Shown here in pieces: positions 1-64,000 of a DNA stretch of 64,000 bases. The DNA comes from Candidatus Manganitrophus sp. Lineage in GTDB: Bacteria; Nitrospirota; Nitrospiria; SBBL01; Manganitrophaceae. Each line of letters starts with the position of its first letter. The first letter of the stretch is position 1. Location: contig CP114561.1 in assembly GCA_028865235.1 (NCBI GenBank), forward strand, positions 124,001 to 188,000, in the 5' to 3' direction. A model generated the notes under the pieces. It did no database searches and was not told the origin of the DNA. It saw only the letters and a list, made by a program, of their open reading frames with translations. Both the position numbers and the translations under genes were made by a program.

Positions 1-349
1 GGTGGACGTGGCTCTTCATCGCAATATTGTCGATGTAGATTCCCGGCATCACCTTAATCAAGTAGGGATAGTCGGCAGAAGGATCGATGTCGGCCAGCGC
101 CTCGCTTACGCTGGTGTAGTCTCCCCCTTTTTTTGCCACGATCACGACGTGGGCCGGTTTTTTCGTCAGGTCGAAATCAAGCTCGTCTTCGGAGACGCAG
201 GCATTGCAGTCGAGATCGGTTGCGGTTTTGTCTTTGACCGGTTTCCCCTTTTGAAAGCCTCCGGGAACCTTTTTTGCTTCGGCATTTTGTCCGAAGAGGA
301 GGATCGTCATCAGCATCACCATTCCGTACGAAAAGGCGCGTTTCATCAT
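1..349 (-). CDS. Secreted beta-helix (pectinesterase-like) protein, C-terminus outside window
   Basis: This gene is read from the minus strand and runs off the left edge. The start is ATG at 349 (a second ATG at 346), with a GGAG ribosome site just upstream. About 25 N-terminal residues form a signal peptide ending near AEA. An acidic stretch with a DCNACVSEDEL segment follows, of the kind found in exported bacterial repeat proteins. The last visible residues (VSEALADI, then YLIKVMPGIYID) resemble the first turns of pectinesterase or right-handed beta-helix domains. I infer an exported beta-helix protein; the substrate is unknown and the catalytic part is not in the window. Confidence 0.6.
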   Translation of the reverse strand, partial: MMKRAFSYGMVMLMTILLFGQNAEAKKVPGGFQKGKPVKDKTATDLDCNACVSEDELDFDLTKKPAHVVIVAKKGGDYTSVSEALADIDPSADYPYLIKVMPGIYIDNIAMKSHVH

Positions 350-535
350 CGGGGTTCTCCTTTTCTTTAAGGGGATGAAGAGAGGAGCCGAGCGCTCGAT
401 AAAAAGAGCGGTCGGTCCTTGGTGTTGAGGATGAGAATAATCGGTTTGGTTTTTCCCGTCTGTAACTTGAATCACGATGCGCCGGGAGCGGATTAAAGAA
501 AGGTGTTTTCCGTTTGAGACGGGAGCTTCAGAGGA

Positions 536-3500
536 TCACTCGTATTCCCGCGTATAGAGAAGATCGAGGCTACTCTCTTCGCCGCTCTCGGCGCGAAGGG
601 TCAGCTTCTGGTTGATTGTGTAACGGAGAGAGAGGGTATTGGCCGCTTCAAAGAGACCGATTCCGTAACTGACATAAAACCGGGGCGACAGATATCTCCC
701 GATCACCAGCTTCGTCTCCTCGATCGTATCTCCTCCCTCCAGACGAACTTCATCGAGTCCGAGGGTACGGCCGATCCGCTTGGCGAGGAGGTTTCCCCCT
801 TTCACGCCGAGGGCCGCGATCGCTTTCGTCATCAGATCCGCTTCCTCCCCGGAAGCTTGGTTGAGGGGGCGTCCCAGGAGAAGGTAGGAGAGGGTGTTCG
901 CCTCGTCCATCGACGGGTCGGAGAAGAGGGTGCTCTGCGGACGCTTCAGCGTCCCGCTGACATGAATGCCGGCGGTGATCTCTTCGACTTTTCGGACCGC
1001 CCGAATGTCGAGCCCGGGGTTGTCGGTCGGGCCGGCAAAGATAATCTGTCCCTCGGTGATTTCCAATTTCTGGCCGTAGGCCTGATATTTTCCTTCCTCG
1101 ATTCGCAACGTTCCTTCCGCGAGGGTCGGCTGATCGGGGGCGTCGGTCGCCAGCAGTTCACCGGTGATCTTTCCGGTGAGACCGAACCCGTTGAAAGAGA
1201 TCTCTTTTCCCAGACGAATCCTCACGCGGGTATGGATCTCCCATCTCTGCGCGGCATCGGCCGCGGTTTCCTCTCCCGAGGGAGCGCGAACGATGACGAC
1301 ATCCTCCGAGACCTGGACCGCCCCCTCGGGAAGCTCGCGCGGGGTGATCTCGGCTTCCGGAATAAAAACTTGTCCGGTCAATTCGATCCGCCGTCCCAGC
1401 ACCTGCAGGGTCAGATCGGGGGAGGCGAGAAGATGCACCTCCGGCAACGCAACCGCCTCAAACCGCTCGCCGTGGATCGAAAGTCGCGCCGGCCAGCCTC
1501 GATCGGCATCCATCGCGATTGTTCCATTCACGTTGATCCGGCCGGGACCCGATCCGGCTTCCGCATCGATGAGAAGCGTTCCCGGGTCCTTGCTTCGAAT
1601 CTCCAGGCGGAGGGGATCGAGCGTGATCCCGAGCACCGCAATCCGAACCGTCCCTCCCTGCAGGGTCGCTTCACCGGTGACTTGGGGATCGGTCGGGGTC
1701 CCTCCCAGCGCGAAATTGATCCGGAGTTCCCCTCCGGATTGTGTCACGTTCGGGATGAGCGCCGTGATCGGCTCAAGACGGTCGAGGTTCGCCTTCACGG
1801 TTCCGTCAAGGCGGCCCTCCCGCCAATCGGCATTGAGATCAAACGGGGAGAGGGTGACGACGCCTTGAAGGCCGCCGTGTCCCGTCAGAGTCAGCCGGGC
1901 CTCGGCGTGTAGGGTCTGATCCTCTAGCTCCGCTTGAAAGAGTGCATCTTCATAGGGGAAGCGGAGCGCTTCCTCTTCGTTCACGTTGTAAACCAACGTC
2001 CCCGGTTGCGGAATCCATTTGGTTTTGAACTGAAGCCGGCCGTCGCGACGGCTCGCGCGCCACTCCCCATCGAGCGCGCCGGAGAGGATTGTCTCGGGGG
2101 AAGCATTGGTTTGATAAGATCGAGCGGGATCTGCTCCGCGCGCCCCTCCGTCCGCCACCCCTGCTCTTGCTGCCACGCTCCGGCGATGCAGAATCGGGCC
2201 GTCTCCTGGTGCCAGCATCCCGTTTCGACATCAGCTGCGCCGGCGGAAAGGATCATCTGAACCGGTTCGTCGAGAATCCAATTGCCGAAGACTTTGTCCT
2301 GCAAGGCCGATCGTCTCAACGCCCCTTTCCACCGTTTCCCCTCCACTCCTCCCTCCATCCGAAGGAAGACCCGTTGATCGCGGGTGCGGGCATCGGCCTG
2401 GAGGGCATGGCTCGAAAGGAGGCCCTTTCCTTCCACCTCGATCCGCGTGATCGTCTCCCCGGCCCCTTCGACCCCTTCAACGTCGATGTCGATAGAAGAG
2501 GGCATTTCATCTTGAAGATCGACCGATCCTTTCAGCCGCAGCTGCTTTATCTTCGTCTCCGCCCATCGCAATCCTTCTCCGCGGACCTCGGCCGAAATGG
2601 CCGGAAGGGATCGCGCTCCGCGAATCCGTCCGCTGCCGGCGAGTTTTCCGCCGGCGTCGGGGAGAAGGGCGGCGAGATCGGGGGCCTGAATTTTCCAGCG
2701 AAGATCCCAGTGATCGGATATTTCCCCGGCGGCGGTCAGATGGGCCGATCCGGAGTGAAGTTCGAGCGCTTCAATTTCGTAGGCTTTCCCATCGACCTTT
2801 AGATCGGCCTGCGCGCGGACCGGGTAGCCGCGAAGTTCTCCCTGAAGCGCGTCGAGTTGAAACGTTCCAACCGGACCGGCGTCGGTCAATTTTCCTTCGG
2901 TGTTGAGATGAAAGGAGATCCGTCCCTTCCATTCGGGCCAGCGCGCTCCCGGATTGAGGGTTGACCCGTCGAGGGCGAGCGCCCAATGGACCTCCGGCGC
3001 CCACGCGATTTCTCCTTTGCCGTTGATCTTTCCATCGAGCGTCCGGACCGCCACTTCACGGACGGTCGCCATTTTTTGAGATCCGGTCCCTTCGATTTCC
3101 CAGAGGGTCTCGGGAAATAGCGGACCGCGCAGATCGGCCTGAAGGCGGAAACGATAATCGTCCATCGGCCCGCTGAACTGATAGGTTCCCTGATGGCTTT
3201 CGACCATTGCCTCTTCCGTAAGAGGCCACTGCGCCTTGCTCCAGGAGCCGGTTAGGTCGACCACCGGTGTTCTCTCTTCCAGCCGGACCGTCCCTTGTGT
3301 GTTGATAGAGAAAGGCGCGGTCAGGTGGTGGCGAAGGTCAAATTTTTCCAATGTCCCCTTCGCCTCCCCCTTTCCTTGAAGCGAAGCGTCCGGAAGGAGA
3401 TCGGCGGACCAGTCGGCCGAGAGGTCGAAGGGATAGGCTCCGCGCGGATCGACCTTTCCGGAGAGCAAGACGGCGAATTGGGGCGCTTCGACTCGGAGCG

Positions 3501-4005
3501 ATTCGATCCGAAGACCCTGTTCATCCATCCGTCCGGCGAGCGCGACATGGCCGACCGTGACGGTTTGATCGCCCGAGGTGAAGGTGATGTCGTCCAGGGT
3601 CGCCTTCGAAACGACGACCCGGATCGGAAGGTCGATCGACGGGAGAGCGCTCCCGCCCGTTTCAGGGGGAGGGGTTTCCTCGGCGTCCTGTTCGTAATCA
3701 ACCCCCTCGATCGACAGGAGTTCGATCGAAAGCTCCCCGCCGAGCAGGCGCGCCGGACGCCAGGCGAGCCGGGCTGCTCCGATCGAGAGCCGGCGGGTCT
3801 CGTCCGAATATTCGACCCCTTTTAACGAGAGAGGCCCCAAGAGGGTCCCGTCGATCTGCGCAATCTCAAGCTTTCCCGGGACAAACCGGCCCGCTTGTGA
3901 AAGGAGCCACCGTGCGCCCGGCTCGGTAGCGACGAGGAGCACGGCTCCGAGTCCGAGAAAGAGAATCAGGAGTAGCGGGATGAACCAGAGCCATCGGTAC
4001 TTCAT
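536..4005 (-). CDS. tamB: TamB-type translocation/assembly protein (DUF490), frameshifted
   Basis: This is the inner-membrane-anchored, periplasm-spanning partner of TamA, a family linked to outer-membrane protein assembly and lipid transport. The N-terminus has one hydrophobic anchor (about residues 5-27). A long beta-rich, low-complexity body follows, then the conserved C-terminal DUF490 domain (motif LSYLLLGRPL, and the end LTLRAESGEESSLDLLYTREYE-like). The frame is open from 4005 to about 2101, then breaks at a C-run (G5 on the plus strand, 2096-2100). Adding one base joins it to the downstream frame ending at 536. The repaired protein is about 1,155 residues, a normal length for the family. 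The start codon overlaps the stop of the tamA-like gene (ATGA), showing coupling. Confidence 0.85.
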
Positions 4006-5779
4006 AGATCGGGCCCCATGTTGATGTGGACCCGCAAGGCAAGGCCGGGCCGATCAAGGGCGTAGGCGAGATCGACCCGGATCGGTCCGACCGGCGAATA
4101 CCACCGGCCCCCGATGCCGACACTGTCTTGAGGATTGAGATCCCAATCGTTCGCGGCGTTGCCGATATCGTAAAAAAGAGCGACCCCCCACTGCTCCGCG
4201 ATTCGATAGTCATACTCCACGCTTCCGGTCGCGAGGTAACGTCCTCCGATCACCTCGCCCGATTCGTTTTCGGGCCCCAGGGTGTTGTAGCCGTAGCCGC
4301 GGACGCTCCGATCTCCTCCCGCGAAGAAGCGGAGGGAGACGGGAAGATCGTCGAAGTTGGAAACGGAGGTCCATCCGAGCTCTCCGCGAAGGAGGAGTCG
4401 GCCCGACGATCGGACGGGACGGATGATCTTCGCGCGCACTTCCGATTGAAGCAGGCGGATGTCGGAAAAGAGGACATCGTCGGTCCCCCGGATGGTGAAG
4501 GAGACGCGACTCCCGCGGCGGGGATTCAGGTTGCCGTCGGCAAGGGTGCGGGTCCAAGTGACCCCCGGCAAAATGAGCCGGGAGTGTCCCACCTCCCCGC
4601 CGACTTCGAATGTTTCCGTTTGGTAATTGAGGAAGAGGGTCTCGATCCAGCGGCTTCCCCGCAGAACGCTCCGGCTCACCCCGATTTTTCCGAGACGGGA
4701 CTCGGCTGTCTCGGTCTCCTCCCGTTGGATGCCGGCCTGGAGATCGACCTTGTCGGTCGCCGGCCGCCGGAGCGGAATTTGATAATCGGCGGTCAGGCTT
4801 TGTCGGAGAACGGAGAGCTCCAACTCCGAGTTGAAACGGTGGCCCCATTCGTTGACCCGGTGGTTATCCCAGCCCAGAATCGCGCGGGGACCGGTGTCGG
4901 TGCCGTAGCCGAGCCCCACCGAGAGCGCATATTGTTTCCGCGCGATCGCGGTGACTTCGATCGGCACCGTATGATCGGCCGCCTCTTCCCGAAGCGGCCG
5001 CAGATCGACCCGGGCAAAATAGGCGCTGTTGACCAGAAGGCCGTTAAGGGCGAGGATCTGATCGGCATGGTAGGGCTCTCCCGGCTCGAAAGGGACGAAA
5101 CGGGAGAGGAAGCGGGGATCGAATGCCGGCTCCTCTTGTTTAAAACGGACCTCTCCGAGGTAGTAGCGCGATCCCGTAGTGAAATCGATCTCCACGGCGG
5201 CCTCGTTTTTCACGAGATCGACGGCCGCCCGGTGGGTCATGAAGCGCGCATCGAAGTAGCCCCGCTCCGCCGCGAGATTTTGAAGCATCTCTTTGGTCCG
5301 TTCGTATTCTCCGTGGTGAAACGTTTCTCCTTCCCGGAGCGGAATCTCCGCCAGAAGCTCGTCGAAGGCGGGATCGCCTTTTCCTCGCCGGTGACGGTGA
5401 GATCGATTCGAGCGACACGGACCGGCGGGCCGGGGTCGATCTTGAACCGGGCGATCCAGCGTTCTTCGGCGCGGGTCAGCTCGGATTCGATCTTGGGTTG
5501 ATAATAGCCGAGCGCCTGAAGGGCCTGGTGGATCTCCTCCGGCGCCTGGCGGTAGAGGCGCCGGAGGGTCGATTCGGTGAGGGGAGAGGGAGGTTTTTCA
5601 AGACGAAGATAGGCTTGGACATTTTTGAGAAGCTCTCCTTCAACCCCTTCGATCTCGACCGTGATCTTCTCTTCACCCCATGCAGCCGAGGGAAGCCAGA
5701 AGAAAGAAATGAGGAGAATGACGGCGATGCGAAGGTGCCGTTCGGTCTCGACCCGCGCCGGGCGGGGGGAGTATAAGAT
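4002..5779 (-). CDS. tamA: TamA-type Omp85 outer-membrane protein, frameshifted, start uncertain
   Basis: This is an outer-membrane beta-barrel of the Omp85/BamA family with N-terminal POTRA domains. A signal peptide (RIAVILLISFFWLPSAAWG) is visible near 5740-5680. POTRA-like repeats follow, and the C-terminal barrel carries the family signature GGDRSVRGYGYNTLGP, with a terminal beta strand ending RVHINMGPDL. A one-base deletion near 5377 (CC where CCC fits) separates the POTRA part from the part open at 5288-4002; repair gives a continuous frame. No ATG lies upstream of the signal peptide. A TTG near 5784 would serve if the C6 run near 5765-5770 is one base too long. The coordinate given is the upstream limit of the open frame. 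Confidence 0.8.
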
Positions 5780-6014
5780 TCAACGAATGATCCGTCCGAG
5801 AGAGAAGGTTAAAGGAAAAAGGCGATCATGGGTGAAGCCGGTAGGCTGCAATCGTCTCGTCTCCCAGAGATCGGTCACCTCTTTGGAAGACACTCTTATC
5901 GTACTATAGTTCAGGGGGTCGGTTCAAAGGGGGAATGTTTAAGGGGTCGCTTTTTAACCGGACGGAACACGGGAACGGTCAAAACGGATTCTTATCAGTA
6001 CGGAAAATTGATGA

Positions 6015-6042
6015 TTGACATCGTTCTAATTAGAACTATACT
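6015..6042 (+). promoter_or_regulatory. Promoter with MarR-type operator in the spacer
   Basis: A -35 box TTGACA (6015-6020) and a -10 box TATACT (6037-6042) are separated by 16 bases. The last 14 bases of that spacer are a perfect palindrome, GTTCTAATTAGAAC (6023-6036). A second, imperfect dyad with arms ACTG and CAGT overlaps the -10 and transcription-start region. MarR proteins bind such palindromes, and this one sits 40 bases before the marR start, so autorepression is the natural inference. Confidence 0.75.
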
Positions 6043-6075
6043 GATTAGGACAGTTATTCATCGACGGAGCCGAAC

Positions 6076-6582
6076 ATGAGCCCTGCGCCGAAAGATCCCG
6101 GAGATGAGCCTTACCTGAAAGTGCTGCGGCCGCTGGTCGAGGCGTTTTACGCCTTTCTCTCGAAGGATGATCGCCATATCCGCTCCCTGGGACTCACCCT
6201 TTCCCAGTTCGACGTGATCGCCACTTTAGGGGACACCCAAGGGATGACCTGCAAACAGCTGTCGGAGGAGACGCTGGTCACCAAGGGGACGTTGACCGGA
6301 GTCTTGGACCGGCTGGAAGAGAAAGGCCTGATCGAGCGGGTTTTTTCCGAAGAAGACCGCCGCGTGACGATAATCCGCCTGACCCGACAAGGGGAAAAGA
6401 AATTCAAAGAGGTCTTCCCGGCTCATATTTATTACATCAAACCGTTTTTCGAACGGGCCCTCTCTCCCGCCGAAATGAAGACGCTGCGGGGGCTTCTGCT
6501 TCGTCTGAAAGATAGCTTCGAGCGGGATGAGGGAAACACCATCAAAGGAGGAAAAAATGAAAGGACTCTTTCAAACCGATGA
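6076..6582 (+). CDS. MarR-family transcriptional regulator
   Basis: This is a 168-residue winged-helix regulator. Recognition-helix and wing segments are seen in [19 protein letters not shown] and the DRR wing signature ([12 protein letters not shown]). The start ATG at 6076 has a GGAG site 7 bases upstream. It is transcribed from the promoter/operator just before it and overlaps the doxX start by 26 bases, so the two are translationally coupled. It probably represses its own operon and responds to a small phenolic or oxidative signal; the ligand cannot be read from the sequence. Confidence 0.9.
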
Positions 6583-7006
6583 TTCTTGGTCGAACTTGAT
6601 CTTGCGGGTCATGATGGGCCTCATCATGTTTCCGCACGGGGCGCAGAAGCTGCTGGGATGGTACGGCGGATTCGGTTTTTCAGGAACGATGGGTTTCTTT
6701 ACGGAGAAGATGGGGCTTCCGTGGATCATCGCTTTTCTCGTCATCATGGGAGAATCGATCGGCGCTCTGATGTTGATCGGCGGCGTCCTGACCCGGTTTG
6801 TGGCGGCGAGCCTCGCGGTGATCATGGTCGGCGCGATTTGGTTGGTCCATTTGCCGACCGGCTTCTTCATGAATTGGTTCGGAAAGCAATCGGGGGAGGG
6901 ATATGAGTTCCATCTCCTCGTCATCACCATCTGCGCCGCGCTGGTCCTCTGCGGCGGGGGAAAGTGGTCGGTAGACAAGGTGATTGCGGAGAAGCTGGAG
7001 AAATAA
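6557..7006 (+). CDS. DoxX-family membrane protein
   Basis: This is a 149-residue protein with four hydrophobic segments and the family-typical opening segment [23 protein letters not shown] place the start at ATG 6557 because AAAGGAGG lies 6 bases upstream; the longer open frame from 6527 lacks this. DoxX proteins are small inner-membrane proteins, some acting with thiol or quinone oxidoreductases, and are often controlled by MarR regulators. Here the gene is the second of a MarR-controlled pair. Confidence 0.85.
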
Positions 7007-7051
7007 TCGGTCTCTCGGCGATCTGTTCAATTCGACGAGAAAATAAAACGG

Positions 7052-8448
7052 CTACTCGATCTCACTTCTCCGTCCTTCTCCCCCCTCTTTGATCCAGACC
7101 GTTTTGATGTTGACGAATTCCCGGATTCCGAAGTCGCTCAGCTCTCTTCCATAACCGGATTGTTTCACCCCGCCGAAGGGAAGACGGGGGTCGGAGGCGA
7201 CCATGGCATTGACAAAGACCATTCCCGCCTCCATTTCATCGATGAAGCGGGCCCGTTCCGCGCGATCGTTCGTCCAGACGCTGCTGCCGAGGCCGAAGAT
7301 GGTATCGTTTGCGAGATCAATCGCTTCATCGATATTCGCGACACGGAAGAGCGAAGCGACCGGACCGAACATTTCTTCGCGATAAGCCGGTGTTTCTTTT
7401 GGAATGTCGGTGAGAACCGTCGGCGGATAATAAAATCCGGGCCGATCGACCGGTTTTCCTCCAGTCAGAAGCCGGGCCCCCCGGACACGCTTTTTCGTAC
7501 CTGCTCATCCAATATCTTCACCTGATCGGCAGTGGCGAGCGGTCCGATATCGGTCTGCTCATCCATCGGATCGCCGATCTTTAGATTTTTCATCGCCTCA
7601 ACAAATTGCCGCTCAAATGGTTCCGCGATCGACTCCGCCACGATGAATCGCTTTGCGGCGATGCACGATTGGCCGTTGTTGATCGTCCTCGCCTGGACGG
7701 CCGTCTTGACCGCCACATTAAGGTCGGCGCTCGGCATGACGATGAAGGGATCGCTTCCGCCGAGTTCCAGAACCGTTTTCTTGATCCGCCGTCCGGCTTC
7801 CCCTCCGATGGCTCTTCCCGCGCCGACGCTCCCGGTCAACGTCGCGGCGCGAATTCGCGGATCATCAATCACACGGGAGACCTTGTCGGAGCCGATCAGG
7901 AGGGTTTGGAACGCCCCTTCCGGAAATCCGGCCCGCGTGAAAACGTCCTCGATGGCGAGAGCGCACTGCGGGACGTTCGATGCATGTTTGAGAAGGGCGA
8001 CATTTCCCGCCATCAACGACGGAACCGCGAAACGAAAGACCTGCCAAAAGGGAAAGTTCCACGGCATGACGGCGAGAATCGGACCGAGCGGCTGGAAGTG
8101 AACACCGCTCCGTGTCGCATCGGTCTTGATCTCAATGTCGGCCAAGAACCGCTCTCCATTTTCGACATAATAACGGCAGGCCCAGGCGCACTTGAGCGCT
8201 TCGGCTTTGGCGGCTTTGATCGGTTTTCCCATCTCGAGGGTCATCAGCCGCCCGAACCGATCTTGTTCCTCTTCGAGGATTCGGGCGGCCTGAATCATCC
8301 ATTTTCCCCGGTCGGCGAAGGAACTCCGGCGATAGGATCGGAAGGTCTCTTCGGCCTTTCCGATCTTTTTATTGATCTGCGATTCGGTCATCGGGTCGAA
8401 TGTTTGAACGGTTTCTCCTGTGGTTGGGTTGATCGTTGCAATTCCCAT
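7052..8448 (-). CDS. NAD(P)-dependent aldehyde dehydrogenase (succinate-semialdehyde type), frameshifted
   Basis: This is an aldehyde dehydrogenase of the short succinate-semialdehyde class (about 465 residues). The N-terminal fragment shows the cofactor region with MPWNFPFW near residue 130, the general-base glutamate E228 in LELGG and the catalytic C262 in NNGQSC. The C-terminal fragment (from 7372) carries MFGPVASL and the [14 protein letters not shown] tail. The break is a missing base near 7477-7484, beside a C6 run. GGAGG lies 7 bases before the ATG. It is the most downstream gene of the accessory block; a fused remnant of a near-identical N-terminus lies at 17.2-17.6 kb. It may oxidise an aldehyde made by the block; the physiological substrate is unknown. 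Confidence 0.85.
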
Positions 8449-8657
8449 GGTTGACCTCCGTGAAATGGAGAAGGTGTTCTTTATTCTAGAAAGTGGGAAA
8501 GAAGGAAAACAATCCGCTGATTAGATGACGGCAATTCGGCTGATCTCTATAAGGTAAGACATCCTGAAGAGGGGGATTTGCCCGGAGACGTAGCAACTTA
8601 TGCGACGCGTCGATGGCCGTCCTCAGGAAGGTATTCGTTCCTTATTTCGGGTGGCCG

Positions 8658-9482
8658 TTACGACCTGATAAAAGCCAGCAGGTCGGCGTTAATGGTGTCG
8701 GCCTCGGTCGTCGGCATGCCGTGCGGAAAACCTTTGTAGGTTTTCAGGGTGCCGTTCTTCAGCAGCTTTGCCGACAGCGGCGCGGAATCGGCATACGGGA
8801 CGATCTGGTCGTCGTCGCCATGCATGACCAGCACCGGCACTGTGATCTTCTTCAGGTCTTCGGTGAAGTCGGTCTGCGAGAAGGCAACGATGCCGTCATA
8901 ATGCGCCTTCGCGCCTCCCATCATTCCCTGACGCCACCAGTTCCAGATCACCGTCTGCGACGGTTTCGCGCCGGGCCGGTTATAGCCATAGAAGGGTCCC
9001 GCCGGCAGATCGTAATAGAACTGAGCCCGATTGGTAGCGACCTGCGCCTGAAATCCGTCAAAAACGTCCTTGGGCAGGCCACCCGGATTGGCCGCTGTCT
9101 TGACCATCAGCGGCGGCACCGCGCTGACAAGCGCCGCCTTCGCGACCCGGCTTTCGCCATGGCGCGCCAGATAATGCGCCACTTCGCCGCCGCCGGTGGA
9201 GTGGCCGACGTGCACCGCATTTTCCAGATTCAAATGTGCGGTCAAAGCCGCGAGGTCGTCGGCATAGTGATCCATGTCATGGCCGCCGCCGGTCTGGGTG
9301 GAGCGGCCATGGCCGCGGCGGTCATGGGCGATCACACGGAAACCTTTGCCGAGAAAGAAGAGCATCTGCGTGTCCCAATCGTCCGCCGAGAGCGGCCAGC
9401 CATGGCTGAATACGATCGGCTGACCGGTGCCCCAATCCTTGTAATAAATCTCCGTTCCATCCTTCATCGTAATTGTATTCAT
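8658..9482 (-). CDS. Alpha/beta hydrolase (non-heme chloroperoxidase/arylesterase-like)
   Basis: This is a 274-residue cofactor-free alpha/beta hydrolase. The nucleophile is S95 in GHSTGGG, the acid is in HGDDDQIVP (about D225) and the base is H254 in GFPHGM. The oxyanion segment is [12 protein letters not shown]. Of two adjacent ATGs, the one at 9482 has the better spacing from AAGGAG. The family shows esterase activity and can perform perhydrolysis to peracids, hence the old haloperoxidase name. It lies between the aldehyde dehydrogenase and the DUF6510 gene. Confidence 0.88.
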
Positions 9483-9580
9483 CATTTTCTCCTTCTTGGT
9501 TTGACGTTCCTCTTGAGGGATGTGATTGTGCATGGCAAGACCAAATCTTGTTTACCGTGCCTTGCGCAAAAAATGAGGCT

Positions 9581-9844
9581 CTATCCTTCTTTTATATGAA
9601 GGACACACACCCCTCGCAGATCTAAAAAGTAGCTCCCCCGGATATGCGCGACGCGGATGAGCGCCGCGTCACACCTGTTACATCGGATGACCGTCCCCAT
9701 CCCGTGCATGTAGGCGGCGGCCGCGCCGATCACATCGTGGGCGCCGCAGCCCGCGCAGGTGGCCTGGGCGAGGGTCATTTCAAAGGGGAAAATCTCCTCC
9801 AAGTTGCCCGCGGCGGCATTGCCGTCGAGTTTATTTTCCATCAT
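9581..9844 (-). CDS. DUF6510 family small zinc-ribbon-like protein
   Basis: This protein of about 87 residues carries two pairs of cysteines (CAGCG and CNRCD) suggesting a metal-binding ribbon. The start at 9844 follows AGGAG. It overlaps the 3' end of the FAD reductase gene by 14 bases, so it is translated with it. Proteins of this type commonly accompany a sulfite-oxidase-like protein and an FAD reductase, as here. The function is unknown. A truncated, frameshifted copy of its C-terminus is fused to an aldehyde dehydrogenase fragment at 17.2 kb. Confidence 0.7.
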   Translation of the reverse strand: MMENKLDGNAAAGNLEEIFPFEMTLAQATCAGCGAHDVIGAAAAYMHGMGTVIRCNRCDAALIRVAHIRGSYFLDLRGVCVLHIKEG

Positions 9845-10601
9845 GTTTTTCTCCTGTCGGTCCGAATCGTTCCGTCTTGATGCGGGCCGGTTCATGTCCC
9901 AGTTTGACCAAAATGGCCGCGGCCGTTTCGACGAAGGGGGTCGGGCCGCAGATAAAGGTCAGCGGACGCTGCGCCACCGGCCAGGCGACCTCGCGCAGCA
10001 TCTGAAGATCGATCCGGCGGGAGTAGCCGGTCCAGCCGGGCGGCTGCGCACGGGTCAATGCCTGCGCCACCTCCAGCATCGCGCTGCGCTTCACCAACCG
10101 GTCGAGTTCGTCCCGGTAGATCATCTCCTCCAGAGAGCGCGACGAGTAGAGCAACCGGGTCGCAACCGTGCTCTCCGCAGCGGCACGGTGGCGCAGCATC
10201 GCCATCAACGGCACGATGCCCGACCCTCCGGCGACCAGCAGGAGGGGGCCGCCCATCTCTGCCTCCCAGACGAAGTAGCCGCCGATCGGGCCGCGCATCT
10301 CCAGCTTATCGCCGACCCGCAGCTCCTCGGTGAGGTAGGGGGAGACCTCCCCGTCATCGAGCCGTTCGACGGTGAGGGTCACCCGCGGCCCGTCCTCGGG
10401 TGAAGAGGCGATGGAATAGCTTCGCTCGGCCCGGTAGCCGTCTTCCGCCGTGAGCCGCACGTCGACGTGCTGCCCCGCCCGATGCCCGCTCCAGCCGGGG
10501 AGATCGAGTGTGATGCTCTTCGTTCGGGCGGTTTCCGGTTGTGTGGCCACCACCTTGCCGAGTTGCCAGGTCAGTCGCCCTGGTAGCGTTCTTCCTTCCA
10601 T
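9831..10601 (-). CDS. FAD/NAD(P)-binding oxidoreductase (ferredoxin reductase-like)
   Basis: This is a 256-residue flavoprotein reductase. The FAD-binding barrel shows RSYSIASSP and GPIGGYFVW. The NAD(P) domain shows LLVAGGSGIVPLMAM and FICGPTPFVE. There is no [2Fe-2S] domain, so it probably passes electrons to a separate partner. It overlaps the upstream sulfite-oxidase-like gene by about 30 bases and the downstream DUF6510 gene by 14, so the three form a tight operon. I infer that it is the electron-transfer partner of the molybdopterin protein. Confidence 0.87.
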   Translation of the reverse strand: MEGRTLPGRLTWQLGKVVATQPETARTKSITLDLPGWSGHRAGQHVDVRLTAEDGYRAERSYSIASSPEDGPRVTLTVERLDDGEVSPYLTEELRVGDKLEMRGPIGGYFVWEAEMGGPLLLVAGGSGIVPLMAMLRHRAAAESTVATRLLYSSRSLEEMIYRDELDRLVKRSAMLEVAQALTRAQPPGWTGYSRRIDLQMLREVAWPVAQRPLTFICGPTPFVETAAAILVKLGHEPARIKTERFGPTGEKHDGK

Positions 10602-11227
10602 GGATCACCGTGATTGTTGTAGCCCAACGACTCCCAGAAACCGGGCTCATCTTCGTCGATCAGACGGAGGCCCCGCACCCACTTGGCGCTTTTCCAAAAG
10701 TAGAGGTGGGGGACCAGCAAACGGGCCGGGCCGCCATGCTCGGGCGCCAGCGGCTCTCCTTCATAGGTATCGACGACCCACGCCTTCCCTCCCGTCACCT
10801 CTTCCAAGGGGAGATTGGTGGTGTAGCCCCCGTCACAGAAGGCGATCACGTATTCGGCCGCCGTGGCGATCTGCGCGAGCAAGACATCAAGCGAGACGCC
10901 CTCCCAGTGCGTGTCGAGCTTCGACCACTTGGTCACACAGTGAATGTCCCGGGTGATCGTCTCGCGCGGGAGGGTATGAAATTCGTCCCAGCTCCACCGT
11001 TTTGGCTGATCAACCGCTCCGACAATGGAAAAATCCCACTCTGCGAGCGATGTATGTGGGGTCGGCCCCGCCGAAAGGACGGGAAAGTCCCGCTCAAGAT
11101 ACTGTCCCGGAGGGAGTCGTTCGTTGACCTCGCTCTTCTGCCGGCGACCGTGAAACCCGCGTGAGAAGAAACCTTCACCCATCTCTTCGTCTCCTTCTTC
11201 CATCGCCTTATTTCCGCGGTTCAGCAT
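10571..11227 (-). CDS. Sulfite oxidase-like molybdopterin oxidoreductase
   Basis: This is a small soluble protein (218 residues, or about 203 if it starts at ATG 11182, which follows GGAG by 8 bases) with the oxidoreductase molybdopterin-binding fold. The likely molybdenum-ligating cysteine lies in DIHCVTKWSKLDTHWEGV. There is no Tat signal, no heme domain and no dimerisation domain, unlike true sulfite oxidase, so the substrate is open. It is the first gene of a three-gene unit with an FAD reductase and a DUF6510 protein. Confidence 0.85.
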   Translation of the reverse strand: MLNRGNKAMEEGDEEMGEGFFSRGFHGRRQKSEVNERLPPGQYLERDFPVLSAGPTPHTSLAEWDFSIVGAVDQPKRWSWDEFHTLPRETITRDIHCVTKWSKLDTHWEGVSLDVLLAQIATAAEYVIAFCDGGYTTNLPLEEVTGGKAWVVDTYEGEPLAPEHGGPARLLVPHLYFWKSAKWVRGLRLIDEDEPGFWESLGYNNHGDPWKEERYQGD

Positions 11228-11242
11228 GCTATTAGGAACGCG

Positions 11243-12082
11243 TTATTTCACCGGTGCGTTCGCCGCCTGTTCGATCAGCTGAGTCACCTCTTTCGGATGT
11301 GAAATGAACGAGACGTGACTCGACTTAATCTCGGTCGTCTTCGCCCCCATCCGCTTGGCATAGAACCGCTCGAGGTCAGGATTGATCGCCCGGTCTTCTT
11401 GCGTGACCAGGTACCACGACGGTATCGTCTTCCACGCGGCCTGATCGACCGATGCGTTGAAGGCGCTGCCGATGAGCGGCTTCTGCGTCGCCGCCAATAC
11501 GCTCGCTTCCGTCGCCGACAGATCCTTGGCGAAGACATCGTGGAACTGCGCCCGGTCGATGTAGAGGAAGCCGGCCGCGTCGGGCTTGAGCGCCTGGCCG
11601 AGGGGGGCCGGATACTTCTCACCGAAGGCATTGACCCGCTCGCCGGCCTCCGGCGCGAAGGCGGAGATGTAGACGAGCGATTTGACGTTGGTATTTCCCG
11701 CTGCGGCTTCGGTAATGACGGCGCCGCCGTATGAGTGGCCGACGACGACCACCGGTCCCTTTTGAGCATCGATCACCCGCTTGGTCGTTTGGACGTCCTC
11801 TTTGAACGAGGTGAGCGGGTTCTGAACCGCAATCACGGTGTAGCCGTCGCGCTCAAGTCGCGGGATGACATGTTGCCAACTGGTGCCGTCGGCGAACGCA
11901 CCATGGACGAGCACGATCGTTGGCTTGGGGATTCCTCCCGCACCACGGTCTCCCCCTTCCGCCGGCGCGCTCGATTGCGCGGTGGACGTGGTCGACGATG
12001 GGGCATGCTGATGGGTGCAGCTGCCGGCGAGAATCGCGATGATGAGACTGGCGCTCAGTCGAGCAATGTATGTTTGGATCAT
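11243..12082 (-). CDS. Alpha/beta hydrolase lipoprotein
   Basis: This is a 279-residue alpha/beta hydrolase with an N-terminal lipoprotein signal (hydrophobic stretch, then the lipobox LAGSC) and a linker rich in S, T and A. The domain opens with IVLVHGAFADGTSW, the nucleophile elbow is GHSYGG, and a histidine near the C-terminus sits in SSHVSFISHP. It is therefore probably anchored to a membrane facing the periplasm. Cytoplasmic relatives are annotated as salicylate-esterase-like hydrolases. It lies between the sulfite-oxidase unit and the lipoxygenase genes on the same strand. Confidence 0.85.
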   Translation of the reverse strand: MIQTYIARLSASLIIAILAGSCTHQHAPSSTTSTAQSSAPAEGGDRGAGGIPKPTIVLVHGAFADGTSWQHVIPRLERDGYTVIAVQNPLTSFKEDVQTTKRVIDAQKGPVVVVGHSYGGAVITEAAAGNTNVKSLVYISAFAPEAGERVNAFGEKYPAPLGQALKPDAAGFLYIDRAQFHDVFAKDLSATEASVLAATQKPLIGSAFNASVDQAAWKTIPSWYLVTQEDRAINPDLERFYAKRMGAKTTEIKSSHVSFISHPKEVTQLIEQAANAPVK

Positions 12083-12129
12083 AGCAATATCCTCACTTTA
12101 ATTATGTGGAATCTTCGTGACGCAATTCA

Positions 12130-12616
12130 TTATTCGTGACGCATTTGCACTGGCAAATCGAACGTCACTATCTTGGTCTGTCCGGGAAAGATTTGATGGT
12201 TGGCGTTGACCAACTCAATCCGCACCTTATGCTTCCCGGCCGGCAGGCCGGCGATGTCGATTGTATTGCTGTCGCTCGCGTCCGCCCACCACCAGGACTG
12301 GTCGTCGACGGTGACGTGCAGATGGCCAGCCCGCGGAGATGTTTTTGGTGGCGCCCTCCCCGAACACCGGTACAATGCGCAAGTTCTCCACCCGGTACTG
12401 TATCCAGACGACTCCGATCGCGAGTCCTTCCGGAAGCGGTGGGTCCACGATCAGTTTGGGCGCCGGTTCGTTCTTGATTTCGACGTACGGCGACGCGCCG
12501 CGGATATCCTTCGCGCTCTGAGGTGTCGGCTCTGCATCGGTGCGGATAGATGTTTGTGCCAGGACGAAGCCGACTACCATCGCAACTGCAACTGGGAATA
12601 AGGCACTCCGTTTCAT
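12130..12616 (-). CDS. DUF6130 family secreted protein, frameshifted
   Basis: This is a protein of about 160 residues with a signal peptide (MKRSALFPVAVAMVVGFVLA). The start ATG at 12616 has AAGGAG 7 bases upstream. The mature part contains HLHVTVDDQSWWWADAS and GLPAGKHKVRIELVNANHQ, an immunoglobulin-like beta sandwich with a conserved HLH. One extra base near 12324-12330 splits the frame; removal restores it. Function unknown. It lies 72 bases downstream of the lipoxygenase gene, and its conserved histidines might bind a metal, which is inference only. Confidence 0.7.
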
Positions 12617-12688
12617 AAAGACTCTCCTTTCAATTTGTGACATTCAACCTTTCGGTCGTTTTATACGTGTCCTTTGCTTTCCTTTGAT

Positions 12689-14554
12689 TCAAATGTTGAT
12701 GCTCTGCGGAATCTTCGAGGGGAGGAGAAACTCGTACGGCGTGCGCATCTTGTTCCGCTGATTGATCTCTTCTTCGATCTTGACCAACTCTTGTTGGAAC
12801 TTGGCCAGGTAATTCTGAATGGCCGGGTCGGTGAAGTAATTGTCTCCGTAATCGCCCAGTCTCGTGTAATAGACCGAGCTTAATAGATACAAAATGTCCA
12901 ACAGCGCCTTTGCGATATCCAATGGTGGCAGGAATTTCAAGAAGTCATTTTCACGGAAGCCTTCCCGCGTCAGGGACGACAACGGCGAATAGCCTGCCGG
13001 TGGCGTCGCAGGCAGATAGCTCATCAGCGGAGCCTGCGGAAAGTTCACTGCAGCATGCTGCGCGCTGGCGGTGAAACAGATCAGCGTAATTAAGTCGACC
13101 AATTCCGTACGCTTGCTGATCCGGTTCGCCGAGCCGATGTTGTTCAATCTGCCCCCGTCGCGCGAAACCAACTCCGTTACCCAGTTCTGCAACTCTGTAT
13201 CGGCTTGCACCGCTGCATCCGACGTATAGTAGTAATTCACATAGTTTTCCACCCATTGATGGATTGCACCCCAGAGCAGCAGCGCGTCGTCGCGATAGGG
13301 GTAATCCGGCAAACGGCTCGCGTCATCTACGCCGCGTTGAGCGAGCGTCTGGGGCAGCATCGAAGTGTTGAGATTCTGCTGATAGCTCTGCGCGGCTTTC
13401 ACGGCGAACACGCGCGATTGATCTATCGAACTTGCCAACAACAGATCTACAAGGCCTCGCGGTGCAAGCAGACCCAAGGCACCTTCGTTGATTGCGAGCG
13501 TTCCTTTAAAGTGCGGCGTGAGCAAAAGAAAGAGCGGATGCGTGCGCGACAACTGGTTATGCGTCGCAATAACGAACGGTTCGATGAACAGGTGCGTCTG
13601 TCCAAGATGGCTGACGGCTTGATGAATATTGGTATCCGCAACCTGAACGATGCTTTTGGCCATGAACCAGTGATCGCCATCGTGCGGCAGGAAGATCGGA
13701 TGATCCGTGCCCGGCTTTGGCCCACACTGAATCGCCACCGGGACGAGCGATCGCCCGCCCGGCGGGACCGCGAACAAAGCCAGCGGCGCATAGTTGAACT
13801 TCTGTCCCGCCGGAAAACTGCCGTTTACGGCTCCCTCAAACGCGGAATAGTCGGCTAAATAAAGCCGTCCGTCAGCCAGCGCCGTCATTAGCGTGTCTTG
13901 AGTCCCGATCACCGCCTGATACTGTTCATTAGTAATCGGAAGTCGCTCATCCAGCGTTTTCATTCGCTGAATTGTTAACGGATTCGGCCCAGCCACCCGC
14001 ATGGCGGCAAACTCCGAATCCTCTCGAAAATTCCGGCTGATCGCCGGCAATGAAATGAACTGAAACACTTGGCTGTAATCTTCGAGGCTCGAAGCGGGAC
14101 CGGAAACAGATCCCAACTGCTGAACGATCCCGCCGATTTCGTACAAAGTCTTAAGGTTGAGCGTCGGAGCAATCGGTTCTATTACAACTTCCAGTAGTGC
14201 TTTCAATTGGGCTGGCGTCGTCGGCGAACCTTGTTTCTCTAACTCCATGGCAATTGCGTTATTCAGGTCACGTCCGGCTTCGCCCTCCAACTGCCGAGCG
14301 ACGGCCTGAATATTTTTGAGCACTTGTTGAACGAATTCGATATTGTCCCCTGTGTTTTTGATTCCGATCATGATCGTGTTGATTAGAATCTTCAGTGCCG
14401 AGCGCGCAACCAGATGTATCCAATCCGGCCGGGCAGAAAAGGCTTCTATATCAGGCAAAGCGCCTGACATCGCCAGGGGCGGGAGTCTGGCATAGTCATA
14501 GGTGTACTGGGTTGTCGGCTTGATTTTTTCTGTCGTGGCGGCAACTCTGCTCAT
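12689..14554 (-). CDS. Bacterial lipoxygenase
   Basis: This is a 621-residue iron lipoxygenase that would add O2 to polyunsaturated fatty acids to make hydroperoxides. All five expected iron ligands can be placed by comparison with plant enzymes: H316 and H321 in SHLGQTH, H500 and N504 in QHAAVNF, and the C-terminal isoleucine I621. The family segment EPFVIATHNQLSRTHP is also present. No PLAT domain and no signal peptide are seen. The start is ATG 14554 with AAAGGA upstream. A 12-base palindrome (14569-14580) lies just before the ribosome site. The gene sits between a catalase-like hemoprotein and a DUF6130 gene. Lipoxygenases are uncommon in bacteria, so transfer is likely. Confidence 0.93.
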   Translation of the reverse strand: MSRVAATTEKIKPTTQYTYDYARLPPLAMSGALPDIEAFSARPDWIHLVARSALKILINTIMIGIKNTGDNIEFVQQVLKNIQAVARQLEGEAGRDLNNAIAMELEKQGSPTTPAQLKALLEVVIEPIAPTLNLKTLYEIGGIVQQLGSVSGPASSLEDYSQVFQFISLPAISRNFREDSEFAAMRVAGPNPLTIQRMKTLDERLPITNEQYQAVIGTQDTLMTALADGRLYLADYSAFEGAVNGSFPAGQKFNYAPLALFAVPPGGRSLVPVAIQCGPKPGTDHPIFLPHDGDHWFMAKSIVQVADTNIHQAVSHLGQTHLFIEPFVIATHNQLSRTHPLFLLLTPHFKGTLAINEGALGLLAPRGLVDLLLASSIDQSRVFAVKAAQSYQQNLNTSMLPQTLAQRGVDDASRLPDYPYRDDALLLWGAIHQWVENYVNYYYTSDAAVQADTELQNWVTELVSRDGGRLNNIGSANRISKRTELVDLITLICFTASAQHAAVNFPQAPLMSYLPATPPAGYSPLSSLTREGFRENDFLKFLPPLDIAKALLDILYLLSSVYYTRLGDYGDNYFTDPAIQNYLAKFQQELVKIEEEINQRNKMRTPYEFLLPSKIPQSINI

Positions 14555-14628
14555 GGCTTTCCTTTCAAGCAAGCGCTTGCATTCGCTTTTAAATCTGGAT
14601 TCGATATGAACGTCGTCCGACTTTACCG

Positions 14629-15783
14629 TCAGGCGGCCATCTGCTCCCCGAAAACTTCCGCCTGATTCTTCGGTTCCTTACGCTCCTGGTGGTTTGCTTG
14701 GTGGCGAAGGATCGATGACTGCCGGTAGACCTCCTTGCGCGAACGCATAATGTTGCCGAGCGGGCGATGTTCCTCCGTCACGCGCCAGGCTGCCATCGAG
14801 GTTTTGTCCATCCTCTCGAAATTGTCTTCCCCGCCGATATCCTGCTGAGGGAGCCGCAATTTCGCGACGGTCACATACGGCGAGAGGCTCTCGGGCCAGA
14901 CCACCGTCGTTTTCTCAACAGGCATTTGATTCAGATCCGTGGAGAGCTGGACCTGGACGTCGAATTCGTAGGGTCGCTCGCGCAGCTCCGCTACCAGCGC
15001 TGGCCGGAAGACTTGTTCGGCAGAAGTGAGGTCGAGCGCTCGCCGTTCAACGCGGTCGGCGAACGATTGAACCGGGGCCACACGAACCTTTGCGATGTAA
15101 TCGCCATGCCGCACCGCACCCATCGTCCAATACGTCGAGAGGAGGAGATTCACCGGCTTGGTTTGCGCGAGACGCAGGAAGGCGCCGAGCTCCTCCCATG
15201 CCCACTGCTCCGGAGCCAGCGTCCCTTTGCCCGTAACAAAGTTGTAGAGAAGGCGGTGTAATCCCGCTTGCCTTTCCTCCGGCGTAAGGTTCGCCGGCGG
15301 CGCCAGGCCAAGGTCGGCAAACAAAGATTGAATGAAGACATAATGCGCGAGCGTGTTAACAAAGAAGACCGGGTGGTTGATCAGCGCGTAGTCGAAAGTG
15401 TGACTGTCCGGCTCATCCTCAAGGAGGGTTTTTCCCTCTATCCCGAAAATCTTCAGGCCGATGCCGGTGATCGGTCCCAGGAACCGATCGCTACCAACGT
15501 GATTGGTGCCGTTTGAGAAACGAACCACGGCTTCATGTCGGCCCGGTTTGGCATAGATGCCCTGCGCATATTCGTTTGGCGTTCCACTGAGGATTTCAAA
15601 TTCCGCCCGGGCGAGGCCGTAACCCTTGGCATGGGCGTTGCGCACCATCAGCCCGATCCCCTCGGTTTTAACCGAGCCGCGCATGTGCTGTTTCATGTCA
15701 TCGAGGATCTGCTGCAGGGTTTGGTCGAAACCGGGCTCGGTCTGTTCAACGTCGGGACTGTAGCGGACAAAATTCTGAGTCAT
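14629..15783 (-). CDS. Catalase-related hemoprotein (allene oxide synthase-like candidate)
   Basis: This is a 384-residue catalase-fold protein, shorter than true catalases (480 or more). The likely distal heme histidine is H51 in AHAKGYG and the likely proximal tyrosine is near residue 353 in RSRKEVY. The conserved VRFSNG and HPVFFVN segments are visible. The start is ATG 15783 with AAGGAG upstream. It lies 74 bases upstream of the lipoxygenase on the same strand. Known relatives paired or fused with lipoxygenases convert fatty-acid hydroperoxides to allene oxides or related epoxides; other relatives are simple peroxidases or catalases. The pairing favours a fatty-acid hydroperoxide substrate, but this is inference. 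Confidence 0.85.
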   Translation of the reverse strand: MTQNFVRYSPDVEQTEPGFDQTLQQILDDMKQHMRGSVKTEGIGLMVRNAHAKGYGLARAEFEILSGTPNEYAQGIYAKPGRHEAVVRFSNGTNHVGSDRFLGPITGIGLKIFGIEGKTLLEDEPDSHTFDYALINHPVFFVNTLAHYVFIQSLFADLGLAPPANLTPEERQAGLHRLLYNFVTGKGTLAPEQWAWEELGAFLRLAQTKPVNLLLSTYWTMGAVRHGDYIAKVRVAPVQSFADRVERRALDLTSAEQVFRPALVAELRERPYEFDVQVQLSTDLNQMPVEKTTVVWPESLSPYVTVAKLRLPQQDIGGEDNFERMDKTSMAAWRVTEEHRPLGNIMRSRKEVYRQSSILRHQANHQERKEPKNQAEVFGEQMAA

Positions 15784-15883
15784 GGGTATCTCCTTTCGAA
15801 TCATTGCACCGGCTGCGAGCGATCTACCAGAGGGCGCTCAACAATGCCGCATACGGGGTTCACTCCGACTGACCGCTTGGTCT

Positions 15884-17124
15884 CTATTTGCGCAGCGGTC
15901 TGAAACCGACGCGGACCTCTTCTGAAAAGAGCTGCGGCTGCTCCCAGGCCGCGAAGTGTGTCCCCTTATCGAGCTTGTTGTAGTGAATAAGCTTCGGATA
16001 GGCCCGCTCCGCCCAGCTCCGCGGGGCGGTGTAGATCTCGTCGGGGAAGGCGCTCACGGCGACCGGGAGCTGGACCCCCCTCGCATCGAAGAAACCACCC
16101 TTTGCCGGAAGCTGCCGGGTGTCCCAGTAGAGGCGGGCCGAGGAGATCGCGGTGTTCGTCAGCCAGTAAAGGGTGACGTTGTCGAGGACGTCGTCCCGCG
16201 ACAGCCCCTCCTTCTTCCCGTCGAAGACCCGGGCGATCATCTCATAGCTCCGCGCGTCGTGGTCGAGCATCCAGGCCGCGAGGCCGATCGGAGAGTCGGC
16301 CAGCCCGTAGAGCGTCTGGGGGCGGAGGCCCATCTCGTTGGCGTAGCCGAGCCCCTTCTTGTAGAAAAAGTCGAGCTGGTCCCAAGCGTGCTGCTCGTCG
16401 GCGGTGAGATCCGCCGGCGGCGCCTCGTTGGACGCGAGCGCCTTTGCAATGTCGGGTGGAACGGTGGCCGGCATGTTGGTGTGAATGCCGAGCAATCCCG
16501 GCGGCTGCTGCAGGGCCATCGTCTCCGAGACGGCATTCCCCCAATCGCCCCCTGCGCCACGAACTGGGTGTATCCGAGACGCTGCATCAGGGTTGTCCAG
16601 GCACGGGCGATGCTGACTGGGTTCCAGCCGGGCGCCGTCGGCTTGCCGGAGAAGCCGTAGCCCGGCAGCGATGGAATCACGAGATGGAACGCATCCGAGG
16701 CAGCCGCGCCGTGCGCGGTCGGATCGGTCAGCGGCCCGATGACCTTCATCTGCTCGATGATCGAGCCGGGCCATCCGTGCGTGATGATCAGCGGCATTGC
16801 GTTCTCATGCTTCGAGCGGACATGAATGAAATGAATGTCGAGTCCGTCGATCTCCGTGATGAAGTTCGGCACCGCGTTCAGCCGCGCCTCGGCCTTGCGC
16901 CAGTCGTAATCAGTTCCCCAGTAGCGCGCGAGCTGCTGCATCGTCGCGAGCTGCACCCCCTGCGAGCCATCCGTGACCGTTTCCCGCTCGGGCCACTTAG
17001 TTGCCTTAATGCGCTTGCGCAAATCGGCGAGGTCAGTGTCCGGAAAACTCACGCGAAATGGACGAACCGCCTCTTCGTCGGCGGGCTGCTTGCCCCCTTT
17101 TTGTCTCGGACTGGCTTGGGCCAT
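15884..17124 (-). CDS. Epoxide hydrolase (EHN + alpha/beta hydrolase), frameshifted
   Basis: This is a two-domain epoxide hydrolase of about 413 residues. The N-terminal EHN domain spans about residues 20-125. The hydrolase core has the HGWPGS oxyanion motif near residue 117, nucleophile D194 in QGGDWG, and the catalytic histidine in KGTHFAAWEQP near the C-terminus. A one-base deletion in a G run (C5 at 16548-16552 on the plus strand) lies exactly at the nucleophile motif; adding one base restores QGGDWG. AAGGAGG precedes the ATG. It is the first complete gene of the leftward block, 100 bases upstream of the catalase-like gene, so it could hydrolyse epoxides derived from lipoxygenase products. 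Confidence 0.88.
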
Positions 17125-17222
17125 GGTCTCCTCCTTTTGAGTCGTTTTGGATTTTTAGTATGTGCGTGCCCAGGCGTTGAGTCGGTAGCGCATTGCGCAA
17201 AAGGTTCTGCCTTACCATTCTT

Positions 17223-17612
17223 TTATTTGAAGGACACATACACCTCGCATATCGAGCAAGTAGCTTCCCCTGATATGCGTGACGCGGATAAGCGCCGCGT
17301 CACATCTGTTGCAGCGGATGATCGTCCCCATCCTTGCATGTAGGCGGCGGCCGCACCGATTACATCGATGGCGCCACAGCCCGCACAGAGGGCCTGAGCC
17401 AGAGTCATCAGCCGCCCGAACAGATCTTGTTCCTCTTCGAGGATTCGGGCGGCCTGAATCATCCAATTTCCCCGGTCGGCGAAGGAACTCCGACGATAGG
17501 ATCGGAAGGTCTCTGCGGCCTTTCCGATCTTTTCATCGATCTGCGGATCGGTCAGCGGGGAAAACGTTTTGATGATTTTTCCTGTTGCCGGATTGATGGT
17601 TGCGATGGCCAT
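17223..17612 (-). pseudogene. Fused remnant: aldehyde dehydrogenase N-terminus + DUF6510 C-terminus
   Basis: The first 71 codons match the N-terminus of the aldehyde dehydrogenase at 7-8.4 kb (MAIATINPATG to RLMTL). The sequence then switches directly into the DUF6510 coding sequence (AQALCAGCGAIDVIGAAAAYM), matching the gene at 9.6 kb. The two intact genes share the short string CGAGGGTCAT at the equivalent junction points, which suggests a recombination deletion at microhomology. A further one-base deletion near 17335 takes the DUF6510 tail out of frame. It is therefore unlikely to encode a working protein. It lies immediately upstream of the epoxide hydrolase. Confidence 0.8.
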
Positions 17613-17943
17613 CTCTTCCACCTCCAGACTGCTCTTCCTTCTCATTTTAGTGAGTCCCTCTGATTCAAACAATGATCTGAAAAGATGATGCCGACATGAG
17701 GGATCTATGGGAACAATCATGTTTCTGAGAAGTTCCGAAGTCCCACATTATAAAGTTTAAGTAAGTCTTTAGGTTTGTTCTGGGAAGTTAAGGCGCATCG
17801 GGATCATCAAATGCCCCTTTCGAGGCGTTGCTCTCTCAAAGCCGATTGAGTCAATATGAAAATGAAAGAGGTCAGGAAGATGAAAGAATCAAACGGATCG
17901 GTGAAGGTATATCGCTACCTGAACCTGAGTCGAGGAGGGGATC

Positions 17944-18285
17944 ATGATGATGCTTCCGCTGCAAATGGTCGTACGGAATCTCTCACTTTCAGAAGCAGTC
18001 AAGGAGGATATTCGAGAAAAAGCTTCTAAGCTCAGTCGATATTACGATCCAATCGTGAGATGTCGCGTTATCGTAAATGCCCCGCACCGGCATCAGCGGA
18101 AGGGGCAATCATATGATATTCAGATCGACCTCACCGCGCCCGGCGCGGAGTTGGTTGTGAATCGGTCGTCTGAGGATCTCAACGTGGCGGTCCGAGAGGC
18201 TTTTGACGCGGTCCGCCGCCGGTTGGAAGAATTTGCCCGTTACCGGAGGGGGGAGATCAAGAGACACGCGCCGGTCTCGCTTTAG
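17944..18285 (+). CDS. HPF/RaiA-type ribosome hibernation factor
   Basis: This is a 113-residue protein with the short hibernation-factor fold (beta-alpha-beta-beta-beta-alpha). The basic patch RCRVIVNAPHRHQRKGQSYDI and the tail AFDAVRRRLEEFARYRRG are family features. The ATG run at 17944 follows GAGGAGGGG. Such proteins bind the decoding centre of the 30S subunit and stall ribosomes under stress. A paralog fused to a cold-shock domain is at 48.2 kb. It converges with the acyl ligase fusion gene with only 16 bases between. Confidence 0.88.
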   Translation: MMMLPLQMVVRNLSLSEAVKEDIREKASKLSRYYDPIVRCRVIVNAPHRHQRKGQSYDIQIDLTAPGAELVVNRSSEDLNVAVREAFDAVRRRLEEFARYRRGEIKRHAPVSL

Positions 18286-18301
18286 AAATCATTTTTACCG
18301 A

Positions 18302-21127
18302 TTACTCTTTCGCGATCCCTGCGGCGACCAGGTCGATCGACGGTTCCCCGGCGTGGCGGACGATCTCGGCCTTGGCAAGATCCCTCAGTCGGACGATCTG
18401 CCGCCAGTCCTTTCCCTCGGGATGGATCGGCTTGCCGATGGTCACCTGGATCGGTCCGCGGCGGGGGACCCAACGGCCGGGCCAAAGAACTTCGCGGGCG
18501 CCCCGGATGGCGACGGGGCAGATCGGCCGTCCGGTTTCCGCGGCGACTTTGAACGCTCCCAACCGGAACGGACGGATCCCCCGGAATCGCGAGAAGGTCC
18601 CTTCCGGAAAGATCAAAACGGAGTGGCCCTGCCGGAGCGCCTCCTCGATTCGGCGAGTGGTGGTGACGCTTTCGGTAAAGTCGAGCCGATCGACCGTCAA
18701 ATGGTCCGCCTTTTTAATGAAGGTCCGGATCACCGGCGCCTGCATCAATTCCCGCTTGGCGACAAAGCGAAAACCGGGGGGAAGTGCAGCCATCAAGACG
18801 ACCGCATCGAGGTAGCCGGAGTGATTGGCGACCAGAACGGACGGGCCGGCCTGCGAGAGATGCGCGCTTCCCTCTACCGTCACGGGACAACCGATCCAGG
18901 AGAAGAATCGGCGCGCCCAGGCATGAGAAAGCCGCGCCGGCATCTTCCCCTCCGGGAGAAGGAGCATCGCCGCCCAGACCGGGGGAATGGTCAGGAGCGC
19001 GATCAATCCGACATAAACGGTATAAACCAGACGGCCGAACGAGGAGAACGTCTGCTTCAAACGCCCGCCGAGACCGGAGAACCATATCCGGGCGATCTGA
19101 AACGCGGGGGGACGACGCGGCGGACCCATCTCTCCTTTCAGGTAGGCGCTCCGCAATGCGGCGCGGCGGAGCTTGCCGCTGGAGGTCTTCGGGATCGTGT
19201 CCGGGGGAACCAGCGAGACGATATCGGGGCGGATATCGGTGACGGCGGCCACCTTCTCCATGACCTCGCCGATCAACCGGCGCCGCGCTTCTTCTTTCTC
19301 CACCCTTGTCTCCGCAACGACGACCAGCTTTTCCGTTCCGATTTCCGGATCGGTGATGCCGAAGGCGGCCACCCGTCCGCGGCGGATTCCGAGAATCTCT
19401 CCGACCGTTTCTTCCACCTCTTGGGGGTAAAGATTCCGGCCCGCCTTGATGATCATGTCTTTGCGGCGGCCGGTCACGAAGAGCTCACCCTCCGCAAGAT
19501 AGGCGAAATCACCCGAGTCGCACCAGCCGTCTTGGAAGGTTTTCTCGGTCGCTTCCGGATCACGATAATATTCTCTCATTGTGGACGGTCCGCGAAATTG
19601 CAGCGCCCCTTCGGTCCGTTCTCCCGCCTCATGACCCGACGCATCGACAATGCGAACCGCATGGCCCGGAAGGGGAGCGCCGCAGGAGACGAATCGAAGC
19701 GGAGACGGCTCGGTGGGAGGGGCCGCCACCGCTTTTCGTTCTCGCTCGAAGGTTTCGCGGGTGATCAGATCGATCCGCGGCGGCCGGCCGACGGGGGGAA
19801 GGTCAGCGCGACCGACGACTCGGCCAGCCCGTAAACCGGAAAAAAAGTTTCCTTTCGAAAGCCGTACGGAGCAAACCGCTTCGTAAATCGCTCGAGTGTC
19901 TCGGGGCTGACCGGCTCGGCCCCGTTGAAGGCGACACGCCAGGAGCTCAGATCGAGTCCTTCGATCGCGCGCTCGTCGATCTTGCGGACGCAAAGTTCGT
20001 AGGCGAAGTTCGGGGCGGCGGAGTGGGTCCCCCGATGATAGTGGATCGCCCAGAGCCATCGCTCCGGCCGGGTCAGAAAGGTCAGCGGCGAGAGGATCGT
20101 GATCGGGATGCCGAAGTAGAGGGCACCGAGCCAGGAGCCGATCAGACCCATGTCGTGATAGAGCGGAAGCCAGCTGACTCCGACATCCCCCGGTCCGATC
20201 TGGGCGGCCTGCCCGATGGCGCGGATGTTGGCGAGGACGTTCTCATGGGCGAGCAGCACCCCTTTGGGAAGGCCGGTGCTTCCGGAGGTGAATTGAATCA
20301 ACGCCGGATCTTCCGCCCGGAGATCGACTTTCGGTCGCTCCGAAGCGGCGCGGCGCAACGCTTCAAACGTCGTCACATCGGATAAACCCGGAACCATCGG
20401 CTGGAGAAGACGCCCCAATCCCTCAACCCGGCCGGAGGCGATCAGAAATCGGGCATCGGCCTTCTGCAGGATGGCGATCTGACGGCGGGCATACTCCTCG
20501 ATCTGATCCATCCGAACGGGAGGATAAAGCGGAACGGGGATCCCTCCGGCGAAGAGGACGCCGAAGAAGGTGAAGAAGAAGTCGGAGCCGGTCGGGAGCA
20601 TCAGCGCCACCGTCTCATGGCGGCGGAGTCCTTGCTCCAAAAGTCCCTGCGCCACGGCGCCGGCGGCGTCGACGAGCTGGCCGTAGGTGATCTTCTGTTC
20701 GGTCCCGTCTTCCTGCGGAAGGTAGATATGGGGGCGATCGGCCTCTCTCTCCGCCCGGCTCAGAAGGACTTCCGGAAGCGAGGAGGCGGAGGCGGGGGGG
20801 CGTGGCGGCGCCGATCGTTTGGATTCTTTCCAAGGAGAGGGGGCGGCCGGGGGCCTCGGAACGGAGCACGGCGCCGGCGAGATCGCGCGGGCTCCTCGCC
20901 TCCGCAACCAGATGCTCCGGAATTCGGACCGAGAACGCTTTTTCGATCCGAAGAATGAGCTCGACCCGCTCCAAACTTCCTAGACCGAGATCCCGATCGA
21001 GGGAGGCGTCTAACGAAACAGCATGCGCGGCCTGTTCCATCCCAAGCTCGGCGACGAACTCGCGGAGGATTGAAAGAACTTTTTGTCTGACGGTCTCACT
21101 CGGATCGGGAAGGCGCTCAGTGGCCAT
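18302..21127 (-). CDS. ACP - fatty acyl-AMP ligase - lysophospholipid acyltransferase fusion, two frameshifts
   Basis: This is a single reading unit of about 940 residues once two indels are repaired. Residues 1-85 are an acyl carrier domain with S51 as the phosphopantetheine site in DLGLGSLERVE. Next is an AMP-binding ligase (FTSGSTGLPKGV, then GWCDSGDFAYL and the C-terminal lysine region PKTSSGKLRR). A membrane segment follows (VYVGLIALLTIPPVWAAMLLL), then a PlsC-type acyltransferase (NHSGYLD and FPEGTFSRF). The indels are an extra base in G7 at 20794-20800 and a missing base in G6 at 19793-19798. The likely role is to activate a free fatty acid as acyl-AMP, load it on the attached ACP and transfer it to a lysolipid. 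The ATG at 21127 has GGAG 8 bases upstream. Confidence 0.85.
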
Positions 21128-21264
21128 GTGAATAACTCCATTGCGGAACAAGCTTCAATGGTCGGATCACCTAAAGCAATAAAGGGCTCCCTTCCTTATA
21201 GGGAAAGATCGCCCCTATCATGAGACAATTCTAAAAAAAGGACAATACCTCGAAGGGAGTACGG

Positions 21265-22026
21265 TCAAGAGAGCGCTTTCACGCCGATTCCTTCTTTTTC
21301 CAACGTTCCGCGAAGCGCAAGCAGGATCGATGCGGCCTGCGGGGTATCGCTGTGAACGGAGAGGGTCTTCGCGTCGACCGGCACCGCAACCCCTTCCGTC
21401 GAGAGGACGGAGCGTTGCCGGACGATCCGAACGGCTTGCCGGCAGGCCTGCGCCGGGTCGATGATGAGGGCGTTTTCTTTTTTCCGGGAGCGGAGGGTTC
21501 CGTCCGATTCATACGCCCGATCGGCGAAGGCCTCTCCGGCGGTTCGAAATCCCATCTCGGTCCAGACCGTCAACATCAACGATCCGGCCAGACCGACCAG
21601 CGTGAGATCGCCCCGCCATCGCGCCGCCCCTTTCGCGATCGCTTCCGCCGTCGCGCGATCGTGCGCCGCGGTATTGTAGAGGGCGCCGTGCGGTTTGACA
21701 TGGCGCACCCCGGTTCCGAGGGAGGCCGCCTTCTCTCCCAGTGTTTTGACCTGTTCGAAGACAAAGGCTTGAATCGCTTCGGGCGACAACGACAAGGGTT
21801 CCCGGCCGAAGCGGGCGCGGTCCGGATAGCCGGGATGGGCGCTGACCGCCACGCCGTATTTCATGCAGAGCCGGATCACCTGTGCCATCGTCTCGGCATC
21901 ACCCGCATGGCCGCCGCAGGCGATGTTGGCGCTCGAAACCAGCCGGAGAATCGCCTCTTCGCTCCCATCCGCAAGGGCTTCCGGCCGCTCGCCCACGTCC
22001 GCATTTAAATCGATCGTCCAGGCCAT
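21265..22026 (-). CDS. pxpA: 5-oxoprolinase subunit A (LamB/YcsF)
   Basis: This is the 253-residue LamB/YcsF protein, with the signature MAWTIDLNADVGE at the start, NIACGGHAGD, and KPHGALYN in the middle. It acts with PxpB and PxpC in the ATP-dependent ring opening of 5-oxoproline to glutamate, a metabolite repair step in the cytoplasm. Its ATG shares a base with the pxpC stop (TGATG), so translation is coupled. It is the last gene of a pxpBCA operon. Confidence 0.95.
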   Translation of the reverse strand: MAWTIDLNADVGERPEALADGSEEAILRLVSSANIACGGHAGDAETMAQVIRLCMKYGVAVSAHPGYPDRARFGREPLSLSPEAIQAFVFEQVKTLGEKAASLGTGVRHVKPHGALYNTAAHDRATAEAIAKGAARWRGDLTLVGLAGSLMLTVWTEMGFRTAGEAFADRAYESDGTLRSRKKENALIIDPAQACRQAVRIVRQRSVLSTEGVAVPVDAKTLSVHSDTPQAASILLALRGTLEKEGIGVKALS

Positions 22027-22976
22027 CAGAAATTCCGCTCCCTTTGAAGAGGGGTGTCGGTTAAGAGGCGATCTTGTTTTCGGTAAAGCCGGATCGCCTC
22101 GTCAACGTCGACAAATTGAAAGTGGACTTCATCCCGCGGCTTCAGCTGTCCCACTTTGCAGAGATCGGCGGAGATGACATTCGCGATTTTCGGATACCCT
22201 CCGGTGGTCGGATGCTCCATGAACAGGAGGATCGGCTGACCGTCGGCCGGAACCTGGATCGCCCCGAGCGAAATTCCCTCTGTGATCAACTCCTCTTTCT
22301 TTTCCCGGTCGATCGGTTTTCCTGTGAGACGCAGGCCGACGCGGTTCGACGATTCGGAGACGACATAGGATGCGGTCGTCAGGACCTTCAACGATGCGTC
22401 AGAAAAAAGATCGGTCTGCGGGGCGGATGTGATGTGGATCTTTGTCCGTTCTTGCAAATATCGCTGCAATTCGTTCGGAACCGATTGAGCACGAAACGCG
22501 CTCGGATGGAATGACCCGCCGAGGGGAAGCCGCTCTCCTTTTTGAATCGCCCGGCCGTGCCATCCGCCGAGGCCGGTCTGGAGATGCGTCGCGGCGCTCT
22601 CCATGACCTTCTGAACGGAGATTCCTCCCTGGATAGAGAGATACGTTCGGGCCCCCTCTTGCATCGCGCGGCATTCTAATCTCTGTCCGGCGCGGATCGG
22701 GATCGTGGTCCACATCGGGATCGACTGTTGACCGAGCGTCGGACCGCAATCGGCGCCGGTGAGGGCGATGAGACGATCCTCTTCGAATTCGAACGTTCCG
22801 CCGAGGAGGGTCATCTCCAGTGAAGGGGTATTTTCCTGATTTTCGACCAACCGATTTCCGAGTCGAAAGGCGACCGGATCGGCCGCCCCGGCGGGGGAGA
22901 CCCCCAGGTGGGCGAAGTGAAACCGGCCGGCGTCTTGAACGGTGGTTTGAAATCCGGGTGAAATCACTTTCAGCAT
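22026..22976 (-). CDS. pxpC: 5-oxoprolinase subunit C (biotin-dependent carboxylase-like domain)
   Basis: This is about 316 residues beginning MLKVISPGFQTTVQDAGR, the classical start of this family; the longer open frame upstream to 23087 overlaps pxpB and lacks homology-like sequence. Conserved HLGVSPAGAADP and the MEHPTTGGYPKIA loop are visible. The protein forms the PxpBC complex that phosphorylates 5-oxoproline, with PxpA completing the reaction. It lies 10 bases after pxpB. Confidence 0.93.
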   Translation of the reverse strand: MLKVISPGFQTTVQDAGRFHFAHLGVSPAGAADPVAFRLGNRLVENQENTPSLEMTLLGGTFEFEEDRLIALTGADCGPTLGQQSIPMWTTIPIRAGQRLECRAMQEGARTYLSIQGGISVQKVMESAATHLQTGLGGWHGRAIQKGERLPLGGSFHPSAFRAQSVPNELQRYLQERTKIHITSAPQTDLFSDASLKVLTTASYVVSESSNRVGLRLTGKPIDREKKEELITEGISLGAIQVPADGQPILLFMEHPTTGGYPKIANVISADLCKVGQLKPRDEVHFQFVDVDEAIRLYRKQDRLLTDTPLQRERNF

Positions 22977-22986
22977 CGATCTCTTT

Positions 22987-23700
22987 TCAAGGTGGGTGGA
23001 TCTCATCGAATTCCGCGCGGGAGATTCTCCGGAACCGGACCTCCCCTCCGAGCGAGAGCAGGGAGGGAGGGTCTCTGTCGGGGACAAAAAGTCGAAGCGG
23101 TGTCCTCCCGATGATCCGCCATCCGCCGGGGGTGGCAGTCGGATAAATTCCCGTTTGATTCCCCCCGATCGCGACGCTGCCGGCCAGCACGCGTCTCCGC
23201 GGCGTCGCCAGGCGCGGCGCTGCGATTCGGGGCGACATCCCGCCGAGATAACCGAATCCCGGTGTGAACCCGATGAAGGAGACGTAATACTCTCCGGAGA
23301 GGTGAATGCGGATCACTTCCTCCGTTGATAATCCGTTCAGTGAGGCCACATCGGAGAGATCGGGTCCGAATGCCTCGTCATAGCAGACGGGGATTTCAAT
23401 CCGGCGGGGGGGATCGGGCGGCTCCGAGATCGCATCGTCCAGGAGGCACCGGACGGATGACTCGATCTCTTGAAATGTGGCGCGGAGCGGATCGAAAGTG
23501 ATGAGGAGGGAGCTGTAGGCCGGATGAATGTTGAGGATGGCGTCAGGGGGCTGCTTCAGCAGGCGTTCGGTGAGCGCCCGCACACGTTGATGAAACGCCA
23601 AAGAGATCTCCTCTCCAAAAGAGATCAAAAGAGAGCGATCGCTCGCGGGGATGGTACGGTAGGGGAGGGGATCACGCTCCACGGTTCGGCTCCTTCTCAT
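22987..23700 (-). CDS. pxpB: 5-oxoprolinase subunit B (KipI/allophanate hydrolase subunit 1 family)
   Basis: This is a 237-residue KipI-type protein with the family motifs IPVCYDEAFGPDL, FTPGFGYLGGM and GSVAIGGNQTGIYP. It is the first gene of the pxpBCA operon and complexes with PxpC. The upstream 100 bases toward the divergent SDR gene would hold both promoters; I see no convincing boxes there. Confidence 0.94.
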   Translation of the reverse strand: MRRSRTVERDPLPYRTIPASDRSLLISFGEEISLAFHQRVRALTERLLKQPPDAILNIHPAYSSLLITFDPLRATFQEIESSVRCLLDDAISEPPDPPRRIEIPVCYDEAFGPDLSDVASLNGLSTEEVIRIHLSGEYYVSFIGFTPGFGYLGGMSPRIAAPRLATPRRRVLAGSVAIGGNQTGIYPTATPGGWRIIGRTPLRLFVPDRDPPSLLSLGGEVRFRRISRAEFDEIHPP

Positions 23701-23803
23701 TGAGGGATCGATCGTTCCGACATTATAATCAATCTCGTCGTTTCATTCCAGAGAGGGGTCGAACCGGAGATTGATTTGACTCGGAGACCGGTTCAATGGC
23801 AGA

Positions 23804-24535
23804 ATGGGGACCATGTCGCATCTACAGGATCAAGTCGCCATCATTACCGGGGGAAGCAGCGGGATCGGTTACGCCGTCGCCCAAGCGGTGTTGTCCGAAG
23901 GAATGCGGGTGACGATTTCCGCCCGGAACAAAAACAAACTTTCCCGCGCCCTGACGGAGTTAAGGAAAGAAGTGAAAGGGGAGGATCGTCTGATCGCCGT
24001 CCCGGCCGACGTCTCGGTGGCGGCTCAGGTCGATGAGATGGTCAGGGAGACAATGAATAAATGGGGCCGGGTCGATCTCCTGGTGAACAACGCCGGCGTC
24101 GGCCAATGGGGCGCCATCGAAGAGATCAGTGAAGAAGATTGGGATCGGGTCCAGGCGATCAATCTGAAGGGGACCTTCCTCTGCACGAAGGCGGTTCTGC
24201 CGATGATGAAGCGGCAACGCTCCGGTTATATCGTCAATATCTCCTCGTTGGCCGGGAAGCAGGGAATGGGAGGAGCGTCCGCCTACTCCGCGTCCAAATT
24301 CGGCGTCATCGGATTTACCGAGAGTCTCTTGGAAGAGGGGATCGCGCATCAGATCCGGGCGACGGCGATCTGCCCCGGCTTTGTGGCGACGCCGATGGTG
24401 GCCGGCGCGTCGGTGCCGCCGGAAGAGATGATCCCGCCGGCCGACATCGGAAAGATCATCATCGATCTCCTCCATCTCGCATCGGTCACCGTCATCAAAG
24501 AGATCGTCGTCCGCCGGCGCGGCGCAATCGATTAA
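23804..24535 (+). CDS. Short-chain dehydrogenase/reductase
   Basis: This is a classical SDR of 240-243 residues (start 23804 or MSHLQ at 23813). The Rossmann motif is TGGSSGIG, with NNAG, the catalytic serine in NISS, and YSASK. It probably oxidises or reduces a hydroxy/keto group with NAD(P)H; the substrate is not predictable. The stop TAA is directly followed by the ATG of the uridine phosphorylase gene, so both are one operon. Confidence 0.88.
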   Translation: MGTMSHLQDQVAIITGGSSGIGYAVAQAVLSEGMRVTISARNKNKLSRALTELRKEVKGEDRLIAVPADVSVAAQVDEMVRETMNKWGRVDLLVNNAGVGQWGAIEEISEEDWDRVQAINLKGTFLCTKAVLPMMKRQRSGYIVNISSLAGKQGMGGASAYSASKFGVIGFTESLLEEGIAHQIRATAICPGFVATPMVAGASVPPEEMIPPADIGKIIIDLLHLASVTVIKEIVVRRRGAID

Positions 24536-25334
24536 ATGGCCAACGTCTACCATCTCGATCTTTCCCGGAGCATGTTGAAGGGGGCGACGCTGGCCCTCCT
24601 TCCGGGAGATCCGTTTCGCGTCCCCAAAATCGCCGCCCAGATTGAAGCACGGAGCGGGGAGAAAGCGGTGGAGCTGGCCTGGAAGCGGGAGTATCGAAGC
24701 TTCTTGGGAACGCTGGCCGGGGAGAAGGTTCTGGTTACCTCCACCGGGATCGGCGGGCCGTCGACCTCTATCGCCGTCGAAGAGCTGGCCAAGCTCGGTG
24801 TTCGAATTTTTCTCCGCGTCGGGACCGCCGGCGCGATCCAGCCCGGCATGAACATCGGCGATCTCGTCGTCACCACCGCGTCGGTCCGCCTCGACGGCGC
24901 CTCTACCCATTATGCCCCGATCGAGTATCCGGCGGTCTCTCACCCGGAGGTTCTCATCGCCCTGATCGATGCGGCGCGGCATCATGAGCGGGAGGGGATT
25001 CGCGCCCATGTCGGGATCACCGCTTCCTCCGACACCTTCTATGCGGGGGAGGAGCGGATCGACGGCTTTTCCCGTTACCTGCTGCGGCGGCTTCGGGGAT
25101 TGACCGAGGAGATGAAGCGGCTGCACGTTCTCAACTTCGAAATGGAGTCGGCGACGCTGCTGACGATGTGCGCCGCGCTCGGCCTGAAGGGGGGTGATCA
25201 CCGGCGTGGTCAATCGAAGAAGAAAGAAAGAAGAAAAGATTACGCCGGAGCGGCTGCGGGCGGGCGAGGAGAATGTCATCCGGGTGGCGCTTACCGCCGC
25301 CGAACGGCTTTTGGGTTCTTCGAAAGGAGAGTAA
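24536..25334 (+). CDS. udp: Uridine phosphorylase-type nucleoside phosphorylase, frameshifted
   Basis: This is a nucleoside phosphorylase of about 265 residues. The phosphate site is LLPGDPFRV and the ribose/base region is NFEMESATLLTMCAALGL. A one-base deletion in the G run at 25189-25194 breaks the last 45 residues; adding a base gives the expected tail (VITGVVNRRKKEEKITPERL) and a stop at 25334. The enzyme splits uridine with phosphate to uracil and ribose-1-phosphate. It is immediately downstream of the SDR gene. Confidence 0.87.
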
Positions 25335-25347
25335 CGGTCGCCCGGTT

Positions 25348-26120
25348 CTAAGAAAGGGGTGGTAAGTTCATCTCTTCATGATGCTTGATGTACTCAAGCA
25401 GTCTCGGATTTTCCTTCCCAATCCGATCAAAGCGGATGTGGATCGCATAGGTGATTCCATTTTGCAAAGGGCTTGTCCAAGCCACCTCTCCCACGATCGA
25501 TTCGGTTGTTGTCTTTCCTTGATCGGTTCCAAAAATGACCTCGACACGGACGAACTCCCCTTTTGGAATTTCTCCGGACAAAGGATTCCGATCCCGTGGG
25601 TACAGATGTCCTGGACCAAAATGTCGCTCGTCGGATGTATTCCGAGGCGGGTGAGGCTCGAAATCGAAATCATTGGGATTCGGAAGCGGCTCCTTCGATT
25701 GTACAAAGCGCTTTCGATCGATGGGATTCTGGAGCGATCGAGCTTTTTCTTGCTGTCGATGGCTTGAGCGATTTCGACCATCAATTGTGGAACATTGAAC
25801 GGTTTGGTGTAATAACTTCTGGCGCCGAGCCGGACCAGGTCGGCGGCGCTCCCGTGAATTCCAGCGCCATACCCCGTGATAATCATGACCTCGATATGAG
25901 GGTTATATTCTTTGATCGACTTCAATACGGCGACCCCGTCCATCCCCGGCATCCTCAGGTCGAGGGTGACCAGATCGACCTTCCGCTTTCGAATAATTTG
26001 CATCGCCCGAAGGCCGCCGTCTGCTTCCTCCACTCTGTAGTGCGCTTTGAGAAGCAACTTCAGCGACTCACGCGGGCCGGTTTCATCATCGACAATTAAA
26101 ACAGTACTCTTGGAATTCAT
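25348..26120 (-). CDS. Response regulator with C-terminal PilZ-like domain, frameshifted
   Basis: The N-terminal receiver (residues 5-120) has the acidic pair in VDDE, the phosphoacceptor in TLDLRMPG and the lysine in YYTKPF. The C-terminal part carries an RRSRFR motif and VQDICTHGIGI, which fit a PilZ domain (c-di-GMP binding) with C in the usual serine position. A one-base deletion in the C4 run at 25557-25560 splits receiver and PilZ halves; repair gives 257 residues. No sensor kinase is adjacent. The output is probably a protein-protein or c-di-GMP response rather than DNA binding. Confidence 0.8.
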
Positions 26121-26355
26121 CGCGGTTCTCCTTTTTTGGTTCCATTACCAGCCGGAGAGAGAGACCATGTCGTTCGTGTTATCCCTAGGTGAAAATGGTA
26201 TCAGAGATTCGTAATTCGTCAATAAAGAATACTCGGTATAGGGTCAAATCGATCTGATCCATCCGTCCCTTTTTATAAAGGATTGAGAGTTCCAAAAAGG
26301 TTCTGTTATGTTAAGTGAGGTGAATGCAGCGTCGCGATACGGAAAGGAGAATGGG

Positions 26356-26859
26356 ATGAAGTTTTCATTTTTGGTGATATGGACCTTCCTGCTCTCGAGC
26401 GTTGACCTCCCTGCAACGCACGCTCAGAGCAACCCAATTCAACAGTACGACGGAAACATCATTCTTCCGAGCACCTTTGAAGATCTCATCTGTTTGGGAA
26501 ATTGGAATGCGGAGCTGGAGCGGTGTGAGGGGTCTGCCGTAAGTTCCGGCGCTTTGGCCGCAATTTCGGCCGCAAAATCGGCGGACCGGCTGGAGCAGAT
26601 CCGTCTGCTTCTGAATTCCATCAACAACAAGCTTTCCGAGAACACGCAAGCGTTGATCGATCTTCAGAAATCGTTTGATCTGCAAAACGCTCCGGCGACG
26701 CAGTCGTTGCGCGAGGCGATCAGCACACGATTCGATGCGGTCCCAACGGGGGTTTTAAACGACGATTCAGTTAAAGAAGAGCTTGATCGGTTAAGGAAGG
26801 ACATCCTCGAAGCGGTGGAGCGAAAAAATCCGGCACCACCTCGATCTTCTGGAGAGTGA
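26356..26859 (+). CDS. Secreted coiled-coil protein of unknown function
   Basis: I do not recognise this 167-residue protein. A signal peptide is clear (KFSFLVIWTFLLSSVDLPATHAQ). The mature part begins with a loop holding two cysteines (LICLGNWNAELERCEG), then a long helical stretch rich in L, N, K, E and D that should form a coiled coil. The start is ATG 26356 with AAGGAG upstream, in preference to an ATG at 26308 with no ribosome site. It may attach to the periplasmic face; no partner is evident. Confidence 0.6.
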   Translation: MKFSFLVIWTFLLSSVDLPATHAQSNPIQQYDGNIILPSTFEDLICLGNWNAELERCEGSAVSSGALAAISAAKSADRLEQIRLLLNSINNKLSENTQALIDLQKSFDLQNAPATQSLREAISTRFDAVPTGVLNDDSVKEELDRLRKDILEAVERKNPAPPRSSGE

Positions 26860-26908
26860 ATCGATCGGAGCAGCAGAAAAGAGGGCGTTTTCTTGCGTGG
26901 ATTTTACT

Positions 26909-27592
26909 TCATTCTTCATCCACGAGCTTATACCCTAAAGACGGAACCGTCTCGATGGCATCCGTCAGCATCGGGATCTTCTCTCGCAGTCTTCGGATAT
27001 GCACATCGACCGTGCGGGTCGTCCCGAAATAGTCGTACCCCCAGACGGTGTTCAGCAGATGGTCGCGCGTCAGGACCTTCCCCTTATTTTTCAGCAGATG
27101 TTCAAGCAGGGCAAATTCCTTGGCCGTGAGGGTCACCCGCTTCTCCGAGGCTCTCACCTCATGGCGGGGGACATCCATCACCAGATCGCGATAGGCATAA
27201 CCGGCCGCACTCTCTTTTCGATCCGATCGCCGGAGCAGCGCTTTGACCCGCGCCATCAGCTCTTTGGGGGAGAAGGGCTTGGTGACATAATCGTCGGCCC
27301 CGAGCTCCAGCCCGACCACCTTATCACTCTCCTCATCCTTGGCGGTGAGGAAGAGAATCGGAAGGGCGGCGGTCTCCTCCTTGGCCCGCAGCTTTCTGCA
27401 GACTTGCAGGCCGTCTTCCCCCGGCATCATGATATCCAGGATCACCAAGGAGAAAGGCTGTTTGGCCAGTGCCTTCAGCGCGTCCGAGCCGTTGGAGACA
27501 CAAAGCGGTTCGAACCCTTCTTTCCGCAAATGGTGCGCGACCAGCTTGCTTAAATCGGCCTCATCATCCACCATCAATATTTTCTGCGACAT
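26909..27592 (-). CDS. OmpR/PhoB-family response regulator
   Basis: This is 227 residues. The receiver has VDDEADL, the phosphoacceptor in VILDIMMPGEDG, the T of FLTAKDE, and the lysine in YVTKPFSPKEL. The winged-helix output has the recognition region TRTVDVHIRRLREKI. It binds DNA as a dimer when phosphorylated. There is no kinase next to it; downstream regulators and an arsenate reductase lie on the same strand 13 bases upstream, so this is one operon. Confidence 0.92.
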   Translation of the reverse strand: MSQKILMVDDEADLSKLVAHHLRKEGFEPLCVSNGSDALKALAKQPFSLVILDIMMPGEDGLQVCRKLRAKEETAALPILFLTAKDEESDKVVGLELGADDYVTKPFSPKELMARVKALLRRSDRKESAAGYAYRDLVMDVPRHEVRASEKRVTLTAKEFALLEHLLKNKGKVLTRDHLLNTVWGYDYFGTTRTVDVHIRRLREKIPMLTDAIETVPSLGYKLVDEE

Positions 27593-27605
27593 CGGCTCTC
27601 CTTCA

Positions 27606-28010
27606 TTACGGCGAAATGATTTTTAAACTTTCAAGTAAGCCTTTAACTTTTTGCTCGATCCTGTTTCGTACCTCTCGGAACTGATCGATGGGCCAATATT
27701 TCGGATCGGGGATCGCCCAATCCTCGCGGTGTTTCGCCTTCACCATCGGGCACTCGTCTCCACAGCCCATCGTGACAACCGCGTCATATTCAATAGCCGG
27801 GATCTCACGGAGCGATTTGGAGGTATGCTTCGTCAGGTCGTAACCGATTTCCCACATCGCTTCAACCGTTTTCGGATCGATTTTTCCCGATGGGCGTGAT
27901 CCGGCGCTGTAAGCCTCGACCTCTTCTCTTCCATAACGCCGCGCGAATGCTTCGGCCATTTGGCTGCGGCATGCGTTTTCGATGCAGACAAAGAGAATCC
28001 GTTTCATCAT
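27606..28010 (-). CDS. arsC: Arsenate reductase (low-molecular-weight phosphatase family)
   Basis: This is a 134-residue LMW-phosphatase-fold protein. The P-loop is C9-IENAC-R15 (CX5R) and a further cysteine pair (GCGDECP) near residue 82 would act in the thioredoxin-coupled disulfide cascade of arsenate reduction. The start overlaps the stop of the response-regulator gene (TGATG). The context is regulatory rather than an ars operon: no arsB or arsR is seen, so a protein-phosphatase role is a possible alternative. Confidence 0.85.
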   Translation of the reverse strand: MMKRILFVCIENACRSQMAEAFARRYGREEVEAYSAGSRPSGKIDPKTVEAMWEIGYDLTKHTSKSLREIPAIEYDAVVTMGCGDECPMVKAKHREDWAIPDPKYWPIDQFREVRNRIEQKVKGLLESLKIISP

Positions 28011-28837
28011 CAGCCGGTCTCCTCCGGGGGACGGAATTTATAACCGATCCCCCGAACCGTCAAAATGAATTGAGGACGGGAGGGATCGGGCTCCAGATGT
28101 TGCCGGATGGAATGAATATGAACGTCGAGGTTATGCTCTTCGACGAACTGGTTTTCTCCCCACAGGGTCGTGATCAATTCATCCCGCTTGAACACCTTTC
28201 CGGGGTTCTGCGCCAGGAACTTTAAAAGCCCGAATTCGGTGCGGGTCAGCCGAATCAATCGCCCGGCCATCCTAATTTCGTGACGCTCGGTGTCGATCAC
28301 CAGCGCGCCGGCGCGGTACGCGCCGCCCGGTTTCTGCTCGGCGGCCATCCGCTTGCGACGGAGGAGCGCCTTGATCCGGGCGATCAGCTCCCGAAGGCTC
28401 ACCGGTTTGGGGAGGTAATCGTCCGCGCCCGACTCGAGACCGAGAATGCGGTTGGCTTCTTCTCCCAGCGCAGTAAGAATAAGAAGGGGAATCGCCTGAG
28501 TTTTTACGTTTTTTCTAAGCAACGGCAGACTGGGAGGGGTTGCTTCTTCTCCCAGCGCGTAGATAAGAAGGGGAATCGCCTGAGTTTTTACGTTTTTTCT
28601 AAGCAACCGGCAGACCTCCCAGCCGCTTAAGCCGGGGAGCATCAAATCGAGGATAATCAGATCAGGCGGCTGACGCTGCGCTTCGGAGAGCCCCGTTTCG
28701 CCTTCGGCGGCGACCCGGACGTGGTAATGATGTCGGGTCAGCTCTTTTTTGAGGATATCGATCATGTCAGGATGATCCTCGATAATGAGGATCTCTTCAG
28801 GCTTTGGAGACGTGACGCGAAGACGACTTTGCACCAT
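28010..28837 (-). CDS. OmpR-family response regulator with duplicated receiver segment
   Basis: This is 275 residues, about 29 longer than normal. The receiver begins EEILIIEDHPDMIDI with the phosphoacceptor in LIILDLMLPGLSG. After LRKNVKTQAIPLLI the sequence runs 29 codons and then repeats the same segment before continuing to GADDYLPKPVSLRE. The winged-helix output has LDVHIHSIRQHLE. The duplicated piece covers the beta4 region with the conserved threonine (only the second copy reads LLILTALGEEA), so the receiver would be distorted if the duplication is real. It is coupled to arsC. Confidence 0.85.
   Translation of the reverse strand: MVQSRLRVTSPKPEEILIIEDHPDMIDILKKELTRHHYHVRVAAEGETGLSEAQRQPPDLIILDLMLPGLSGWEVCRLLRKNVKTQAIPLLIYALGEEATPPSLPLLRKNVKTQAIPLLILTALGEEANRILGLESGADDYLPKPVSLRELIARIKALLRRKRMAAEQKPGGAYRAGALVIDTERHEIRMAGRLIRLTRTEFGLLKFLAQNPGKVFKRDELITTLWGENQFVEEHNLDVHIHSIRQHLEPDPSRPQFILTVRGIGYKFRPPEETG
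28456..28615. repeat. 87-bp in-frame tandem duplication inside a response regulator gene
   Basis: Two copies (28456-28530 and 28543-28615) share long identical blocks, including the stretch around TGAGTTTTTACGTTTTTTC. They differ by a few small indels, and the period of 87 bases is exactly 29 codons. Nothing similar is expected in the OmpR family. Confidence 0.85.
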
Positions 28838-28930
28838 GTAACCGATGTTACCCGAGCGGTGTTTTATGAAGATTACGCCGATGTTAAATTTCTGTTTCTT
28901 GACCGGGCATCGAAAGCATCGGGTCCGGGA

Positions 28931-30469
28931 TCACCAAGCTTCTCTCTTGACCCCGTTTTTTGTTCCTCTGAGCGCTTGATGAAGCCGGCCTGCGGCGGCG
29001 AAAATCTGTTCTCGAATGGAAAGGGGAAGCAGCGGGGTCCAAAGAAGAAGCCCCCCATAGGCGCTCCAGTAAATGAGGGTATCAAAGATCAAGGCTGTAA
29101 AGGGGGCGATCGAAAGTGTTTGACGGAGAAATACGGCGGGGAGGAAAACGGAAACGGCCAGGAAAAGCGTTCCGGCGAGTTTCCCCCAGGGGAGGAATCC
29201 TCCCCAGGAGGTCTCCATCATTTTTCGTATCTTCCAGAGCATCATCCCTTTCCCGAGATACATCACCAAAATGGTGGTGAGGACCGCCCCGGTGAGGCCG
29301 GCGATGTGGATGAGGGGGAGGATCAGGAGAAGGGTCAGAACGATTTTTGCGGAGGTCGTTAAAAGAATAAATGGGATTCTGGCGTAACATCGGAGGATCC
29401 CGTCTGTTAGAAAGACCGCCGGCAGAATTCCCAGGGCGGAAATCTGAAAAAGAGGGATACTTTCCCGATAGGCGTCCGTGAAGAGAAGCGCGATCATGTC
29501 GGGGGCGATCAAGACGAAGAAAATCCCGAGCGGGAAGAAAAAAAGTGCGAGGCGGGCGGTGACATCATGCCACAGGGCGAGCCGTTCTTGATTCGAGCCG
29601 TTCTTCAGAAGCGACGACATACGGACCATCAGAACCTGGGTGGTCGGCGTGTAGATGAAATCGATGATCGGAATTTGCATGATGCCGACCGAGTAGACGG
29701 CAAAGGTCGCGACATCGAAGAGGGAAGCGACGGCATACTGGTGAAGATTTTGTTGAAGGACATCGACCACCACGGCGGCGCCGAACGGGAGGGCGTAGGC
29801 GAGCTGTGTTTTAAGACCCTCCGTCCGGATCAACGATATTCGATTTTTATCATGAAGGAGGATTCGAACCGTATAGGCCGCCGTGATCGCCAGCCGCAAT
29901 GCCGCAAAAGAAAGTAATCCGATGATGACCGCTGAGAGGGAGCGGCCGATCAGAAGAGGGAGAATAATAAAGAGGGCGCGGATCATTTCCGATAGAAAAA
30001 GGACCGTTGAACCGGCTGCGATCCGCTCCTGAGCAATCAGCATCGTCTCCAGATGACATGAGGCGAGCATCAAGACGAGAAAGAGGGCCAACTTGGGAAG
30101 ATAGGGAACAAGGGATGGGTTGGAAAACCAGGCGGCGAGCGGTTCTCCCCCCAAGAGAAGGCCGACGCCGGCAAGCACGCCCGCGGCGGTCACAAAAAAA
30201 ATCGCCTGAAATATCCAGGACGTTCTGCGGTTCGGATCGTGGGGAATAAAGTAATAAAGGCTCTGAACCATCCCTCCCTGTAAGATCAGATAGAGGGTTG
30301 TAAAGATTAAAAAAATCTGCTTGAAAGTTCCATATTCGGCCGGGTCCAACCCGCGCGCCAAAAAGATCGGGATAAAAAAGGTGAGGGTAAAGGAAGCGAT
30401 CCGTCCGATAATCAGAATGAGCGCCTGCGAGTGAACTGACTTGGGTTTGACTTCGGATGCGATCTCCAT
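28931..30469 (-). CDS. Polysaccharide flippase (Wzx/MATE-like membrane protein)
   Basis: This is a 512-residue integral membrane protein with about 12-14 hydrophobic helices in two similar halves, of the oligosaccharide flippase class. It begins with a helix after SQALILIIGRI, with a typical early motif (FLARGLDPAEYGTFKQI). It would flip lipid-linked sugars for a surface polysaccharide. No glycosyltransferases lie nearby; the neighbour is an acyltransferase-like membrane protein 57 bases upstream on the same strand. Confidence 0.85.
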   Translation of the reverse strand: MEIASEVKPKSVHSQALILIIGRIASFTLTFFIPIFLARGLDPAEYGTFKQIFLIFTTLYLILQGGMVQSLYYFIPHDPNRRTSWIFQAIFFVTAAGVLAGVGLLLGGEPLAAWFSNPSLVPYLPKLALFLVLMLASCHLETMLIAQERIAAGSTVLFLSEMIRALFIILPLLIGRSLSAVIIGLLSFAALRLAITAAYTVRILLHDKNRISLIRTEGLKTQLAYALPFGAAVVVDVLQQNLHQYAVASLFDVATFAVYSVGIMQIPIIDFIYTPTTQVLMVRMSSLLKNGSNQERLALWHDVTARLALFFFPLGIFFVLIAPDMIALLFTDAYRESIPLFQISALGILPAVFLTDGILRCYARIPFILLTTSAKIVLTLLLILPLIHIAGLTGAVLTTILVMYLGKGMMLWKIRKMMETSWGGFLPWGKLAGTLFLAVSVFLPAVFLRQTLSIAPFTALIFDTLIYWSAYGGLLLWTPLLPLSIREQIFAAAGRLHQALRGTKNGVKREAW

Positions 30470-30526
30470 TGAGCCGTTTCTCCTGCCAATTCAGAAAGTG
30501 AAGGGAAAACCTGGTTTATTGTCACT

Positions 30527-31777
30527 TCACCAGAGGTCTTTTTTCAGGTTAAGGAGCTCCGGGGAGATGTCGGGCGAGGTGAGCGTTTTCTCTCTTTTCA
30601 TTTCACTCGGCCTCCGTTTTGCTTTGCCCGACCGGTTCCATCCTTTTAGAAAGGAATCGTTGTAGATGCGAGCCAGGTAAAAGAGAATCATGAAGATGCC
30701 TCCTAAATAGAGGGTCCACTCGGCGATGTTTAACTGATTGCGCCATCCGATGAGAGAGGGAATGGTCTGCACGAGAAAATATTGGACGACATAAGTGAAT
30801 AACGATGTTTTACCGAAGAGGGCGAGCGCCTTTTCGAACCGCCCGAAGTTCTTTTCCATTTCGATCTTCCGAACAAAATAAGCCAGAATCAGAAAGAGAA
30901 GGCCGATGTAAAACGGAAGCAGAGAGGAGAGCTTTTCAGGGTAGAAGAGCGTTTTCAGCGTCTTTCCAAAGAGGCCCTCCGAGAAGAATTTTCCCGCCGC
31001 CCAGAGTCCGACGAGGAATCCGGATAAAAGAATCAACGGGACGATGCTTCTTCGGAGTGTTCCGACGAATTCACCGAGTGTTTCACTGACAATCGACCGG
31101 GCGAAGCTGTTTCCGAGGACCGTTCCGATCATAAAGAGGCCGGCCAGAGGAACGATCGGGTAGGTATCTCCCAGAAGGGCGTTGTCGCGGAGGGAGACCC
31201 CGAAAGCGAACTCTTTGATAACGAGCAAGACCGGCGAAGAGATTGAAGGGAAGAACGAGAAGAGCTTCCATGAAAGGAGACAGGTTATCCCGAGGACGAT
31301 CCGAGCGGGTCGGTCCAACCGTGGAACCAAGGTCGGGAGAAGCATGAATAGGACCGCCAGCGCGTCGGTGATGTACCAGTAGCGGAGGTAGACCTCGATA
31401 AATGAGGTTTCCTGCCGGAGTGGATAAGTCGCCAAGGAAATGAGCAGATGGGCAAGGGTGAGAAGCTGGATGCCGCGGATGAAGTATTTCCATCGAATGC
31501 GTTGAAAGTGTGAATAAGTCGACTCGAAATAACCAAGCAACATGCCACTGATCATTGTGAAGCCGGGGGTTCCGAGGTTGGTGACTTTCGTGATTAGAAG
31601 GCCCAACCATTTATTCGATTCCGAGTCGTTTAAGAGAATGAGACCGTGACCGACGGTGATCACACACATCAGCAGGCCGCGAGCAACATCAATTGCATCG
31701 ACACGGCGCCTCGGAGCCGAGGTCGGTGCGGGAAGAAGTTCTTGATGGGGCGAGTCGGGGAGAGCTAATACAGTCAT
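30527..31777 (-). CDS. OpgC/acyltransferase-like membrane protein
   Basis: This is 416 residues with about ten membrane helices. The N-terminal IDVARGLLMCVITVGHGLIL motif, with its conserved histidine, resembles the OpgC and heparan-N-acetyltransferase-like membrane acyltransferases. These transfer acyl groups to periplasmic or surface glycans. It and the flippase downstream probably act on the same extracellular polysaccharide; this is inferred from adjacency only. Confidence 0.75.
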   Translation of the reverse strand: MTVLALPDSPHQELLPAPTSAPRRRVDAIDVARGLLMCVITVGHGLILLNDSESNKWLGLLITKVTNLGTPGFTMISGMLLGYFESTYSHFQRIRWKYFIRGIQLLTLAHLLISLATYPLRQETSFIEVYLRYWYITDALAVLFMLLPTLVPRLDRPARIVLGITCLLSWKLFSFFPSISSPVLLVIKEFAFGVSLRDNALLGDTYPIVPLAGLFMIGTVLGNSFARSIVSETLGEFVGTLRRSIVPLILLSGFLVGLWAAGKFFSEGLFGKTLKTLFYPEKLSSLLPFYIGLLFLILAYFVRKIEMEKNFGRFEKALALFGKTSLFTYVVQYFLVQTIPSLIGWRNQLNIAEWTLYLGGIFMILFYLARIYNDSFLKGWNRSGKAKRRPSEMKREKTLTSPDISPELLNLKKDLW

Positions 31778-31828
31778 CGTACCAATTTATCAGGATGAAC
31801 GCCGAAAATCCGCGGATCGGGCGAGTGT

Positions 31829-32023
31829 TTATACAGACCAGAGAATCGTGCGACGGATGTACGATTTTTTCTTAGACGGAGAAAAGTTCGCGCGATTGAT
31901 CAGGATAATCGGATCGATGATGTCGCCGCAGAGGACACAGCGCCAGATAAAATGTTCCGCGCGTCCGATCTCATCCAGGGCTCGATCTCTTATCATCAAC
32001 CCGTTACAACGTCTGCAAGGCAT
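31829..32023 (-). CDS. Small zinc-ribbon-like protein
   Basis: This 64-residue protein has MPCRRCNG at the N-terminus and CVLCGDIID in the middle, making a CxxC...CxxC metal site like that of many short hypothetical proteins in Nitrospirota and NC10 genomes. An AGGA-rich stretch precedes the ATG. Function unknown; possibly a regulator or structural zinc protein. Confidence 0.6.
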   Translation of the reverse strand: MPCRRCNGLMIRDRALDEIGRAEHFIWRCVLCGDIIDPIILINRANFSPSKKKSYIRRTILWSV

Positions 32024-32213
32024 TCATCCCATCCTTAATTTTATTTTTTTGTTGAAACGCCGTTTTTTTTATCTTCTTTCATCATAAAGGAAGGATATTT
32101 CTTCGCGATCAAAGAGATGTTAACGGGTTGTTAAATGTGACGGGGCCGGAGGAGCGAGAGAGAAAGACGGGGTCGTTCTCCCGTAAGGAGGGGAGGTCTT
32201 GTCATTATTTGTT

Positions 32214-32429
32214 TTAACTGGCTGCTTTTTGCGGCTCGCGGCGCATCTTTCCCGATCGGTAAACGGTCGGCGTCGACATCAACGCGCGATAGAGGGGACA
32301 CCAACGATGCAAGCGGGTCGTACAATACTGGTCCAGCTCGAGAGAGCTCGGTTCGAAGATCCATTCCCGCGCGCGGCACTCCGCTTCCCCTTCCGTGCTT
32401 TCAGCTTTTCCGAGATAAGGACAATGCAT
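32214..32429 (-). CDS. Small cysteine-rich protein
   Basis: This is a 71-residue protein starting MHCPYLGKAE, with a strong AAGGAG site 7 bases upstream. Cysteines at CPY, ECRA, YCTT and WCPLY give four candidate metal ligands in a pattern seen in short uncharacterised bacterial proteins (PSSLELDQYC then CPLYR). Function unknown. An overlapping minus-strand frame ending at 32131 looks like a shadow. Confidence 0.55.
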   Translation of the reverse strand: MHCPYLGKAESTEGEAECRAREWIFEPSSLELDQYCTTRLHRWCPLYRALMSTPTVYRSGKMRREPQKAAS

Positions 32430-32725
32430 CGTCAGTCTCCTTTATTTGATCTTTTCTCTGTATTTGGGATCGCTTATCCCGTATATCTGAATTGCATCTT
32501 ACCCTCCGCTTGTTCATGATGAGTTATATTTCTGTTAAAAGGGTGTTAATTCAACCGTCGGATAGATCGGGGCGCTCGATCAAGACAGATTCGGGGAGCT
32601 TTAGTCCAGGACTCATCTGCTTAAGCGCGTCGGCCTAAAAAGCGGCGACCTGGTATACTATATCGAAATATCAGCATGGATGGAATCGATCAAAGCGGCA
32701 CTGCCGCATTTAAACGGAGAAGAAA

Positions 32726-33109
32726 ATGATTCCGAGAGTGCCTGTCGAAAGAGTCATGTGCGAGAAGCTCCTCACCCTCGATCAGACGGAATCGGCCTTG
32801 CGGGCCGCCGAGGTGATGACGGAGCACGGGATCGGCTCCGTCCTGGTCTCTCGTGACGGAGAGATCATCGGCATCGTCACAGAAAGCGATCTGGTACGAA
32901 AGGTCCTCGGGCAGGGAATCGATCCGAAAGGGGTCAAGCTCGAAACGGTGATGAGTTATCCGCCGATCACGATCGATGAAAAGGAGATGTTGGAGCAGGC
33001 GTACAAATTGATGGGGCAGAATCAGATCCGCCACCTTGTGGTCACCCGCGGGGGAGCGCCCTGCGGCATCGTTTCCGCCCGCAGCTTTATGGAGTCGATC
33101 TATCCGTGA
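32726..33109 (+). CDS. Two-CBS-domain protein
   Basis: This is a 127-residue protein made of a CBS pair (GIGSVLVSRDGEIIGIVTESDL and QIRHLVVTRGGAPCGIVSARS). Such stand-alone modules bind adenine nucleotides and act as energy or redox sensors on partner proteins. GGAG lies 5 bases upstream of the start. A similar CBS protein is at 62.7 kb. Confidence 0.9.
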   Translation: MIPRVPVERVMCEKLLTLDQTESALRAAEVMTEHGIGSVLVSRDGEIIGIVTESDLVRKVLGQGIDPKGVKLETVMSYPPITIDEKEMLEQAYKLMGQNQIRHLVVTRGGAPCGIVSARSFMESIYP

Positions 33110-33198
33110 CGGCATTCCATTTATCGTACCACCGGTATTCCTTGCAGCTTTATTGAAAAATCCCTCCGGCCTTCGAAAAACCCGCTTTTAAAATGTAA

Positions 33199-33221
33199 AA
33201 GGGCTGTCCTGAACAGCCCTT
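33199..33221 (-). terminator. Intrinsic terminator
   Basis: A perfect 9-bp stem (AAGGGCTGT with ACAGCCCTT, 5-base loop) lies 32 bases past the stop of the MerR-like gene. Read on the minus strand it is followed by TTTTACATTTT, fitting rho-independent termination of that gene. On the plus strand the hairpin could also stop the CBS gene but lacks a T tract. Confidence 0.8.
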
Positions 33222-33252
33222 CGGAAAAACATCGGTCCCGTCCTCCGTCATT

Positions 33253-33510
33253 TTATCGCTTGCCGCGACCGAGATCTTTCATCGTCTTCTCATAGGCGAG
33301 CTCGTGATTAAAACCTTCCTTAAGATACTTCCAAAGGAGCGTAATTTTCTTGAGATCCTCCTGAGTAAAAAGCCGCAGTTCTACGTTGCCGATCGGTTTC
33401 ATACGGGGAGTGACATAACCCATTTTTTCTAGAGAATAGAGCTTGTGGCGCGGAATGCCGATCTTTTTCAAAATATCCGCCGTTGTGAGTGGAAGCCTCT
33501 TCATCTGCAC
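33253..33510 (-). CDS. Small MerR-like helix-turn-helix protein
   Basis: This is 85 residues with a MerR/excisionase-type winged helix: LTTADILKKIGIPRHKLYSLEKMGYV and a wing with RLFTQEDLKKI. It lacks the usual long dimer helix and effector domain. The start is GTG 33510 or ATG 33504. It is monocistronic, with an intrinsic terminator downstream. The target is unknown. Confidence 0.8.
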   Translation of the reverse strand: MQMKRLPLTTADILKKIGIPRHKLYSLEKMGYVTPRMKPIGNVELRLFTQEDLKKITLLWKYLKEGFNHELAYEKTMKDLGRGKR

Positions 33511-33851
33511 CGCCTAAGAAGATTATCGGATTTTCTAGGGTAAAGGCAGACTTAAGAGTACCAGAACAACGGAAGCTGTCAAGAAACGCATTTATCTCAA
33601 GTGTGGTAGAGCGGATAGAAAGTTAAAGGATAAGTTTATCTCTTTCCGAAAAGACTCGAATCGATCGGGATTGAAGCTCCCCCTAGAAAGGGTGAACGGC
33701 CGGCCGGAGAGATCGCGCAGGGTAAAATCGGGTATCCTCCCTCCAATGACATCCCTTTCTCTGCGCCCCCGACGGAGACGCCAGCGGATCTTGATTACAA
33801 TCTTTCAGAAGAGTCCCTTCATTTGAGAAAGGATATTCCGCGTGGATCTCC
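33511..33851. other. Gene-free interval
   Basis: These 341 bases separate the divergent MerR-like gene start from the 3' end of the Rieske gene. I found no convincing open frame, hairpin or promoter boxes; the minus-strand frame from 33973 to 33683 is a shadow extending out of the Rieske gene. Confidence 0.5.
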
Positions 33852-34169
33852 TCATGGCTCATGCTCCATTTCGACCCAAATTTCCTCTCCCCGCACTTCA
33901 ACCGGGTAGGTCTGCACCTTCTCCTCCGGATTGGCAAGGCAGCTCCCGGTGGCGACATCGAACGTATTCCCATGCCAGGGGCAGAGCAATTGTCCGTCGA
34001 TCACCTCTCCCTGTACGAGCGGGGCGGCCCGGTGAGCGCAGAAGCGATCGAGGGCATAGAAGCGGCCGTCGATATTCATGAGGAGGATTTGTCGCCGCCC
34101 CACCTTCACCACCTTTCCCTTCCCCTCGGGGAGATCGGCGGTTTTTGCAATCGGTTGATACGCGGTCAT
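33852..34169 (-). CDS. Rieske [2Fe-2S] ferredoxin-like protein
   Basis: This is a 105-residue soluble Rieske protein with FCAHRAAPL (CxH) and LCPWHGNTFD (CxxH), the four cluster ligands. It resembles the small ferredoxin subunits of nitrite reductase or dioxygenases. It is the last gene of the acs-pdh-ACP operon and overlaps the ACP gene by 4 bases. Why a Rieske ferredoxin is tied to this operon is unclear; it might deliver electrons to an enzyme acting on an ACP-bound group. Confidence 0.9.
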   Translation of the reverse strand: MTAYQPIAKTADLPEGKGKVVKVGRRQILLMNIDGRFYALDRFCAHRAAPLVQGEVIDGQLLCPWHGNTFDVATGSCLANPEEKVQTYPVEVRGEEIWVEMEHEP

Positions 34170-34435
34170 GTTGTCTCCTTTTCAATGCGCGATGCGATAT
34201 ATTCGATCGCGCCGTTCAACGTCGTCAACTTGGGATAATCCGCCTCAGGAATTTCCACTTCGAATGTCTGATGCAGCGCGATCATGATGTTGAGGAGATC
34301 CATCGAGTCGATGTCGAGCTGCTCCCGGAAATTGAGATCGGGCTTCAGCTGCGTCAGATCGGCCTCCGGCGCAATTCCGCCGAGCGCTTTGAGAATGATC
34401 TCCTTGATTTCTTCTCTCGTTCGTTTCGTACTCAT
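34166..34435 (-). CDS. Acyl carrier protein
   Basis: This is 89 residues with the phosphopantetheine serine in [10 protein letters not shown]. It overlaps the E2 gene by 4 bases and the Rieske gene by 4. A dedicated ACP between a pyruvate-dehydrogenase-type E2 and a Rieske protein is unusual, since E2 carries its acyl group on lipoate and coenzyme A. It could pick up acetyl or lipoyl/octanoyl groups; this is inference. Confidence 0.9.
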
Positions 34436-35613
34436 AACCGTCTCGGCTCCTGTAGCAGGCGATCGACGGCGGCGAGGAAGAGGCCGCCGCGATGGCCGTC
34501 GGTGACCCGGTGGTCCCCCGCGAGGCTGGCGGTGATCACCGGCCGCGGGATCACTTTTCCCTCGACCACCCAGGGGCGCTCGACGATTTTCCCGAACCCG
34601 ACGATCGCGACCTGCGGGGGGTAGATGATCGGATAAATTCCTTCCACCCCTTGCTCGCCGAGGCTGGTGATGGTGATCGTCGGATCGGAGAACTCGGAGC
34701 TTCGCAACGATCCCGACCTCGCCCGTTGAACGAGGTCGCGAAACTGCCGCATCAGGGTATCGAGGTCGAGGCGGTCGGGATTGTGAAGGGCCGGGGCGAC
34801 GAGCCCCCCTTGTCGCAGAGAGATTGCGACACCGATATGGATCGCCTCGCTTTGAACGACCTTTCCCTCCTTCCAGACGGCATTCAGCTCCGGAACCTCG
34901 CGCAGGGCGAGCGCCACCGCCTTGATCAGCAGGACGCCGTAGAGGAGCCGGTCGGGCAGAGATCGCTTCTGGTTCTCTTCGGTCAGCCAGGTCATCGCCC
35001 GGTGCATGTCGACCGTGGTCTGAAGATAGTAGTGGGGGATTTCCCGTTTGGAGCGGGCCATCGCCGCCGCGATCGCTTGGCGCATCCGGGCGGTCCGATC
35101 AAGAGGCGGCAAGCCGAACGTCCCATCGACGGAGGCTTTCTCCACGGCCGGTTTGCCGGCCGCCGCTTGTTCAACGTCTTCCCGGGTAATCGCGCCGCCG
35201 GGTCCGGTCCCTTTCACCTTCATCAGATCAACACCGAGCGACTCGGCCCGCTTTCGCGCGAGAGGGAGATCCGAATCCGGCCCGTTTCGGACAATCGGAT
35301 CGTCGGCGGTATCACGGGGGAGATGATCTTGGGTCGGGGAGGGACCGGCCGGGGGATCGCCGTCGAGATCGGTGCCGCAGGCGCTCCCGCTTCTCGAATG
35401 ATCGCCAGCGGCGTACCGACCGGGACTTCGGTTCCGGTTTCGACCAAGATCTTTTCGAGGACGCCGTCGGTGAAATTCTCAACCTCGATCACCCCCTTGT
35501 CGGTCTCCACCTCGGCGAGGATCTCCCCCTTCTTCACCGGATCGCCCGGCTTCTTCTTCCACTCCACCAGCGTGGCGGAGTCCATATCGGCGCCGAGGAT
35601 CGGCATCAGAAAA

Positions 35614-35621
<8 letters not shown>
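34432..35621 (-). CDS. pdhC: Dihydrolipoamide acyltransferase E2, frameshifted
   Basis: This is an E2 of about 396 residues. The lipoyl domain has the lysine in [10 protein letters not shown], a flexible P-rich linker follows, the E1/E3-binding segment reads [15 protein letters not shown] after repair, and the catalytic domain ends with [13 protein letters not shown] one-base deletion in a G3 run at 35264-35266 breaks the binding segment. It has a single lipoyl domain and overlaps the E1 beta gene. It forms the core of a pyruvate, acetoin or 2-oxoacid dehydrogenase complex; no E3 gene is in the window. Confidence 0.88.
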
Positions 35622-36600
<979 letters not shown>

Positions 36601-36604
<4 letters not shown>

Positions 36605-37573
36605 CTTGACCTCGGTGAGGTGACATCCTTCGTCAGATCGTCGACCGGCTCCCAGGTACCGGCCTCGGCGAAGGCGACCGCCTCGGCCACCTCGGCCTCG
36701 ACGGCTGCGTCCAGCGCCTGGAGCTCGGCCTCGGCGCAGCAGCCCGTCTTTGGAGCCGCGCGGTGAATGTGTCGATCGGGTCGCGCTGCTTCCAGCGCCT
36801 CGACCTCGGCCTTGTCGCGGTAGAGCTCGGGGTCGAACATCGAATGGGCGCGGAAGCGGTAGGTGCGCAGCTCGAGGAAGAACGGGCCCGCCCTCCGACA
36901 CGGATGGCCTCCACCGCGCGCCGCGTCGCCTCGTGGACCGCCAGCAGGTCCATGCCGTCGACCGCGGCATGGCCATGCCGTAGCCTTCGGCTTTCCAGGT
37001 CGATGTCGGTCTGGGACTGGTGCCGATCGAGCGCCGTGCCCATCGCGTAGAGGTTGTTCTCGCAGACGAACAGCACCGGCAGCCGCCACAGCGCGGCCAG
37101 GTTCAGCGACTCGTGGAACGCGCCCTCGGCCACCGCGCCCTCGCCGAAGAAGCAGGCGGTGACTCGCGGATCGTCGCCGCATCTGGTCGGCCAGCGCCAG
37201 CCCGACGGCCAGCGGCAGGCCGCCGCCGACGATGGCGTTGCCGCCGTAGAAGCGCGCGGCCGGCGTCGAACAGGTGCATCGAGCCGCCGCGGCCGCGGCG
37301 AGCAGCCCTTCGCTTGCCGTACATCTCGGCCATGATCGGGCTCATCGACACGCCGCGCACCAGCGCATGGCCGTGCTCGCGGTAGGTGGCGACCATGGCG
37401 TCGTCCGGCGGCAGCGCCGGCATGACGCCGGCGGCGACCGCCTCCTCGCCGATGTACAGGTGCAGGAAGCCGCGGATTTTTCCTGGCGCTGTAGAGCTGC
37501 GCGCAGCGACTTCTCCTCGAACCGGCGGATGCGCAGCATGTGGTGCAGCAGCGCCAGCGCGTGGTCTCGACCG

Positions 37574-37590
<17 letters not shown>
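36601..37590 (-). CDS. pdhA: 2-oxoacid dehydrogenase E1 alpha subunit, many frameshifts, high-GC patch
   Basis: Recognisable pieces in several frames are [59 protein letters not shown] (the TPP-binding region) and [21 protein letters not shown]. The stop overlaps the E1 beta start (ATGA). The 5' boundary is not certain because the frame is broken there. It is wholly within the high-GC patch. Function: decarboxylates a 2-oxoacid with E1 beta and passes the acyl group to E2 lipoate. Confidence 0.75.
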
Positions 37591-39358
<1,768 letters not shown>

Positions 39359-39432
39359 CGGTCTCTTCCTTATCAGTGAATTGTTCCGATCGGCGCCGGC
39401 GGTTTTGTGAACTTGGTTTGATCTTGATCCGA

Positions 39433-39470
39433 TTCAATCGGAGAGACAACCCCACGAAAGAGGGGTTTTT
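39433..39470 (+). repeat. Dispersed hairpin element, copy C
   Basis: The element begins GATTCAATCG, continues AGAGACAACCCC and folds with GGGGTTTTT downstream. A near match in the opposite orientation is at 63362-63400, and the core GACAACCCCCCGAAAGGGG occurs at 63308. The short stem followed by Ts could terminate transcription, but the conserved left flank argues for more than a terminator. It lies in the 358-base gap upstream of the sensor kinase gene. Confidence 0.6.
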
Positions 39471-39716
39471 AGAAACGCGCGGCCGTCGCTTGGAGTATTC
39501 CCAATGAGTAACAAATGCTTGACTAGCCTTTTTGCCTATAGGAAAATACAAACACACAAGGGCGATCCACACACCAAGATGAGACCGTTTTCATCCATAT
39601 CACTTTCCTACCCCCTTGTCTTCCGTAGAATCACTCTGTTTATCAGTCAGGCATACTGTTTCAAGGCGAAAGCAACTTCATAAGACATCTCGAAAATAAA
39701 AAGAGAGGGTGAAGGG

Positions 39717-43578
<3,862 letters not shown>

Positions 43579-43843
43579 TAAGCGTCTTCGAGGTCTTCTG
43601 ACAGGGTGGCGGGAAAAACAACTCCCTTTCAGACGTTCTAAGGCCAAACTGTTTTTCCTGAAAGTAAGTCTTTCGAGCGTATTTTTCTTCCTATATTTTT
43701 AGGCGTAATTCTTATTTCTAGTTGACGCTTCAAAAGGTATTATCTTGATGCAATATAATATCCCCTATAGTAAAATCCTTTGAAGCTTGACCTGGTTTCG
43801 AAGAAGCTTTCGACAGATCGGCCTTGGTTTGCTTAGAGGGTGA

Positions 43844-44533
43844 ATGATCCACCATCGTAAGATTATCTTATTTTCCTCTCTTCTGATTTGCCTTTCTGGC
43901 TGTGGATTTAATTTCGATTATCTTGGGAGTCGACCCGTAAATGCTGAAAGAGGTTTTTGGACGATTCCCCACGAAGAAAAAATTCATTTCCCGGATTTTT
44001 CGATCAATCTTTGGCCTCAGAATGACATCAAGACCTTTGAAATGGGCTACTTTATTATTATCCCTTTCTATTTCAAAACTGAAGATACCCCAGTATATAA
44101 CGATGCGCGATTTAAGATAAGGTTCGCTATACAACCTCATAAAAACGATCTCACTTTCAATCCGAGTCAGATTACACTTCAAGTTGGAGATAAACAAATC
44201 CCTGTTATAGGCATCGACGGTCCACTGAATACATATCCTGTTAGAGGAGAGGATGATATTCGTGTTATTGAAGCATGGACAAAACGGGGAAGCATCATGT
44301 GCTATTCTGAAAATGCCGGTTCTTTTAGAAATCACTCACCTCAGATACTGATTAATCTATCGAATTTGGACAAATGGCATTGCTATGAAATTATTTTCGA
44401 CACAGAAATTCCTCCCCCTGACCAAGATTTTTCTATTACTATTAGGGGGGTTAGTAGAAACGGCGCCTCATATGAGATTCCAACAGTTCTTTTTGAAAAG
44501 TTTAAATGGGGACGAGCAGACTCGGCTCCATAG
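43844..44533 (+). CDS. A/T-rich lipoprotein of unknown function
   Basis: This 229-residue protein has a lipoprotein signal (IILFSSLLICLSGC). The mature part is beta-rich with many aromatic residues and no family I recognise. The DNA from about 43620 to 44640 is clearly more A+T-rich than all neighbours, which suggests a separate origin. It is flanked by katG upstream and gene scraps downstream. No terminator or mobile gene was seen next to it; function unknown. Confidence 0.65.
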   Translation: MIHHRKIILFSSLLICLSGCGFNFDYLGSRPVNAERGFWTIPHEEKIHFPDFSINLWPQNDIKTFEMGYFIIIPFYFKTEDTPVYNDARFKIRFAIQPHKNDLTFNPSQITLQVGDKQIPVIGIDGPLNTYPVRGEDDIRVIEAWTKRGSIMCYSENAGSFRNHSPQILINLSNLDKWHCYEIIFDTEIPPPDQDFSITIRGVSRNGASYEIPTVLFEKFKWGRADSAP

Positions 44534-44808
44534 CTGATCAAATCACTTATCCAGATTTCTTCAAAGTTAAATTATTTCCAGATGCTTCTTCCTGAAGTTC
44601 TCAATAGTAGCCTTTATTTACCTCGGCAGATTACTTCCGTAATCCTGAACGTTCAAGTTCATGCATCTTGAGTAGTTGTAGGCGTAGCCGCGGTGCCTTT
44701 GATATAGCTTGAAAGTTCAAGTTCTGTTTTAAATGGCAAATTGAATCTCCCATTCGTCGCAAAGTGAAGGGCTGCTGCCCATTCCTGCTTATTAACCCGG
44801 TTTCACCT

Positions 44809-45039
44809 TCACCCCTCCTTGACCGCATCGCTCGGATAGACAATCACCTGCTCTCCAACCGAAAGCCCCCCTCGATCATCGCCTCGGCCCCGCTTCGAAA
44901 TCGATCGCGCGAAGGGCGCGCTTCTGGCCGATGATCGTCTCCTCGGGAGAGAGCTCCTCCGTGGTTTCGAAAGGAATTTGCAGAGGTCAAAACGATGCGT
45001 GAGCTCTTTCTCCGCCACCTTCCAGCGATGATCAGCCAT
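44809..45039 (-). pseudogene. Scrap: Lon-type protease N-terminus joined to HlyD-type adaptor C-terminus
   Basis: The frame starts MADHRWKVAEKELTHRFD and, after one repaired base near 44990, reads FETTEELSPEETIIGQKRALRAIDF, the N-terminal signature of Lon-like AAA proteases. It then stops and switches to GGLSVGEQVIVYPSDAVKEG, which matches the C-terminal end of HlyD-type membrane-fusion proteins. Neither gene is present beyond these ends. The simplest reading is a deletion joining two genes, leaving a dead fragment. Confidence 0.65.
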
Positions 45040-45228
45040 GGATTCACCCTCCCGTTCAATCACATTCGCATCTATCCCGACACAACATTAAACACGCCAC
45101 GCTAGTATCAATATGAAGATATGAGGGGAAGATCAAAATCCCCCCTTTGGGGGGTTGCTCCTTTCTCGGGTTCTGCGTGAGAATGAGGCAGAAATTCCGA
45201 TCATCTCAATGTCGAGAAAAGGCAGCCG

Positions 45229-45549
45229 ATGTCGATGGAAAGCAAACAGCAGACCTTCTCATTCTGGTATTTCATCATCGCCATGATTGCCCTTTTGGTG
45301 GTGGAGATGGCCGACTTCGACGAAGAGATTGGAAGGCTCCTGGAGGAGGCGCATGCCAGGGTGAAAGAAACCCTCGTCATGCAGCGGGGGAAGCTTGAAG
45401 CGTTGGCGAAGCTTCTTCTGGAAAAAGAGGTCATTGATCGACCGACCCTGGAACAGGCGCTCGAGATCGGGGAGGAAACGGTCGGCGCGACGGTGACGGA
45501 GGGCCGGCCATCCAACAAAGAGGGAGGGAATCATCATGCCGCTTTATGA
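45229..45549 (+). pseudogene. Internally deleted ftsH: N-terminal anchor joined to C-terminal tail
   Basis: Residues 1-26 (MSMESKQQTFSFWYFIIAMI and on) are the first membrane helix of FtsH. The next residue onward (DEEIGRLLEEAHARVKETL to LEQALEI) is the extreme C-terminal helix bundle of FtsH. The whole AAA ATPase and zinc protease region, roughly 500 residues, is missing in frame. The product would be a 106-residue membrane-anchored helix with no catalytic part. The end overlaps the fmdB-like gene by 14 bases. Confidence 0.75.
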
Positions 45550-45706
45550 ATACAAATGTCTTAACTGCGATAAGGAGTTCATTGTCGCCCTTTCCCTTTC
45601 AGAAAGGCAGCGGGGCGTGATTGTCCAGTGCCCCGGCTGCGACAGCAAGAAGGTGAGGCAGATGATCACCCCCTTCATTGCCAAGACCGCCAGCAAGACG
45701 GCTTAA
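45536..45706 (+). CDS. FmdB-type zinc-ribbon protein
   Basis: This is a 56-residue protein starting MPLYEYKCLNCDKEF with a second knuckle CPGCDSKKV, the typical FmdB/CxxC_CxxC regulatory ribbon. The ATG overlaps the end of the FtsH remnant and has GGGAGGG upstream. Function is unknown in most species; it was first named as a putative regulator of methylamide/formamide metabolism. Confidence 0.8.
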   Translation: MPLYEYKCLNCDKEFIVALSLSERQRGVIVQCPGCDSKKVRQMITPFIAKTASKTA

Positions 45707-45764
45707 GAGGAAAAGGGTGTTCCTGTCCACCTTTAGGGAGGTGGCATTATCCAAGGAGGCTCAT

Positions 45765-46328
45765 ATGAAGCTGACTCCGAACACAAAATGGGACGGGTTA
45801 AAAAAGTGGTTTTTTAATCTGTTCGAGAAGGAAAAATACCCCGCCGTGATGGTACGCGTTGAGGCGTTCTTACGCGAGAACGAAATCCCATACCTAATTC
45901 TGAAACATCCGGAAGCATCGACCGCTTCGGAACTGGCCGAGTCGCTCCATGTTTCCGGAAAACGGGTGGCGAAAGTGGTCATTGTCCGCGCCAAGGGGCG
46001 TTACGCGATGGTGGTATTGCCTTCGCATCTGCAGATCAATTTTCAACGTTTGGCGCGTTTGCTGAAGGTAAATCATCTGCGTCTGGCCGACGAAGGGGAG
46101 TTAAAAGCGCTCTTCCCGGACTGCGAGGTCGGGGCGATGCCCCCTTTCGGCAATTTGTACGGGATTCCCGTCTATGTCGACGTCTCGATGCGGCTCGATC
46201 CTCTTTTTGTTTTTGCGGTCGGGACGCGCCATGACGCCGTCGAAATCTTCTACCGGGATTTCGAGGAATCGGTCAAGCCGAAGGTTGGAATTTTCGCGGC
46301 GGTTCCGATCGAGCGGCTTGCGGTTTGA
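45765..46328 (+). CDS. YbaK/aminoacyl-tRNA deacylase domain protein
   Basis: This is 187 residues from ATG 45765 (AAGGAGG 5 bases upstream). The YbaK/ProRS-editing fold is seen in YLILKHPEASTASELAE, KRVAKVVIVRAKGRYAMVVLP and GAMPPFGNLYGIPVYVD. Relatives hydrolyse mischarged tRNAs such as Cys- or Ala-tRNA-Pro. An extra basic N-terminus of about 25 residues precedes the domain. It lies between the fmdB-like and universal stress protein genes. Confidence 0.87.
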   Translation: MKLTPNTKWDGLKKWFFNLFEKEKYPAVMVRVEAFLRENEIPYLILKHPEASTASELAESLHVSGKRVAKVVIVRAKGRYAMVVLPSHLQINFQRLARLLKVNHLRLADEGELKALFPDCEVGAMPPFGNLYGIPVYVDVSMRLDPLFVFAVGTRHDAVEIFYRDFEESVKPKVGIFAAVPIERLAV

Positions 46329-46350
46329 TCGTCTCACAGGAGAAAAGAAA

Positions 46351-46863
46351 ATGAAGCAAAACAAAAGAGGGAAGAACGACGTCTCCCGGATTTTGGTCCC
46401 GACCGATTTCTCCGAGTGCTCATCCGATGCGCTTGATTATGCAATGGCCCTGGCCAAGCCGCTTAACGCGGAACTTATTTTGGCCCATGTGATCGAGCCG
46501 TTCCCGTATACGGCGGTGAATGCGATCGCCTTCATCAATTATGAGGAGCGCCTGATTCCTGAAGCCCGGTCGCTGCTCGATGAGCTGTCGAAGCGGCCTC
46601 TCAGAGAAAAGCTTTCGGTGGAAACACATCTGAGCACCGGGATCGCTTCTCGGGAGATCATCAGACTGGCTGAACGTGAAGAGGCAGACCTGATCGTGAT
46701 GGGAACCCACGGCCGCACCGGAATCGATCATCTCTTCACCGGCAGCGTCGCGGAAAAGGTGGTCCGTCTTTCGCCCTGCCCCGTTCTGACCGTTCACTTC
46801 CGGTCGGCCGGCTCCAAGCGAAAGACGGCCGCGCCGAAACGAAAGGTCACCGCCCGGTCGTAA
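46351..46863 (+). CDS. Universal stress protein
   Basis: This is 170 residues from ATG 46351 with GGAG upstream. The UspA fold is seen in RILVPTDFSECSSDALDYA and the ATP-binding signature GTHGRTGIDHLFTGSVAEKV. A basic tail (SKRKTAAPKRKVTARS) follows. It lies 22 bases after the YbaK-type gene, in a run of stress-linked genes. Confidence 0.93.
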   Translation: MKQNKRGKNDVSRILVPTDFSECSSDALDYAMALAKPLNAELILAHVIEPFPYTAVNAIAFINYEERLIPEARSLLDELSKRPLREKLSVETHLSTGIASREIIRLAEREEADLIVMGTHGRTGIDHLFTGSVAEKVVRLSPCPVLTVHFRSAGSKRKTAAPKRKVTARS

Positions 46864-46922
46864 ACATTGATCAGATACAAGCAAACGTATCGGTTCAACG
46901 CGGTGGAGAGAAGGACTCGTCA

Positions 46923-47513
46923 ATGCTGGAATTTCCGAAACGATGGCTCGGAGCGTCTGTCTGTGCTCTCTTCGTGGCCGTCATCCTCTCCGGTATGGTT
47001 GCCGGGGCGGGTGATCCGGTCACAGGTCGAGACTACACCGGCGCATGCGGGAGCTGTCATGGATCGAAAGGGATCAGCACCAACCCGATGATTCCCAGCC
47101 TGGCGGGCCAGGACCGCTCCTACCTGGTCGGTCAGCTTCAAGACTATCGGCAGGGGCAGCGGCGGCATGCGGCCATGGAAGGAATCATTCTAACGCTGAC
47201 CGACGGAGACATCGCATACATGGCGACGCATTATGCGAAACAGGCGTCGATGGCCAGTAAGAAACAATTTATCTTCAAAAAAGGAGAGGAAGGGGAGCGC
47301 TTTTACAAAGCGTGCAAAGGATGTCACGGCGATCGCGCCGAAGGTCGTGACGGGATTCCTCGCCTGGCCGGTCAGCAAGCGGTTTATCTTGAGAGGACAC
47401 TCCTTGCCTATCAGTCCGGGGAGCGGTCGGCGCCCGGAATGAATGAGGTGGTGATCCCTTTGACCCCGGAGCAGGTGAAAGCCCTCTCACGGTTCCTTTC
47501 GTCGCTCAGATGA
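46923..47513 (+). CDS. Diheme cytochrome c (c4/class I type)
   Basis: This is 196 residues with an N-terminal signal peptide (ASVCALFVAVILSGMVAGAG) and two CxxCH heme sites: C42-C45-H46 (CGSCH) and C131-C134-H135 (CKGCH). Likely axial methionines lie in NPMIPSLAGQD and in PGMNEVVIPLT. It is a periplasmic electron carrier of the c4 type that could feed a terminal oxidase or peroxidase. Confidence 0.93.
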   Translation: MLEFPKRWLGASVCALFVAVILSGMVAGAGDPVTGRDYTGACGSCHGSKGISTNPMIPSLAGQDRSYLVGQLQDYRQGQRRHAAMEGIILTLTDGDIAYMATHYAKQASMASKKQFIFKKGEEGERFYKACKGCHGDRAEGRDGIPRLAGQQAVYLERTLLAYQSGERSAPGMNEVVIPLTPEQVKALSRFLSSLR

Positions 47514-47619
47514 AAGACCCGGTTGGGCCGACAAAACACCCCGATTGAGGGATTGAGATAATTCCAGAGCACCGGCAAGATAGAACTAGGATCGATTGGT
47601 AAACCAAGGAGGAGGCGCC

Positions 47620-48161
47620 ATGAGAATAAGACGGAATCATCAATGGATCGGAATGGGTCTGATCCTTCTCTTCCTCATCGTGGGATCGGCCTCCGCGCAG
47701 GTGGAAGTCTCCAAAAAGGCCGAGATACGGGCCGATCAAGATGAGATCGATGCGATTCTGTATACCTTCGATCAGGCGGAGGAGGCACTGCAAGCGAAGA
47801 ATCTTTCCGTGATCATGACAATTTATTCCGACGGTTATCAGAATCGCGGTCTGCGAAAGGGGGATACTTCCCGGATCTGGCAGGATCTCTTCAATCGATA
47901 TGACCGGCTCTCTTCCCACCACCATTTCTCGCGGATCGTTGTCGACCCCGACGGAACAAAGGCGAAAGTGACCTGCACCGGAGCGCTCCTTGGGGTTTCG
48001 GTCTTCAAAAGGGAGACCGTGCGGAGCCGGTGCAAATCGATACCTGGTTCGAGGCAAACCACTATTTGGTGTTGGAAGAGGGGGCGTGGCGGATTGTCGG
48101 GCATGATCCGTCGGAAAAGGAGCGGGACCTCTTCGGATCGGCGATTCACCTATTGTTCTGA
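47620..48161 (+). CDS. Secreted NTF2/SnoaL-like protein, frameshifted
   Basis: This is a protein of about 180 residues with a signal peptide (GMGLILLFLIVGSASA) and a cone-shaped NTF2-like domain (DQAEEALQAKNLSVIMTIYSDGYQN). A one-base deletion near 48003-48008 breaks the frame; repaired, the tail reads VQIDTWFEANHYLVLEEGAW and ends at 48161. As printed, the open frame continues wrongly into the next gene. The ATG at 47620 follows AAGGAGGAGG. Ligand unknown. Confidence 0.75.
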
Positions 48162-48174
48162 AAGGAGGGAGAGA

Positions 48175-48705
48175 ATGCAGCTTCCATTAAAAATCACGGA
48201 TCGGAGCATGAATCTTTCAGAGGCAGCGAGAGAGGATATTCGGGAGAAAGCGGAGCATCTCAATAAATATTATGACCGGATCATCCGGTGTGAGGTGACT
48301 GTGGACGCACCGCACCGTCATCAGTTGAAAGGGTTGCCCTACGATGTGCGGATCAACATTACTATTCCCGAAGCGGAATTTATCATCAAGCGTGAATCGA
48401 ATGAAGACCTCTACGTCGTTATTCGAGATGCGTTCGATGCAGCGCGACGCCGTTTGGAGGAAGTCGCCCGCCGAAAGAGGGGGGAGGTCAAAAGGCATGA
48501 ATCGTCCCTGAAGGGTCGGGTTGTTCGTATCTTTTCTGAAGAAGGCTACGGTTTTTTGGAAGCGCCGGACGGACGGGAGATTTACTTCCACCGAAATAGC
48601 GTATTAAACGGCGGCTTCAAGCAGCTGACGATCGGATCGGAGGTCCGCTTTGCCGAGGAGGAGGGAGAGAAGGGACCTCAGGCGAGCACCGTGGTAAGCA
48701 TATAA
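48175..48705 (+). CDS. HPF-type ribosome hibernation domain fused to a cold-shock domain
   Basis: This is 176 residues from ATG 48175, with AAGGAGGGAG upstream. Residues 1-105 are an HPF domain (IRCEVTVDAPHRHQLKGLPYD, AFDAARRRLEEVARRKRG). Residues 112-175 are a cold-shock/OB domain (GRVVRIFSEEGYGFLEAPDGRE, IYFHRNSVL). The usual long HPF has a different dimerisation tail, so this is an unusual pairing that puts a single-stranded RNA binder on a ribosome binder. A stand-alone paralog is at 17.9 kb. Confidence 0.88.
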   Translation: MQLPLKITDRSMNLSEAAREDIREKAEHLNKYYDRIIRCEVTVDAPHRHQLKGLPYDVRINITIPEAEFIIKRESNEDLYVVIRDAFDAARRRLEEVARRKRGEVKRHESSLKGRVVRIFSEEGYGFLEAPDGREIYFHRNSVLNGGFKQLTIGSEVRFAEEEGEKGPQASTVVSI

Positions 48706-48726
48706 AATTCTGGAAGAGGAGAAACG

Positions 48727-49014
48727 ATGATGTATTTTAGAAATCGCCGGCATGCGGCGGCCCTTCTTTCAATCCGCACAAAGCGGCCGAAGAAGATCAT
48801 CGTTGCCACGGCGGTGGCGCCGTATGACAGTCTCCAAAAGATTCAAGAGCTGGCCGACGAGGTCGTCTGCCTGGACGTGCCCCGGAATTTTAATGCGGTG
48901 GGAGATTTCTTTCAGGAGTTTTCTCAAGTCACCGATGAAGAGGTGATCGACCTTCTCCGGCAAGGCAGATCCGAATCGGAGAAGACGAAATTGATGAGCG
49001 AGGTGTTGCCATGA
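48727..49014 (+). pseudogene. Internally deleted phosphoribosyltransferase-like gene
   Basis: The start MYFRNRRHAAALLS resembles the first residues of orotate-type phosphoribosyltransferases found in stress gene clusters. The rest (KRPKKIIVATAVAPYDSLQ to QVTDEEVIDLL) is their C-terminal third. The central part with the PRPP-binding DDxxTxG-type motif is absent, leaving 95 residues in frame. It has a ribosome site (GGAG) and overlaps the next gene by ATGA, so it may still be translated, but cannot be catalytic. Confidence 0.65.
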
Positions 49015-49529
49015 CAACAAAAACAAGAGGGAGCGGAATTAGAAGGCCGGGCGGAGAGCGGATTACCCACTGGCTTGGGCTGCAGAAAGAATATTTGCAC
49101 GATACTTACAAGGCACGCGGCAAACCGGCGTCGCCGACGGTGTGTCCCGAGTGCGGGGCGATCTTCCGCAGGGGCCGGTGGTGCTGGGGGCTGCGTCCCG
49201 CCAATTCAAATGAGGAAACCTGCCCCGCCTGCCATCGGATCCGGGATCGTTATCCCGCCGGGATCCTTCATCTGAGCGGACCGTTTTTCAAGACTCACAA
49301 AGAAGAAATATTAAACCTGGTCCGCCATAAGGAAGCCGAAGCGAAGCGGGAACATCCTCTTTGCCGGATCATCTCGATCGACGAAGAGGAACAGGGGGTG
49401 ACCGTGACGACGACCGACACCCATCTTCCCCGCCGGATCGGCGAGGCGCTCTGGCATGCCTATCATGGGGAGCTCGATCTCCATTATGGGCAGGACCCGA
49501 GGTTGATCCAGATGAGTTGGAAGGCGTAG
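49011..49529 (+). CDS. BCAM0308-type zinc-binding protein
   Basis: This is 172 residues with two CxxC pairs (CPECG and CPACH) forming a zinc ribbon around WCWGLRP. A basic and acidic C-terminal domain follows that ends LDLHYGQDPRLIQMSWKA. It matches an uncharacterised family found beside stress and phosphoribosyltransferase genes, and resembles the N-terminus of ribosome-export factor NMD3. Its ATG overlaps the stop of the preceding fragment. Confidence 0.75.
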   Translation: MTTKTRGSGIRRPGGERITHWLGLQKEYLHDTYKARGKPASPTVCPECGAIFRRGRWCWGLRPANSNEETCPACHRIRDRYPAGILHLSGPFFKTHKEEILNLVRHKEAEAKREHPLCRIISIDEEEQGVTVTTTDTHLPRRIGEALWHAYHGELDLHYGQDPRLIQMSWKA

Positions 49530-49548
49530 ATGAGAGCGGTCCTATTCG

Positions 49549-50607
49549 TCAGCAGATCCGTGGGAGTTGGTTGCCGGCCAACATGTCTACCCTTCGGTCG
49601 GTCCCGATCGTGCTTTTCATGACGACGGAGACGCCGCCGTCCTCGGTGACGCGGCCGATGAGGGAGGCGTGGGTCCCTAAAGGATCGGCGCGCAGAATCG
49701 ATAAGGCGCGCTCGGCATCGCGCGGGGCGACAAAGGCGACGAACCGTCCCTCATTCGCGACATAGAGCGGATCGAGGCCCAATATTTCACACGCCCCCCG
49801 GACCGCTTCTTGGATCGGAATTTGATCCTCCTCGATTCGGATCGTCACCTCTGCCGCTTCCGCAATTTCGTTCAAGGCGCTGGCCAAGCCCCCGCGGGTG
49901 AGATCGCGCAGGCAGTGGACCTCGATCCCTTGGGAGAGAAGCATTTCAACGAGGCCGGCCAGCGGGGCCGAGTCGCTCTCGATCGCCGTATCGAACGCCA
50001 ATCCCTCTCGGGCCGCCATGATGGCGATGCCGTGCCGTCCGAGATCGCCGTTGACGAGGAGAAGATCCCCCGGCCGGACCGCTCCCGGCCCGATCTTTTG
50101 AGAATGCCGCTTGATCCCGATCCCGGCGGTGTTGATGAAGATCCCGTCCCCTTTTCCGCGATCGACGACTTTGGTGTCTCCGGTGACGATCCGGACGCCC
50201 GATCGCTCCGCCGCCCGCTGCATCGAGACAACCACCCGCCAGAGTGTTTCCATCGGAAGCCCTTCTTCCAAAATAAACCCGACGCTGAGATAAAGCGGAT
50301 CGGCCCCGGCCATCGCCAGGTCGTTGACGGTTCCGTGGACCGCGAGTGAGCCGATATCTCCCCCCGGGAAGAAGAGAGGGTGAACGACGTAAGAGTCGGT
50401 GGTAAAGGCGGTCTCGCCGTTTAATGAGAAGAGAGCGGCATCGTGAAGAAGAGAGGGGGAGGCCGGACCGAAGACCGGCAGAAACATCTTTTCAATAAGC
50501 TGCTTCATCAACCGCCCTCCCCCGCCGTGGGCGAGGAGAATCTGCGGGTACTCTTGGATGGGGATCGGGCAGGAAGGGGATTCCATTTGCCATTTTCCAT
50601 TGATCAT
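49549..50607 (-). CDS. hypE: Hydrogenase maturation protein HypE
   Basis: This is about 345-352 residues. It has [38 protein letters not shown] (ATP-binding PurM-like domain), [14 protein letters not shown] and the obligatory C-terminal cysteine in LPRIC, where the carbamoyl group is dehydrated to cyanide for the Ni-Fe site. The first codons come from an A/T repeat (INGKWQ), and the true start may be either ATG 50607 or the ATG at 50586. It is cut off from hypD by about 3 kb of other DNA. Confidence 0.93.
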
Positions 50608-51413
50608 TATGCCCTCAACAATGGAACAAGCACGGGGATCAGCACGGTCGCACCATCCATTAGGGCGTGCGCAATCGCGAGCGGAACCAGCCGGCGGAGT
50701 CGCAGATACAAAAGCGTTTCGAAGACGGCGGATGGCGCTGACGCCAACAGCCGAAACGCCATGAACATCGTGTCAAAAGTCAACGGCATGAAAGCATGTT
50801 GCAGGGACCAGGCGAACGCCACAACTGCGATCGCCACGCTCGTACTCCGACAAAGAACCTGGAAGCGGGGTACCAGATAGCCGTTATAGGTCATCTGCTC
50901 CGTTAGCCCCCAAATGAACGGGAACACCAGCACGCCATAGAGAGCAGCCGGCAATGGCAGGCCTCCCAAGAGGTACGGCGGCCTGAGTGTCCCGTACACG
51001 ATCCAGCCTGCCGCATAGGTGCCACCGAAAATGAATACGAGGCTCACAGGGATGAGTGCGAAGCCGAGCAGCGTATCGCGGACGAGGCGTGCTCGCTCGA
51101 AGCCGACAAGATCGAACAGGCCGATGCCCTCGCGGCGCGTGAGCCGCCACAGCAGCGCCAGGCATCCGGCGTCGATGAATGTCCCGTACACCGGCAGCCA
51201 TGGCTCGGCGTCATGCCATGGAGTCGGCGACGCCCGCATGGCGAAGACGGCCGCGACAACGGCTTGCGCTCCCGCGCCAAAAGCTGCGCGCGCAAACAGC
51301 ATCAGTGCCGGACCGCGCCACGTCAGCGTTCCCGCCTCCCGCCGCCGAAGAAGGGCCCCGTGGGAATTCGGGTCCAGGAATGGAATCGTAGTGTCCTTAG
51401 TGAAGATCTGCAC
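50607..51413 (-). CDS. CPBP-type membrane protease, possibly degenerate
   Basis: This is 268 residues with about seven hydrophobic helices. The C-terminal half resembles CPBP/Abi intramembrane proteases: [16 protein letters not shown] in the place of the catalytic EExxxR motif and SLQHAFMPL in the place of the histidine motif. The missing second glutamate and arginine cast doubt on activity. Its stop overlaps the hypE start (TAATG), but codon use and content differ from the hyp genes. It lies inside the segment that interrupts the hyp operon. Confidence 0.7.
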
Positions 51414-51534
51414 GGGTGAATCTTCCGCGATCCTTGGAAGAGCGCTGCCTAACGCTTTGTTGAGCCGCGCGGGCCACGAACATTAAACCCTGCGCCGCCG
51501 TCCCACCGCGTCTGAGAAAATGAGGAGAAAATGA

Positions 51535-51584
51535 GGGTCAGAGTACTTTTTTGGAAAAGACCCTCGTCTAAAGTACTCTGACCC
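51535..51584. repeat. REP-like inverted repeat
   Basis: Arms GGGTCAGAGTACTTT (51535-51549) and its exact complement (51570-51584) flank a 20-base spacer. This sequence type is widespread as a REP palindrome associated with IS200-like (RAYT) transposases. No transposase is present nearby, so this is a solitary copy. Confidence 0.75.
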
Positions 51585-51659
51585 CAATTCTTCAAACTGA
51601 GCGGTCCCTCTTTTTCCTCTTTAAAATAAATTTGTCCCCCTTATATATAAGTATAAGGG

Positions 51660-52814
51660 TTAAACTCCCGCCGCGACAGCCTTTGCGAGTGCCTGCCAGG
51701 CGTTTGAGAAAGCATCTGTGCTCTCCACATTGCTGAGCATGTACTCCTCATTCATACCCGTGTCTGATGTTATGACTAGCTTGCCGTACTCCGCGATGGG
51801 AATCTCAAAGTTGCCTTTGAACCGCTTGTCTGGTGAGCCGTCCTTGTTAGACTTTGCCCAAGTACTGCCGACGACCTTGGAGTCACGAGGAATGGGATCG
51901 GTCTCGATAAAGCGTGTGGCGGCGAATGCCAACTGAGTCTGTTTGTACTCGAGAAGGGCAAAGCTCTCTGCCCCCACGAAATAGAGCACAAAAGCCGGAT
52001 AGAAGTAGATGTCTCCGCCATTGGCGTTCTGGAGATGAGGAACGCTCCATTCGGATTCGATCAGTTCACACTTGCCGAGCTTGAACGTCACCGGCCTTCG
52101 CTCGACGGTCCTTGTTGCAGTGGTTCTCTCCGCGAGGCGGTTTGTAGTTCGCTGACCTACCGTATCCCAGATAGAGTGCGACTTAGCCATGGAGGTGAAA
52201 CGATCGCACACAAGGTGAAAGGCCTCCTTCACACGGGGCGGCAGGTCAATTTGGGTTTGCAGACGCGCAAGTTGCTCTTGTTGCTCAAGCTCGGTGCGAC
52301 GAGCTGTGGTCTCCTCCGCTGCAAGCCGCAGGTACTCGAACTTCGCCTTGAACAAGCGCCGGAACAGCCACCCGTTGCTCCATTTGTTGAACTTGCCAAC
52401 TGCACCCGACTCCTCGGTGCGCCGCTGCCCAAGTTCACGGACAATCTCGGCATGCTCCTGACGCGCTCGCTCCAAAAGGCTCTTGAACTCAGCCAGTCCA
52501 GGCGTGGTGAGGATGCCGGAACTAGCACTTCTGATTTCCTGAAGCTCTGGGGCTGACTGGACCGGATCAGGTTGAGGCGAGGTTGGAGTTGGATCGCGCG
52601 CTGGATCGCCCGACGGCTGGCCACCGCTACCCCCGGTCAGCGAGTGGCGAAACGACAGGCCGGTACCTGGGACGTTTGCGGTGAACGAAGGACCGCGCGG
52701 TCCAGCCGTTAGGCGAACGGGGCCAACGCCGACGGAAGTAGAGACTCCGCTCGGCGACAGCGTAAGACGAACACCGGGAAACGGCGAGAAGGATTTTCTG
52801 AATCGCCAGCTCAT
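51660..52814 (-). CDS. DUF4236 domain protein
   Basis: This is 384 residues. The N-terminal 50 residues (MSWRFRKSFSPFPGVRLTLS, then GTGLSFRHS) are the DUF4236 domain. A P/S-rich linker follows, then a coiled-coil stretch and a beta-rich C-terminal domain. The family is often near mobile DNA and its role is unknown. It lies within the segment interrupting the hyp operon. Upstream sequence holds no clear promoter. Confidence 0.8.
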   Translation of the reverse strand: MSWRFRKSFSPFPGVRLTLSPSGVSTSVGVGPVRLTAGPRGPSFTANVPGTGLSFRHSLTGGSGGQPSGDPARDPTPTSPQPDPVQSAPELQEIRSASSGILTTPGLAEFKSLLERARQEHAEIVRELGQRRTEESGAVGKFNKWSNGWLFRRLFKAKFEYLRLAAEETTARRTELEQQEQLARLQTQIDLPPRVKEAFHLVCDRFTSMAKSHSIWDTVGQRTTNRLAERTTATRTVERRPVTFKLGKCELIESEWSVPHLQNANGGDIYFYPAFVLYFVGAESFALLEYKQTQLAFAATRFIETDPIPRDSKVVGSTWAKSNKDGSPDKRFKGNFEIPIAEYGKLVITSDTGMNEEYMLSNVESTDAFSNAWQALAKAVAAGV

Positions 52815-53032
52815 AGTTCCTTCCGGGGGTCTAACCAGTTATTAGATAGTTATACTTCCAGACAATAGCAAAATGCTTATAATGGGTCAAGAAATGAAGT
52901 CTCTGTCGGAGTTCATTATCCCTTAAAATGACCAATATGCGATTTTGGATATTAGTCATCTAGGCTGATATCGATGCTTCCTATCCCTGACGATATTTTA
53001 AACACGCACGCGCATCGCATGGTTCGCTTCCG

Positions 53033-53226
53033 CTCACGACGTGAGAAGAGGCACTTCGTGCTCTATGGATATCGGCACATTCCCCGCCCCTTGGGGCGGG
53101 GTTAGACGCGCGAATAAAAATAGATGTTTTCTCATTTCGGGTCGAAGATGGCTTTGCGATGTGAGGAGAAGTACTTCGTACCCGATTTATAACTGCACAT
53201 TCCCCCCTGATTGCGGAGGGGAATCT
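53033..53226 (+). repeat. Two-copy, 120-base-spaced structured element
   Basis: Copies at 53041-53100 and 53161-53220 align without gaps with 44 of 60 bases identical. Both can fold a small hairpin with a TTC loop: GCAC/GTGC in copy 1 and GTAC/GTAC in copy 2, a compensatory C-G to T-A change. Both end with a GC-rich hairpin (CCCCGCCCC with GGGGCGGGG in copy 1, weaker in copy 2). An extra dyad CTCAC/GTGAG (53033-53045) precedes copy 1. The interval 52815-53340 has no gene; this element is its main content. Confidence 0.65.
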
Positions 53227-53340
53227 TCAAACAATATGAAACATCCTAAAAAACGGGCGATTCCCGTTTCTCGCTACGCCGATTTCCACCTGAGGGTTCC
53301 ATTTTCCATTTCCCATTGATCATTTTTCATTTTCCATTTG

Positions 53341-53815
<475 letters not shown>

Positions 53816-53820
53816 TTCTT

Positions 53821-54903
53821 TTATGCCCTATATCGATAATACGCCGCGCAGGCTCCTTCGGACGAAACCATTGTCGCGCCGAGCGGATGCTCCGGGGTGC
53901 AGCGGCCACCGAAGGCGGGGCACTCATTCGGCTTCTTCAGTCCTTGGAGAATCAAACCGCTGAGGCACTCCGATGCTGTTTCAGCCTCTTTCTCCTTCAG
54001 CCCGAATCGCCAGACGGCGTCAAAGATTTCATACCGGCCGCTCAATCCGAGCCCGCTCTGCGGGATCTCGCCGACCCCGCGCCATCGGCGGGGAACGATC
54101 CGGAAGACCTCCCGGATCAACTGTTGCGCCGGTTGGTTCCCCTCGCGCCGGACGGAGCGGGTGTATTGGTTCTCGACCTCACAACGTCCTTCCTCCAGCT
54201 GTTTGATGCAGAGGTAAATTCCTTGAAGAATGTCGATCGGCTCGAATCCGGTGACGACGATCGGAACCCGATAGCGAACGGCGATCGGTTCATATTCGGT
54301 ATACCCCATCACCGTGCAGACATGCCCCGCGGCGAGAAAGCCTTGGACGAGACGGTCCGGGGAGGAGAGGATCGCCTCCATCGCCGGCGGGACCAGGACA
54401 TGGGAGACGAGCATGGAAAAATTTTTAATCCCATGTCGCTCGGCCTGATAAACCGCCATTGCCGTGGCGGGGGCGGTCGTTTCGAACCCGACGGCAAAGA
54501 AGACGATCTCCCGCGCCGGGTGGGCCTTCGCGACCTGCAGGACGTCGAGCGGGGAGTAGACGATCCGGACGTCTCCGCCGCGCGCCTTCGCCGAAAGCAA
54601 ATCTCCCGACGTTCCGGGAACCCGGAGCATGTCGCCGAAAGAGCAGAGAATGACATCGGACCGGGAGGTCAGCACAATGGCCAGGTCGATCAGCTCGACC
54701 GGGGTCACACAGACGGGGCACCCCGGACCGTGCAGGAGGGTAATCTCTTTCGGCAGCAGCGCATCGATCCCGAACTTCACGATGGCATGCGTCTGGCCGC
54801 CGCAGATCTCCATCACGGTCCAGGGCCGCGTCACGATCCGGGCAATGGCGTCCGCATATCCCCGCGCCGCTTCGGCCTCGCGGTATTCGTCGATGTACTT
54901 CAC
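53821..54903 (-). CDS. hypD: Hydrogenase maturation protein HypD
   Basis: This is 360 residues with the classical motifs [47 protein letters not shown] and [18 protein letters not shown] (the [4Fe-4S] cysteines). HypD with HypC carries the Fe(CN)2CO unit assembled from HypE cyanide. It overlaps hypC by 4 bases. Confidence 0.97.
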
Positions 54904-55151
54904 CCCATCTCCTCCGATTCTCTGAGGGCGTCCATCTCTTTCAGATACTCGAAGACACGGGTCGCCTCTTTCTCATCGACGATGCTGATGGCGAACCCGA
55001 CATGAACGATCACGTAATCACCGACCTTCGCCTCGGGGAGGTAGGCGAGATGAACCTCCTTCACGATCCCGCCGAATTGAACCTTACCGATCCGGAGAAT
55101 CGGCTCCGCTCCTTCGATGCTGAGAACTTTTCCAGGAACCGCGAGACACAT
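54900..55151 (-). CDS. hypC: Hydrogenase maturation chaperone HypC
   Basis: This is 83 residues starting MCLAVPGKV, with the essential Cys2. It has [18 protein letters not shown] in the middle. It binds HypD and the immature large subunit. The gene lies 3 bases after hypF and overlaps hypD. Confidence 0.97.
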
Positions 55152-55154
55152 CGT

Positions 55155-57439
55155 TCATTTCTCCTGATTGATGCGGAGTGCGGCGAGGATCTGCCCCACC
55201 GCCAAGCCGCCGTCGTTCGGCGGAATCTGCTGATGCCAAAAAGGATGGAAGCCTTCGGCGCGCAGTCGTGCAACCGCTCTCTCGGTGAGAACCTTGTTTT
55301 GAAAACAGCCTCCGGTCAGGACCACCTTCTCTTCACCGATCCGTCGGGCGACCGACACCATGATTTCGGAGAGGGTGTTGTGGAAGAGGGCGGCGATCTC
55401 TCCGATGGGACGGGATTGTTCGAGCTCTCCGAGAATCGCCTCGATGAGGGGCGCCCAGTCGATGATGAGAGGGGCCTTCGGCGTCTCGCACTCCAGAATC
55501 CGAAATGGATAAGCCTCTTCCGTTTCGATTCCTTCGCAGGCAAACTCCAGCGCCATCGCCACCTCTCCTTCGAACCGGCTCGTCTGCCGAAGACCGAGGA
55601 GGGAGGCGACCGCATCGAAGAGGCGTCCGACGCTGGAGGTCAATGGCGCATTGAGTCCGGTTTCCAGCATCTTTTTTAGGATGCGGCGCTCTTCGGCATT
55701 GAATGCGGAAAGAGCGGCCCGTCCCTCAAAGGCGCGGTCCCCGAACGGTTCGTAAAGAAGACCGAGCGCAGATCGTCGCGGCTCCCGCATCGCCCGCTCT
55801 CCCCCCGGAAGGCGGAAAGTCCGAAAGTGGGCGGCCCGTTGAAACGAGCACTCGTCGATCTTCAGAAATTCCCCGCCCCAGAGGGTCCCGTCGAGACCGA
55901 GGCCGCTTCCATCCCAGGCGATCCCTAAAAGAGGTCCATCCAATCGATGCTCCGCCATGCAGGAGAGGAGATGGGCATAGTGGTGCTGAACGGGGCAGAG
56001 CGGCAAGCCGGTTTCCCGGGCGAATTGGGTCGAACGGTAATCGGGGGTGGAGATCGCAGACAATGGCATCGGGGGAATGATGATACAGCTTTTTCAGGTC
56101 GGTGATCGTCTGCCGGAAGCTCCGATCGGCTTCGGCATTCTCGAGATCGCCGAGATGTTGGCTGATCGTGATCTTCCCTCCGGCGGAAATCGCGACGGTA
56201 TTCTTCAGATGTCCTCCGACGGCGAGAAGGGAGCGGTTCGTCTCGATCTGAAACGAGAGAGGGGCATACCCGCGCGCCCGTCGCAAGATAAGCGGACGTA
56301 CTGCGATCACCCGGACGACCGAGTCGTCGAGAGGCCGGACGATCGGACGGTTATGAACCAAGAAGAGCTCGGCGATTCCGGCGAGCCGCCGAAGCGCGTC
56401 GTTTTCATCGGTGCAGATCGGTTCCTCGGACCGATTGCCGCTGGTGGCGACGACCGGAAAGCCGAGCTCCGACATCAGGAGATGATGAAGGGGGGTGTAG
56501 GGGGAGGAGGACGCCGAGGTAAGGGTTCTCCGGAGCGACAGAAAAGGCAATCGCGGATGGAGCGGATTTCTTCAGCAGAACGATCGGCGACTCGGGAGAG
56601 AGGAGAAGGCGTGCTTCAAGTTCGGAGAGTCGGCAAACGGTCTTGACCGACGCCAGCGTCGGAAACATCAACGCAAAAGGCTTCGCCTCGCGTATTTTGC
56701 GTAGCCGCAGCCGTTGGACCGCCTCTTCATTCCGCGCATCGACCATCAGGTGGAATCCTCCCAACCCTTTGACCGCGACAATCTTCCCCAGGCGGAGGGC
56801 GTCGGCGGCGGCACGCAGCGCCGCGTCGCGCGATGCGCGCACCGATCCGTCCGGCTCCCATAATTCGAGATGCGGCCCGCAGGCAGGGCACGCGTTCGGC
56901 TCGGCGTGGAAACGACGGTCCGACCGATTCTCATACTCGTTTCGGCAGTCCCCGCAGAGGGGAAATCCCCGCATCGTCGTATTAATGCGGTCGTAGGGGA
57001 GCGATTCGATCATGCTGAAGCGAGGGCCGCAATGGGTGCAGTTCGTGAAAGGATAGCGGTAGCGCCGGTTCGCAGGATCGAGGGTCTCCCGGAGGCAGTC
57101 GGCGCAGGTCGCAAGATCGGGAGGAACCGAAGTCTCCCTTATGCCGGCGCGGTCGCTCTCCCGGATTTCGAAGCGCGCTTCCCCGATGGGGTCGAGGAGG
57201 GTGCTGTCGATTCGATCGATCACCGTATGGACCGGCCGCTCCCGTTCGATCCGAAGGAGAAAGGTTTCCAGGTTCGGCCGAGCCCCTTCGATTTCGATCG
57301 TCACCCCCGCCGGTCCGTTCCAGACCGCGCCGGAAAGTCCCAGATCGGTCGCCAGACGAAAGACGAACGGACGGAATCCGACCCCCTGGAGAAGTCCCCG
57401 GAGTTGAATCCGCCGTCGTTCGATCGGTTCGACCTTCAC
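55155..57439 (-). CDS. hypF: Carbamoyltransferase HypF, two frameshifts
   Basis: This is a protein of about 760 residues. In order: an acylphosphatase domain (LRGLLQGVGFRPFVFRLA), two zinc fingers (CADCLRE, CTHCGPRF, CGDCRNEY, CPACGPH), a YrdC-like domain (SEEPICTDENDAL) and the Kae1-like carbamoyltransferase domain with VQHHYAHLLSCMAEH and GGCFQNKVLTE. Extra bases in G5 runs at 56500-56504 and 56043-56047 break the frame; removing one from each gives a continuous protein. HypF activates carbamoyl phosphate for HypE. It starts 4 bases inside the hypA-like gene. Confidence 0.93.
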
Positions 57440-57702
57440 TCCTCCACCTCGATGCTTCTGAGAACGACCGATGCGGCATTCGGGTCTGCGGGATCGTCTA
57501 TTGTCTCGACGTTCAGTTCCGCTCCCTCTGCAATCGTTCCCTGCGCGGCAAGAAGAAAATGATCTCGAAGATGGTCCGGATCCGTCGCGCAGAGCGGACC
57601 GATCCGAAGGGTCACCCCGACCACTTTTTTTCGGACCGGTGGAGGGTGAGCGATCGATTCGATTTGCCGGATCAGTCCGGAGATAAGCGACGCTTCATGC
57701 AT
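57436..57702 (-). CDS. HypA-like protein lacking the zinc domain
   Basis: This is 88 residues, against about 113 for HypA. The nickel-binding start MHEASLISGLIRQI is intact, and the family end (SVVLRSIEVEE) is present. The central zinc ribbon with its two CxxC pairs is missing: after ELNVETID the sequence passes straight to DPADPNAAS. HypA delivers nickel with HypB; no hypB is in the window. Nickel binding at the N-terminus may still be possible, but the structure must differ. Confidence 0.8.
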   Translation of the reverse strand: MHEASLISGLIRQIESIAHPPPVRKKVVGVTLRIGPLCATDPDHLRDHFLLAAQGTIAEGAELNVETIDDPADPNAASVVLRSIEVEE

Positions 57703-57720
57703 AGGCAGTTATCATTTTTC

Positions 57721-57788
57721 ATTTACCATTTTCCAATTTTCATTTTCCATTTTTTTAAATGGCAAATGACAAATGACAAATGGTAAAT
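57721..57788. repeat. A/T-rich repeat between the protease gene and the hypA-like gene
   Basis: The unit opens ATTTACCATTT and closes with its exact complement AAATGGTAAAT (57778-57788), with TTTTTTTAAATGG at the centre, so it folds as a long A/T hairpin. It begins directly at the stop of the protease gene and ends shortly before the hypA ATG. Confidence 0.75.
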
Positions 57789-58258
57789 TATCCCTTCTTA
57801 AGGATCTCTTCTCGAAGCCGTGCTTCCACCTCGGCGACCGCTTTCTCGACTGCAGGTGAGAGACCCACGCCGGCATCGAACCGCTCTCCTTCAATGCCGT
57901 AGATGATCAGCCGGGGAGGAAGCTGATGAAGCACCCGCGCCAGCTCGACCGCTTCGGCGATCCCGAAGGCATGGGTCGAATGACGGAAAAGGGAGGCCGG
58001 AAGCGGCTGTGTCGACACGTCGATCCGCTGAATGGTCCCCGGCGGCGCGCCCGACTGAACCGCATCGATCAGGAAAACATCCCCGGCACCGCGCCAGGCC
58101 TCCAAGAGCGCCGTCCCCTCGCCGGTCTCCTCAAAAATTTCGGTGCCGGGAGGCATCTGCTTCTTGAGATTCCTCGCGACGATCCGTCCGGCGGCGTCGT
58201 CCCGACGGTAGTCGTTTCCGATCCCGATGATAAAGATCTTTGAAAGACGATTTTCCAT
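57788..58258 (-). CDS. Hydrogenase maturation protease (HyaD/HybD family)
   Basis: This is 156 residues with the nickel-recognition motifs [26 protein letters not shown] and [12 protein letters not shown]. It removes a C-terminal peptide from the large subunit after metal insertion. The start codon ATGGAAAATC is provided by the upstream repeat. It directly follows hydA, whose C-terminal peptide is its expected substrate. Confidence 0.93.
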
Positions 58259-58330
58259 TTGTCATTTTCCATTGGTCATTTGTCATTTCCAAAAATGGAA
58301 AATAAAAAATGGCAAATGGTAAATGGAAAA
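58258..58330. repeat. A/T-rich repeat between hydA and its protease gene
   Basis: It holds alternating units of CCATTTGTCATTTTCC type and AAATGGAAAATAAAAAATGG type filling the gap. As printed, an extra base just before the hydA stop lets the hydA frame read through this repeat. Confidence 0.75.
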
Positions 58331-59640
58331 TTATCCCCCTCCTGATCTCCAGCCGAAGAAAGTGGGTCGAGCAGGAGATACAGGGGTCGTAGTTTCGAAT
58401 TGTCTGCTCGCATCGCCAGGTCAGCTTCTCTTGGGGAAGGTCGATCTCTTTCTCGACCACCCGCCGAAGATCGTCTTCCATCACCTTTTGATTCTGGGAG
58501 GTCGGCGGGACAATCTTCGCATCGAGGATCGTCCCCTGTTCGTCGATCCGGTAGCGATGGTAGAGGGTCCCGCGCGGCGCCTCCGTGGCGGCATAGCCGA
58601 CGGCCTGACTGGGCAAAACCGGAACGGCCGGATGTTCCGGCGCTTCGTAGGCTGAAATGATCCGCAATGCTTCATCGAAGGCATAGACCACTTCAACCCC
58701 TCGGATCAGGAGGCTCTTAAACGGATTCCGGCAGGTCGGACCCAAACCGGCGGCGCGGGCCGCCTCCTGCGCGAGCGGGGAGAGGCGATCGAAATTGAGA
58801 TTGTATCTTGCCATCGGGCCGACGAAATAACCGCCGCGGCCGCGGATCTTCGAGTGGAGGGCGTTGGAGTGGGGGACCTGCTCCTCCTCGAAATGTTCGT
58901 CGTACTCCCGGACCGAGAGATCCAGTCCTTTGTTCGAGACCAGCCGGCCCTCATTAAACGGGTATTCGTCGGGGTGACGCAACGCCACGAACTCATAATC
59001 CTGCTCATAATCGGGGAAAGGGAGGGTGGCCGCCCACCGGACAGTTTCAACGGCGGCATCGCGCGCCCATGACAGACGATCGGTCAGCGAGGCGAGCTCA
59101 CGCTTCGTCGGTGTTTTGAAAAAGCCGCCGAGCCGCACGTTGATCGGGTGGATCGCTCGCCCGCCGAGCAGGCCGACGATCCCGTTGCCGGCCTTCTTGA
59201 TGTGGAGCGCCGTGCTGCACCATGTCGCCGTGGTCCTTCGCCAGTCTCGACCGCGTCCGGGCATAACCCAGGAAGTCGGGCGCATGCAGCATGAACATGT
59301 GCAGCACGTGGCTTTCGATCCACTCGCCGCAGTAGAGCAGCCGGCGCAGGTCGCGCGATCGGCGCCGGCACGACTTGGACCCCGCAGGCATCCTCGATCG
59401 CGTGGACGGCGCTCATCAGGTACGCCACCGGGCAGATGCCGCAGATGCGGGCGGTGATGTCTCGGGCCTCGGCGGCAGTCGCGCCCGCGCAGCAGGGCCT
59501 CGAAATAGCGCGGCGGCTCGAAGATGCGCAGTCCGCGGCTCGACGAGCTGGCCGTCCGCGATCGTGACGATGCAGCGCGCCCTCGCCTTCCACGCGGGCG
59601 AGGTAGTTCAACCGTCGATGGTGCGCGTGGCGTCGGTCAT
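58331..59640 (-). CDS. hydA: Group 3b [NiFe]-hydrogenase large subunit HydA, partly high-GC patch
   Basis: This is the catalytic alpha subunit. The start is ATG 59640 (MTDATRTI, then [13 protein letters not shown] after repair). The N-terminal nickel motif [17 protein letters not shown] is in the high-GC, frameshifted part (59640-about 59170). The rest is host-like ([29 protein letters not shown]) and ends with the C-terminal nickel motif [11 protein letters not shown]. An extra base in the C5 run at 58335-58339 removes the stop at 58331; without it the protein ends LEIRRG. It oxidises H2 or evolves it with NADP(H) through HydBGD. Confidence 0.9.
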
Positions 59641-60429
59641 GGCGGGCGGCCTCTCCTCGGCGAAGGCTCGGGCGGCGGCGTTGAAGGTGCGGTATAGCCG
59701 CGTGAGGAGGTCGGCCTCGGGCGCCATGCCGGCGGCCAGCAGATGCTCGCTCAGCGCCGGCGCGTTCGGCGTTTCCTTCGGCCCGAAGCAGCCGTAGCAG
59801 CCGCGGTTGTAGGCCGGGCAGATGGCCCCGCAGCCGGCCTGCGTGACGGGCCCCAGGCACGGCGTGCCGTGCGCCACCAGCACGCAGGCGCTGCCCCGCC
59901 GCTTGCACTCCTCGCACACGCTGTGGGTCGCCACGTCCGGCCGCCGGCCGGCCAGCAGGCGCGGCGATCAGCTCCAGCAGTTGCTGCTTGTTGACCGGGC
60001 AGCCGCGCAGTTCGTAGTCGACCTTGACGTGGGCGGCGATCGGCGTCGAGGTCGCAGGCGTGTCGATCCACTCCGGGCGCGCGTAGACGATCCGCTTCGC
60101 ACTCCTCCACGTCGCGCAGGTTGCGCAGCGCCTGGATGCCGCCGGCCGTGGCGCAGGCGCCGATCGTGACCAGAAACTTCGACTGCGCGCGGATCGCCTG
60201 AATCGCCGCCGCATCGCGCGCGGTGGTGATCGAGCCCTCGACGAGCGAGAGGTCGTAAGGGCCTGTCCCATGCGGCGCGGGACGCCTCCGGAAAGTAGGC
60301 GATCTCGACCTCGTCGGCGACCGCCAGCAGCTCGTCCTCGCAGTCGAGCAGGCTCAGCTGGCAGCCGTCGCAGGAGGCGAACTTCCAGACGGCCATTTTC
60401 GGTTTGAGATTCAAAGGATTATTTCCCAT
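59637..60429 (-). CDS. hydD: Group 3b [NiFe]-hydrogenase small subunit HydD, high-GC patch, frameshifts
   Basis: This is the Fe-S delta subunit that relays electrons from HydA. It starts at a repeat-supplied ATG ([19 protein letters not shown]) and shows [16 protein letters not shown], the first cluster site. Later pieces in other frames include [38 protein letters not shown] and [18 protein letters not shown]. From about 60390 leftward the DNA is near 70% G+C with at least five shifts. It overlaps hydA. Confidence 0.85.
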
Positions 60430-60490
60430 TGTTCATTTGTCATTTATCATTTGTCATTTAAAAAATTGGAAAATGGTAAATGGCAAATTT
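60423..60490. repeat. A/T-rich repeat between hydG and hydD
   Basis: Units of CATTTGTCATTTATCATTTGTC type and AAAATGGTAAATGGC type form an inverted array spanning the gap. The hydD start codon (ATGGGAAATA) is part of the array. Confidence 0.75.
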
Positions 60491-60497
60491 ACTCTCC

Positions 60498-61335
60498 CTA
60501 AATCTCTCTCGTTTCGAACCACGGCTGTATCCGGTCATACCGGTAAACCGGCCCCTCCCGGCAGACGAAGGTCGGGCCGAGCTGGCAGTGTCCGCAAAAA
60601 GCGATCGCGCACTTCATGTTCCGTTCCAATGAGACGTAGATCCGATCGGCGGCGATCCCGCGGGAGAGGAGGCTTCGGGCGGTATAACGCATCATGATCT
60701 CCGGCCCGCACATCATGGCAATGGAATGTCGGGGATCGATCTCGACCTGATCGAAAAGATTCGTGACCACGCCGACGTTGTACTTCCACGCTTTGTCGGG
60801 ATGATCGACGGTGAGGTACACCTCCGTGTTCGGATGGCGCTCCCAGGCCCGGAACCGCTCCCGATAGAGGAGGTCCTTCGGTGTCTTCACCCCCATGAAG
60901 GATTTTTAATTTACCGTATTGCTCCCGCCGCTGGGCGATGTAGTTGATCACCGAAACGACCGGGGCGCAGCCGAGACCGCCGGTCACGACGATGACCTCT
61001 TTTCCTTCGGCCTCTTTCAGCGGCCAAGCGCTTCCGTACGGTCCTCGGAGTCCAATCGTATCCCCCTCCTTCAGCCGTTCCAGCGCCCCGGTGACATTTC
61101 CGACAATCCGGATCGTGTGGTCGAGCAACTCGGGATCGTCCGGATCGGAGACGATCGAAATCGCCACCTCTCCCACCCCGAAAACATAGACCATGTTGAA
61201 CTGGCCGGGGAGAAAACGGTAGCCCCGTCTCAGCCCTTCGTCTCGAAAGCGGAGACGATACGTGTAGACCCCCGGCGTCTCCCGGCGGACTTCGACGATC
61301 TCGGCGGGATGAGGGAGAAAAGGATCATTTACCAT
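60498..61335 (-). CDS. hydG: Hydrogenase FAD/NAD(P)-binding subunit HydG, frameshifted
   Basis: This is about 278 residues. It has the FAD segment [21 protein letters not shown], the NAD(P) segment [16 protein letters not shown] and the C-terminal [2Fe-2S] cysteine motif [15 protein letters not shown]. An extra base in the C5 run at 60890-60894 breaks the frame. It is the gamma subunit that exchanges electrons with NADP(H). The start ATGGTAAATG comes from the upstream repeat. Confidence 0.93.
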
Positions 61336-61405
61336 TTGTCATTTTCCATATTGGATTTTCCATTTTTAAATGACAAATGAACAATGACAAATGGAAAATG
61401 GTAAA
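61333..61405. repeat. A/T-rich repeat between hydB and hydG
   Basis: It is another inverted array of CCATTTGTCATTTTCC and AAATGACAAATG type units. It begins 10 bases after the hydB stop and contains the hydG start codon. Confidence 0.75.
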
Positions 61406-61415
61406 TATCTCCTCC

Positions 61416-62551
61416 TCATCCTTTTTCTCCTCGGATCGCCCGGACCTCTTCGGTGATGTCGATGGCGACGGGGCACCAGGTGATGCAGCGCCCGCAGCCG
61501 ACGCAGCCGGACGTGCCGAACTGGTCCCACCAGGTGGCGAGCTTGTGGGTCATCCATTGACGGTAGCGGGCCTTGTGAGTTGATCGGACGCTCCCGCCGC
61601 CGTGGACGTAAGAAAAGTCCATCGTAAAGCAGGAGTCGAGCTTCCGCCGACGCTCGGTCTGGTTTCCGGTCAGATCGGTGACATCTTCAACCGTCGTGCA
61701 GAAACAGGTCGGGCAGACGAGGGTACAGTTGCCGCAGGCAAGGCAGCGGGCGGCCACATCGTCCCAACGGGGATGCTCCAGATTGTTGTAGAGCAGCTCC
61801 TTCACGTCGTCGGTTTTCATCGACCGCCCCATCTGCTGGGAGGTGCGAGAGACGACCCGATCGGCCGCCGCCGCTTCTTCCGTCCGGGCCGGAGCATGTG
61901 GGATCTCTCGAAGGAGGGCTTCCCCCGCTCCGAGCCGACCTCGACGACGAAGTAGTGGCGCTCTCCCTCCAGGACTTCCGTCAGAGCGAGGTCAAATCCG
62001 GACGTCGCCTTCGGGCCGGTTTTCATCGAGACGCAGAAGCAGGTGCCGCCGGCCACACTACAGTTGAGGGCGACGATGAAGACGTTCTCCCGCTGGGCCT
62101 TGTAGTAGGGATCGACGTAAGCCCCTTCCAGGAAAACTTTGTCTTGGATGGCAATGGCGTGCAGCTCGCACGCGCGGACGCCGATCAGGGCGAGCTTCGG
62201 GACTTCCTCTTTTTCATCGATGATTCGAAAGCCGTTCTCTTCGCGCTCGGCGCGCCAGAGACGTCTTGCAGACGGGAGGAAATATTTTTTCCAGGAATGG
62301 GGGCCGACGGCATAACCGAAGAAGGCGGCATCGTCTCTTTTTTTTAGACGATAGGTGGCCCCTTCTTGTGCATCGGTCCAGCCGATCGGGAGATCATTGA
62401 TGGAGATCAATTCATCGTAGACGATCGCGCCGTTCTCAAGGGTCGGGCCGACGAGCCGGTATCCCGATTGCTTCAGCGAATCAAAACAGCGTTGAAGGTG
62501 GCCGGCTTCGAGAATTTCTTTTCGGTTTGGGATCGGTTCCGATGTTTCCAT
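61416..62551 (-). CDS. hydB: Hydrogenase [4Fe-4S] subunit HydB, frameshifted
   Basis: This is about 378 residues. The N-terminal domain has [21 protein letters not shown], and the C-terminal ferredoxin domain has [16 protein letters not shown] and [12 protein letters not shown] (two [4Fe-4S] clusters). A missing base in the C5 run at 61922-61926 (cgggggaa on the minus strand) breaks the frame between them. HydB is the beta subunit of sulfhydrogenase-type, NADP-linked enzymes and the first gene of the operon hydBGDA. Confidence 0.93.
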
Positions 62552-62620
62552 CCTGCTCCATGATGATGGGATTGGTCCGCCGCCGGAAATGCAAGCCAGG
62601 AAAGGATCGGTTTCGAGGTC

Positions 62621-62650
62621 AGTCTATTCTTTTCCTCCTAAAACAGTCAA
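62621..62650 (-). promoter_or_regulatory. Candidate promoter of the hydrogenase operon
   Basis: On the minus strand TTGACT (62650-62645) and TAGACT (62626-62621) are separated by 18 bases, about 70 bases before the hydB start. The spacing and boxes fit a housekeeping promoter; no operator was seen. Confidence 0.5.
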
Positions 62651-62708
62651 GCAGGTATGCCATCCTTGGCGCCTCATGAGTCGTCGCGCTTTGTTCTACG
62701 CCGAGACG

Positions 62709-63134
62709 CTAATATCGCTCGATCAGAGCGAGGCAATATTGGAGGGCGTCGATCTCCGTGAAGATCCCGACCAGCTTGTTGTCGATATCCACGACCGGAA
62801 GCGCCCCGATCTTATGTTCAACCATCCGCTTAATGGCGTCGTGGATCGAGGTTTCTTCCCTGACGGAAATCGGATGACGGGACATCAGATCGGAGACGAT
62901 CTGTTGATCGACATCGCCGAATTCCTTCATCTCTCCTCCGGTGATTCTCCAGTTCTGACGAATGTCGCGATCCGAAATTATTCCGACCAGTCGGTCGTCC
63001 TCCACAACGGGGAGGTGCCGGATTTCGTGGTCCAACATCAAACCAAGCGCTTTGATCGTCGGCTCTTCCGGTCCGATCGAGATCGGTTTGAAGGTCATCC
63101 GATCGTTCATCGTTGGAATTTCATACGGTTTCAT
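62709..63134 (-). CDS. Two-CBS-domain protein
   Basis: This is 141 residues with two CBS modules (HEIRHLPVVEDDRLVGIISDRDI and HKIGALPVVDIDNKLVGIFTE). It is an adenylate-binding regulatory module with no attached enzyme domain, like the protein at 32.7 kb. It is on the same strand as the hydrogenase operon but is separated by 157 bases and a candidate promoter. Confidence 0.9.
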   Translation of the reverse strand: MKPYEIPTMNDRMTFKPISIGPEEPTIKALGLMLDHEIRHLPVVEDDRLVGIISDRDIRQNWRITGGEMKEFGDVDQQIVSDLMSRHPISVREETSIHDAIKRMVEHKIGALPVVDIDNKLVGIFTEIDALQYCLALIERY

Positions 63135-63303
63135 ATCTCCTCCTCGTCTCTGGGCGAACGGGGATCACCGTTCCGTCGATTATTGTTTCATTTGTTCCAA
63201 CGCCGCTTCCCGTTCATGATCGTGCGTCATGCAATCTTTTATTTTTATCGATCGTCTTCCCTCTCCATCGGAACCCTCATTCATCTTGAAGCAATCACAT
63301 GGG

Positions 63304-63400
63304 AAAGACAACCCCCCGAAAGGGGTGGCTTCAACGCGGCATCGCGGCATCAACATAGATAAACACCCCCTTCGGGGGATTGTCTCTTCGATTGAATCAT
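63304..63400. repeat. Paired inverted hairpin elements, copies A and B
   Basis: Copy A (about 63304-63331, plus) reads GACAACCCCCCGAAAGGGG. Copy B (63362-63400, minus) reads GATTCAATCGAAGAGACAA then CCCCCGAAGGGGG and matches the element at 39433. A further GC-rich hairpin (CCTTCCTTTCGGGAAGG) is at about 63451-63467. These fill the 422-base gene-free interval 63135-63556. Confidence 0.6.
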
Positions 63401-63556
63401 TTCAAAATGATAATCAATCGGATGATCCACTCGCGGGTCATCCAACCTTCCTTTCGGGAAGGGGTGGGGAAAAGGAGAGGTCAGCCGGCTGATTCAGGGC
63501 GAAGTGGGCGGGGGCTTCGTCTTTAGAAAAAAACCCGCGTCAAGGAGAGGGCGGTC

Positions 63557-63817
63557 TTGAAGGATCAAGAAAGCATACATCATAAAATCATCTCTGCAGC
63601 CGTCTATCGTCGTGAACTCACAAAGCGGGAGATCGACGTCCTAAAATTGGTGGGGCAAGGTTATAAGAACAGAGAAATCGCCAAGCAACTCGGGGTGGCG
63701 GTTAAGACGGTGGAGAACCATCGGGTCAACATCATGAACAAGCTCGCTCTTCGAAACACCGTTCAGATGATCCGCTACGCGCTCGAAAAGGGCTTTGTTC
63801 CGATTGAGAGCAAATAA
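63557..63817 (+). CDS. LuxR-type HTH regulator
   Basis: This is 86 residues starting at TTG 63557, which has AAGGAGAGG 10 bases upstream. It is almost entirely a LuxR/NarL helix-turn-helix (LTKREIDVLKLVGQGYKNREIAKQLGVAVKTVENHRVNIMNKL), with no receiver domain. It may control the adjacent peroxidase gene. Confidence 0.87.
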   Translation: MKDQESIHHKIISAAVYRRELTKREIDVLKLVGQGYKNREIAKQLGVAVKTVENHRVNIMNKLALRNTVQMIRYALEKGFVPIESK

Positions 63818-63852
63818 AGGTGTATCTTGAAACCAAAAAAGGAGAAGTCAAG

Positions 63853-64000
63853 ATGAGACGATTCATCCTCTTTCAGTTTAGCTCGGTTTGGGTTTTTATT
63901 TTTTTGATCGCCACTTCGGCCTTTGGACAGGAGGCCGACCTGATCCGGAAGGCCGGCAATTTCTTCAAGCCGCTTCCGGAGAAACTCTCGGCGCCGGAGA
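63853..64000 (+). CDS. Probable cytochrome c peroxidase, N-terminus only
   Basis: The start ATG 63853 has AAGGAG upstream. A signal peptide (ILFQFSSVWVFIFLIATSAFG) is followed by ADLIRKAGNFFKPLPEKL, which resembles the first residues of diheme cytochrome c peroxidases. The heme motifs lie beyond the window, so the call is tentative. Confidence 0.6.
   Translation, partial: MRRFILFQFSSVWVFIFLIATSAFGQEADLIRKAGNFFKPLPEKLSAPE

What the first reader, a model, noticed from the sequence alone, without database searches (positions are those of the whole stretch)
12130..17124. Candidate bacterial oxylipin pathway: lipoxygenase, catalase-related hemoprotein and epoxide hydrolase in one operon
Seen: three same-strand genes with intact active-site residues (lipoxygenase H316, H321, H500, N504, I621; hemoprotein H51 and a C-terminal Tyr; epoxide hydrolase D194 after one repaired base), plus a DUF6130 protein. 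Known: catalase-related proteins paired or fused with lipoxygenases turn fatty-acid hydroperoxides into allene oxides or other epoxides. Inference: a linear route polyunsaturated fatty acid to hydroperoxide to epoxide to diol, with the aldehyde dehydrogenase and hydrolases nearby as further steps. Which fatty acid it would use is unclear, since most bacteria lack polyunsaturated lipids.
Basis: partly seen in the sequence, partly recalled or inferred. Interest (0 to 1): 0.75.

Follow-up and report, generated by a model that had tools for sequence, protein, structure and literature searches.

The report
Mobile lipoxygenase–catalase-like gene pair
This bacterium carries a horizontally acquired two-gene unit: a lipoxygenase, which makes fatty-acid peroxides, next to a catalase-like heme protein that probably consumes them. 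Unrelated bacteria have built the same pairing at least three times, but the neighbouring epoxide hydrolase was already there and is probably not a dedicated third step.

Summary
An intact lipoxygenase (LOX; ligands H316, H321, H500, N504, I621) follows an intact catalase-family hemoprotein (R48, H51, N136, R349, Y353) on the minus strand, downstream of a frameshifted epoxide hydrolase. The LOX–hemoprotein link is supported. The same pair occurs in a Pyrinomonadaceae MAG (89%/93% aa identity; dN/dS 0.21/0.10), and LOX is next to other hemoproteins of this superfamily in Fodinicola (divergent) and in an unnamed acidobacterial genome (LOX–hemoprotein–LOX, overlapping start and stop codons). On the tree these are three separate acquisitions.

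Two parts of the interpretation fail. (1) The epoxide hydrolase is not tied to the pair: a close relative has the same gene island with an intact hydrolase but no pair, and none of the other LOX loci examined has such a hydrolase. (2) Nothing singles the hemoprotein out as an allene oxide synthase. It has Ala-His instead of the Thr-His of coral cAOS, and its profile matches catalases and MAP-2744c (E ~1e-10) far better than cAOS (0.01). Its family normally partners a DyP-type peroxidase (58 of 64 loci); LOX was inserted into that module, and the peroxidase is absent here.

Verdict: new variant of the known LOX–catalase-related pairing. Substrate and product are unknown; no PUFA synthase was found.

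The parts
14629..15783 (-). Catalase-family hemoprotein, 384 aa (distal His H51 preceded by Ala50; N136; proximal R349xxxY353)
   Evidence: AlphaFold model pLDDT 93, catalase fold; 93% aa identical copy beside LOX in L021
12689..14554 (-). Lipoxygenase, 621 aa, iron ligands H316, H321, H500, N504, I621; Ala430 at the likely stereo-determining (Coffa) site
   Evidence: 89% aa identical copy in L021
14555..14628 (-). Intergenic region hemoprotein to LOX, conserved with L021, Shine-Dalgarno-like GAAAGGAAA before LOX
15887..17124 (-). Epoxide hydrolase of the EHN/microsomal type, in two frames (break near 16530-16560); pre-existing island gene, probably not part of the LOX unit
   Evidence: intact in close relative G002, whose island lacks hemoprotein and LOX
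12130..12643 (-). DUF6130 protein with signal-peptide-like N-terminus, in two frames; not next to LOX in L021
17218..17612 (-). Recombination scar: fragment of the aldehyde dehydrogenase N-terminus joined to a DUF6510 fragment, duplicates of genes at 8448 and 9581-9895
7074..11227 (-). Rest of the island downstream on the same strand: aldehyde dehydrogenase, haloperoxidase-like alpha/beta hydrolase, DUF6510, FAD/NAD oxidoreductase, molybdopterin oxidoreductase (all but the alpha/beta hydrolase shared with G002)

Best explanation
The hemoprotein and LOX form a mobile two-gene unit that makes and then consumes lipid hydroperoxides. LOX dioxygenates a 1,4-pentadiene fatty acid, probably taken up from outside, to a hydroperoxide; the Ala at the Coffa site suggests S-stereochemistry (inferred). 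The catalase-family hemoprotein then uses its ferric heme to reduce or rearrange that hydroperoxide, more likely as a peroxidase or isomerase than as a true allene oxide synthase (inferred). The unit arose when LOX entered a widespread module of DyP-type peroxidase, a conserved unknown protein and this hemoprotein. The hemoprotein-LOX part then reached this genome without the peroxidase and sits next to an epoxide hydrolase that the island already had. Shown: gene integrity, selection, recurrence of the pairing, insertion into a pre-existing island. Inferred: catalytic steps, substrate, direction of transfer.
For: Pair conserved at 90.7% nt over 3104 bases that end at the two genes' outer boundaries, with dN/dS 0.10 and 0.21. 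In L021 the order is hemoprotein-LOX-unknown-DyP; in its nearest relative L022 it is hemoprotein-unknown-DyP, so LOX was inserted. Only 2 of 25 genomes with relatives of the hemoprotein have any LOX, and in both it is adjacent, although LOX occurs in only 0.5-1.3% of genomes in three phyla. In acidobacterial genome G507 a third hemoprotein, 31% identical, starts on the stop codon of one LOX and is followed by a second LOX. Tree: 3 changes to the LOX-neighbour state; a single LOX-linked clade is rejected, p-AU 3e-65. The LOX genes of the three cases also do not group. Known catalase-LOX fusions convert LOX products in cyanobacteria and corals (PMC11719350, PMC5617202). MAP-2744c, the closest small solved relative, is a catalase-related peroxidase (its activity from my own knowledge; match).
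Against: No activity data. Most relatives of the hemoprotein partner DyP, not LOX (58 of 64), so it may act on H2O2 or with DyP. [quoted passage not shown] Many LOX loci have no hemoprotein nearby, including the second closest, 59% identical (L095). No source of polyunsaturated fatty acid was found in the genome. The Fodinicola genes are frameshifted in that assembly, and the L021 contig is only 8 kb from a MAG.
Confidence: 0.57

Rival explanations
1. One reading: LOX, then a catalase-related allene oxide or epoxide synthase, then the adjacent epoxide hydrolase to a diol, with the aldehyde dehydrogenase and hydrolases as further dedicated steps.
For: All three enzymes lie on one strand; an Anabaena catalase-LOX fusion makes an allylic epoxide that hydrolyses to 9,14-diols (PMC11719350). 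The heme residues of cAOS other than Thr66 are present.
Against: Ala-His instead of Thr-His. cAOS is not among the 50 best fold matches, and the profile E-value is 0.01 for cAOS against 1e-10 for catalase A and 9e-10 for MAP-2744c. Epoxide hydrolase and aldehyde dehydrogenase are in the relative's island without LOX or hemoprotein. No epoxide hydrolase is present at L021 or at the other LOX loci.
Confidence: 0.13
2. The neighbourhood is accidental: the hemoprotein is a DyP-module protein acting on H2O2 or on DyP intermediates, and LOX is an unrelated passenger inserted beside it.
For: The hemoprotein family is linked to DyP in 58 of 64 loci across four phyla and in Deinococcus radiodurans. The closest LOX relative outside L021 has no hemoprotein.
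Against: Three independent adjacencies, start-stop overlap in G507, and retention of hemoprotein-LOX but not DyP in the window with both genes under purifying selection.
Confidence: 0.18
3. The hemoprotein is a protective scavenger: it removes H2O2 or excess lipid peroxide and so protects LOX and the cell, without making a defined oxylipin.
For: Catalase fold; closest small solved relative MAP-2744c is a catalase-related protein with peroxidase activity (activity from own knowledge). The island carries other redox and electrophile-handling genes.
Against: Below Pfam's Catalase cut-off (20.5 against 25 bits); Ala in place of the usual catalase Val before the distal His. The repeated pairing is specifically with LOX or DyP, not with generic stress genes.
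Confidence: 0.12

Closest known systems
Catalase-LOX fusion proteins of cyanobacteria (Acaryochloris marina, Anabaena) and AOS-LOX/HPL-LOX of soft corals
   Same: A catalase-fold hemoprotein coupled one-to-one with a lipoxygenase; same Arg, His, Asn, Arg, Tyr heme residues
   Different: Here two separate genes, hemoprotein first; Ala-His instead of Thr-His; hemoprotein profile far from cAOS (E 0.01)
DyP-type peroxidase + catalase family protein module (e.g. Deinococcus radiodurans, L145; Streptomyces; Acinetobacter plasmid pALWED3.4)
   Same: The hemoprotein is a member of this family (40-93% identity to the near clade)
   Different: In the window DyP and the conserved unknown protein are absent and LOX takes their place
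MAP-2744c, 33-kDa catalase-related protein of Mycobacterium avium (PDB 3e4w, 3e4y)
   Same: Small catalase-fold hemoprotein, best-scoring small solved relative (TM 0.71 by target length; E 9e-10)
   Different: About 20% identity; no LOX neighbour known to me
Bacterial lipoxygenases such as Pseudomonas aeruginosa LoxA (PDB 4g32) and Myxococcus fulvus MF-LOX1
   Same: Same family, ligands and C-terminal Ile; E 2e-113 to PDB 4g32
   Different: 38% identical to the P. aeruginosa enzyme; no obvious signal peptide; paired with a hemoprotein
EHN-type (microsomal-like) epoxide hydrolases
   Same: EHN domain and Asp nucleophile in GGDWG
   Different: Frame broken in this assembly; belongs to the older island, not to the LOX unit

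Membership tests
Lipoxygenase (PF00305) | Profile match over the catalytic domain | tested here: met
   224 bits against cut-off 23.6, residues 181-609
Lipoxygenase (PF00305) | Three His, one Asn and the C-terminal Ile as iron ligands | tested here: met
   H316, H321, H500, N504, I621
Lipoxygenase (PF00305) | Stereo- and regiospecific dioxygenation of a PUFA | not testable with these tools
   Needs enzyme assay
Catalase-related allene oxide synthase (cAOS) | Heme residues Arg64, His67, Asn137, Tyr353 (cAOS numbering, PMC5617202) | tested here: met
   R48, H51, N136, Y353
Catalase-related allene oxide synthase (cAOS) | Thr immediately before the distal His (Thr66-His67) | tested here: not met
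   Ala50-His51, also Ala in L021, L080 and G507
Catalase-related allene oxide synthase (cAOS) | Closer in sequence and fold to cAOS than to catalases | tested here: not met
   E 0.0096 for cAOS 1u5u against 1.4e-10 catalase A and 9e-10 MAP-2744c; not in top 50 folds
Catalase-related allene oxide synthase (cAOS) | Coupled with a lipoxygenase | tested here: met
   Adjacent LOX here and in L021, L080, G507, unfused
Monofunctional heme catalase (PF00199) | Profile match over cut-off | tested here: not met
   20.5 bits against 25
DyP-partnered catalase family protein | Groups inside the family on the tree | tested here: met
   Window and L021 nest with DyP-linked L022 and L015, support 100
DyP-partnered catalase family protein | DyP-type peroxidase within a few kb | tested here: not met
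   No DyP match in the 64-kb window; present in 58 of 64 relatives
EHN-type epoxide hydrolase | EHN domain and Asp nucleophile | tested here: met
   EHN 137 bits; GGDWG with D194 read across a frame break, intact in G002
EHN-type epoxide hydrolase | Other catalytic residues (charge-relay His and acid, lid Tyr) | not tested
   Not examined residue by residue

The most novel reading that the evidence does not exclude
The DyP-linked catalase family hemoproteins are, as a family, bacterial lipid-hydroperoxide enzymes, and LOX is an alternative source of peroxide for them. The recurrent hemoprotein-LOX units in Acidobacteriota, Actinomycetota and the window's lineage would then be an unrecognised free-standing bacterial oxylipin system with its own chemistry at an Ala-His distal site.
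Probability: 0.25. Interest if true: 0.75.

Novelty: new variant of a known kind. Interest (0 to 1): 0.55.

Why it matters
Lipoxygenases are rare in bacteria and their purpose is mostly unknown. Repeated, independent pairing with one superfamily of heme proteins is a clue to what they are for, and gives a small, expressible two-enzyme system. It also gives a first functional lead for a widespread DyP–catalase-family module, found also in Deinococcus radiodurans, whose DyP is reported inactive at physiological pH (PMC10820274).

Tried and rejected
Phage or viral origin: no LOX match in the phage collection or viral contigs. Plain catalase: below the Pfam cut-off. Single origin of the LOX pairing: rejected by AU test. 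Epoxide hydrolase as a linked gene elsewhere: an EHN-type match lay near only one of 64 hemoprotein loci (L033, no LOX there) and beside no LOX locus. Host supply of PUFA by a PUFA synthase: no match over cut-off; the FA-desaturase hit looks like a Delta9 enzyme by its GYHRFISHRSF motif. RNA or tRNA features: none. Cyanobacterial fusions could not be fetched, so they are not in the tree. The papers on the Thr-His hallmark and on the Acaryochloris enzyme are not held. One neighbourhood listing of L095 gave no usable output.

Full report
What is there. The region 12130-17124 carries, on the minus strand, an epoxide hydrolase gene, a catalase-family hemoprotein, a lipoxygenase (LOX) and a DUF6130 protein. 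The hemoprotein starts at 15783 (384 aa) and the LOX at 14554 (621 aa). The hydrolase is split between two frames near 16530-16560. A close relative (G002; island flanks 93-96% identical) has the same gene intact, 407 aa, with GGDWG and D194. The flanking AMP-ligase gene is also broken here and open in the relative (951 aa), so assembly indels are the likely cause, though this is not proven. DUF6130 is likewise split.

The pair is mobile and selected. A Pyrinomonadaceae MAG contig (L021) has the same hemoprotein–LOX pair, 93% and 89% identical in protein. The 3104-base nucleotide match (90.7%) stops at the outer ends of the two genes. dN/dS is 0.10 for the hemoprotein and 0.21 for LOX. No other genome of the window's genus (5 examined) has the hemoprotein. 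G002 has the island with aldehyde dehydrogenase, epoxide hydrolase, DUF6510, FAD oxidoreductase and molybdopterin oxidoreductase but no hemoprotein or LOX in it. A scar of aldehyde dehydrogenase and DUF6510 fragments lies just upstream of the hydrolase (17218-17612). The pair was therefore most likely inserted into an older island. In the relative the hydrolase belongs to that island, not to the pair.

What the hemoprotein normally does. A scan of 84,980 species genomes with a profile of close relatives gave 64 loci. In 58 of them a DyP-type peroxidase lies within about 5 kb, usually with a conserved unknown protein of about 150-210 aa. Deinococcus radiodurans has the same trio, and the DyP partner's closest solved structures (8re2, 8re3) are the D. 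radiodurans DyP (PMC10820274). L022, the nearest relative after L021 (88%), has hemoprotein–unknown–DyP; L021 has hemoprotein–LOX–unknown–DyP. LOX was thus inserted into the DyP module. The window keeps hemoprotein–LOX and has no DyP.

Is the LOX link more than chance? LOX is rare: 5 of 396 Acidobacteriota, 2 of 397 Actinomycetota and 3 of 399 Pseudomonadota genomes. Two of those (G098 and G120) were known beforehand, so they are not independent draws. Of 25 genomes with a hemoprotein relative, only two have any LOX, and in both the LOX is the hemoprotein's neighbour: L021, and Fodinicola (L080), where it is divergent and both genes are frameshifted. In acidobacterial genome G507 a third, distant hemoprotein (31% identity) begins on the ATGA overlap with one LOX and is followed by another LOX. 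On the hemoprotein tree the LOX-linked members need three separate changes, and one clade is rejected (p-AU 3e-65). Their LOX genes also fall apart on the LOX tree. At the level of presence and absence alone the overlap in Acidobacteriota is weak (one genome, G507, beyond the seed); it is the adjacency that carries the weight.

Mechanism. LOX should make a hydroperoxide from a pentadiene fatty acid; Ala at the Coffa site suggests S-stereochemistry (an Ala-to-Gly mutant at that site was studied in M. fulvus LOX, PMC6612559; my placement of the site here is by motif). The hemoprotein has the catalase-type heme residues but Ala, not Thr, before the distal His. [quoted passage not shown] text not read). 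The family profile hits catalase A and MAP-2744c at about 1e-10 to 1e-9 and cAOS at 0.01. Among fold matches of the window protein MAP-2744c is near the top and cAOS is not in the best 50. For the G507 hemoprotein cAOS ranks third, after MAP-2744c, so that one is closer in shape to cAOS, although it too has Ala-His. The best-supported reading is a peroxidase or isomerase that consumes the LOX product; allene oxide synthesis is possible but not favoured.

Substrate. No PUFA synthase passes its cut-off, and one desaturase of Delta9-like appearance was found. The genome is 87% complete, so absence is not proof. Exogenous PUFA is the likely source (inference).

Known or new. Catalase–LOX fusions are known from cyanobacteria and corals (PMC11719350, PMC5617202). 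Free-standing, recurrent hemoprotein–LOX units, and their origin in a DyP module, were not found in the papers searched; that search covers open-licence papers only. I file this as a new variant of a known kind.

Noticed in passing
L016:11194-11829, L021:6622-7248, L022:7298-7924: A conserved protein of about 150-210 aa with no Pfam or NCBIfam match accompanies the DyP-type peroxidase and the catalase family hemoprotein in nearly all loci, across several phyla.
   Followed up: partly
L145:2856-6089 (Deinococcus radiodurans): The D. radiodurans DyP, reported inactive at physiological pH, is encoded directly between this unknown protein and a catalase family protein; the paper on it does not mention a catalase.
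   Followed up: partly
17218-17612: Fused fragments of the aldehyde dehydrogenase and DUF6510 genes, duplicates of genes 8-9 kb away: a recombination scar next to the insertion.
   Followed up: partly
18302-20907, 7074-8448, 12130-12643, 15887-17124: Several genes are split by frameshifts; at least three of them are intact in the close relative G002, which points to indel errors in this assembly.
   Followed up: partly
L097:6745-11340 (G507): LOX-hemoprotein-LOX with an ATGA overlap; the middle protein's model is nearest to MAP-2744c and then to coral allene oxide synthase.
   Followed up: yes
L008 (G096 C144): In a relative of the same class a catalase-family domain sits at the start of a much longer open frame (1053 aa) whose second part looks like the start of another enzyme.
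   Followed up: no
L121 with L122 (G002): Between aldehyde dehydrogenase and epoxide hydrolase the relative's island carries a PolX/PHP-like DNA polymerase gene absent from the window's island.
   Followed up: no
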